A model generated the notes under the pieces. It was not told the origin of the DNA and ran no database searches. It saw only the letters and a program-made list of their open reading frames with translations. A stretch of 38,890 bases of DNA, taken from contig JAIXTS010000280.1 in NCBI GenBank assembly GCA_027483805.1, forward strand, positions 1 to 38,890, given 5' to 3'. Of the stretch, positions 1 to 38,890 are shown one piece after another. The translations under genes were made by a program, and so were the position numbers. How positions within the stretch are numbered: position 1 is the first letter of the stretch; each line of letters begins with the position of its first letter. The stretch comes from Azospirillum sp. GTDB lineage: Bacteria; Pseudomonadota; Alphaproteobacteria; Azospirillales; Azospirillaceae.

Positions 1-39
1 CGTCGACCCCTGGCCGCCTTCACGAACGGGTATTCCATC

Positions 40-1080
40 GTGGCAGATCGCAAACCGACGATCATCGATGTGGCGCGTGCCGCCGGTGCGTCGATCAAGA
101 CCGTTTCCCGCGTCATGAATAATGAACGTTATGTCAGTGCGGAAACGCGCGAACGCGTTCTGAAGGTGATGGCGGAATTGCAGTTCCAGCCCAATAAATC
201 GGCGCAGAGCCTGAAGGGCGACAAGTCTTATCTGATCGCCCATGTCTATGGTGATCCCGGCGGTTATTACACGGGCCAGATCCAGATGGGCCTTCTGACC
301 CGCTTCCGCGATCAGGGCTATCACCTGCTGATCGAAGAAATCGATTATCGCGGGGATGATGTGGAGGACCGGGTCAGCAAGCTGGTCAATCAGCTCAATC
401 TGGATGGTGTCGTCGTGACCGCACCCGTCACCGACAATGATACCGTGATGGGCGTTATCGAACGGGCCAACATCCCTTATGTCCGCGTGACGCCGCAGCA
501 GGAACGGGATGGCGGGTCATCGGTGCGGATCGACGAACGCGCCGCCAGCAACGACCTGACCATGCACCTGCTGGCCTTCGGCCATCGGCGCATCGGCTTC
601 ATCAAGGGGCCGGAACATCATGCCGGTACCAAGCTGCGCTATTCCGGCTATTGCGATGCGCTGCGTGAATATGGGCTGGACCCCGACCCGGACTATATCG
701 AACAGGGCGGCTTCACCTACCGTTCCGCCCTGCCCTGCGCGCGCCGGCTGCTGTCCCTGGCCGAACCGCCGACGGCCATCGTCGCCTCAAACGATGAAAT
801 GGCCGCCGCAATCCTGTCGGTGGCCCATGACCGCGGCCTATCATTGCCGGGCGATCTGTCCGTGGTCGGGTTCGATGATATCGAACTGGCCGAAATGGTC
901 TGGCCGCCCCTGACCACCGTCAAGCAGCCGATCCAGGAGCTGGCCGATGCCGCTGCGGAAATCCTGGTCACCATCCTGACGCGCAAAAAACAACCGGGAG
1001 AGGCGGCACCCGTGACCCACCGGGTGCTGCCCCATCACGTCGTTATCCGCCGGTCCACAGCCCCGCCGGCGCGGCGCTGA
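40..1080 (+). CDS. LacI/GalR-family transcriptional regulator
   Basis: Predicted DNA-binding repressor or activator of sugar-use genes. The N-terminus (about residues 6-55) is a classic LacI helix-turn-helix (TIIDVARAAGAS, then KTVSRVMNN and the hinge-type QPNKSAQSL). The rest is a periplasmic-binding-protein-like sugar-binding domain, including the usual late motif with VVGFDDIELAEMVWPPLTTV. At 346 residues it is full length. The start is GTG at 40; the frame stays open to the left edge, so a slightly longer protein is possible, but the helix-turn-helix begins where it should. It faces the halogenase genes tail to tail, and its stop codon abuts theirs with no gap. It is the best candidate regulator of the neighbouring TonB-receptor/GH3 genes; that link is inference from position. 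Confidence 0.93.
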   Translation: MADRKPTIIDVARAAGASIKTVSRVMNNERYVSAETRERVLKVMAELQFQPNKSAQSLKGDKSYLIAHVYGDPGGYYTGQIQMGLLTRFRDQGYHLLIEEIDYRGDDVEDRVSKLVNQLNLDGVVVTAPVTDNDTVMGVIERANIPYVRVTPQQERDGGSSVRIDERAASNDLTMHLLAFGHRRIGFIKGPEHHAGTKLRYSGYCDALREYGLDPDPDYIEQGGFTYRSALPCARRLLSLAEPPTAIVASNDEMAAAILSVAHDRGLSLPGDLSVVGFDDIELAEMVWPPLTTVKQPIQELADAAAEILVTILTRKKQPGEAAPVTHRVLPHHVVIRRSTAPPARR

Positions 1081-2595
1081 TCAGAAGTCCCGTTCGGCCC
1101 GGCAATGGTCGCGCAGGAAATGCGCATGGTGCGGCAGACCGGCAACCTGGGCCTTCAGCAGCGGGGCGGACCGGTCCAGCGTTTCCGTGATGACGTTCAT
1201 GGGCAGCTTGTCCACAAACGGCTGGTACCGCGCGGGCCGCACCCCCATCCCCTCATATACCGACTGCCAGCTGGCAGCCCCGAACAATTCCTCCAGACCC
1301 TGCCGCAGGATACCCGTGGCCTTGAAAAGCTCCATGCGGGCACGCAAGGATGCGGGGATCGGCGTCCGCTGGGCCGCGCGCCAGAAGGGCGTGTCGTCGC
1401 GCTGCGTCGTGCAGTAATGCAGCACGATGAAATCGCGCACTTCCTCATATTCCGCCGCCACGCGCCGGTTGAATTCCGCCTGCAAAGACGGGTCGCAATC
1501 AGCATCGGGGAAGAACCGGAAAAGGTAATCGACGGCACGATAGACCAGATGGATGGCGGTCGATTCCAGCGGTTCGATGAAGCCGGCGGCCAGACCCAGG
1601 GCCACGCAGTTCTTCTCCCACATTCGGGCCCGCATGCCGGTCTTAAAGGGGATGACATTCGGCTCGATCAGGGGGCGGCCCTTGACCTGTCGCATCAGGG
1701 TCGCCACCGCCTCATCATCCGACAGGAAGCGGCTGGAATAGACATAGCCATTGCCGGCCCGGTGCTGCAAAGGGATGCGCCACCGCCAGCCGCAATCCTG
1801 CGCCTGGCTCAGGGTATAGGGATGCACATCGGCATCATCCTCAGTGTTCTCGGTCTGCACCGCCACGGCCCGGTCGCACAGCAGCTCATCCGCCCAGCTG
1901 ACATAGCCCACGCCCAGCGTCTGGCCGATCAACAGGGCACGGAAGCCGGTGCAGTCAATGAAGAAATCGCCATCCACAACCTTGCCATTGGCCAGGTCCA
2001 GCCCGGCGATGGACCCGTCGGGATGGGTACGCACCCGGTTGATGCGGCCCTCTGTGCGCGTCACGCCGCGTTCTTCGGCATAACGGCGCAGATATTGCGC
2101 CACCCGCTTGGCATCGACATGCAGGGCATAGGACGCGGACGCTATCATGGTGCGTGGCGCCTTGAAGGGCAGCAGGAATTTCATCTGGTCGGCCATCACC
2201 GTGGCCGCCGCGAAATCCTGCAATTCCGACGGATGGCCCGCCGCCTTGGCCCGCAGCCAGCATTGATAGAATTCGTGATTGTCGATCAACCCACCCAGCG
2301 TGCCGAACGGGTGGTAATAATGCTGGTTCTTCTTGAACCAATCCTCGAACCGGATGGCCAGCTTGAAGCTGGCATTGGTGGATTTGATGAAATCCTGCTC
2401 GTCGATGCCCAGGCTGCGCAGCAGCACGACGAAGGGCGGGATGGTGCTTTCGCCCACGCCGATCGTGCCGATCTCATCGGACTCCACCAGCTCAACAGCG
2501 GTGCCCGTTCCCTTCGTCATGAAGGACAGCATGGCGGCGGTGATCCAGCCGGCCGTGCCGCCCCCGGCGATGACGATCCTGTTCAACGGCTTCAT
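1081..2595 (-). CDS. Flavin-dependent tryptophan-halogenase-like protein 1
   Basis: A 504-residue FADH2-dependent halogenase-fold protein. The FAD-binding GGGTAGW lies at residues 11-17 near the N-terminus and the family signature W-x-W-x-I-P is at 270-275 (WRWRIP). The lysine that forms the chloramine in PrnA/RebH aligns with K78 (NASFKLAIRF), and the catalytic glutamate aligns with E344 in EPLEST. Both active-site residues are therefore present, so a real halogenation activity is possible, although homologues beside TonB receptors in Xanthomonas and Caulobacter relatives mostly have unknown natural substrates. It needs a flavin reductase, and none is seen here. A good ribosome site (GAGGGAA) precedes the ATG. 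It is 27 bp downstream of a second halogenase gene, so the two are probably co-transcribed. Confidence 0.9.
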   Translation of the reverse strand: MKPLNRIVIAGGGTAGWITAAMLSFMTKGTGTAVELVESDEIGTIGVGESTIPPFVVLLRSLGIDEQDFIKSTNASFKLAIRFEDWFKKNQHYYHPFGTLGGLIDNHEFYQCWLRAKAAGHPSELQDFAAATVMADQMKFLLPFKAPRTMIASASYALHVDAKRVAQYLRRYAEERGVTRTEGRINRVRTHPDGSIAGLDLANGKVVDGDFFIDCTGFRALLIGQTLGVGYVSWADELLCDRAVAVQTENTEDDADVHPYTLSQAQDCGWRWRIPLQHRAGNGYVYSSRFLSDDEAVATLMRQVKGRPLIEPNVIPFKTGMRARMWEKNCVALGLAAGFIEPLESTAIHLVYRAVDYLFRFFPDADCDPSLQAEFNRRVAAEYEEVRDFIVLHYCTTQRDDTPFWRAAQRTPIPASLRARMELFKATGILRQGLEELFGAASWQSVYEGMGVRPARYQPFVDKLPMNVITETLDRSAPLLKAQVAGLPHHAHFLRDHCRAERDF

Positions 2596-2622
2596 GACGT
2601 TCCCTCTTGTCCGACTTTTTGT

Positions 2623-4134
2623 TTAGACAACGACCTTGGCGTACCGGTCGATGAATTCCTGGTGCGTGGGGCAATCGGCCACCGTATCGGCGATGGCCTT
2701 GCGCATGCCGGCCAGCCCCCGGGAGAGGCTAGGCAGGTCGAACCCATCCAGCGCCGGGTCATAACCGTCGGGCAGGAAGTCAAACCCGGCATAAATGGCA
2801 AGCCAGCTGGCCGGCTGGAACATCTCCCAGCGGTAGCGGACCATGTGCCCTCGCCGCTTCCACATCTCCACCTTTCGGGTCAGCGTGTCCGGCAGGTCGA
2901 TGGCCCGGCAATCGCGCCAGAAGGCGGTATCCTCGCGCCGGTTCAGCCAGTAATGCAGGATGATGAAGTCACGCACCCGCTCCATCTCCCGCCGGCTCCA
3001 GTCATTATATTCATCAACCAGCAGGGGATCGATATCGCGGCCCGGAAACAGCTGTTTCAGCTTGTCGATCCCCGTCTCGATCAGGGCGATGGACGTGCTT
3101 TCTAGCGGCTCCAGGAACCCCGATGCCAGGCCGATGGCAACAACATTGCCCTTCCAGGCCTGACGGCGCCGGCCCGGCGTGAAGGTGATGCGGCGTGGCG
3201 TCATTTTCAGATCACCCCCGACGGCCGCCAGCAGTTCCGCATCCGCGTCGCTGTCGCTGATATGCCGGCTGGAATAGACATATCCATGGCCGGTCCGGTG
3301 CTGAAGCGGAATGGTCCAGCGCCAGCCGGCATCATGCGCCGTCACGCGGGTAAAGGGCGGCGGCGGGGTGATGGCATGACCCTGTGCCGCCAGGGCGCGG
3401 TCACACAGCAGCCATTGGCCCCAATCCTCATACCCCGCCCTCATCGCCCCTTCGATCAGCAATCCCTGGAAGCCGGAGCAATCGACGAACAGGTCACCCG
3501 GGATAACAGCACCGCTATCCAGCAGCAGCCCCGTGACATGACCGTTCTGCGGGCTCAATTCCACCTTCTCGATCTTGGAATCGATGCGCCGGACGCCCAA
3601 TTTTTCCGCCGTCTGGCGCATCAGCTGCGCAAACAAGCCGGCATCGAAATGCAAGGCCCAATCAAAGACCGACAGGGTGGAGGGCGGGTTGGGCGACGGG
3701 GTCGTGAACCGCCCGCCGCGCGCAAGCGCAACCGCCAGCGAATAATCGCCCAAATCCACCTTCTCCCCGGCGGCGCGCAGACGCAGCCAATATTGGTGGA
3801 AGGCAATGTCCCGCAGATCCTGGCCATAAACGCCGAACGGATGAATGAAGCTGCTGTCCTTATTCAGCCAGCCATCGAACCGGATGCCCAGCTTGACCGT
3901 GCCATGCGTGGCCTTCAGCACATCCAGATCGCGCAGACCCAGCGATTGGTAGAAGCGGCGGATGGTAGGGATGGTCGCTTCGCCCACCCCGATGGTGCCG
4001 ATGGCGGAGCTTTCGATCAGGGTGATCCTCAACCCCGATCCCTGGAAATGGTTGGCCAGCGACGCCGCCGTCATCCACCCGGCGGTCCCGCCGCCGACAA
4101 TGACCAGTTCACGGATGCGGTTATCGCTGGGCAT
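2623..4134 (-). CDS. Flavin-dependent tryptophan-halogenase-like protein 2
   Basis: A second member of the same family, about 503 residues and clearly a diverged paralogue of its neighbour. It has GGGTAGW near the N-terminus, WRWTIP at about 271-276, a catalytic lysine at about K81 (TVKLGIRFDGW) and a glutamate at about E345 in EPLEST. Two in-frame ATGs lie 6 bp apart, at 4140 and 4134. The Shine-Dalgarno-like GGAAGA touches the first and is correctly spaced for the second, so 4134 was chosen. The gene lies between the TonB receptor terminator and halogenase 1, all on one strand, and it probably needs read-through from the receptor promoter or its own weak promoter. The substrate cannot be read from the sequence. 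Confidence 0.9.
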   Translation of the reverse strand: MPSDNRIRELVIVGGGTAGWMTAASLANHFQGSGLRITLIESSAIGTIGVGEATIPTIRRFYQSLGLRDLDVLKATHGTVKLGIRFDGWLNKDSSFIHPFGVYGQDLRDIAFHQYWLRLRAAGEKVDLGDYSLAVALARGGRFTTPSPNPPSTLSVFDWALHFDAGLFAQLMRQTAEKLGVRRIDSKIEKVELSPQNGHVTGLLLDSGAVIPGDLFVDCSGFQGLLIEGAMRAGYEDWGQWLLCDRALAAQGHAITPPPPFTRVTAHDAGWRWTIPLQHRTGHGYVYSSRHISDSDADAELLAAVGGDLKMTPRRITFTPGRRRQAWKGNVVAIGLASGFLEPLESTSIALIETGIDKLKQLFPGRDIDPLLVDEYNDWSRREMERVRDFIILHYWLNRREDTAFWRDCRAIDLPDTLTRKVEMWKRRGHMVRYRWEMFQPASWLAIYAGFDFLPDGYDPALDGFDLPSLSRGLAGMRKAIADTVADCPTHQEFIDRYAKVVV

Positions 4135-4184
4135 CTTCATTCTTCCGGGTAAATCTCAGGGGATTGTACAGGTGAATGGCAAAG

Positions 4185-4229
4185 AAAAAAGGGCGCCGCC
4201 TTGACGTGGATCACGTCCCGGCGGCGCCC
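4185..4229 (-). terminator. Rho-independent terminator after TonB receptor 1
   Basis: Read on the minus strand, GGGCGCCGCC (4220-4229) pairs perfectly with GGCGGCGCCC (4191-4200). The 19-nt loop holds an inner GACGTG/CACGTC stem. Six Ts follow at once (A-run 4185-4190 on the plus strand). It lies 22 bp past the receptor stop codon and upstream of both halogenase genes, so it should reduce or separate their expression. Confidence 0.88.
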
Positions 4230-4251
4230 CCGTCCTCACGCTACAGTCGGA

Positions 4252-7200
4252 TTACCACTTGAAGCGGGCGCCCAGGGTGTAACGGCTTTCATACTCGTTC
4301 TGCCATGCAAACTGCGTGATGCCGGGCTTGAACTGAACGAAATAGTCCTCAATCTCGCCCGTGATGTTGGATCCGTTGGCATAGATCGTGATGTTTTCGT
4401 TGATGTTATAGCTCAGGTTCACGTCAACGAACTGCGTGCTGTCTTGGTAGACCGGGAAGTCCTTGAAGACATTTTCCAGACGCTTGCTGCGGTAGTTATA
4501 GGCAATGCGGGCCTGGAAATTATCATCCTGGTACCAACCAACAAGGTTGTACTGATGCTTGGAGTTGTCGTTGAACGGCAGCTTCAGCGTGCCAACGGTC
4601 TGCTCGCTGGGCGAGTAGGTATAGTTGGTATCAACACCAAAGTTGGAGATGAAGCTGTCTTCGTCCAGGAAATCCTTGAAGGACAGCTTGGCCCCAAGCT
4701 CAACACCTTCCACCCGGCCACCTTCGCCCTGCTGCGGACGGGTCACGGGCACAGTACGGCGGATCACGCCATCCTGGTCCGGGAACCGGCCATCATTCGT
4801 GGTGCGGGTGACGACGTAGCTTTCGATATTCATTCGGAACACGGCGAGGTTCAGCATGCTGGCCTTGCCGATGTAATACTCGATCGCGGCATCCCAGTTG
4901 TCAGCGCGCCACGGATCCAGCTCCGGATTGCCGCTCGACTCTGCACTGGTGACTTCACGGATCTTCGTACCATCGGGACGCAGCGGGCCGTCAGCCGTGT
5001 TGATCTTCAAAGCGCCGCCATACTTCAGCAGGTCCAGCGGCTGCATGGTCTTGCTGTAGCTGAAGCGCAGACGCACATCGTCGGTGACGTCGTAGCTGGC
5101 ATTCACCGCCGGCAGGTAGTCGTAGTAGCTGCGGCGGCTGACGACGTCGCCGGCATCGACGTTGGTATCGCCGTAATTCAGGGTATCACCCGTGATATTC
5201 TGACGAACCAGCAGCTCGGTGCGGATGATCTTCACACCCGCGGTACCGTTCAACTGGCCCCATTCGAAGCTGGTATTGACGTAGCCGCTGTCTTCGGTGA
5301 AGTCGACATCATAGGACTGACCGGGGATGATGACACGATCGGCGCCACCAAACACCTTCTTGTGGAAGGCAACCGGATCGTCGAAGTCACGCGGATCGAT
5401 CGCCCAGAAGCCGGGGATGCCCTTGGTGACAGAGCCCAGATTGTCCACCCAGATAACGTTGTTGTAGGTGTCCAGACGCGTCGGTGCATTGACCGTATAG
5501 CCCTGGAATACCTGCTGGCCCGTCACCGGGTCGCGAACGAATTCGCCGGCCTGGCACTGGTTCTGGTTCATGACAACGTCGATGGCCTTCCACTGCGCCG
5601 AACAGCCGGACGTGTTCGGCAGGCCTTGGTTATTGACGCCAATACCCTGGTAGAAGTTTGAGAAATGGTGGAACTGGTCAATGGACACCGACCGGTCGCT
5701 GCGGCGAATGCCGACATCGATGCTGGTCAGGAAACCAGCCAGCGGTTCTTCGAAATCATACTCGGTATCGATACGATACACACTCAGGTCGGACGTCGCC
5801 TCGTTGTTGCCTTCGGACGAGAAGGCACCGATGGCATAACTGTCCTTGTTCGCCATGTAGTCGGTCAGGGTCTTACCAGCGCCCAGACCGCCGGAAATGA
5901 CGCGGTCAAAGCCAGACCAGACCGGGCTCTTGCCCGAAATGTCATAATGCAGCTGCGGATTCTGACCATAACCCAGCGGATTGGGATCGACATAACGCCC
6001 ACCCAGGCTGCCCACAACATTGTTGGTGTAGCGCGATGCCGGGAACTTGGACGCAATGGAGGACGGGTAGAAAGTGCCCCGCGTGCGGTCCGCGGCATTC
6101 TGGAACAGATTGAACCGACCCGGCGCATAGCGCCAGTTCGACAAGTCGCCCTGGGCCTGACCGTTCAGCGACAGGCGGTCCGCGTCCGCCCGAACGGCGC
6201 GTGCGCTGACCTTCAGCGGGCCACCATTGTCATACTTCAACTCAGCATTGAAGTTCTTGGACTCGGACTTGTTGACACGGTTGACCGAGAAGGAGTTCAC
6301 CCACCAGGCGTCGATATCATACTCGTCAACGGCCAGCCAATTGCCACCCGGCACCGGGGTAGAATCCGTCGGCTTAGTCCATACACCGAATGCATCGCCA
6401 GACCAGCGGTTGGAGATGTTGATACCGGCAGCGCGGTTATACTCATCCATCTTCGTGTAGAAGCCCTCGGCCACGAAGGTGAAGCCTTCGCCGAGATCGG
6501 CTTCAAATGCGCCGGACACGGAGACGCGATCGCGCTCCGTCTCTTTCTTGAAGCTTTCAAAGCCGTGCGGGGAGATGAACTGGTTCGGCGCCGTACCACC
6601 CCAGTCATTATTGCCCGACAGACCACCGGTGCCGGGCCCCGGTGCCAGACCGGAATAGTTGTTCCCCAGGTTCGACTGGCTGCCAGCAGCAGACACCAGC
6701 GCGCCGATACGATCGCCACGATAGGAGATCAGGCCGTTGGCCAGCCAATCCTTTTCCTTGGTATCCTTGCCCGTCTGGCCTTCAACGGCGCCCGTGGCGG
6801 AGAAGCCATAGGGCATGTCGGAGGGACGACGGGTACGCAGGTCGATGGTACCCGACACACCGGACAGGGCATTCTTGGTGTCCGTGGTCTTGTAAACCAC
6901 AACGGCATTCATCAACTGCGCCGGCACGTCGGTCAGGTTGGGCTTTGCCTCTCCCTGATTGCCGGCAGACAGGTACTGTTCACCATTCAGCATGGTGATG
7001 ACCTGCGGCAGGCCGCGCACATTGACCGTGGAGCCTTCGCCCGCGTCGCGGCGGATCTGGATGCCGGGAACGCGCTGCAGAGCGTCGGCAATGGTCACGT
7101 CCGGCAGTTTGCCGATATCTTCGGACGAGATGGCATCGACGATGGCCGTCTGATTGCGCTTCACATCGACCGAGCGCTGCTGCGAAGCGCGCACACCGGT

Positions 7201-7338
7201 AACGATGATTTCGTCAAGCGTATCGGCGGCTGCCGGCGCGGCCTGGGCCATGGCGGTCGATACCAGCGCGAACGGCGACGCGCTTGCCAGCAGGGCCACG
7301 GCCACGCCGCGACCAAGCATTGAATGCATCCCTGTCAA
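4252..7338 (-). CDS. TonB-dependent receptor (Xanthomonas/Caulobacter type)
   Basis: A large outer-membrane active transporter, 1028 residues. A signal peptide (cleavage likely after the AMA at about residues 29-31) is followed by a TonB-box-like DEIIVTG at 42-48. Then comes a plug domain (VTIADALQRVPGIQI, VRGLPQVITMLNG) and a beta-barrel ending in FKW, the terminal aromatic typical of barrels inserted by BAM. Length and plug match the TIGR01782-like group that takes up plant oligosaccharides. The 7338 start is TTG, with an excellent AGGGAGGA (7343-7350) four bases away; the ATG at 7329 is the alternative. It is divergent from a GH3 glycosidase and precedes two halogenase genes. An oligosaccharide or glycoside ligand is inferred from these neighbours; the exact ligand is unknown. 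Confidence 0.93.
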   Translation of the reverse strand: MTGMHSMLGRGVAVALLASASPFALVSTAMAQAAPAAADTLDEIIVTGVRASQQRSVDVKRNQTAIVDAISSEDIGKLPDVTIADALQRVPGIQIRRDAGEGSTVNVRGLPQVITMLNGEQYLSAGNQGEAKPNLTDVPAQLMNAVVVYKTTDTKNALSGVSGTIDLRTRRPSDMPYGFSATGAVEGQTGKDTKEKDWLANGLISYRGDRIGALVSAAGSQSNLGNNYSGLAPGPGTGGLSGNNDWGGTAPNQFISPHGFESFKKETERDRVSVSGAFEADLGEGFTFVAEGFYTKMDEYNRAAGINISNRWSGDAFGVWTKPTDSTPVPGGNWLAVDEYDIDAWWVNSFSVNRVNKSESKNFNAELKYDNGGPLKVSARAVRADADRLSLNGQAQGDLSNWRYAPGRFNLFQNAADRTRGTFYPSSIASKFPASRYTNNVVGSLGGRYVDPNPLGYGQNPQLHYDISGKSPVWSGFDRVISGGLGAGKTLTDYMANKDSYAIGAFSSEGNNEATSDLSVYRIDTEYDFEEPLAGFLTSIDVGIRRSDRSVSIDQFHHFSNFYQGIGVNNQGLPNTSGCSAQWKAIDVVMNQNQCQAGEFVRDPVTGQQVFQGYTVNAPTRLDTYNNVIWVDNLGSVTKGIPGFWAIDPRDFDDPVAFHKKVFGGADRVIIPGQSYDVDFTEDSGYVNTSFEWGQLNGTAGVKIIRTELLVRQNITGDTLNYGDTNVDAGDVVSRRSYYDYLPAVNASYDVTDDVRLRFSYSKTMQPLDLLKYGGALKINTADGPLRPDGTKIREVTSAESSGNPELDPWRADNWDAAIEYYIGKASMLNLAVFRMNIESYVVTRTTNDGRFPDQDGVIRRTVPVTRPQQGEGGRVEGVELGAKLSFKDFLDEDSFISNFGVDTNYTYSPSEQTVGTLKLPFNDNSKHQYNLVGWYQDDNFQARIAYNYRSKRLENVFKDFPVYQDSTQFVDVNLSYNINENITIYANGSNITGEIEDYFVQFKPGITQFAWQNEYESRYTLGARFKW

Positions 7339-7527
7339 GAGATCCTCCCTCAGAGCAAAATTTTACGTGTGGTTTTTGGCGCCAAGATGCGCGGGATCAT
7401 TCGCAGAGCACCGCTTCACGCGTGCCATGCGGCTGATGGTTTCGATCGGGCTATTGAGTTAGCCGCTCGGTTTGTTCCCCACCCATCCAGGCGTGTTTCG
7501 TCACACGCTCCCATCCTTGTGGTTCCA

Positions 7528-7555
7528 AATTTACGACAGGGCCGTATGATGTCAA
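7528..7555 (-). promoter_or_regulatory. Predicted promoter of TonB receptor 1
   Basis: On the minus strand a perfect -35 TTGACA (7550-7555) is followed after 16 bp by TAAATT (7528-7533, 4 of 6 matches to the consensus). Position and strand fit the receptor gene. Confidence 0.55.
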
Positions 7556-7562
7556 GCGCTAT

Positions 7563-7578
7563 ATGTCATCGTTGTCAT
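7563..7578. promoter_or_regulatory. LacI-type operator candidate A
   Basis: ATGTCATCGTTGTCAT is a 16-bp near-palindrome centred on CG, the usual shape of LacI/GalR-family operators. Read on the minus strand it contains GACAACGATG, which matches the other site at 7803-7814 (GACAACGTTG) at nine of ten positions. It ends 7 bp upstream of the predicted -35 of the receptor promoter. Confidence 0.5.
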
Positions 7579-7802
7579 ACGCAATGACAGCGCAGACATC
7601 CATTGTCCGTGTCACAAACAACTTAATCCCCACCTTGCATTGCTTATAAAGTTTCCGCATCCGCGAAGGGTAAAGGCGAATTGGCCGGAAATCCGCCATT
7701 TTCTAAAAACGGCTCGTGAGCATTTGGGGTAACCCCAACCCATTGTTGCCGAGATGCCACGCTGTCGATAGGAAATTCAAATCAGGGGCGAGACAGAAAT
7801 CA

Positions 7803-7814
7803 GACAACGTTGTC
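7803..7814. promoter_or_regulatory. LacI-type operator candidate B
   Basis: GACAACGTTGTC is a perfect 12-bp palindrome centred on CG. It lies 8 bp upstream of the predicted -35 of the GH3 promoter. It shares its core with the site at 7563-7578, so one regulator may bind both. Confidence 0.5.
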
Positions 7815-7822
7815 CGTTTTAA

Positions 7823-7851
7823 CTGACAAGGCCCTGCCCCTCTGTTATCAT
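7823..7851 (+). promoter_or_regulatory. Predicted promoter of the GH3 gene
   Basis: CTGACA (7823-7828, 5 of 6) and TATCAT (7846-7851) are separated by an ideal 17 bp. A perfect palindrome sits immediately upstream. Confidence 0.6.
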
Positions 7852-8008
7852 AAAAGCTGAGACACCCGCACGCAGAAGGCAGGGTGGAAATCTGGGAGAA
7901 TGTGAGGGGTGCCGTATTCACCCGCGGTGCCTTCACATTCCTGGCGATGCAAGCCATTGCAGGAGAAGGCCGCATCCGGCCGCGCCACAAGAATGAAAGA
8001 GGAAAGCC

Positions 8009-10273
8009 ATGAATAACAGGAAGATGCGGGCCTTTATGTCCACACTGATGCTGGCCACGGCCATGACCATGGCCCCCCTGAACGCCGCGGGAAACCCGGT
8101 CGTTGCAGCCACAGCCACTCTGGCCCGCCCCTGGATGGACACCTCGCTTTCCGCTGAGGCGCGTACCGACCTTCTGTTGCGCGAAATGACCGTGGACGAG
8201 AAGAAGACCCTGGTGTACGGCTATTTCGGGTCGCCCTTCAAAGAACGCAATTACGCACCTCCCGCCGGTGTCCGGATGGGATCGGCCGGCTATATCCCCG
8301 GTATCGAACGCCTGGGCATACCGGCGCAATGGCAGACCGATGCCGGCCTTGGCGTGGCAACACAGCGTGACTCGACCGAGCCGATGCGGGAACGTACTTC
8401 CCTGCCCGCCGGCATTGCCACGGTCGCCACTTGGAATCCCGCCCTGGCCCGCCAGGGCGGCGCTATGATCGGCAAGGAGGCCCGGCTGTCGGGCTTCAAT
8501 GTCATGCTGGCCGGCGGCGTCAATCTGGTGCGTGAACCGCGCAATGGCCGCAATTTCGAATATGGGGCGGAGGACCCACTGCTGGCCGGCATCATGGTCG
8601 GGGCACAGATCAGCGGTATCCAGTCAAACAACATCATCTCCACCATCAAGCATTACGCCCTGAACGCGCAGGAGACGGGGCGCTTTGTCCTGTCCGCCAA
8701 CATTGACGAGGCGGGCGCCCGCATGTCGGACCTGTTGGCTTTTGAAATTGCGATGGAACGGTCAAACCCAGGCTCCGTAATGTGCGCCTATAATCGGTAT
8801 AATGGCGATTACGCCTGTGAGAATGACTTCCTCCTGAACAAGGTGCTGAAGGGCGACTGGGGCTATAAGGGCTATGTCATGTCCGACTGGGGTGCCGTCC
8901 ACAGCACCGCCAAAGCCGCTAACAACGGGCTGGACCAGGAATCGGGCTATATCTTCGACAAGGAAATGTTCTTCGGCGCCGACCTGCTGGGCAAGGCGCT
9001 GGCCGACGGCTCTGTGCCCATGGCCCGTCTGGACGATATGAACCGCCGCATCCTGCGCGCGCTGTTCGATCATGGGGTCATGGACAATCCTGTCGCTGTC
9101 GAAGACCACAAGATTGACTATGCCGCCCATGCCAAAATCACGCGCGCCGACGCGGAGGAAGGCATCGTCCTGTTGAAGAATCAGGGCGGCCTGCTGCCCC
9201 TGGCGGCAGGAGCATCGAAGATTGCCGTCATCGGCGGCTATGCCGACAAGGGCGTGATGTCGGGCGGCGGTTCCTCCACCGTCTTCGGGCGCGGTGGTAA
9301 TCCCGTACCGGGCCTGGGCCCGAAGAATTTCCCCGGCCCCATCGTCTTTCACGCCAATCCGCCGCTGGCCGCCATCCAGGCCCGTGCCGGCGGCAATGTC
9401 GCCTTCGACACCGGCACCGACCCGACCGCCGCCGCGAAGCTGGCCGCTGACAGCGATCTGGCCATCGTCTTCGTGAACCAGTGGACGGGTGAGGCGATGG
9501 ATTTCGCGCTGACCCTGCCCGACAATCAGGATGCGCTGGTGGCCGCCGTGGCCAAGGCCAACAAGCGCACCATCGTGGTGGTGCAATCGGGCGGCCCCGT
9601 CTTCATGCCCTGGCTGAAGGAGGTGGGCGCGGTCCTGGCCGCCTGGTATCCGGGCAGCGCGGGCGGCGAGGCCATTGCCCGGGTGATCTATGGCGAGGTG
9701 GATGCCAGCGGCCGCCTTCCCGTCACCTTCCCCGCCAGCCTGGATCAGCTGCCGCGTCCCAAGCTTGATGGAGAGGGCCTGCCTGATGGCACCAAATTCG
9801 ATGTCTCCTACGGGGAGGGGGCTGCCGTCGGCTATAAATGGTTTGACCAGAAGGGATACAAGCCGTTGTTCGCCTTCGGTTACGGGCTGTCCTACACCCG
9901 CTTTGCCTACAAGGATTTGAAGGCGTCGGTGGGGACCGATGGTACACTGACCTTGTCCGGGTCGGTCACCAATATCGGGGAACGCGCCGGTAAAGCCGTG
10001 CCCCAACTTTATGTCGGGCCGGCCACGGGTGGCTGGGAAGCGCCAAAACGTCTGGCCGGCTGGCAGAAACTGGAACTGGCGTCAGGGGCCAGCAGCCGCT
10101 TCACAGTGCCGGTTGATGCCCGCCTCCTGGCGACCTTTGACGTGGCGAAGAACGAATGGGTGGTGAAGCCGGGTCGCTACAAGGTCTGGCTGGGCGCATC
10201 GGCCACCGACCTTCCGGTCACCACCGAGGTCACACTGAAGGGCGGCCGCTTCAGTGCGGTAAAGGCGAATTGA
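8009..10273 (+). CDS. Secreted GH3 family glycosidase (beta-glucosidase-like)
   Basis: A 754-residue glycoside hydrolase family 3 enzyme that probably removes terminal sugars from beta-linked oligosaccharides in the periplasm. The first 27 or so residues form a signal peptide. The N-terminal barrel carries the family KH motif (IKHYALNAQE, K214-H215) and the nucleophile region VMSDWGAVHS with D293 as the predicted nucleophile. The alpha/beta sandwich domain follows (GIVLLKNQGGLLPL), and the C-terminus is fibronectin-III-like (SYTRFAYKDL, VPQLYVG). GAGGA lies 6 bp before the ATG. It is transcribed away from TonB receptor 1, with matching operator candidates, which suggests that import and hydrolysis of the same glycan are coordinated. 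Beta-glucosidase is more likely than xylosidase, but specificity is not settled by sequence. Confidence 0.9.
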   Translation: MNNRKMRAFMSTLMLATAMTMAPLNAAGNPVVAATATLARPWMDTSLSAEARTDLLLREMTVDEKKTLVYGYFGSPFKERNYAPPAGVRMGSAGYIPGIERLGIPAQWQTDAGLGVATQRDSTEPMRERTSLPAGIATVATWNPALARQGGAMIGKEARLSGFNVMLAGGVNLVREPRNGRNFEYGAEDPLLAGIMVGAQISGIQSNNIISTIKHYALNAQETGRFVLSANIDEAGARMSDLLAFEIAMERSNPGSVMCAYNRYNGDYACENDFLLNKVLKGDWGYKGYVMSDWGAVHSTAKAANNGLDQESGYIFDKEMFFGADLLGKALADGSVPMARLDDMNRRILRALFDHGVMDNPVAVEDHKIDYAAHAKITRADAEEGIVLLKNQGGLLPLAAGASKIAVIGGYADKGVMSGGGSSTVFGRGGNPVPGLGPKNFPGPIVFHANPPLAAIQARAGGNVAFDTGTDPTAAAKLAADSDLAIVFVNQWTGEAMDFALTLPDNQDALVAAVAKANKRTIVVVQSGGPVFMPWLKEVGAVLAAWYPGSAGGEAIARVIYGEVDASGRLPVTFPASLDQLPRPKLDGEGLPDGTKFDVSYGEGAAVGYKWFDQKGYKPLFAFGYGLSYTRFAYKDLKASVGTDGTLTLSGSVTNIGERAGKAVPQLYVGPATGGWEAPKRLAGWQKLELASGASSRFTVPVDARLLATFDVAKNEWVVKPGRYKVWLGASATDLPVTTEVTLKGGRFSAVKAN

Positions 10274-10342
10274 TAACAACAGTCAAAATCCGTGACCGTT
10301 AGTATCCGCAGTGACTGACGCTGCGACGGCCCACGCCGCCGA

Positions 10343-10376
10343 AGCTTGAAAAGCCGACCTGTCGGCTCTTCAAGCT
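10343..10376. repeat. 34-bp inverted repeat (hairpin) downstream of GH3
   Basis: AGCTTGAA (10343-10350) pairs with TTCAAGCT (10369-10376), and AGCCGAC (10352-10358) pairs with GTCGGCT (10361-10367). There is one A/C mismatch and a 2-nt loop. It lies 70 bp past the GH3 stop. No T-run follows on either strand, so it is either an mRNA 3'-end hairpin or part of the adjacent insertion scar. Confidence 0.6.
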
Positions 10377-10412
10377 GCTGGCATGGGGGCACCCCGGGAT
10401 TCCTGACCGACA

Positions 10413-10619
10413 TTGCTGGATGGCTTCCATCAGGTCCAACCGCGTGCGTAGCGGGTCCACCACAAAGACCGGGCCTGTGGGCGCGTCGTCCATCAGCTTG
10501 TCCTCCGCCGGACGGTAGGGCGCAAAGCCGGGCGTTCCATTTTTGGCGAAAGCCACGAAATGATCATGGAAAGCCTTGGACATCGCCTGGTCGGCTGGGG
10601 TGACGGCGCCGGGATAACG
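10413..10619 (-). pseudogene. Carboxylesterase C-terminal remnant
   Basis: About 69 codons resemble the extreme C-terminus of type-B carboxylesterases. FHDHFVAFAKNGTPGF is followed by a proline/tyrosine turn (PYRPAEDKLM) and then VVDPLRTRLDLMEAIQ. The catalytic domain is absent. The frame runs without a stop from the transposase remnant on its 5' side (junction near 10619) and beyond the natural esterase end on its 3' side. It is almost certainly non-functional. The identification rests on the recognisable C-terminal pattern only. Confidence 0.6.
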
Positions 10620-10937
10620 GGCGTCGATGATGAACGTGCCGCGGATAATGTCGCCGTTCCGGCAGTCGAACTCGAACCCGTTCGAGCACCCGCGCAGGTT
10701 GGCGCGCATGACGATCACCGTGCCGTCATGCGCCAAGTCGGGCCGCTCCTCATATTTGCGGGCCAGCAGCAGGTTGTTGGCCTGCATGATGCGATAGACC
10801 CGCTTGTGGTTCACCGGCGCTGCCCCCGTTTCCCGCAACTGCCGGTTCAGCAGCGCTGTGATCCGACGGTAACCATAGGTCGGCCGCGCCGTCACCAGGG
10901 CGGTGATCATCGGCAAAATCACCACGTCATCAGCCTT
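10620..10937 (-). mobile_element. IS3-family transposase (OrfB) remnant
   Basis: The minus-strand reading contains ARPTYGYRRITALLNRQL, APVNHKRVYRIM and, nearer the end, ANLRGCSNGFEF and GTFIIDA. These are hallmarks of the N-terminal half of IS3-family OrfB. In intact relatives the motif reads W-C-S-D-G, and here it is G-C-S-N-G, so a presumed catalytic aspartate is lost. The rest of the DDE domain is missing because the frame passes into an esterase fragment at about 10619. In-frame residues upstream of the GTG at 10925 (KADD) show that the original gene extended further right. No OrfA or terminal inverted repeats were recognised. Confidence 0.7.
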
Positions 10938-11153
10938 TTGGTAGCGACCGCGCGGCCAGCTATATCGTTGTCGCCAGCACTGCCAGCAGCCCTCCCCCGC
11001 CCCGCCCTATGTCGCCCATGAACTGGTGGTTCGGGATAGCACGGCGGCACCGGCCGGAACCTGAACCACATCCTTGCCAGCATCGCGCTACCCTGCGACG
11101 ATTGCCGTTGCCCTATTCTGTTTACCAAGCACAGCAAGAGACCATTACCCATC

Positions 11154-12272
11154 ATGGATGTCACGATCAGCGATGTGGCCGCCTATGCGGATGTTTCGAT
11201 CCGGACGGTGTCCCGCGTTCTGAACCGCTCCACCAAGGTCAATGCCCAGACGCGGGAGCGGGTGGAGGCGGCAATCCAGGCCTTGGGTTTCCGCCCCAGT
11301 GCCCGGGCACGCGGCTTGGCCACCGGCCAATCCTTCCTGATCGGCATGGTACATAACGACCTGAACGCGTTGGTTCTTGATACGGTGCAGCGGGGCATGG
11401 TGCGGGAGGCCACGCGCCGCGGCTATGAAATCGTCATCCACCCGACCCATACCCCCCCAGAAGGGGCCGTCAACGACGTGCTCGAATTCATCAACCGGTC
11501 ACGGGTGGACGGACTGGTGGTTCTGTCGCCCGTGTCAACGGTGGAAGGCTTGCCCCAAGCTCTGGCGGAGGCGGAAGTGCCAGCGGTAGCATTGTCTCCA
11601 ACAGAATTGAAAGGCTATACCGGCGTCGTAGTATCCGGCGAACGGGCCGCAGCGGCGGCCGTGGCGCGCCATCTCCTGGAATTGGGACACACACGCATCG
11701 CCCTGATCTCCGGTCCCTCGGCTGCTTTCTCTGCCCGTGAGCGGCGTGCCGGTTTCGTTTCAGCCCTGCTGGAACGGGGCTGTGGCCTGACGGGGGAAGC
11801 GGAGGGCGATTACAGTTTCAATTCAGGAGCAGCCGCCGCAGACCGGTTACTGTCACTGGACCCGCGCCCGACCGCCATCTTCGCCGCCAATGATGTAATG
11901 GCGGCTGGTGTGCTGAAAGCAGCAGCCGCCCGGAATATCGCCATCCCGCAGGACCTCTCCGTTGTCGGCTTTGATGGCAGTATCCTGGCCGAAATGCTGA
12001 CGCCGTCATTGACTACGGTGCACCGACCCATGGGCGACATGGCGCAACTGGCCACCGCATGGCTGATCAATATGGTGGAACGCCAGGAAGCCCCCGAACA
12101 ACCGATATTCCATCAAAATCTTACGCTGGTCCCAGGCGCATCCAGCGCGCTGGCCCCCTGTGCCTCCGACATACTGATACCATCAAGAACGGGACCGCCG
12201 GGCAATGACCAGGGCACCCAGGACACCGGCACGGTTTCCAAGGGCCGGCGGCAGGATAAACTCACCCCGTAA
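11154..12272 (+). CDS. LacI/GalR-family regulator of the sucrose-type locus
   Basis: A 372-residue regulator with a LacI helix-turn-helix at residues 3-50 (TISDVAAYADVS, RTVSRVLNR, FRPSARARGL) and a sugar-binding domain carrying VVGFDGSILAEMLTPSLTTV. Family members usually end near residue 340. This one has an extra tail of about 30 residues that runs antisense through the end of the fructokinase gene. Its position next to fructokinase, amylosucrase and a TonB receptor parallels SuxR of the Xanthomonas sux locus. The CG-centred operators at 17531-17544 and 17673-17686 are the likely targets (inference). Ribosome-site sequence before the ATG is weak. Confidence 0.92.
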   Translation: MDVTISDVAAYADVSIRTVSRVLNRSTKVNAQTRERVEAAIQALGFRPSARARGLATGQSFLIGMVHNDLNALVLDTVQRGMVREATRRGYEIVIHPTHTPPEGAVNDVLEFINRSRVDGLVVLSPVSTVEGLPQALAEAEVPAVALSPTELKGYTGVVVSGERAAAAAVARHLLELGHTRIALISGPSAAFSARERRAGFVSALLERGCGLTGEAEGDYSFNSGAAAADRLLSLDPRPTAIFAANDVMAAGVLKAAAARNIAIPQDLSVVGFDGSILAEMLTPSLTTVHRPMGDMAQLATAWLINMVERQEAPEQPIFHQNLTLVPGASSALAPCASDILIPSRTGPPGNDQGTQDTGTVSKGRRQDKLTP

Positions 12273-13052
12273 TGCCGGAACATCCAGATATCCGGCCAGA
12301 TAGGTCCGCATAGCCTGCGCGGCCGCCTGTCGCACGCCGGTCCGCTGTCCGACACCGCCGCCCAGGATGATGCGCCGTGGTGCGGTGACCAGCAGCAGAC
12401 TGGCGCAGAGCTGGCCGATATAATCGCCCACCAGTGGCCAGACAGGATGATCTTCAGGCAACTCCTCGGCCGGACGGCCGACACGGGCGGCAATGGCCGG
12501 GCCGCAGGCCAGACCCTCCAGACAGTCCCCGTGGAAGGGGCAATGGCCCGTATAAGGGTCCTTCACCGGATCGCGGCGGACCAACAGGTGGCCAGCCTCC
12601 GGATGCAGCAGCCCATGTACCGGCGCGCCATTGATCACAAGCCCGACCCCGATACCCGTGCCCACGGTGATATAGGCAAAATCGCGCAAGCCCTGTGCCG
12701 CCCCCCAGCATCCTTCCCCCAGGGCGGCGCCGTTGACGTCAGTATCCAGATGAACGGGAACGCCGAAGCGGCGCGCCAGGGGCTCCGCCAGCTTTGTTTG
12801 CGACCAACCGGGCTTGGGCGTGTTGGTGATGCGCAGACCGCCTGGATCGGCAGTGTCCAGGCAGAGCGGCCCGAAACTGGCGATGCCGATGGCGTCGAAA
12901 GGCATCAAAGCCTCCAGTGCCGTCACGATGGCCGCCATGGTGGTGTTCGGTTCGGTCGTGGGGATACGAACGGGATCGGTCAGGTCATCCGGGCCGGTTC
13001 CGGCCGCCACGACAACCTTGGTCCCCCCCAGTTCGATACAGGCGACGCGCAT
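12183..13052 (-). CDS. ROK-family sugar kinase, probable fructokinase
   Basis: A 289-residue cytoplasmic kinase. It has the ATP phosphate-binding ELGGTK (7-12), a presumed catalytic aspartate D105 in DTDVNGAALGE and the ROK motif HPEAGH (150-155). The zinc site is formed by H155, C171, H174 and C177 in GHCPFHGDCLEGLACGPAI. The C-x-x-H spacing and the CLEGLACGPAI stretch are those of ROK fructokinases (YdhR/GmuE type) rather than glucokinases. It starts 3 bp after the amylosucrase stop and would phosphorylate the fructose that amylosucrase releases from sucrose. Its last 90 bp overlap, antisense, the end of the convergent LacI gene. Confidence 0.87.
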   Translation of the reverse strand: MRVACIELGGTKVVVAAGTGPDDLTDPVRIPTTEPNTTMAAIVTALEALMPFDAIGIASFGPLCLDTADPGGLRITNTPKPGWSQTKLAEPLARRFGVPVHLDTDVNGAALGEGCWGAAQGLRDFAYITVGTGIGVGLVINGAPVHGLLHPEAGHLLVRRDPVKDPYTGHCPFHGDCLEGLACGPAIAARVGRPAEELPEDHPVWPLVGDYIGQLCASLLLVTAPRRIILGGGVGQRTGVRQAAAQAMRTYLAGYLDVPALRGEFILPPALGNRAGVLGALVIARRSRS

Positions 13053-13055
13053 GTC

Positions 13056-14870
13056 CTACCCGTCCTTCTTCACCAGCCAGCGCAAGCCCCAGGGGGCCAT
13101 CGCCACAGACTGCGCCGTGAGGTCCGTGCCGTCCAGCAGGTCATGCCATGTCCCGCCACCCAGAATATCGGTCAGGTCAATCCTGGCCGCCTGTCCCTTG
13201 AACCAGCCTAGGCAGATGAGCCGGTCACCGTCACCGCCCCCGCGGTCGAAGGCCAGCAGGCCCGGATCGGCGGTGACGAAGGGACGGGCCGGGTTCGCGG
13301 CGTGCAGGCCGGGGCGATCCCGGCGCAAAGCGGCAAACTGCGCAAGGGCGGCATGGATAGCCCCCTCGGGCCGGGCCCAGTCCATACGCGGCCGGTGAAG
13401 CCAACGCCCATCCTCATGGTCGGCCTCCAGCGCATAATCGGGGTCGTTGGTCAGCGCCCGCTCATCCCCCATATACAGCGCGGGGATGCCATCCAGGGCA
13501 AAGGTCACACCATAGAGCAGCCGCAGTCGTGCCAGCGCCGCCCGGTTGTCAGCCCCGTCGCGGAACCCGGCCAGTGACGCGGCCATGCCGTTGGTGGAGC
13601 GCACGGCCCCCGGTTCTGCCTGGAAGGCCCGGCCATCGGCAAAGGAACCGGGAACCGTGCCCGCATAAAAATCCGAAATCCAGGCCAAGGTTTCATCCGC
13701 GATCACGCCCTTCAGCGCACCCCAGATGATATCATCATGACAGCGGACATAGGTCAGCCACCCGGCCACCGCCGGCTTGGCCAATGCCTGGGTCAGGCAG
13801 GTCGATAATGGCCTGGTGTCACCCGTGGCCAGGGCAGCCCACAGTGCCGTCATCGCGGTATTGTTGTAGGCAAGATGGCATTCGGGCCGGTCGGCATCCC
13901 CCAGAAAGGGCAGCACTTCCGCCAGACCGACGATCGCTTCCGCCTTCAGCGCCACCGCCGGCGCGGCAATGGCAAGGGCGGCGCGCCAGGCGCGGACCAC
14001 CTGATGGGTTTCCGGCAGCCCCCGGCAATCGGTGCCGGCACGTTTCCACAGGAAGGGGGCGCTGTCCAGGCGGAACACTTCCGCCCCCTGGTTGGCCAGA
14101 TACAGCAATACATCCATCATCTCGATGAACACGGCGGGATTGGCGTAATTCAAATCCCACTGGAAGGGGTAGAAGGTGGTCCAGACATGGCCGCCCATTT
14201 CCGGCACAAAAGTGAAGTTACCGGGGGCCGTCTGCGGGAAGACCTGCCCCAGATGCGCCTCCAGCGCGGCGACCTGTTCGGGGGGCTTCACCACATGGTA
14301 GAAGTCGCGGAATTTTGCGTCGCCGGCCTTGGCCGCCAGGGCCCAGCCATGGGTATCGGCCGTGTGGTTGCAGACAATATCCAGGCACAGGCTGATCCCC
14401 CGTGCCCGGAGGTCCACAGCCAGCGCCCGCAGATCATCGATGGTGCCCAGCTTGGGATCGACCTGGCGGAAATCAGCCACGGCGAAGCCGCCATCACTGT
14501 CGCCTTCACGCGGCTTCAACAGGGGCAACGGGTGCAGATAGGTCACGCCCAGGCGCGACAACTCATCCAACCGGGCGCGCGTACCGGCCAGTGTACCGCC
14601 GAACCGGTCGATATAGGTGCAGTAACCGACCATCCCCGGCTGCTGAAACCAGTCCGGCGCGGCCTCCCGCGCGGCATCAAGGTCGCGAAGATCGGCCGGA
14701 CGGTCGATTGCGGCCGACAGAAGCCGGGCGGCCAGTTCACCCTCCCAGGCGCCACTGCCATAGAGCGGGCGCAATGCCTCCAGCAACCGCGGCCAGTGCC
14801 GACCGATCCTTACGGCAAGCCGGCTGGAAAACTCGGCATCGTCGGGAAGGGCCAGGGGAAAGGCAGACAT
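13056..14870 (-). CDS. GH13 amylosucrase / sucrose hydrolase
   Basis: A 604-residue cytoplasmic enzyme without a signal peptide. The whole sequence follows amylosucrase (GH13_4): GMVGYCTYIDRFGGTLAG, YLHPLPLLK, SDGGFAVADFRQVDPKLGT, DIVCNHT, VWTTFYPFQWDLNYANP. The catalytic residues align as nucleophile D269 in FRLDSAPFLWK, acid/base E311 in KAEAIV, and H378-D379 in RCHDDIIW. It cleaves sucrose to fructose plus glucose or an alpha-glucan; polymerising amylosucrase and Xanthomonas-type sucrose hydrolase cannot be told apart here. It is slightly shorter than the Neisseria enzyme. It follows TonB receptor 2 across a terminator and is directly coupled to the fructokinase, forming a sucrose pathway. 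Confidence 0.92.
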   Translation of the reverse strand: MSAFPLALPDDAEFSSRLAVRIGRHWPRLLEALRPLYGSGAWEGELAARLLSAAIDRPADLRDLDAAREAAPDWFQQPGMVGYCTYIDRFGGTLAGTRARLDELSRLGVTYLHPLPLLKPREGDSDGGFAVADFRQVDPKLGTIDDLRALAVDLRARGISLCLDIVCNHTADTHGWALAAKAGDAKFRDFYHVVKPPEQVAALEAHLGQVFPQTAPGNFTFVPEMGGHVWTTFYPFQWDLNYANPAVFIEMMDVLLYLANQGAEVFRLDSAPFLWKRAGTDCRGLPETHQVVRAWRAALAIAAPAVALKAEAIVGLAEVLPFLGDADRPECHLAYNNTAMTALWAALATGDTRPLSTCLTQALAKPAVAGWLTYVRCHDDIIWGALKGVIADETLAWISDFYAGTVPGSFADGRAFQAEPGAVRSTNGMAASLAGFRDGADNRAALARLRLLYGVTFALDGIPALYMGDERALTNDPDYALEADHEDGRWLHRPRMDWARPEGAIHAALAQFAALRRDRPGLHAANPARPFVTADPGLLAFDRGGGDGDRLICLGWFKGQAARIDLTDILGGGTWHDLLDGTDLTAQSVAMAPWGLRWLVKKDG

Positions 14871-14901
14871 GGGGCAACCTGTTCAGCAAGGCGATCAAAC
14901 G

Positions 14902-14959
14902 CGGAAAAGAAAACCCGGCCGGATTCCGGAGAAGGAGGGGGGGGAGGTCTCCGGCCGGG
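14902..14959 (-). terminator. Rho-independent terminator after TonB receptor 2
   Basis: On the minus strand CCCGGCCGGA (14950-14959) pairs perfectly with TCCGGCCGGG (14914-14923), followed by a T-rich run (TTTTCTTTTCC). It lies 9 bp past the receptor stop and before the amylosucrase gene, so the two enzyme genes depend on read-through or another promoter. Confidence 0.8.
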
Positions 14960-14968
14960 TGCGCCACA

Positions 14969-17440
14969 TCAGAAGCTGTATTTCAGCGTGGCAGTGCTGG
15001 AGCGGCCGTTGATGGAGCGGGCGCGGATGATGTTGTCGATGCCGCTGGTGATGGATCCTTCCTCGGATTCCGTCAGGCCCTTGGCATTGAACAGATTGTT
15101 GACATTGATCGACAGCGACAGGCCATCGGTAATGGTAGTATCCGCGAACAGATTCACCTGCGCATAGCCCGGCATCACCAGCAGATTGTCGTCCTGCGCG
15201 TAGGATTTGGTCGTGCCGATGATATTGGCGCCGACGGTGAAGACATCATAGCTGTAGGACGGCGTCAGCTGATAGACCAGCTTGGCCTGCCGTCGGGGCG
15301 TATTGCCCTTGACCGCCGGGGCCAGCGCGTCCTTGGAGATTTCTGCATCGGTCCAGGTGGCACCGCCGGTGAGCAGGAAACCGTCATACCGGTAGGTGGC
15401 TTCCAGTTCGATACCCTTGGCCGTGTAGGTCCGGTCGAAGAAGCGCTGGCTGGTTGCCTCGAAATTCTGTTCCTGGGTCTTGGCATAGAAGGCGGTGGCG
15501 AAGACGCTGACATCCTCTCCGCGCCACTTCAGGCCCGCTTCATACTGATCGACCATATCGACAGCGTCCTGCTTGGCGACCGACCCGTCGGTGCGCAGTC
15601 GGCCGAACAGCAGACGATCGGCATTGGCGCGGCCGCCCTGGCTGATGCGGGCGAAGCCGGCCAGATCGGGGGTGATCATGTAGTTGGCGCCCACCGACCA
15701 GGACCAGTAACCCCAATCATAATTGATCTTCTGCGGGTTGGCGCTATCGATCACCGACACTGACCGTTCCGGTACGGAAATGGTTCCGTCGCGGTTCACA
15801 TCGACCTGGGCCTGACGGCTGGCGATGTAATGGCCACGGGCCTGGCCCTCATCCCGGCGCAGCGAGGCGTCAAGGTTCCATTGCCCCATTTCCCACGCCG
15901 CCGACACATAGGGGGCGTCGATATCATACTGCGCATCATAACGGCGGGTGCAGCAATTGCCCCACAGCGGCACGCCATAGGCCAGCAGGCCATTGCTGGT
16001 CAGCTTCTGGCCCGCTGCATTATAGACGTCCAGCAGGCGCCCATCCTGACCCTTCACATCCATCACATAGGTGTTCCAAAGCCAGTCCATCTCAATGTTC
16101 TGGCGCGCCTTGTAGTACCCGGCCGTCAGGTCAATGGTGCTGTCACCACTGACGATAGCCTTGGTCAGCTTGAAATCATTGGCCAGGTTGGAGAAGTCGT
16201 TGATCTCCACATCGAACAGGGCGATGCGCGTGGCGAGGCCGTTACCATTCAGTGCCGACGGTGTGCCAATGGAAGAGCCGTCGGTATAGCGCAGGGTCGC
16301 GCCGGTTCCGCCAATGGCGGTGGCAAGGGCCTGCGCCCCCATCACTTCCTGCGGAAAGGGACTGACAAAGCGGCCCGACGTATCGGCCACACGCAGCTTG
16401 TTGGCGACCGACCAGCCGTCGGCCAGATCGAACTTGAACTCGCCCCCCGCCGCGGTAGACACGGGATGCATGCCGTCCTTAAGGCTGCTGGTGCGGACAT
16501 TATTGTCCCCGTCCAAGCCGACATTGGTCAGGAAATTGGGCGTATGCAAGCTGTCGGACAGCAGGCTGAAATTTGCGATGGAGCGGATTTTCGGGTCGCT
16601 GTTGGTGCCGCTGACCAGCACAGGCTGCGGCAGGTAGCCGATGGCGCGGTCGTTCAGATACTTGAAGTAGACCCGGGCATAGCCGTTCTCGAACTTGCGG
16701 GTCAGGTTAGCCTTGATCTGGCCGCCGCTCTCGGCATTGTAGTTGGCGTTACGGACCCCCTCGCCCTCGCGGTAGAAGCCGCCGATATGGGCTGTCCAAT
16801 TGTCAGCGATGGCGCCGCCGAATTCGAAATCGCCGCGCGTCGTGTCGTAATCAATGCCACGGGTCAGGGCAAAGCTGCCACCGTCCTTGTCACCGGTCTT
16901 GGAGATGAAGTTGATCACGCCGCCGGGCGAGTTGCTGGCCAGCGTGCTGGCGGAACCGCCACGGATCGCCTCCACCCGCGCCACATTGCTGTCAGCACGC
17001 AGGAAAATGTCGGCATTACCGAACGCGATGTCGCCAAATTCCATGACCGGAAGGCCATCTTCATGCAATTGCAGGAACTTGGCGCCACCTGCCGCAACCG
17101 GCAGACCACGAACCGCGATATTGGCATTGCCCTCGCCGCCCGTGGATTCAGACCGTACGCCCGGAATATTCCGGAAAATTTCGGCGGTGCTGCGCGGGGC
17201 GGACTGCATCAGGTCATCCGCCGTCAGGGCGGAGACGGAAACGGAGCTGCGCATCTTCGAGGTCTGGCTGACCACGGCGGTCACCACGATCTCTTCCAGC
17301 ATCAGGTCGTCGCTGGCGGTGGGCGCTTGCGACGCGGCGGTTGCCTGGGCGACCTGAATGTCCTGGGCATGGGCCATCGACAGGCCGCAGGCGGCCAACG
17401 CCGCGCCCATCGCGGACGCGCGCAAAAGAATGCTCTTCAT
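14969..17440 (-). CDS. TonB-dependent receptor, probable sucrose uptake (SuxB-like)
   Basis: An 823-residue outer-membrane transporter. It has a signal peptide (residues 1-25, ending in SMAHA), a TonB-box-like EEIVVTA at 49-55, and a plug domain with STAEIFRNIPGVRSES, VARVEAIRGGSASTL and SPGGVINFISKTG. The beta-barrel ends in LKYSF. The open frame continues 68 codons upstream, but the signal peptide begins at the ATG at 17440, which is preceded by GGGAGAG. That start also leaves room for the promoter and operator. It heads a transcription unit with amylosucrase and fructokinase, so sucrose or a sucrose-containing sugar is the likely ligand by analogy with the Xanthomonas sux locus (inference). 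Confidence 0.92.
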   Translation of the reverse strand: MKSILLRASAMGAALAACGLSMAHAQDIQVAQATAASQAPTASDDLMLEEIVVTAVVSQTSKMRSSVSVSALTADDLMQSAPRSTAEIFRNIPGVRSESTGGEGNANIAVRGLPVAAGGAKFLQLHEDGLPVMEFGDIAFGNADIFLRADSNVARVEAIRGGSASTLASNSPGGVINFISKTGDKDGGSFALTRGIDYDTTRGDFEFGGAIADNWTAHIGGFYREGEGVRNANYNAESGGQIKANLTRKFENGYARVYFKYLNDRAIGYLPQPVLVSGTNSDPKIRSIANFSLLSDSLHTPNFLTNVGLDGDNNVRTSSLKDGMHPVSTAAGGEFKFDLADGWSVANKLRVADTSGRFVSPFPQEVMGAQALATAIGGTGATLRYTDGSSIGTPSALNGNGLATRIALFDVEINDFSNLANDFKLTKAIVSGDSTIDLTAGYYKARQNIEMDWLWNTYVMDVKGQDGRLLDVYNAAGQKLTSNGLLAYGVPLWGNCCTRRYDAQYDIDAPYVSAAWEMGQWNLDASLRRDEGQARGHYIASRQAQVDVNRDGTISVPERSVSVIDSANPQKINYDWGYWSWSVGANYMITPDLAGFARISQGGRANADRLLFGRLRTDGSVAKQDAVDMVDQYEAGLKWRGEDVSVFATAFYAKTQEQNFEATSQRFFDRTYTAKGIELEATYRYDGFLLTGGATWTDAEISKDALAPAVKGNTPRRQAKLVYQLTPSYSYDVFTVGANIIGTTKSYAQDDNLLVMPGYAQVNLFADTTITDGLSLSINVNNLFNAKGLTESEEGSITSGIDNIIRARSINGRSSTATLKYSF

Positions 17441-17517
17441 TTGGGTTCTCTCCCTCAAGGACCGGTTGGGTCGATCGCGGGATGACCGTTGCCCGGCACC
17501 CCTTTGCTTCAGGAGGT

Positions 17518-17545
17518 AGAATAGGCAATCTGAAATCGTTTGCAA
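17518..17545 (-). promoter_or_regulatory. Predicted promoter of TonB receptor 2
   Basis: The minus-strand -35 TTGCAA (17540-17545) and -10 TATTCT (17518-17523) are 16 bp apart. A leader of about 70 nt reaches the ATG at 17440. The CG-centred operator covers the -35 and most of the spacer, as expected for repression. Confidence 0.55.
17531..17544. promoter_or_regulatory. LacI-type operator candidate C (overlaps promoter)
   Basis: TGAAATCGTTTGCA fits the LacI-family operator pattern TGxAAxCGxTTxCA exactly. On the minus strand it reads TGCAAACGATTTCA and shares TGCAAACG with the upstream site at 17673-17686. Confidence 0.6.
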
Positions 17546-17672
17546 CAGTGATCTTAGGTGATTGTGTGAAGACAAGGCGGGTTTTTTGTAGATTTCGGCA
17601 CCCGCGAACCCTCCATCCACCACCTTCCTAGCATTTAGGCGCACAGGTTCCCTAAATGTGTTGCCGCGAAGC

Positions 17673-17686
17673 TACAAACGTTTGCA
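17673..17686. promoter_or_regulatory. LacI-type operator candidate D (upstream)
   Basis: TACAAACGTTTGCA contains the perfect decamer CAAACGTTTG (17675-17684). It shares the half-site ACGTTTGCA/TGCAAACG with site C, whose centre is 142 bp away. It could be an auxiliary operator for looping. Confidence 0.5.
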
Positions 17687-17776
17687 TTGCAAAATCTGAA
17701 CAGCTTGGAAACGCGTATCCCGGTACCGGGACGGGGCCCCGGCCGGTTGAACCCAAGGGCAATGTGGGGTTCGAGC

Positions 17777-18934
17777 TTACGGCCGCACCACCGGCTGTGT
17801 GGTCCCGCGGTTCGCGGTGGCCTGACGCAGGGCAAAAATCCGCTCATAGATTGCCTTGCGCATCCGGTTGACGGCACCCAGCGGTTTATGGTCCGGCAGC
17901 GCGTGCCAGGGCGAGTATGAACTGGCCTCGCAGGCCGCGTTCTGCGGTACGGTGTTGAAATCTTGCTGTGGGATCTCAATCCGCGCCACCTCCTGGAAGG
18001 GGGCTTCGGTTTCCGACCATTCGTAACGCGGGTCCTCCACGCTCATCCCTGCCGTCCGCACCTGCACCATGAAGCGCATGCAGGCGCTGCCCGCGGACAA
18101 TTGCCGCACCATGGCGGCGCGCAGATAGTTCGGATCCTTGGTATCGGGGATGATCACCGGTTTGGGTTCGCATGGCATGGCCGAATATTTAACGGCCACG
18201 GCATCCGCACCGCTGCCCAGTTGATAAGGCACCATGGACCAGTAGCGGGTGTTCAACGGATTATCGATGCGCGAACTGGTGGCCCCCACGGCGTTCATCG
18301 TGCCCTTCCAGCCGATGGATGTGAGGACCAGGACGGGCTGCAGCCATTGCGTCAGTCTATCGGCACTGTCGGTGTAGCCGACCAGCGTCTGATAATCCTT
18401 GGGCGCCGCCACCAGGAAGGTGGGGAAATTGATCATGATGAAATCCTGCGACGGATCCGCCCCAGGCGCCACCAGCAAAGGCGGGGCCGGCAACGGGCGA
18501 TCGGCCGTCCCCAGCACCTTCACCGCCATGCCCCGCCCGTCTTTCTCATAATCCGGACGGGTGGGATTTTCATTGGAGTTGGAGTAGCGGATCACGGCGT
18601 TATAGCTGCCAGGCGCTGCAAACAGGCCCCGGCGAAGGTTATGTGGCACATCATCCCTGACCGTGAAAGTGGCCTGCACACAGCCATGTGGCTTGGGATG
18701 CGCATCGCGCCGGACAGGCACATCCGCATAAAGGCGCAGCAGATGGGCCTGGATGATGGCCGCAACGCGGGCCGCCGCCTCCACCTCATCCGGCTGCAAC
18801 TGCTCCCCCGGCCCGTCGGCTTTGGGATAGTCCGTTGGCAAGATCGGCCGATAAAATTCGTCACCGGTTTCGGCACAGCCGGCCAGCAAAGCGACGATGG
18901 CGGTGCAAAGACAGAGACGGGCCCGATTGGACAT
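17777..18934 (-). CDS. Catalase-family haem lipoprotein (catalase-like)
   Basis: A 385-residue protein of the small, atypical catalase family. A lipoprotein signal peptide has its lipobox LAGC with the lipidated cysteine at residue 20. Family features include FTVRDDVPHNLRRGLFAAPGSYNAVIRYSNSN, DGRGMAVKVLG, DFIMINFPTF and a C-terminal PLGAVNRMRKAIYERI. A longer start at 18964 is possible, but the ATG at 18934 has GGGGAAGA at good spacing and begins the signal peptide. It follows the di-haem cytochrome gene by 26 bp, so the two are one operon. Relatives include peroxidases and allene-oxide-synthase-like enzymes as well as catalases, so the reaction is uncertain; the likely place is the periplasmic face of a membrane. 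Confidence 0.8.
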   Translation of the reverse strand: MSNRARLCLCTAIVALLAGCAETGDEFYRPILPTDYPKADGPGEQLQPDEVEAAARVAAIIQAHLLRLYADVPVRRDAHPKPHGCVQATFTVRDDVPHNLRRGLFAAPGSYNAVIRYSNSNENPTRPDYEKDGRGMAVKVLGTADRPLPAPPLLVAPGADPSQDFIMINFPTFLVAAPKDYQTLVGYTDSADRLTQWLQPVLVLTSIGWKGTMNAVGATSSRIDNPLNTRYWSMVPYQLGSGADAVAVKYSAMPCEPKPVIIPDTKDPNYLRAAMVRQLSAGSACMRFMVQVRTAGMSVEDPRYEWSETEAPFQEVARIEIPQQDFNTVPQNAACEASSYSPWHALPDHKPLGAVNRMRKAIYERIFALRQATANRGTTQPVVRP

Positions 18935-18960
18935 TGTTCTTCCCCGGTTGGAACGGACGG

Positions 18961-21030
18961 TCACAGCGTCTTCAGATATTCAATCAGCGCCTGCCGGTCC
19001 TCATCCCCCAGTTCGGTGCCGTAAAGGCGGCCGGAATGGCCCGTATTAAAATTGCCGGGGAAGCCTGTGTCATATTCATAGGTCTGACGGCCGGCCTCGG
19101 GTTCGGTCTGGTATCCCACCTTGACGGGATCGAAGCGCCGGCTGCCCACATGGAACCGTGTCGGCCGTTTCTTGTCGTCGGTCAGCAGATCGACGAGGGT
19201 GGGCACAGAACCATTGTGCAGATAGGGGGCGGTAGCCCAGATCCCCGTCAGCGGCCGCGCCTTGTAGGAGCGTGGATCCGTCCCTTCATCGAAGGACCCT
19301 GTATAGGTCTTCGACATGCGGCCGGCGGAAACCGTATCGCTGAGGTCAGACAGCAGGACACCCGCCACCTGTGTGGTCAGCGCATCCGACCGGTTCGGCA
19401 GGGTTGCACCATAGCGCTTGGCCCAAAATTCCACCAGATTCGGATGCTTGCCTTCAAGCTTGCCGCTTTCCCAGGCAAGACCCGTGGCCTTGTTCAACTG
19501 CAAAAGGAAGTTATCGGCCATGGCAGGGTCAGTGCCGATGACGGAGGTTTGGATCAAGGTGGCCTTATAGGGTTCCCCTTCATCCTTGCGGGCGATCACC
19601 TGGTGGCACAGGCTGCAATTCACGCCCTGATCCGTCTTGCCATTGTAGATCTGGGCGCCGCGCGCCGCCTTGTCCTTGTCGATGGCAGGCAAGAAGCCTT
19701 CAGGCCAACGCGGAGAGCGCAGGGTCGACAGCCAGTTTTCGAGGTGGCCCAGATTGGTGGTCAGCACGGTCGAAGCAAAACCAAAGCGCGGGTCCTTGCC
19801 CGGCACATCCTCAAACGTACCGTCGGGAACGGTCCATTGCGACGGATCGTTGGGTGTCACCCGGATACGGCCATAGACGCCCAACACCTCACCAACATTA
19901 CGGGCCAACGGGCCGAAACCGATGCCCAGCACGGATGCGTTCTTTGCAAAGCCATTCCACTGCACCACATCCGATTGCGGTGCACCCCAGAGAAACGGAT
20001 AGCTGACCGGTGCGTTGGATGGCGAGTAATTTGCTTCCGGTACCGAGATGTTGAACCCGGAAACCTGATTGAAAATGGCCCCGATGGCATCGATACGGCC
20101 ATTGCCCGGCAAAGGCACATAATTGGCGCGGATGATGGCATCCTGCTGTGCCCGCGCCTCCAGCGGCCGGACATTCAGATCAGCTTTCAGCGCATCATTC
20201 TTGGCCGAATAGGCGTCATAGGTGCTGACCCCTGGCTTGACATCGACAGGGCATTCCTTGCTGTTGTGGCTGCCGCACAGGTTGCGGCGCAGATACTCGG
20301 CCAGCCACATCTGATGCTCGGCCATCTGGCCCAGCAATTCGGTGCGGGCGGCCGGGGTATCAGCCGGCAGGAAGCCCTTTGAAACCAGCTGTGTCACGAA
20401 CCGGTCGAACTTGTCCTTCTGCTCCGATGTGACCAGCAGGGCATCCAGCAGTTCCGCGTTAAAACGGTAGAAGTCACCTAATGACGGGGCCCCGTCGATG
20501 ATCAGTGACTTGCCTTCATAGTCCAGTTTATTGGTATGGCAGGCGGCACAGTTGGGACCGGCCCAGGCCATGCCCGGCTGACCATCCTTGCCCCTCCCCC
20601 CTGGGGTCACGGTGAACCCGATGGGCAGTGCTTCCGGATTCCAGATATCCTTCTGCGCGGGGATGTAGCCCAGGCGCTCCATATTGGCGGGTGCGATGAA
20701 ACGATCCTGGTTCGTCGCCTGTTCCACCACCACCAACCAGCCGTAAGGGACCATCCAGGAACCTTGCGGCGTGAACCAGAAGGCCCGGCGTTGGTCGGCG
20801 GACCAGCCCTGGTCAACGCCCCACCAGCCGCCCCAGCCATCATGGCCAGGCGCCAGTTCAGCCACCCCGCCCGCAGCACTGCTGGCTGGCCATTTGGGCA
20901 CAGGCAGCTTACCGGCCGGAACGCTGCCGATCTCAACATGTCCTGTATCAGCCCCGCACGCACCCAGAGTCAGGAAAACCGCCGTCAGCGGCAGCAAACG
21001 ACCCCACCGGCTCCGCCCCTTGCCCGCCAT
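18961..21030 (-). CDS. Di-haem cytochrome c lipoprotein (RoxA/MauG/CcpA-like)
   Basis: A 689-residue protein with a lipoprotein signal (LGAC, cysteine 25) and two covalent haem c sites, CAACH at 161-165 and CSLCH at 472-476. Between them lies YPFLWGAPQSDVVQWNG, and near the end TAPYLHNGSVPTLVDLL, the usual cytochrome-c-peroxidase/MauG-like stretch. Length, haem spacing and the QWNG region resemble the RoxA-like di-haem oxygenases more than short bacterial cytochrome c peroxidases; this is a family-level judgement. It precedes the catalase-like lipoprotein in the same operon, which suggests joint peroxide or lipid-peroxide chemistry. A GGTGAGG sequence lies just before the ATG. Confidence 0.82.
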   Translation of the reverse strand: MAGKGRSRWGRLLPLTAVFLTLGACGADTGHVEIGSVPAGKLPVPKWPASSAAGGVAELAPGHDGWGGWWGVDQGWSADQRRAFWFTPQGSWMVPYGWLVVVEQATNQDRFIAPANMERLGYIPAQKDIWNPEALPIGFTVTPGGRGKDGQPGMAWAGPNCAACHTNKLDYEGKSLIIDGAPSLGDFYRFNAELLDALLVTSEQKDKFDRFVTQLVSKGFLPADTPAARTELLGQMAEHQMWLAEYLRRNLCGSHNSKECPVDVKPGVSTYDAYSAKNDALKADLNVRPLEARAQQDAIIRANYVPLPGNGRIDAIGAIFNQVSGFNISVPEANYSPSNAPVSYPFLWGAPQSDVVQWNGFAKNASVLGIGFGPLARNVGEVLGVYGRIRVTPNDPSQWTVPDGTFEDVPGKDPRFGFASTVLTTNLGHLENWLSTLRSPRWPEGFLPAIDKDKAARGAQIYNGKTDQGVNCSLCHQVIARKDEGEPYKATLIQTSVIGTDPAMADNFLLQLNKATGLAWESGKLEGKHPNLVEFWAKRYGATLPNRSDALTTQVAGVLLSDLSDTVSAGRMSKTYTGSFDEGTDPRSYKARPLTGIWATAPYLHNGSVPTLVDLLTDDKKRPTRFHVGSRRFDPVKVGYQTEPEAGRQTYEYDTGFPGNFNTGHSGRLYGTELGDEDRQALIEYLKTL

Positions 21031-21372
21031 GCCTCACCCCTTTTACGGCAGAAAAAATGGTTAAAATTTCTCGTCAGAAGATTGCATGCATCAGACACTT
21101 AAGCAACAGTTAATAGACGTAAGAGGTATGCTGGCCAGGAGTTCTGCCGCACCGTCCATGGGCTGGCACCGCCTGAGAGCGGTACGCCAAACCCCGTTCT
21201 CGGACGACAACCGGACACCTCTATAAGCCTGCCACTGTCGGATCGGTTTCTGCCGCCGCCCCCTTCCCCGAAAAAGTCGGACAGAAGGGGGTTTGCTTGT
21301 CTGGTGTTAGCGGTACGGTAATATTATTATAAGCCTATATCATCAAAACTGGGGGCATATCCTTGAAAACAC
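21031..21372. other. Intergenic region between cytochrome gene and GH43 remnant
   Basis: No gene or RNA was recognised in these 342 bp. The AT-rich part at 21317-21345 and a LacI-like TGTTAGCGGTAC (21305-21316, poorly palindromic) just before the GH43 remnant may be what is left of that gene's promoter. Confidence 0.4.
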
Positions 21373-21690
21373 ATGGCTATCGCCTTGCTTTGTCTCACCC
21401 TGTGCCCTGTCGCATCGGGGGAACGGCCGGTAACCCCCTTGCCGGGCGCCACCCCCATCATCCGCGACAGGTTTACAGCCGATCCTGCCACCCTTGTGGT
21501 CGGCGACACGCTCTATCTTTTCACCTTCCATGACGAAGCGCAGCGGGACGATATGTTCAACATCCGGGAATGGCTTGTCTATTCGACTAAGGACATGCGT
21601 ATCTGGACCGAGCGATCTGAAGCCAAAGGGCTGAAACGGTGTTGTCAGCAAGGTTCCCTGGCGCTCTGCCGTAAAATGCCGCACACATAA
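21373..21690 (+). pseudogene. Truncated GH43-type glycosidase N-terminus
   Basis: The first 80 or so codons are a signal peptide (MAIALLCLTLCPVASG) followed by the start of a GH43 beta-xylosidase/arabinofuranosidase. NPIIRDR-like PIIRDRFTADPATLVVGD carries the general-base aspartate, and FNIREWLVYSTKDMRIWT follows. After about 21615 the similarity ends abruptly. The frame continues through unrelated sequence to a stop at 21690, and no further GH43 sequence is found before the next gene at 21845. Intact enzymes have 300 or more residues, so this is a broken gene, probably cut by a deletion or insertion. Confidence 0.7.
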
Positions 21691-21773
21691 TCCGACCCAA
21701 ATTGGTAATGCCGATGGGCGACGCCGACGCGGGGCGATGGGAAACAGGCCACCGCCCCTGCATAACTTTGCGA

Positions 21774-21802
21774 TTGATACGGTCCCGCAAATGCGATTAA
21801 AT
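21774..21802 (+). promoter_or_regulatory. Predicted promoter of the amidohydrolase operon
   Basis: TTGATA (21774-21779) and TTAAAT (21797-21802) are 17 bp apart, and GAGG (21834-21837) stands 7 bp before the ATG at 21845. The surrounding stretch is AT-rich compared with its neighbours. Confidence 0.45.
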
Positions 21803-21844
21803 GATATAAAGTTATACCAATCACCGTACAGATGAGGCCTTGCG

Positions 21845-22534
21845 ATGCGGTTCGAACCGACGATGGTGCGGGAGGAAAAGACAGCCCGCCAATTGTTTGA
21901 ACAGGTGAAGGCCAACCCGGCCCGGGCCAAGTTCGGTTTCGGCAGCCGGGTTGCCATTGTGAATGTCGATTTTCAGCAGGCCTATACGCGACCCGACCTG
22001 TTCCCCAGGACAGCCTATGTCACGGACCCGGACCAAATCGCGCATGTCAACCGGATCAGTGCCGCCGCCCGCCGGCTGGGCATGCCCGTGATCTGGACCC
22101 GTGTAATGTACAAACCGGACGCGGGCGATGCCGGTGTCTGGGGTACGCGGACCAACACGGCGGACAGTTTGCAGAACATCAAGGCTGACAGCGACCGCCA
22201 CGCCTTCGACCCGCGTGTCGACATCGACCGGTCGGTGGACCTTGTCTATGACAAGCGCATGCCGTCGGCCTTTTTCGAAACGCCGCTGCCCAGCTACCTC
22301 GTCTGGCACAAGGTGGACACGGTGATCGTGACCGGGGGCAGCACATCGGGCTGTGTCCGCGCGACGGCGGTGGACAGCCTCTCCCACGGCTACCGCACCA
22401 TCGTGGCGGAGGAATGCGTGGCCGACAAGCATGAAAGCTATCACTACGCCAACCTGACCGACCTGCTGCTGAAATATGCCGATGTGGTGACTGTGGCCGA
22501 AGTGGACGCCCATCTGGCGGCACTGGCCGGTTGA
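21845..22534 (+). CDS. Isochorismatase-family cysteine hydrolase (amidohydrolase)
   Basis: A 229-residue hydrolase of the isochorismatase/N-carbamoylsarcosine-amidase superfamily. The catalytic triad is visible: D42 in VNVDFQQ, K137 in YDKRMPSAF and nucleophile C170 in TGGSTSGCVRATAVDS. The stretch after the cysteine (GYRTIVAEECVADKHESYHYANL) is closest to N-carbamoylsarcosine amidohydrolase-like proteins, so cleavage of a carbamoyl or other small amide is more likely than isochorismate hydrolysis. It is cytoplasmic, with no signal peptide. It is the first gene of a tight three-gene operon with two PuuE-like hydrolases, which suggests breakdown of a ureide, hydantoin or similar nitrogen compound (inference). 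Confidence 0.87.
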   Translation: MRFEPTMVREEKTARQLFEQVKANPARAKFGFGSRVAIVNVDFQQAYTRPDLFPRTAYVTDPDQIAHVNRISAAARRLGMPVIWTRVMYKPDAGDAGVWGTRTNTADSLQNIKADSDRHAFDPRVDIDRSVDLVYDKRMPSAFFETPLPSYLVWHKVDTVIVTGGSTSGCVRATAVDSLSHGYRTIVAEECVADKHESYHYANLTDLLLKYADVVTVAEVDAHLAALAG

Positions 22535-22551
22535 GCGCAAGGATGCAGCCG

Positions 22552-23511
22552 ATGCACAGCGATCCCAATCTTTATGATTTCTGGCCCTACCGCGACCGGC
22601 CCAAGATCACCTGGCCCGGCAACAAGAAGGTCGCCTTCTGGGTAGCGCCGAACATCGAGTTCTATGAACTGGACCCGCCCAACAATCCGTCTCGCAAGCC
22701 GTGGGGCCGGCCGCATCCCGATATCGTGCCCTATTCAGCGCGCGACTGGGGCAACCGTGTCGGGCATTGGCGGTTGATGGAAGTGATGGACGCGTTCGAC
22801 ATACGCGGCAGCATCAGCCTGTCCGTCGCCATGTTGGACCACCATCCGGAAATCATCACCGCCTGTGTGGAGCGTGACTGGGAGTTTTTCAGCCACGGAA
22901 TCTACAACACCCGTTATTCTTACAACATGACAGAGGCGCAGGAACGCGCCGTGCTGGAAGACAGCATCAAATCGGTTATGGATGCCACAGGGCAGCGTAT
23001 CCGGGGATATCTGGCCCCCGCCCTGACCCATACCGAACGCACCCTGGACCTTCTGGCGGAATATGAATTCTGGTACAGCTGCGACCTGTTCCAGGATGAC
23101 CAGCCGCAGCCCTTGAAGGTGAAGGGCGATAGTCGCCTTATCTCTATGCCCTACAGCCTGGAAGTCAACGACGTCATCACCTATGGCATCTACCAACAGA
23201 GCCCGCGCGCCTATGCCGACGCCCTGATGCGCCATTTCGACCAGTTGTTGGAGGAAGGCGCGGAGACTGGAACGGTCATGTGCATTCCGCTGCACGCCTA
23301 TCTTGTCGGCCATCCCCATCGCATCGGCCCGTTCCGCGAGGCATTGCGCTATATCACCAGCCACCGTGACGATGTCTGGGTGACGACGGCCAAAGAAATC
23401 GCCGAGTTCTATCGGACCAACCATTACGACCAGTCGCTGGCGGACATTGCCCGGCGCGGCAACGCCCGACCCGGCACCGGCTTCAACCGCGGCCCGCAGG
23501 AGGGCGTGTGA
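22552..23511 (+). CDS. Polysaccharide-deacetylase-fold hydrolase 1 (PuuE-like)
   Basis: A 319-residue member of the NodB/carbohydrate-esterase-4 fold in its PuuE allantoinase-like branch. GNRVGHWRLMEVMDAFDIRGSISLSVAML is followed by HHPEI (residues 97-101), the histidine motif FFSHGIYNTRYSYN (H115) and RGYLAPALTHTERTLDLLAEYEFWYSCD. There is no signal peptide, which argues for a small-molecule substrate rather than a cell-wall polymer. The frame opens with TTG at 22531, but AAGGA (22539-22543) is correctly spaced for the ATG at 22552, so that start was chosen. It is immediately downstream of the amidohydrolase and overlaps the next gene by one base. Confidence 0.85.
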   Translation: MHSDPNLYDFWPYRDRPKITWPGNKKVAFWVAPNIEFYELDPPNNPSRKPWGRPHPDIVPYSARDWGNRVGHWRLMEVMDAFDIRGSISLSVAMLDHHPEIITACVERDWEFFSHGIYNTRYSYNMTEAQERAVLEDSIKSVMDATGQRIRGYLAPALTHTERTLDLLAEYEFWYSCDLFQDDQPQPLKVKGDSRLISMPYSLEVNDVITYGIYQQSPRAYADALMRHFDQLLEEGAETGTVMCIPLHAYLVGHPHRIGPFREALRYITSHRDDVWVTTAKEIAEFYRTNHYDQSLADIARRGNARPGTGFNRGPQEGV

Positions 23512-24434
23512 TGAGCATCCTGCCCGACAGCTATTTTATCTATGCCAAGCGTCATGCGGGCCCGGACCATGCGCATTATCCGGCTTCGCCCATCATCAAC
23601 CGCGCGCCCATCGCCCTGCCGGGCGGAGCTAAGCTGGGCCTGTGGGTGGTCGTACCGCTGGAATTCCTTCCCCTGAACCCATCGGGACAGCCCTTCAAGG
23701 CACCGGGCGCCATGCAGACGCCCTATCCCGACCTGCGCCATTATACGACCCGGGATTATGGCAACCGTGTCGGTGCCTATCGGTTGCTGAAGCTGTTCGG
23801 CAAGCTGGGACTTCGCGCCACCTTTGCGGTGCAGGGGGCAGTTGCCGAACGCTATCCGGGTCTGGTCCGGGATGTCCTGGCCGACGGACACAATGTCTGC
23901 GCCCATGGCTGGGACACGGATAGCCTGCACCATTCTGCCCTGTCGGCAGAGGTGGAGAATGGCTACATCACCCGCACCCTCGACGCCATCCAGGCGGCGG
24001 GTGGCACCCGACCAGTTGGCTGGCTCAGTCCGGCGCGTGCGGAGGGTTTCGCCACCCCGGCCCGACTGGCCGCCAATGGCATCCGCTGGTTTGCGGACTG
24101 GGCACATGACGACTTGCCCACCTGGTTCCAGACGGAGACAGGCACGTTGGCCGCCCTGCCCTTGTCGAACGAGCTGGATGACTGGCAAATCCTGATCAAC
24201 TACACCCGGCCGGAACATGAATGGGCTACCCAGACGGCGGATGCCGCGGACTGGCTGCTGGATGAGGCTGGGCGTTTTAATAGTCCACGACTGCTGACCT
24301 TGACCCTGCGCCCCTATGTCAGCGGCCTCCCCTATCGTATCAGGTCACTGCATGAGAGTTTGTCCGGCGTGTTGAACCGTGCAGAAACCACACCGGCGAC
24401 CCCCGACGACCTGTTGAAGACGCTTTCGGCTTAG
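23511..24434 (+). CDS. Polysaccharide-deacetylase-fold hydrolase 2 (PuuE-like)
   Basis: A 307-residue paralogue of the preceding gene, sharing the DYGNRVGAYRLLKLF region and the histidine motif (VCAHGWD, H132), then RPVGWLSPARAEGFATPARLAANGIRWFADW. It has no signal peptide. The ATG at 23511 overlaps the upstream stop as TGATG, so translation is coupled. Two diverged copies side by side suggest either a hetero-oligomer or two successive ring-opening or deacylation steps in one pathway. It is the last gene of the operon and is followed by a long perfect hairpin. Confidence 0.85.
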   Translation: MSILPDSYFIYAKRHAGPDHAHYPASPIINRAPIALPGGAKLGLWVVVPLEFLPLNPSGQPFKAPGAMQTPYPDLRHYTTRDYGNRVGAYRLLKLFGKLGLRATFAVQGAVAERYPGLVRDVLADGHNVCAHGWDTDSLHHSALSAEVENGYITRTLDAIQAAGGTRPVGWLSPARAEGFATPARLAANGIRWFADWAHDDLPTWFQTETGTLAALPLSNELDDWQILINYTRPEHEWATQTADAADWLLDEAGRFNSPRLLTLTLRPYVSGLPYRIRSLHESLSGVLNRAETTPATPDDLLKTLSA

Positions 24435-24450
24435 GTCGGGGGCCTCTTTA

Positions 24451-24490
24451 CATCAAGCAGCCTAAAGCTTTACCTTTAGGCTGCTTGATG
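24451..24490. repeat. 17-bp perfect hairpin after the hydrolase operon
   Basis: CATCAAGCAGCCTAAAG (24451-24467) is repeated as its exact reverse complement at 24474-24490 with a 6-nt loop. It lies 17 bp past the operon's last stop. No T-run follows, so it may act as an mRNA 3'-end stabiliser, a weak terminator or a boundary element before the injection-system cluster. Confidence 0.8.
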
Positions 24491-24621
24491 GCCGGCGACT
24501 GCCGGCGTTGACCTCGGGACCCAATGGCCGCTTGAAGCCAGCATCCTGATCAAACCACCATAACGTGCCCGGATATTCGACCCGCTAAATTCAAAAGTGC
24601 GGGCCGATTCAATGATCTCAA

Positions 24622-24649
24622 TTGACAGACGGAAAATTTCTCATATTTT
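24622..24649 (+). promoter_or_regulatory. Predicted promoter of the eCIS cluster
   Basis: A perfect -35 TTGACA (24622-24627), a 16-bp spacer and -10 TATTTT (24644-24649) lie in an AT-rich stretch 53 bp before the first gene's ATG. This is the only clear promoter seen for the roughly 14-kb gene set that follows. Confidence 0.6.
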
Positions 24650-24662
24650 ATGACTAAGTCAT
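24650..24662. promoter_or_regulatory. Palindrome at the predicted eCIS start site
   Basis: ATGACTAAGTCAT is a perfect 6+1+6 inverted repeat that begins directly after the -10 and is centred near the expected +1. A regulator bound here would block transcription. No regulator gene lies beside it. Confidence 0.5.
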
Positions 24663-24701
24663 ATTACTCTGGTCATACGCGTTATGCGCCTTGGAGGGGA
24701 G

Positions 24702-25265
24702 ATGCTGGATCGGGCGCTGTCGTTTGTCAGAGACGCCCTCGACTCTCATTTGCAGAGAAGTCTCTCCTTGTCCGAGCCTGTGGCAGTCCTGAACCATCTT
24801 CATCATGCCGACAGCGGCAGCTCGCAGAAGAACCAAAACCGCCTGATAATGGCACTGATAAAAATAGAACAGGATTCTTCACGACAATATTATAATGCGC
24901 AATTGCAAAAAAACGCCACCATCAGTAAATTACCCCCTCAGTTTTTTAATATAAATGTACTTATGGCCGCTAATTTTGACGACTATCTTGAATCCTTAAA
25001 GGTTTTATCTCAGGTCATTTTGTTCTTTCAAGCAAACAGCAGCTTTCAGCGGGCATCATACCCAAACTTGCCCGAAGAATTGAACCTCCTGGAGATCGAG
25101 GTTGAGGCGACGCCCGACGTTAAATCATTCGAAATTTGGGGCGCGCTGGGCACAAGCTACGTGCCATCAATCATCTATAAGATTCGTCGTTTGATCGTGG
25201 ACTCCCACCAGATCGCTGGCTTCCAGACACCGCTGCGTCAACCGGTCACGGAGGTTGGGCAATGA
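24702..25265 (+). CDS. eCIS DUF4255 protein (Pvc16/Cis16-like)
   Basis: A 187-residue protein resembling the Pvc16 N-terminal/DUF4255 family, which caps or terminates the sheath-tube in PVC, Afp and MAC-type particles. It begins MLDRALSFVRDALDSHLQRS, has the middle NINVLMAANFDDYLESLKVLSQVILFFQANSSF and the late LPEELNLLEIEVE, with a C-terminal YVPSIIYKIRRLIVDS. The frame also offers an ATG at 24684, but GGAGG (24693-24697) serves the ATG at 24702. Its first half is much richer in A+T than the neighbours: 24841-24960 has 34% G+C by hand count. It overlaps the next gene as ATGA. Confidence 0.82.
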   Translation: MLDRALSFVRDALDSHLQRSLSLSEPVAVLNHLHHADSGSSQKNQNRLIMALIKIEQDSSRQYYNAQLQKNATISKLPPQFFNINVLMAANFDDYLESLKVLSQVILFFQANSSFQRASYPNLPEELNLLEIEVEATPDVKSFEIWGALGTSYVPSIIYKIRRLIVDSHQIAGFQTPLRQPVTEVGQ

Positions 25266-26071
25266 GCGAATGTCTTTTGCGGGTGCGGATCGACCACACC
25301 TGGTACGGGGATCAGCCGATCAGCGGAATCACCTTGTGTCCAGATGCGCAAACCGATGCCATCCTGCAGCGGTTCGACCTCTGGTGGCGATATGAGGGGG
25401 CGCAATGGTCACTGTACAGCGACCGGGTTGGCATGAGGGCAGCGCTGCTCGCCGGGCTTGCCCGGGAATTGGATAGCAGACCGCTCTGTATTCGCTTTGT
25501 CGGCAACCTGGACCATTTATCGTCAATCACGGCCCTGCCGCCGGGGTCTCGAACCGTGCCGCATTACAGCAGCCGGGCGGTCGATGCCGGCACGGGCGAG
25601 GATGCGGTGGACCTTGTCCTGAAACCGAAATCCGATGCGGCGGCCCCACCGGCGACCATCTGGCTGTACCCCGACGATGTGGCCCGGGCCGTGCCCGGCA
25701 CGACTTGGTGCATCCGGCTCGAGGCGGCCCGGTTGCCCTGGATTTACTTTGTGGTCAATCGCAGCCAGAACCCGCTGAACCAGCCATTCATACGTACATC
25801 CGACGGGCAGGTCCTTGCCGGGCCGGTGGAAACACAAATGCCTGACGGGGACACGGCCCTGCGCTTCGATACCGGAACACAGGCATGGGCCTTCAACCGG
25901 ACGCCAACGTTGCGGTTGGGTCTTTTCGACCGTTTCCGTTCTCCATTATCCGATCAGACGACGGAAATCTGCCTGATCCGCTCCATGCCCTTGCCGGCGT
26001 CAGGCGCCGTGCGGTGGGACGGGGATGGGCCGGACAGGCGGGTTAGCGCGGCGACCATAATCTATCTTTAA
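25262..26071 (+). CDS. Unrecognised protein in the eCIS cluster
   Basis: A 269-residue protein not assigned to a family. It has no signal peptide, no membrane segment and no catalytic motif that was recognised. The N-terminus (RVRIDHTWYGDQPISGITLCPDAQTD) and the alternation of short beta-type stretches suggest a mainly beta protein. Three short tryptophan-containing segments (FDLWWRYEG, TTWCIRLEAARLPWIYFV, TQAWAFNRTP) stand out. Its start overlaps the stop of the DUF4255 gene, and the sheath gene follows 74 bp later, so it is translated with the cap protein. A structural role (second cap or terminator, sheath adaptor) is the simplest guess; a cargo role cannot be excluded. Confidence 0.75.
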   Translation: MSECLLRVRIDHTWYGDQPISGITLCPDAQTDAILQRFDLWWRYEGAQWSLYSDRVGMRAALLAGLARELDSRPLCIRFVGNLDHLSSITALPPGSRTVPHYSSRAVDAGTGEDAVDLVLKPKSDAAAPPATIWLYPDDVARAVPGTTWCIRLEAARLPWIYFVVNRSQNPLNQPFIRTSDGQVLAGPVETQMPDGDTALRFDTGTQAWAFNRTPTLRLGLFDRFRSPLSDQTTEICLIRSMPLPASGAVRWDGDGPDRRVSAATIIYL

Positions 26072-26145
26072 CGCATCGTGACAGCGGGTTCCGGAAGGGA
26101 AACCTTCAAGCCCCCGCCCTCACCCCAGACAAGGAAGAGGCGATC

Positions 26146-27723
26146 TTGGCAACGTATTCGACACCAGGCGTTTACATCAACGAGGTCAACGCCTTTCCCA
26201 ACTCCGTGGTGCCCATTGCCACCGCCGTGCCCGTCTTCATCGGCTATACACCACGCGCCGATTATGAGGGTAAATCTTACTACAATAAACCGGTGCGCAT
26301 CACGTCTTTTGCGGAATACCAAGCTTACTTCACCCTGCCGAACCCGGCCCCACCTGCCGATCCAGTACGCCAGTATTCACCACAATATTATCTGGTAGCC
26401 CAGGATAAGGAGCCGGAGGTCGGTCCGCACCTGGGTATCGGTGGCAAGTTTTACTCAGTCCTTCCCGATCCGAACACCATTTACTATATGTATAATAGCA
26501 TCCGCCTGTTCTATCAGAATGGCGGCAGCGATGCCTGGATCATCTCGGTCGGCCCTTACGGCCCGCCCAGCGGCAAGCCGCTGGATGATGCCAAGACCCC
26601 TTTGGTCAATTCCAATGTAAAGCTGGGCGATTTTCAGCGCGCTCTGGAACTGCTGAAGATCGAACTGGAACCGACCATTTATGTCTGTCCGGAGGCCACG
26701 CTGCTGCCGGCGGCAGACAATGCCACCCTGACCCAGGGCATGCTGTTGCAAGCGCAGGAACTGCAGACCACCGTCTGCCTGTTCGACGTGATCAACGGTA
26801 ATCAGCCCGACCCGATCCAATATACCCAGGATATCGAGGCCTTCCGCAACGGGACAGGGACAAACGGGCTGAAATACGGGATCTGTTATTACCCGTTTAT
26901 TGGCACCACCATCATGCAAAGCGGGGAAATCGATTTCACCAACCTGTTCGCCGGGGATACCAAACAGTTGGCCCCGCTGCTGGACAGCCCCACCAGCCCC
27001 AATCCGGTGGCGGCGAAGATCATCGGTATGATCCAGAACCCGCCGGCCACCCCGCTGACCACCAGCCAATTGCATGGCGCCCTGCTCATCGCCAGCAAGA
27101 CTTACGGCCAGATCATCAAGCAAGTTACGAATGTAGCCAATTTGCTGCCCCCCAGCGGAGCAATGGCAGGGGTTTATACGGTGAATGACCAGACGGCAGG
27201 CGTCTGGAACAGCCCGGCCAATACCAGCATCGTTGGCGCCGCCAGCCTGCCCATCAAGCTGTCAGACAGCCAACAGGCCAATCTGAATGTCGATGCGGTC
27301 TCCGGCAAATCGATCAATGCCATCCGTTTCTTCAATGGTCAGGGCATTCTGGTCTGGGGGGCCCGCACGTTGGATGGCAACAGCCAGGATTGGCGGTACG
27401 TTTCTGTCCGGCGGACGATGATCTTCCTTGAACAGTCGGTGAAGCTGGCGGCCCGCGCCTATGTATTCGCGCCCAACAACGCCAATACCTGGGCCGCTGT
27501 AAAAAGCATGATCTCCAGCTTCCTGACAGATGTCTGGAAACAAGGCGGCTTGCAGGGTGCCAAGCCTGACGACGCCTTCTCCGTCGCGGTTGGCCTGGGC
27601 ACAACCATGACCGCAGAGGATTTGTTGAACGGCTATATGCGGGTCACGGTCCTGGTCTGCGTCGTCCGGCCGGCCGAATTTATCGAAATCACCTTCCAGC
27701 AGCAGATGGCCAAGTCCGGCTAA
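26146..27723 (+). CDS. eCIS contractile sheath protein
   Basis: A 525-residue sheath subunit that polymerises around the tube and contracts. The N-terminus YSTPGVYINEV...TAVPVFIGYT is the signature of eCIS and phage sheaths. The C-terminal domain has INAIRFFNGQGILVWGARTL, WRYVSVRRTMIFLEQS, YVFAPNNANTWAAV and a terminal RPAEFIEITFQQQ. It probably starts at TTG (26146), 5 bp after AAGGAAGAGG, because the next Met codons fall inside the conserved fold. Only one sheath gene is present here, whereas Afp and PVC have three. The tube gene follows 46 bp later. Confidence 0.95.
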   Translation: MATYSTPGVYINEVNAFPNSVVPIATAVPVFIGYTPRADYEGKSYYNKPVRITSFAEYQAYFTLPNPAPPADPVRQYSPQYYLVAQDKEPEVGPHLGIGGKFYSVLPDPNTIYYMYNSIRLFYQNGGSDAWIISVGPYGPPSGKPLDDAKTPLVNSNVKLGDFQRALELLKIELEPTIYVCPEATLLPAADNATLTQGMLLQAQELQTTVCLFDVINGNQPDPIQYTQDIEAFRNGTGTNGLKYGICYYPFIGTTIMQSGEIDFTNLFAGDTKQLAPLLDSPTSPNPVAAKIIGMIQNPPATPLTTSQLHGALLIASKTYGQIIKQVTNVANLLPPSGAMAGVYTVNDQTAGVWNSPANTSIVGAASLPIKLSDSQQANLNVDAVSGKSINAIRFFNGQGILVWGARTLDGNSQDWRYVSVRRTMIFLEQSVKLAARAYVFAPNNANTWAAVKSMISSFLTDVWKQGGLQGAKPDDAFSVAVGLGTTMTAEDLLNGYMRVTVLVCVVRPAEFIEITFQQQMAKSG

Positions 27724-27769
27724 GCCCAGGTGGCGCCCCCATTCCCTTCCGAATTAGAGAGGTATGATC

Positions 27770-28228
27770 ATGGCCGGTGAAGTTGAAGACAATGTATGGC
27801 CGTTGCCAAAGTTCCGATTCGAAGTGGATTTCGGTTCAGAACTGAAAGGAATTGCCTTCCAGGAAGTGTCTGGCATGGATGCCGAAGTCCAGATCATCGA
27901 ATACCGCCACAGCAACAGCCCGCTTTTTTCAGCGATCAAAATGCCGGGCATCGCGAAATACAGCAATGTCACGATGAAGCGTGGCGTGTTCGTCAATGAC
28001 AACACGTTCTGGAATTGGCTGAACGAAATCAAGATGAACACCATCAAGCGGCGCACGGTCTTGATCAAGCTGCTGGATGAAAGTGGCAAGGTCACCATGC
28101 TCTGGACCTTGAACAATGCCTGGCCGACCAAAGTGACCAGCACCGACCTGAAGTCGGACGGCAACGAGGTGGCGGTGGATACGATCGAAATTGCGCATGA
28201 ACAGATCGTGGTCACCAACGGGGGATAA
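27770..28228 (+). CDS. eCIS inner tube protein 1 (Pvc1/Hcp-like)
   Basis: A 152-residue phage T4-like tail-tube/Hcp-fold protein that forms the rings of the inner tube. Typical features are WPLPKFRFEVDFG, IAFQEVSGMDAEVQIIEYRHSNSP, KMPGIAKYSNVTMKRGVF and NAWPTKVTSTDLKSDGNEVAVDTIEIAHE. The ATG at 27770 was preferred over the one at 27764 because GAGAGG ends at 27762, too close to the first. It is the second structural gene after the sheath, as in most eCIS loci. Confidence 0.94.
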   Translation: MAGEVEDNVWPLPKFRFEVDFGSELKGIAFQEVSGMDAEVQIIEYRHSNSPLFSAIKMPGIAKYSNVTMKRGVFVNDNTFWNWLNEIKMNTIKRRTVLIKLLDESGKVTMLWTLNNAWPTKVTSTDLKSDGNEVAVDTIEIAHEQIVVTNGG

Positions 28229-28231
28229 CCG

Positions 28232-28711
28232 ATGCCCGGTTTGCTCTCGGCCTTGACGGATTATGTGACCTCGCTGAACGAACTTCAGCCCAGCTTCTAT
28301 TTCGGGGTCAGCGTTCTGCCTTTTGCGCTGGATGCGGCCTTCCAGGAAGTATCGGGCCTGTCCAAGCAGATGGAGGTCGAAGAGGTGGTAAGCGGAGGGG
28401 AAAACCGCTTCGCCTACCGGCTTCCAGGCCGGGTAAAATACGAGAATTTGGTGCTGCGCCGTGGTGTGGCGATCAGCGGTGCGGCCTTTTCGATCTGGTG
28501 CGCTTCTGTACTGGACAGCGACTTCGCCACGCCGGTGACAACCATGGATGTGCTGGTGACACTTTACAACCACCAGCACATGCCGACCATGGCGTGGAAT
28601 GTCATCGGCGCTTATCCGGTGAAATGGAGCATGAGCGACCTGAAATCCCAGGAAAATGCGCTGCTGATCGAAACCATCGAACTGGCCTATCGCCGTTACG
28701 TGCTGGTGTAG
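28232..28711 (+). CDS. eCIS tube protein 2 (Pvc5/Cis5-like, tube-baseplate)
   Basis: A 159-residue paralogue of the main tube protein, with the same FQEVSGL, LPGRVKYENLVLRRGVAISGAAF and NVIGAYPVKWSMSDLKSQENALLIETIELAYRRY elements. In characterised particles the second tube protein forms the first ring(s) joining the tube to the spike and baseplate. It begins 3 bp after the first tube gene and probably shares its mRNA and translation. Confidence 0.92.
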   Translation: MPGLLSALTDYVTSLNELQPSFYFGVSVLPFALDAAFQEVSGLSKQMEVEEVVSGGENRFAYRLPGRVKYENLVLRRGVAISGAAFSIWCASVLDSDFATPVTTMDVLVTLYNHQHMPTMAWNVIGAYPVKWSMSDLKSQENALLIETIELAYRRYVLV

Positions 28712-28724
28712 GCAGGAGCATCAT

Positions 28725-28895
28725 ATGCCGGTCGAGATACGCGAACTGGTCATCAAGACCACATTGGAGAGCGGCGTTACGGACCGACAGGATCGGGAGA
28801 GGAAGGCCGATCTTCAGGCCTTGCGTCGTACGCTGCTGCAGGAATGTGAACGCATGCTGCGCGACACCCAGGGCCGCAAGCGTTTCGACCGGTAG
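28725..28895 (+). CDS. Small DUF5908 eCIS protein (Pvc6-like)
   Basis: A 56-residue protein, MPVEIRELVIKTTLESG, then a helical charged segment with RRTLLQECERMLRD. The opening matches the DUF5908 family, found almost only in eCIS clusters between the tube and LysM genes. A clear GGAG lies at 28715-28718 before the ATG. The exact role is unknown; position and size suggest a small baseplate or assembly factor. Confidence 0.85.
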   Translation: MPVEIRELVIKTTLESGVTDRQDRERKADLQALRRTLLQECERMLRDTQGRKRFDR

Positions 28896-28904
28896 GAACA
28901 ATCC

Positions 28905-29582
28905 ATGCCCAACCTGACCATCACCGGCTATAGTGACGAAAAGTTCAGCAGCAAGGCAGCCGCGCCCAACCAGTATGTGGCGATGCTCAACCCGTCCAGC
29001 ATCGATCTGGGGCGCGGGGTGGACTATAGCGAGGACAGCAGCGGCACCTCTGCCGCCTCACCAAAATTCAAGCAGTTGCCCAGTGAAACCCTGAGTTTTG
29101 AGTTGACTATCGACTGTACCGGCGTGGTCGATGACACGCGTGTCGACCTTAAGACGGAGTTGGAAACGCTATCGGCGGTGATCCGCGACTACAAGAGCGA
29201 TACCCACCGGCCCAATTATGTCACCGTGGTTTGGGGCGACACGCTGAATTTCAAGGGTGTGCTGACCAATATGAGTGTCAATTACACCTTCTTCAAACCC
29301 AATGGCGGCGCGCTGCGGGCCAAGGTGAAACTGGACTTCCGCTCCTATGTGGATGCGGCCACCCTGGCCAAGCAGCAGAACCAGCAATCACCCGATGTGA
29401 CCCACCATATCCTGGTGCGTGACGGTGACAGCCTGCCGCTGATCGCGCAGACGGTCTATCGCCGCCCGGACTTCTTCGTGGCCCTCGCCAAGGCCAATCG
29501 CCTGGACAAGTTCCGGCACCTGCAGGGCGGCACCACCCTGTTGACCCCGCCGCTGAAGTCCGGGGAGGCGTCCCATGGCTGA
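28905..29582 (+). CDS. eCIS LysM baseplate protein (Pvc7/gp53-like)
   Basis: A 225-residue protein with an N-terminal domain (about 1-150: QYVAMLNPSSIDLGRGVDYSEDSS, SFELTIDCTGVV, VVWGDTLNFKGVLTNMSVNYTFF) and a C-terminal LysM domain (about 167-217: HHILVRDGDSLPLIAQTVY, ALAKANRLDKFRHLQGGTTLLTP). In eCIS and phage baseplates this protein links the tube adaptor to the spike hub and baseplate ring. It starts 9 bp after the DUF5908 gene and overlaps the spike gene by 8 bp. Confidence 0.92.
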   Translation: MPNLTITGYSDEKFSSKAAAPNQYVAMLNPSSIDLGRGVDYSEDSSGTSAASPKFKQLPSETLSFELTIDCTGVVDDTRVDLKTELETLSAVIRDYKSDTHRPNYVTVVWGDTLNFKGVLTNMSVNYTFFKPNGGALRAKVKLDFRSYVDAATLAKQQNQQSPDVTHHILVRDGDSLPLIAQTVYRRPDFFVALAKANRLDKFRHLQGGTTLLTPPLKSGEASHG

Positions 29583-31359
29583 CGCCACGGATGGCGGCCT
29601 CGCATCCTTCACAATCACCGTGAACGGCACTGCCATTCCCACCGAATATCAGGTCGTGTCCATCGAGATCGAGCAATCGGCCAATCGCATCGCACGGGCC
29701 AGCATCGTGCTGCCGGACGGGGATGCCTCGACCCAGGATTTCGCCATCAGCGGCGCGGACACCTTCGTTCCGGGCGCCGCGATCAGCATTCAGCTGGGCT
29801 ATGACAACACCAATAAAGAGGTGTTTTCCGGCATCATCACCGGCCAGCGCCTGTCCCTGGCCGTGAGTTCCGGCTCCAGCCTGGAGGTGGAGTGCCGTGA
29901 CAAGGCCGTTCTGCTGACGGTGGGCCGGAAATCATCGGCCTATGCGTCATCGAAGGATAGCGATGCCATATCGGCTATCCTGTCCAATGCCGGCCTGACC
30001 GCCGATGTCGCGGCCACCACGCCGCAGCAGGAGGCGCTGATCCAGTATGACAGCAGCGACTGGGATTTCATCGTCACCCGTGCGGAAATCAACGGCTTGC
30101 TGGTGCTGACCCAGAATGGAACCGTCAAGGTTTTTGATCCCCTGGACCAAAGCGACCCGTCCGTTACCATCACCCAGGGCATTGACCTGTTTGGCTTCGA
30201 GGGCACATTGGACGCCATCGGTCAGCTGGATCAGGTCACCGCCAATGCCTGGGACCCGGGCACCCTGGACCTCATCAACGCGACGGCCAGCGCCAGCTTT
30301 GCCGGACCGGGAAACTTGACCACCAAGAAGCTGGCCGGTGACATGGGCCAGGGGACCGTCAGCCTGCAAACGGCCGGAACGGAAACGAATGACGGGCTGA
30401 CCGGTTGGGCCAAGGCGCAGGTCGCGAAAAGCACCCTGGCCAAGATCGTAGCCACCGCCACCATCCAGGGGCGGTCGGACCTGACGCCGGGACAGACCGT
30501 GACGCTCGCCGGATTGGGGGCCCGGTTCAACGGTACGCATCTGATCACCGGGATGCGCCACCGCCTGCGCGAGGGCAACTGGACCAGCGATTTGCTGCTG
30601 GGGTTTGAACGCCAATGGTTCGTGCAGGAGCATGATGTCAGCACACCGCCGGCGGCGGGCCTGTTGCCCGGTATCGGCGGACTATTCTGCGGTACGGTCC
30701 TGAAGATCGACAGTGATCCCGACAATGGTTTCCGCATCCAGGTGGAAATTGCCCATTTCAACGACAGCAATGCTGGAATCTGGGCGCGCATGGCGCATTT
30801 CCACGCCACCGACGGGGCCGGTGCCTTTTTCCTGCCCGAGGTCGGGGACGAGGTGCTGGTGGGTTTCCTCAATGCCGATCCGCGTTTCCCGGTGATCCTG
30901 GGCAGCCTGTACAGCAAGAACCGCAAGCCCAACAGCGCCCTGACCCCGGATTCAACAAACAGCCATAAGGCACTCTACACAAAGGCCGGTTCGTTCCTTG
31001 ATTTCAACGACGAAGACAAGATCATCACCCTGTCCACGCCGGGTGGCAACAAACTGGTCCTGGATGACAAGAACGGTCAGATCCAGCTGGTCGATCAGAA
31101 CGGCAACAGCATCCAGATGGACAGCAGCGCCATTGCCCTGAAAAGCGCCGCCGCCCTGAATGCCCAAGCAGCGACGACCATGTCGCTGAAAGGCGACAGC
31201 GGGATCACCGCCGAAAGCAGCGGCGGCGATGTCAGTATCACCGGCACCAACGTTTCCGTGACCGCCAATGCCCAATTGACTGCCAAAGGTAGCGCCAGCG
31301 CCGAGATCCAGGGCGGGGCACAGCTCACGCTCAAGGGCGGCATGGTCATGATCAACTGA
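29575..31359 (+). CDS. eCIS spike/hub protein (VgrG/gp27-gp5-like, Pvc8)
   Basis: A 594-residue central spike. Residues 1-360 form the gp27-like hub; LVLTQNGTVKVFDPL and LTPGQTVTLAGLGARFNGTHLITGMRHR are typical. Residues about 365-448 form the OB-fold (FCGTVLKIDSDPDNGFRIQV, MAHFHATDGAGAFFLPEVGDEVLVGF, FPVILGSLY). The tail is a gp5/VgrG-like repeat region forming the beta-helical needle (ITLSTPGGNKLVLDDKNGQI, then short alternating repeats to VMIN). No extra C-terminal effector domain is present. A PAAR tip gene follows 12 bp downstream. Confidence 0.95.
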   Translation: MADATDGGLASFTITVNGTAIPTEYQVVSIEIEQSANRIARASIVLPDGDASTQDFAISGADTFVPGAAISIQLGYDNTNKEVFSGIITGQRLSLAVSSGSSLEVECRDKAVLLTVGRKSSAYASSKDSDAISAILSNAGLTADVAATTPQQEALIQYDSSDWDFIVTRAEINGLLVLTQNGTVKVFDPLDQSDPSVTITQGIDLFGFEGTLDAIGQLDQVTANAWDPGTLDLINATASASFAGPGNLTTKKLAGDMGQGTVSLQTAGTETNDGLTGWAKAQVAKSTLAKIVATATIQGRSDLTPGQTVTLAGLGARFNGTHLITGMRHRLREGNWTSDLLLGFERQWFVQEHDVSTPPAAGLLPGIGGLFCGTVLKIDSDPDNGFRIQVEIAHFNDSNAGIWARMAHFHATDGAGAFFLPEVGDEVLVGFLNADPRFPVILGSLYSKNRKPNSALTPDSTNSHKALYTKAGSFLDFNDEDKIITLSTPGGNKLVLDDKNGQIQLVDQNGNSIQMDSSAIALKSAAALNAQAATTMSLKGDSGITAESSGGDVSITGTNVSVTANAQLTAKGSASAEIQGGAQLTLKGGMVMIN

Positions 31360-31371
31360 AGGACCTGTCCC

Positions 31372-31668
31372 ATGCCGCCTGCCGCTCGCCTTGGCGACTT
31401 TCATCAGTGCCCGATGGTCACGCCCGGCCTGCCGCCCATACCGCATGTGGGGGGGCCAATCTCGCTGGGAGCGCCCACCGTCCTGATCTGCAATATGCCG
31501 GCGGCCCGGGTCGGCGATATGGCGGTATGTGTCGGCCCGCCGGACAGCATCGTCAAAGGGTCGGCCACCGTCATGATTACCAGCATGCCAGCTGCCCGCA
31601 TGGGGGATACGACGGCCCATGGCGGTACCATCGCGCTGGGCGCTCCCACTGTCATGATCGGGGGATGA
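31372..31668 (+). CDS. PAAR-type spike tip protein (Pvc10-like)
   Basis: A 98-residue protein of duplicated PAAR-type segments: PPAARLGDFHQC, then NMPAARVGDMAVC and SMPAARMGDTTAHGG, each followed by a GAPTV- or GSATV-type turn. Histidines and cysteines that could bind the tip metal are visible (H11, C13, H25, C53, H83). It sharpens the spike and can carry cargo, but no extension is fused here. Its stop overlaps the next start as ATGA. Confidence 0.93.
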   Translation: MPPAARLGDFHQCPMVTPGLPPIPHVGGPISLGAPTVLICNMPAARVGDMAVCVGPPDSIVKGSATVMITSMPAARMGDTTAHGGTIALGAPTVMIGG

Positions 31669-32105
31669 ACATGGGCCACGACGCTCCTTTCCTCGGACGG
31701 GGCTGGACCTTCCCGCCCGTCTTCAATGCCGCCGATGCCAGCCTGAGCATGGTGGCCGGCGTCGAGAATATCGCCCAATCCCTGAACCTGCTGCTGGCCA
31801 CCCTTCAGGGCAGCCGCGCCCTGCTGCCCGATTTCGGCAGCAACCTGAACCAGTTTGTGTTCCGGCGCAGCGATGCCCAGACACTGGAGGAACTGGCCGA
31901 GGCGGCACGTTTCATTCTGTTGCACGGCGAGCCCCGCATCGTTGTGGAGGATGTGAGATCACAGGCCAGCGCCGATGGCAGCCTGATGCAGCTGGTGATC
32001 GCCTACCGCGTGACCCAGACCAATACCCGGCACAACCATGTCTATCCGTTCGCATCCTTGGAAGGGTCCAATCTGGCGCCGCCGCCCAAGGCCGGGATTG
32101 TCTGA
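31665..32105 (+). CDS. Baseplate gp25-like protein (Pvc9)
   Basis: A 146-residue GPW/gp25-family protein that nucleates the sheath at the baseplate. Motifs include LGRGWTFPPVFNA, VENIAQSLNLLLATLQGSRALLPDFGSNLNQFVF and the late EPRIVVEDVRSQ. The frame is open far upstream, but the ATG at 31665 overlaps the PAAR stop; the ATG at 31671 is nearly as good. The next gene starts 3 bp after its stop. Confidence 0.93.
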   Translation: MNMGHDAPFLGRGWTFPPVFNAADASLSMVAGVENIAQSLNLLLATLQGSRALLPDFGSNLNQFVFRRSDAQTLEELAEAARFILLHGEPRIVVEDVRSQASADGSLMQLVIAYRVTQTNTRHNHVYPFASLEGSNLAPPPKAGIV

Positions 32106-32108
32106 TCC

Positions 32109-35100
32109 ATGACCGCTTCGCCGCTCACACCGCTTCTTGCATCCTTGGACCCGGCCACCGCACCGCTGGACGGCAAGAGCGCGCGTGACCGCCTGGCGTT
32201 TGTTGCCCGCTTTGCCCGGTTGGTGCGGTTCTACACCATCAACAATGACGAACAGGGGACGTGGCAACCCTTCATGCTGAAGGACGCGGCCATTCTGCTG
32301 GCCACTATTGCGGCCACCGACTATAGCGACCTTAACGCACACTATCAGGCCCTGAACGCCCCCCCGCACGGTTCAGACCATCCACGTCCGGCACAGATCC
32401 AGGCAATTTTGCGCCTGTTGCGGCACATGGTCTCGACCCTTGCCCATTGGTTGTCCTGGCTTGAATGGCAACCGGACGATTTTCCCCTGCGCAGTTTCCT
32501 GGCGCGAGAGGTCCAGCAAACCCTGGCCCCTGGCTTGGCAAAGGTCCGCACCCTGCACGATGCACTGGCACAGCAAGACTGGATTGATGCGCCGGACGCC
32601 GCCTGGTTCGCCAACCTGGGGCCTGCTTGGCGGGTGGTGGGACGGGCCGACCCCAGCCTGCATCTGGCCGATGGCCATTCTGAACATGCCCTGAGCCAGG
32701 CAATGGCGGAACTGCGCCACATGTACCTGGATACGCTGAATGTGATCATCCAGACGGTGGATGCCGCCGCCCAGCATTATGAAATCGTCGCCGCCCAGAC
32801 CACGCCCCACCCCGACACGGCCCTGCTGCGTGTGTTTGTCGATTTGATGGGGCATCAGCAGAAGGTGCTAAACAAGATCAGCGGCCGTCATCTGGATTTC
32901 TATTACCGCGATATCCTGCATATGGAGCCCCGCCCGGCACAGCCCGATACGGTGGTGGTCATCGCAACCCCACAGACCGACCAGCCAATCGAGATCATCC
33001 CCGCCGGCACCCGCTTCGCTGCCGGCAAGGATGCGGCCGGCAAGCCCATCTTCTTCGCCAACCCTGAAACAGCGGTGATCAACCAGGGCCGTATCGCCGC
33101 GGGCTTCAGCCTGAAGTCCGACAGGGGCAGCGCTGATTTCAATCCGGGCATCCATGCCGCCGCCCTGGCCGATCTGACGATGATCCAGCGTGATACGTCC
33201 GGCCACCCGATCGATCAATTGCTGTTCGCCCGCCCTGATCCCCGACCACAGGGCCTGGGTTTTTCGCTCGCCAGTCCCATGCTGCTGATGGAATCCGGCG
33301 CACGGTCGATCATTCTGACCCTGGAACTGAATGGCAACGCTGTTGAACCACCGGTGAACTGGGAGGGGGGGTGGCGCAGCTGGATGACCACGGCCAAGGG
33401 CTGGTTCGAAGCCGGGGCCTATGCTTTCCCGCCGCATTATACCGCCCCTGCCGATGGCAAACCCGGCCTTCTGGTGCTGGAATGGATGTTGCCAGCCGAG
33501 GCGCCAGCACTACAGGCGGCCGCCAAGCCGCTGGACGGCCAGGATACCCCCTGGCCACAAATCAAGATGGCGCTGCCTCCCCTGGCCAGCGCCCATCCCT
33601 GGCCGCGGATCGGCGCCATCAACCTGGAGGTCAAGGCACGCGACGTCACCAATCTGACCTTGTGGAGCACGCAAGCACCCCTGTCGCCTGCCGCCCCCTA
33701 TCCGCTGGGTCCGATGCCACAGATCGGCAGCCGCTTCCTGATCGGCAGCCGGGAAATGTTCGCCAAGCCGATCAGCCGGATCACACTGACCCTGGATTGG
33801 GCCGCGATGCCAGCCGATCTGGGGAGCTGGTACCAGGAGTATAACGCCTGGCAGGCGGCCCAGCGCCCCGATCTCCCGGCCATCCGGAACGATACGGTCC
33901 GCGGCCGCTGGCATTGGCGGGAGCCCGATGGCTGGAAATCCGCCATCCTCACCCCGCCGGCGGGATCGCCACCGGATACTCTTTTTCAAGGCAATGGCCG
34001 CAGCGTCTTCTCCTTCCAGCTACCAGACCAGCGGCCCTTGCCCTGGCTGGCGAAGGCGATCAGTCTTACCGATCCATCCACGGCCCTGGGTGGCTATCTG
34101 GCCTTTACGCTGGAACAGCCAATTCAGGCCTTCGGTCACCAGATTTACCCACAGGTCCTGATCTGGACCAGTCAGCAACAGGCACAATCCCTGATCCAGT
34201 CGGCACAGGGCACCACCGGAGTGGCGGCGCCCCCAGGTACCCCAAACCCGCCCTTCACACCAACCTTGAAGGCGGCCAGTATCGACTACAGCGCCCAATG
34301 CCGGCTGGTGCCGGGCGCGGATGCAGGCGTCACCGATCCAGCCTGCCCCCTGGAATGGCGACATTACGGTCCGTGGCATACCTGGCTGGCGTGGCGTAGT
34401 GGCGGACCGTTGCCACGGCATGCGCCCCTGGCCCCCGGTTTGGCGGAGGCGGGCCTGACGCTGGTTCCACGGATCGCAGCGGAAGGCTGTCTGATGCTGG
34501 CGGTCGCGGATTTACCGGCGCCCTGCACTTTGCGCCTGTTTGCGGCCGTCACGGATGACGGCGATGCCACCGGCTTTGAGGTATGGCGCTATGGTCGGTC
34601 GGGCTGGATACCGGTTGAGATCTGGCACGATGATACCGCCGGCCTTTCGGCATCAGGCATTATGGAACTATCCCTGCCCGATCCGCCAGACGCCCTTCCG
34701 CTATCGCCCGTGCTGGCTGAATGTGCCTGGCTGGCCGTTACACCGAAGGGGGCTTGGCGCTCCCTCTCCGTCGCACTTCTGTCACCGCAGCCGATTCTGC
34801 TGACGCGTCAGGATGTGGCCGCCGACGCGCCCGCAGTGCCCGCCATTGCCCCCGGCACCATCAACAAGCCGCCCAACCCCACCCTGGCCGCCATACGCCA
34901 ACCGTTGGGGTCGCATGGAGGACGGGGCGCGGAAACGGTCGAGGGGTTCGCGGGCACCAATAACTTCCACCGCCGGGTCGCGCTGCGCCTTGCCCACAAA
35001 GGTCGCGCCCTGGCCGCACGCGATTATGTGCTGCTGGCGCATGAATTCATGCCGGACCTGTTCCATGCAGAGATGCTGCCCAGCGCCGGTCCGGCACGGG

Positions 35101-35597
35101 GCGAGGTCCGGTTGGGTGTGGTACCGCGCATGGCCAACCCATCGGTCACAGGCGCTTTTCGCCCGCGTATCAGTCCCGGCGCTCGTGTCGCTCTCGCAGC
35201 GCAGCTGCAGGCTTGCAGCGCTGACACGGCGACCATCTCCGTCCACAATATGGCCGCAAGCGAGGTGGAACTGTCGGCCAGCCTGATCGTCTCGCAAGAG
35301 GCGTTGGCCGCCTGGCCATCGTTGCGGAAGAACTGGAACCTGGCTCTGCGCCTTTACCTCTCTCCATGGATCAACAGCGATCAGCCCCGTTACGACCTGC
35401 GTCTCGGTCTTGGGCGGGCGGATATTCTGCGCCGTATCGCGTTATTCCCCGGTGTCTTTGCGATTGAAGACCTGGGCGTCACCCTGACAGGCCCCGATGG
35501 CACCAGAAAGGATTGCCACGACGATCGTATCGTGGCGCCGCCCGGCCATCTCTGGGTCTCCGCCAACGAACACCAACTGACTGTGGCGGCGGGGTGA
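32109..35597 (+). CDS. Large gpJ-like baseplate wedge protein (Pvc11)
   Basis: A 1162-residue baseplate component of the 'putative baseplate assembly' family that forms the wedges around the spike. Recognisable regions are the N-terminal RDRLAFVARFARLVRFYTINN, the central LLRVFVDLMGHQQKVLNKISGRHLDFYYRDILHM and DTVVVIATPQTDQPIEIIPAGTRFAAGKDAAGKPIFF (typical of gpJ-like domains). It lies between gp25 and Cis12 genes, the standard eCIS order, with a 3-bp gap after the gp25 stop and a 2-bp gap to the next ATG. It has no signal peptide. Confidence 0.9.
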   Translation: MTASPLTPLLASLDPATAPLDGKSARDRLAFVARFARLVRFYTINNDEQGTWQPFMLKDAAILLATIAATDYSDLNAHYQALNAPPHGSDHPRPAQIQAILRLLRHMVSTLAHWLSWLEWQPDDFPLRSFLAREVQQTLAPGLAKVRTLHDALAQQDWIDAPDAAWFANLGPAWRVVGRADPSLHLADGHSEHALSQAMAELRHMYLDTLNVIIQTVDAAAQHYEIVAAQTTPHPDTALLRVFVDLMGHQQKVLNKISGRHLDFYYRDILHMEPRPAQPDTVVVIATPQTDQPIEIIPAGTRFAAGKDAAGKPIFFANPETAVINQGRIAAGFSLKSDRGSADFNPGIHAAALADLTMIQRDTSGHPIDQLLFARPDPRPQGLGFSLASPMLLMESGARSIILTLELNGNAVEPPVNWEGGWRSWMTTAKGWFEAGAYAFPPHYTAPADGKPGLLVLEWMLPAEAPALQAAAKPLDGQDTPWPQIKMALPPLASAHPWPRIGAINLEVKARDVTNLTLWSTQAPLSPAAPYPLGPMPQIGSRFLIGSREMFAKPISRITLTLDWAAMPADLGSWYQEYNAWQAAQRPDLPAIRNDTVRGRWHWREPDGWKSAILTPPAGSPPDTLFQGNGRSVFSFQLPDQRPLPWLAKAISLTDPSTALGGYLAFTLEQPIQAFGHQIYPQVLIWTSQQQAQSLIQSAQGTTGVAAPPGTPNPPFTPTLKAASIDYSAQCRLVPGADAGVTDPACPLEWRHYGPWHTWLAWRSGGPLPRHAPLAPGLAEAGLTLVPRIAAEGCLMLAVADLPAPCTLRLFAAVTDDGDATGFEVWRYGRSGWIPVEIWHDDTAGLSASGIMELSLPDPPDALPLSPVLAECAWLAVTPKGAWRSLSVALLSPQPILLTRQDVAADAPAVPAIAPGTINKPPNPTLAAIRQPLGSHGGRGAETVEGFAGTNNFHRRVALRLAHKGRALAARDYVLLAHEFMPDLFHAEMLPSAGPARGEVRLGVVPRMANPSVTGAFRPRISPGARVALAAQLQACSADTATISVHNMAASEVELSASLIVSQEALAAWPSLRKNWNLALRLYLSPWINSDQPRYDLRLGLGRADILRRIALFPGVFAIEDLGVTLTGPDGTRKDCHDDRIVAPPGHLWVSANEHQLTVAAG

Positions 35598-35599
35598 CC

Positions 35600-38221
35600 A
35601 TGGGCGATTTCGTCATTCTCAACAAGCCACCCGATGCCGCCGAAAACCCTTACTGGCTGAAATCGCAGGGTATCCAGGCGCTGCAGCATTTGGTTGGCGA
35701 TGTATGGAGCCTTTACAACGATGTCGATCCCGGCGTTACCTTGCTGGAGCATCTTTGCTGGGCCCTGTCGGAGGTCGCCTACTGTGCGGGATTTCCGCTT
35801 GAGGACCTGCTGACCGGCGCCAATGGCGAATTGGTCGTTCCCGACCAGTTTCCTGACCAGACCGATATCCTGTCCCATCAACCGGTCAGTACCGACGATT
35901 ATGGCAAGGGGTTGCTCGACAGGTTGAAGGGCTTGCGGGCCATGCAGATCCTGTCCGAACGGGATATGAACGGGCACCCGACCGGACGGCAAATCTGCTA
36001 TCTGGCGCCACAGCCGCAACTGGACGACACGGCCAACGGCCAACTGGCGCAATCGGCCTGGCATTATCTGCGGGCATGGCGGCTGCCCGGCCACGATGTT
36101 TTGCCGCCCCGCTGGCTCAGCCAGCGTTCACTTTCGATAAGTGCGACCATTCTTCTGACAGATGCCCGCCTGGCCGATGAGGTGGCCGATGCCTGCTCGC
36201 TGGCGCTGGACCGCATGGTGGCACCGATCCCACAACGGGGCGGCTACCAGAACTGGCGAGATCAAGGGCTGGATGGGGCTGCGATCATCAATGGGCCGCG
36301 TCTGCAACGCGGTTGGATGCCGGGCATGCTGCCACCCCTGCCGGATGCTGTCCGGATCAGCACACTGGCTGGCCTGCTGGCTGGTGTGCCAGGCGTCCAG
36401 GCCGTGCTGTCCCTGCGACTGATGGCCGACGGGACCGAGGTGAAACACCTGGCCCTGGCGGAGCACGAGATTATTGCCTGGGTCCTTGATCTGGAATTCT
36501 GGGCAGACAACCGCCGTTGCCTGCATTACCGGGGACCATCGCGGTCGGCCGGTGTCGCCGGCATGAAGTCGGCCCATGCCGCCAAGGGAATCGCTGCGGG
36601 CATTGATCTGTCGGCACCGGTGCCGAAGGGACATTTCCGCAATCTGGCGGAATACCACCCGGTCCAGATGACCCTGCCGCCCAACTGGGGCCTGACGGGC
36701 CGGGAAGTGGAACGCACCGGGCTTCAGCAGGCGCATGCGCGCCAGCTTCAAGGCTATCTGATGCCGTTCGAGCAGCTGCTGACCAACCAGTTCGCGCAAC
36801 TGGCCAATCTGGGCCTTTTATTTTCCCCCCGGCGTCCGCCGCCCCTGGATCGTGGCGACCGTCCCGACGATGTGCCCTGGCAGCCCCTGGCGCGGACCAG
36901 CTTCAGCCAACCCCTGTACCAGATACCGGACATCCAGGACCTGGTGGCAGGCCAGGATATCTTCGATGATTGGCTGGGGGAGCCGCGGCCGGAGGACAGT
37001 TGGCAGCAGGTGCAGCGTTTCTCCCACAATGCCTATCGCCATACCCTGGCCACCCAGACAGAGGGTGAGCAGGAGGCGGTGGTCAACCGCGTCGCCATGC
37101 TGCGCCATCTCCTGGCCCGCCATGGGGAGGATGCAGGCGACCATGATCCCATGATCCTGGCCTTCCAATGGTATGGAAGCCGCGAACGGACCCTGATGAT
37201 CGTCCATGCGCTCTGGCTGCAAAATATCAGCTTCCTGTCCTATGCACGCTGCTGCGCGGCCCGGTATCCAGCGCCCGCCCTGCTGCTGCCCGGCGATCCG
37301 GGGATACCGGAGGAGGATGAGCGTTTCCGCGCGCGGCTGGCACCGCAGACAGGCTTCGCCGGTAAGGCCAACGACACGCCCTGGTGGCGGCGGCTGCGCG
37401 CCTGGCCCGATTTCAACGGCCGCCCTGATCTGGCGCGGATCGAGGCCTTGGCGGGACTCGATGAAAAGTCGCTGGAAGGGATCAGCAGCTTCGAATTGAA
37501 ACTGGGGCTGATCTTGGATCTTCCCACCTATCTGGGAACCCTGGCCGCCGCGCTTTCACGGGCGCTTTATGCACCCGGCGCGCGCCAATGGCTGGGCAGC
37601 GGCAGCCATCCCGGCATGCGGTTCGAAGTGCCCGACAGTGATCTTTTCCTGTTCGCCACCCATAACGGCGTCTTTTTGTACGAAGGCCGCCAGCAAGGCG
37701 CCCCCGAACCGGACAGTGCCCTGCTTTATATCCGGTGGGATGTGCCGGGCCACCGCTCCGGTTGGCCCGATGCCTGGCATATGGCGGGCAGTGGCGGTTT
37801 TGCGGCCCCCGTGGGTACGGAAAGCGACGAACGGTTCCTCACCTGCCACGCCCATGTTCTGCAATTGCTGTGGCTGGCCACGCAGCGTAGGGGTGTCCTG
37901 CTGCTGGAGCCGGTGCTGCTGGTCCCCGATGGCCAGATGCCGGACGCGGCCAAACGTCTGGCCGCCTGCCTGTTCTGGCCAGACTGGGTACCGCATCTGG
38001 CCCGCCATTTGCCAACCTTCATCGAAACCATGCGGCAGCGCCATTGGCCGTCGCATGTGGTTCTGGATGCGCGCGGACTGCCATTTGACCGTATGGCACC
38101 CCTGATCCCGGCCTTTGTGGACTGGCAAAATCTCTATGGACAGGCCGATGCAAATCCTTCCGTCCTGAACAGGCTTGCGAACATCCTGGCATCACACCTG
38201 GCCGCGGCGAGGTCTCCATGA
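35600..38221 (+). CDS. Pvc12/Cis12-like baseplate protein
   Basis: An 873-residue protein taking the place of Pvc12/Afp12, the second large wedge protein. The N-terminus DPGVTLLEHLCWALSEVAYCAGFPLEDLL is the typical opening of this family (baseplate J-like), followed by QTDILSHQPVSTDDYGKGLLDRL. The open frame reaches back to 35513, inside the preceding gene, but the ATG at 35600 lies 2 bp after the previous stop and starts the conserved part. It overlaps the tape-measure gene as ATGA. The C-terminal half has little that was recognised. Confidence 0.85.
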   Translation: MGDFVILNKPPDAAENPYWLKSQGIQALQHLVGDVWSLYNDVDPGVTLLEHLCWALSEVAYCAGFPLEDLLTGANGELVVPDQFPDQTDILSHQPVSTDDYGKGLLDRLKGLRAMQILSERDMNGHPTGRQICYLAPQPQLDDTANGQLAQSAWHYLRAWRLPGHDVLPPRWLSQRSLSISATILLTDARLADEVADACSLALDRMVAPIPQRGGYQNWRDQGLDGAAIINGPRLQRGWMPGMLPPLPDAVRISTLAGLLAGVPGVQAVLSLRLMADGTEVKHLALAEHEIIAWVLDLEFWADNRRCLHYRGPSRSAGVAGMKSAHAAKGIAAGIDLSAPVPKGHFRNLAEYHPVQMTLPPNWGLTGREVERTGLQQAHARQLQGYLMPFEQLLTNQFAQLANLGLLFSPRRPPPLDRGDRPDDVPWQPLARTSFSQPLYQIPDIQDLVAGQDIFDDWLGEPRPEDSWQQVQRFSHNAYRHTLATQTEGEQEAVVNRVAMLRHLLARHGEDAGDHDPMILAFQWYGSRERTLMIVHALWLQNISFLSYARCCAARYPAPALLLPGDPGIPEEDERFRARLAPQTGFAGKANDTPWWRRLRAWPDFNGRPDLARIEALAGLDEKSLEGISSFELKLGLILDLPTYLGTLAAALSRALYAPGARQWLGSGSHPGMRFEVPDSDLFLFATHNGVFLYEGRQQGAPEPDSALLYIRWDVPGHRSGWPDAWHMAGSGGFAAPVGTESDERFLTCHAHVLQLLWLATQRRGVLLLEPVLLVPDGQMPDAAKRLAACLFWPDWVPHLARHLPTFIETMRQRHWPSHVVLDARGLPFDRMAPLIPAFVDWQNLYGQADANPSVLNRLANILASHLAAARSP

Positions 38222-38890
38222 TCCCCGCAGCATCTTCACCGACCCATCTTGTGGCACGCCTTGTCTGGGAAACTGCTTATGACAGGCCGCCAAACGTTAA
38301 GGAGCAGCAAGACTGGCTTTCGGACTTCTCACACGAATTGCTGCCGGATCTGCTGGGTGAGGTTTTTGACCGCTGCTGTCCGCCCGGCCAAACCTGGCGC
38401 TGTGACCGGCTGGAGGTTGATCTCGGCACGATCCAGATGTCGCGGGCCGACCATGAACTTCCGCAAAGGCTTGCGCGCGAGTTGGCCAGCGCCCTGTGGC
38501 GACGGTTCGGCACCATCACCGATGCATCAATGGCGTCCACCCTGGCCGCCAGGTCGGCGACCGGAATGGGACATGACAATCCAATCGGCGCGGACGTCAA
38601 CGGGCAGGCCGATGACATCACCTTGCCCTTGCTGGAACATCTTCTGCTGCACGGTACTTTACCCTGGTGGCAGAAACAGCCGGCACCGTTCCTCTCGTTA
38701 TGGACCGTCGCGCTGGAACTGCATGCACAGGCATTGCTGACCTTGCTGCGCCGCACGGCGGTACAAGAAAATGTCCGTATCCGGCTGGTTTGGCTGCTGG
38801 GACAGACAAGACTGCCGGCCCTGGTCAAGCTGGCCGATCCAACCCACGCCGATGCGCTGGTGCAATGGGTTAGCGATCTGGTTGACCGCC
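38218..38890 (+). CDS. eCIS tape-measure protein (CIS_TMP, Pvc14-like), 5' part
   Basis: The first 224 codons of a protein cut by the window edge. CRCDRL-type spacing ends in LEVDLG (65-70), and the signature L-L-H-G-T-L-P-W-W is at 143-151. Both are hallmarks of the contractile-injection-system tape-measure family, which sets particle length. It starts at an ATG overlapping the previous stop, so the operon clearly continues to the right. The protein's full length, and hence the particle length, cannot be judged here. Confidence 0.85.
   Translation, partial: MIPAASSPTHLVARLVWETAYDRPPNVKEQQDWLSDFSHELLPDLLGEVFDRCCPPGQTWRCDRLEVDLGTIQMSRADHELPQRLARELASALWRRFGTITDASMASTLAARSATGMGHDNPIGADVNGQADDITLPLLEHLLLHGTLPWWQKQPAPFLSLWTVALELHAQALLTLLRRTAVQENVRIRLVWLLGQTRLPALVKLADPTHADALVQWVSDLVDR

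What the first reader, a model, noticed from the sequence alone, without database searches (positions are those of the whole stretch)
24622..38890. Extracellular contractile injection system in a probable alphaproteobacterium
Thirteen tightly packed plus-strand genes encode a near-complete PVC/Afp/MAC-like particle: DUF4255 cap, sheath, two tube proteins, DUF5908, LysM, spike, PAAR, gp25, gpJ-like, Cis12-like and tape measure. The DUF5908, DUF4255 and CIS_TMP proteins are eCIS-specific, which separates this from a T6SS or R-type pyocin. The ATPase, fibre and cargo genes are not yet visible. eCIS in this kind of carbohydrate-scavenging bacterium are little characterised, so target and cargo are open.
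Basis: partly seen in the sequence, partly recalled or inferred. Interest (0 to 1): 0.85.

Follow-up and report, generated by a model that had tools for sequence, protein, structure and literature searches.

The report
Injection-particle genes in a Niveispirillum bacterium
The stretch holds thirteen genes for a phage-tail-like syringe particle that bacteria use to inject proteins into other cells; most of the remaining genes lie on other pieces of the same draft genome, so it is a known kind of machine in a bacterial group where it is rare, with some conserved genes of unknown role.

Summary
Confirmed: thirteen plus-strand genes (24,684-38,890) encode an extracellular contractile injection system (eCIS), cut by the contig end inside the tape-measure gene. 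Most of the rest is in the same draft genome: contig C468 has the tape-measure C-terminus, C130 an AAA+ ATPase and a DUF4157 (eCIS_core) protein. No tail fibre was recognised. The host is a Niveispirillum (Azospirillaceae); N. lacus has the same locus, sheath 94% identical. The unnamed gene 25,262-26,071 is a cap adaptor. Two coiled-coil genes without a family (cc1, cc2) lie between tape measure and ATPase in 17 of 17 relatives picked for having cc1. Next to them, Niveispirillum has a lysozyme inhibitor and a lectin-like gene where 15 of those 17 have another conserved gene, X; a muramidase (GH108) cassette follows. Lectin, cc2 and close GH108 copies occur only in the 3 of 11 genus genomes with this eCIS. 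CIS tape-measure genes are rare in Alphaproteobacteria (3 of 385 sampled genomes over cut-off). Verdict: a new member of a known kind with a lineage-specific accessory set. Side finding: lone sheath genes without other eCIS genes nearby.

The parts
24451..24490 (.). perfect 17-nt inverted repeat between the upstream deacetylase gene and the cluster; possible transcription boundary, but no run of T follows
   Evidence: role inferred
24684..25265 (+). cap / tail terminator (Cis16, Alg16A-like)
   Evidence: PF14065 Pvc16_N 79 bits, cut-off 27
25262..26071 (+). cap adaptor (Cis16b, Alg16B-like), no Pfam, NCBIfam or PHROGs family
   Evidence: profile of 24 homologues matches SalCis16b 1.7e-14, All3326 7.7e-5, AlgoCIS cap adaptor 0.0036 (alignment A1); the single sequence alone found nothing significant; no family
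26146..27723 (+). contractile sheath (Cis2)
   Evidence: PF17482 47 bits, cut-off 26.9; solved sheaths 9r9h 2.6e-117, AlgoCIS 9.9e-85
27764..28228 (+). inner tube protein 1
   Evidence: PF06841 152 bits
28232..28711 (+). inner tube protein 2
   Evidence: PF06841 133 bits
28725..28895 (+). DUF5908 (Cis6)
   Evidence: PF19265 44 bits
28905..29582 (+). CIS_tube hub protein (Cis7)
   Evidence: PF19266 141 bits
29575..31359 (+). VgrG-like spike (Cis8)
   Evidence: PF04717 71 bits and PF05954 38 bits
31372..31668 (+). PAAR tip
   Evidence: PF05488 82 bits
31665..32105 (+). gp25 baseplate wedge
   Evidence: PF04965 58 bits
32109..35597 (+). baseplate J-like Cis11, long form (1162 aa)
   Evidence: All3317 1.6e-36, Alg11 1.1e-25, SalCIS entry 9rce 1.8e-25
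35594..38221 (+). baseplate wedge Cis12
   Evidence: Alg12 2e-21, Afp12 5.4e-17, Pvc12 1.1e-16
38218..38890 (+). tape-measure protein (Cis14), N-terminal part, cut by contig end; C-terminal part on contig C468
   Evidence: PF19268 79 bits here, 204 bits on C468

Best explanation
The genes make an eCIS of the kind with a cap adaptor and a long Cis11, as in AlgoCIS and the Anabaena tCIS. Shown by sequence: cap, cap adaptor, sheath, two tube proteins, hub, spike, PAAR tip, wedge proteins and AAA+ ATPase as intact frames, and both ends of the tape measure (about 0.6 kb of its middle is not assembled). Inferred from known eCIS: the particle is assembled in the cytoplasm, freed by lysis of the producer, binds a target, and the contracting sheath drives tube and spike through its envelope, releasing cargo. 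Inferred with less certainty for this lineage: cc1 and cc2 help load or hold the lumen content; the DUF4157 protein is a cargo adaptor or cargo; the lectin-like protein, probably co-transcribed with the ATPase, is a sugar-binding particle component or cargo; the GH108 muramidase with its membrane protein serves release or is an antibacterial cargo, and the LprI-type lysozyme inhibitor inside the cluster protects the producer.
For: Domain and solved-structure matches for the structural parts. ATPase 80% identical to the N. lacus copy (E 1.1e-255), with Walker A motif; DUF4157 with HExxH. C468 and C130 overlap exactly by 119 nt. Same gene order in N. lacus and G004, at sites without collinear flanks. 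Order tape measure, cc1, cc2, ATPase, DUF4157 in 17 of 17 relatives picked by cc1. Lectin, cc2 and close GH108 copies only in the 3 of 11 genus genomes with this eCIS. No structural protein reaches 1.6 on a 19-residue hydropathy window, while the 525-aa cassette protein reaches 2.68; spike, Cis12, cc1, cc2 and ATPase come near, 1.53-1.57.
Against: No recognisable tail fibre. The C330-C468 junction rests on comparison with N. lacus and G004, without overlap. cc1 and cc2 have no family and no telling fold match. Ricin-B matches of the lectin are below Pfam cut-off and it has no significant PDB match. The 525-aa membrane protein has no Pfam family above cut-off. DUF4157 also occurs in 3 genus genomes without a CIS_TMP match (G003, G007, G012), so alone it does not mark an eCIS. 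No expression or particle data.
Confidence: 0.88

Rival explanations
1. An intracellular or membrane-anchored CIS (like Streptomyces CIS, tCIS or T6SS-iv) rather than a released particle.
For: No tail fibre found; the thylakoid-anchored tCIS is among the closest solved relatives (sheath, cap adaptor, Cis11); loci without fibre candidates might act inside the cell (PMC12923769, passages).
Against: No clear transmembrane segment in the structural proteins seen; a muramidase cassette with a multi-TM protein lies next door in 3 of 3 genomes with this locus.
Confidence: 0.15
2. An R-type tailocin or a defective prophage.
For: An endolysin-like gene (phrog_315, E 7.6e-31) is nearby; sheath, tube 1 and spike also match phage tail families.
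Against: Pvc16_N, DUF5908, CIS_tube and CIS_TMP matches; AAA+ ATPase and DUF4157 present; no head, portal or integrase family among the 18 flanking ORFs scanned.
Confidence: 0.03
3. The GH108 cassette and LprI are unrelated neighbours, not part of the system.
For: They are on the opposite strand; no match to them in the 14-16 kb stretches of 16 relatives nor in the Massilia stretches searched.
Against: In 3 of 3 Niveispirillum genomes with this eCIS they lie at the same place in the block although the block sits at different sites, and close GH108 copies are missing from the other 8 of 11 genomes.
Confidence: 0.3

Closest known systems
Niveispirillum lacus locus, NZ_NOXU01000023 (L081, L098-L100)
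   Same: same genes in the same order; sheath 94%, tube 98%, spike 90%, ATPase 81% identical
   Different: carries an additional gene with a weak nuclease match (PF13930, E 0.0011, below cut-off) between cc2 and LprI, absent from the own and G004 stretches
AlgoCIS of Algoriphagus machipongonensis (PMC8894135)
   Same: cap plus cap adaptor, long Cis11, Cis12
SalCIS, PDB 9r9h/9r9n/9rce (no paper found)
   Same: closest solved sheath and cap adaptor
   Different: source organism and accessory genes not seen
Massilia solisilvae, Rheinheimera soli, Pseudomonas graminis loci (L004, L006, L010)
   Same: sheath 71-76%; cc1, cc2, ATPase, DUF4157 in the same order
   Different: gene X instead of LprI and lectin; no GH108 match in the stretches held
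PVC / Afp
   Same: shared core parts
   Different: three sheath proteins each (Pvc2-4, Afp2-4) against one sheath match in this genome; fibre Afp13/Pvc13 not recognised here

Membership tests
eCIS | sheath, tube, spike, PAAR, gp25, Cis11, Cis12 in one cluster | tested here: met
eCIS | eCIS-type cap (Pvc16_N), DUF5908, CIS_TMP | tested here: met
eCIS | AAA+ ATPase (Cis15) in the cluster | tested here: met
   on contig C130 of the same genome, joined by overlap and synteny
eCIS | no phage head genes, no TssJ/L/M next to the cluster | tested here: met
   18 flanking ORFs scanned; short ORFs and the rest of the genome not scanned
eCIS | tail fibre | tested here: inconclusive
   no Pvc13-like gene recognised; cc1 or the lectin could serve
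eCIS | release as free particles | not testable with these tools
   needs microscopy
AlgoCIS-like clade Ib | cap adaptor protein | tested here: met
AlgoCIS-like clade Ib | spike-cage extension of Cis11 | tested here: inconclusive
   length 1162 aa against Alg11 1050, Pvc11 728, Afp11 607; fold not predicted
AlgoCIS-like clade Ib | sheath inside the AlgoCIS/MACs clade | not tested

The most novel reading that the evidence does not exclude
cc1 and cc2 are an undescribed two-gene core module of this eCIS branch that loads or scaffolds the tube lumen, and Niveispirillum has exchanged the next slot (gene X) for a lectin plus a periplasmic lysozyme inhibitor that acts as immunity against a particle-borne or release muramidase, making a self-protected antibacterial particle.
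Probability: 0.25. Interest if true: 0.65.

Novelty: new member of a known kind. Interest (0 to 1): 0.42.

Why it matters
It places a nearly complete eCIS in an alphaproteobacterial genus with cultured species, in a class where such loci are rare; in 3 of the 11 genus genomes it is the same block at different sites. It points to conserved unassigned genes (cc1, cc2, X) that studies of this eCIS branch must account for, and gives a testable muramidase-inhibitor pair.

Tried and rejected
T6SS and tailocin readings were rejected on gene content. The thought that gene X is gasdermin-like (from its look) had no support in Pfam (four members scanned), PDB sequences or the five papers listed. cc1 and cc2 as alpha-pore toxins or fibres: fold searches gave mostly generic coiled coils, with low-ranked Tc and AhlB matches in the PDB and, for cc1, weak phage tail and tail-fibre matches in the viral library (best E 7.5e-5, TM-score to the query 0.25); none decides. 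The cc1 model is poor (pLDDT 69, residues 401-440 and 459-547 under 50). The one other class-level genome over cut-off (G245) shares only the tape-measure C-terminus with our proteins, on a 13-kb contig. Rfam and tRNA scans of the window were empty. Papers seen: PMC8894135 (passages, section 13), PMC13314943 (outline, sections 8 and 35), PMC8213781 (outline, passages, sections 7 and 10), and passages only of PMC6748791, PMC12210884, PMC10598620, PMC12923769, PMC11297309; all others only as listings. No paper linking Niveispirillum to eCIS appeared in the rows listed (20 of 21 and 10 of 841 papers listed).

Full report
Observation. The window is the whole contig C330 of a draft genome, 5.19 Mb in 543 contigs, 92.9% complete. 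From 24,684 to the end it holds thirteen close-packed plus-strand genes. Ten match eCIS or tail families above Pfam cut-offs. The two long genes match solved Cis11 and Cis12 baseplate proteins. The remaining gene, 25,262-26,071, has no Pfam family, nor has any of the 24 members of its alignment. Alone it found nothing significant in the PDB, but the profile of the 24, all lying before a sheath gene, matches the solved cap adaptors of SalCIS, of the Anabaena tCIS and, weakly, of AlgoCIS. AlgoCIS particles without their cap adaptor are misassembled and their lumen empty (PMC8894135, passages).

The rest of the locus. The tape-measure gene is cut at residue 224. Its C-terminal part is on contig C468, followed by cc1. 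The C468 end overlaps the reverse complement of C130 by 119 identical bases. C130 then holds the end of cc1, cc2, an LprI-type lysozyme inhibitor gene on the other strand, a 172-aa lectin-like ORF whose end overlaps the ATPase ORF by 28 bases if the first start is used, the AAA+ ATPase, and a 145-aa DUF4157 protein with HExxH. On the opposite strand follow a 525-aa protein with several hydrophobic segments, a 178-aa protein with a sub-threshold DUF2589 match, a GH108 muramidase and a DUF6623 protein with a twin-arginine-like start. By comparison with N. lacus and G004 about 0.6 kb of tape-measure gene is missing between C330 and C468. DUF4157 occurs once in this genome; it occurs in 8 of 11 genus genomes, three of which (G003, G007, G012) have no CIS_TMP match.

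Host and spread. The same contig appears as a genome of the window's own genus. A CIS_TMP match occurs in 5 of the 40 genomes searched around the window, own included, all five among the 11 genus genomes. Three (own, N. lacus, G004) share this locus. G005 and G011 hold a distant one with 37% sheath identity and no cap-adaptor, cc1 or cc2 match in the stretches held, though each has an ORF of about 400 aa at the cap-adaptor place. In a class sample 4 of 385 genomes matched, 3 over cut-off, two of these in the genus. In a sheath tree of 84 rows the three Niveispirillum rows form one branch (SH-aLRT 91) near the base of a group otherwise of beta- and gammaproteobacterial and Bacteroidota rows; this fits horizontal gain but does not prove it. 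The flanks of the three loci show no collinear match at the junctions; homologues of halogenase, cytochrome and TPR genes occur further out in other arrangements.

Conserved genes without a name. cc1 was found in 18 of 28 relative genomes, one of them weakly. In 16 of these whose stretches I fetched, plus Massilia, which I already held, the order tape measure, cc1, cc2, ATPase, DUF4157 holds in 17 of 17; they were picked by cc1, so only partners and order are informative. Among the 28, cap adaptor near the sheath and cc1 in the genome agree in 26 (17 both, 9 neither; one each way otherwise), but eight of the nine are lone sheaths without other core genes. Gene X lies between cc2 and ATPase in 15 of 17; Dickeya and Kosakonia lack it and have a longer cc2. 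Neither cc1, cc2 nor X has a match over cut-off in Pfam or NCBIfam, nor one at E<=0.001 in PHROGs (one to four members of each scanned per library). Models: cc2 three helices, pLDDT 86, pTM 0.56; cc1 a helical hairpin followed by a beta-rich part, pLDDT 69. Fold matches do not decide a role.

Niveispirillum's own set. X has no match in the own, N. lacus or G004 stretches. The lectin-like gene is 89-90% and GH108 87-91% identical to the own copy in the other two genomes, more than the ATPase (81-83%). In 11 genus genomes lectin and cc2 occur in 3, the carriers of this eCIS; close GH108 in the same 3, with distant ones (25-29%) in four genomes, one of them G004, itself a carrier. N. lacus has one more gene, with a sub-threshold nuclease match, not present in the own and G004 stretches; a homologue in Rheinheimera sits between two DUF4157 genes. 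This fits a variable cargo slot.

How it works. Assembly, contraction and puncture are taken from known eCIS. Release by the muramidase cassette, immunity by LprI, and the roles of cc1, cc2, lectin and DUF4157 are inference. DUF4157 has been suggested to be an effector chaperone in cis or trans (PMC11297309, passages), and in MACs a separate protein, JF50_12605, is needed for Mif1 to associate with the particle (PMC6748791, passages); whether it is related to cc1 or cc2 was not tested.

Verdict. The machine is known; the host lineage, the conserved unnamed genes and the lineage-specific accessory set are the new details.

Noticed in passing
L009, L021, L022, L024, L035, L042, L046, L047, L048, L053, L056, L065, L069, L071, L072, L075, L083: Sheath genes 60-73% identical to the window's, most 520-545 aa, without a match to other eCIS core genes in the held flanks (ten window proteins by phmmer, E<=1e-3; the tape measure matched in no locus, so nine are informative). 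22 of 80 loci have none; the 17 listed have at least 2 kb before and 8 kb after. L024 is shifted or disrupted in the matched range; L072 has a cap-adaptor profile match. At least 13 changes of this state on the sheath tree; dN/dS about 0.17 for the one pair in the same setting (L042/L065), against 0.03 for a linked pair. cc1 is missing from the 8 of these genomes searched whole. A lone, kept sheath is unexplained; other CIS loci elsewhere in these genomes were not excluded. None of the 15 of 65 papers listed holds 'orphan', 'standalone' or 'solitary sheath'.
   Followed up: partly
L150:6839-7678 and 14 other loci (alignment A6): Gene X, 280-310 aa where read to its stop (13 of 15), conserved between cc2 and the ATPase in 15 of 17 relatives; no Pfam match over cut-off in four scanned, no PDB sequence match to the profile.
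   Followed up: partly
L104-L105 (G005) and L106-L107 (G011): A second, distant eCIS type in two other Niveispirillum genomes, sheath 37% identical.
   Followed up: partly
window 1-24,434: Sugar-use neighbourhood: LacI regulators, two tryptophan halogenases, TonB receptors, GH3, ROK kinase, alpha-amylase family, RoxA-like cytochrome, isochorismatase-like and two polysaccharide deacetylase genes.
   Followed up: no
L150:10331-11227: Rheinheimera homologue of the N. lacus nuclease-like gene, between two DUF4157 genes.
   Followed up: no
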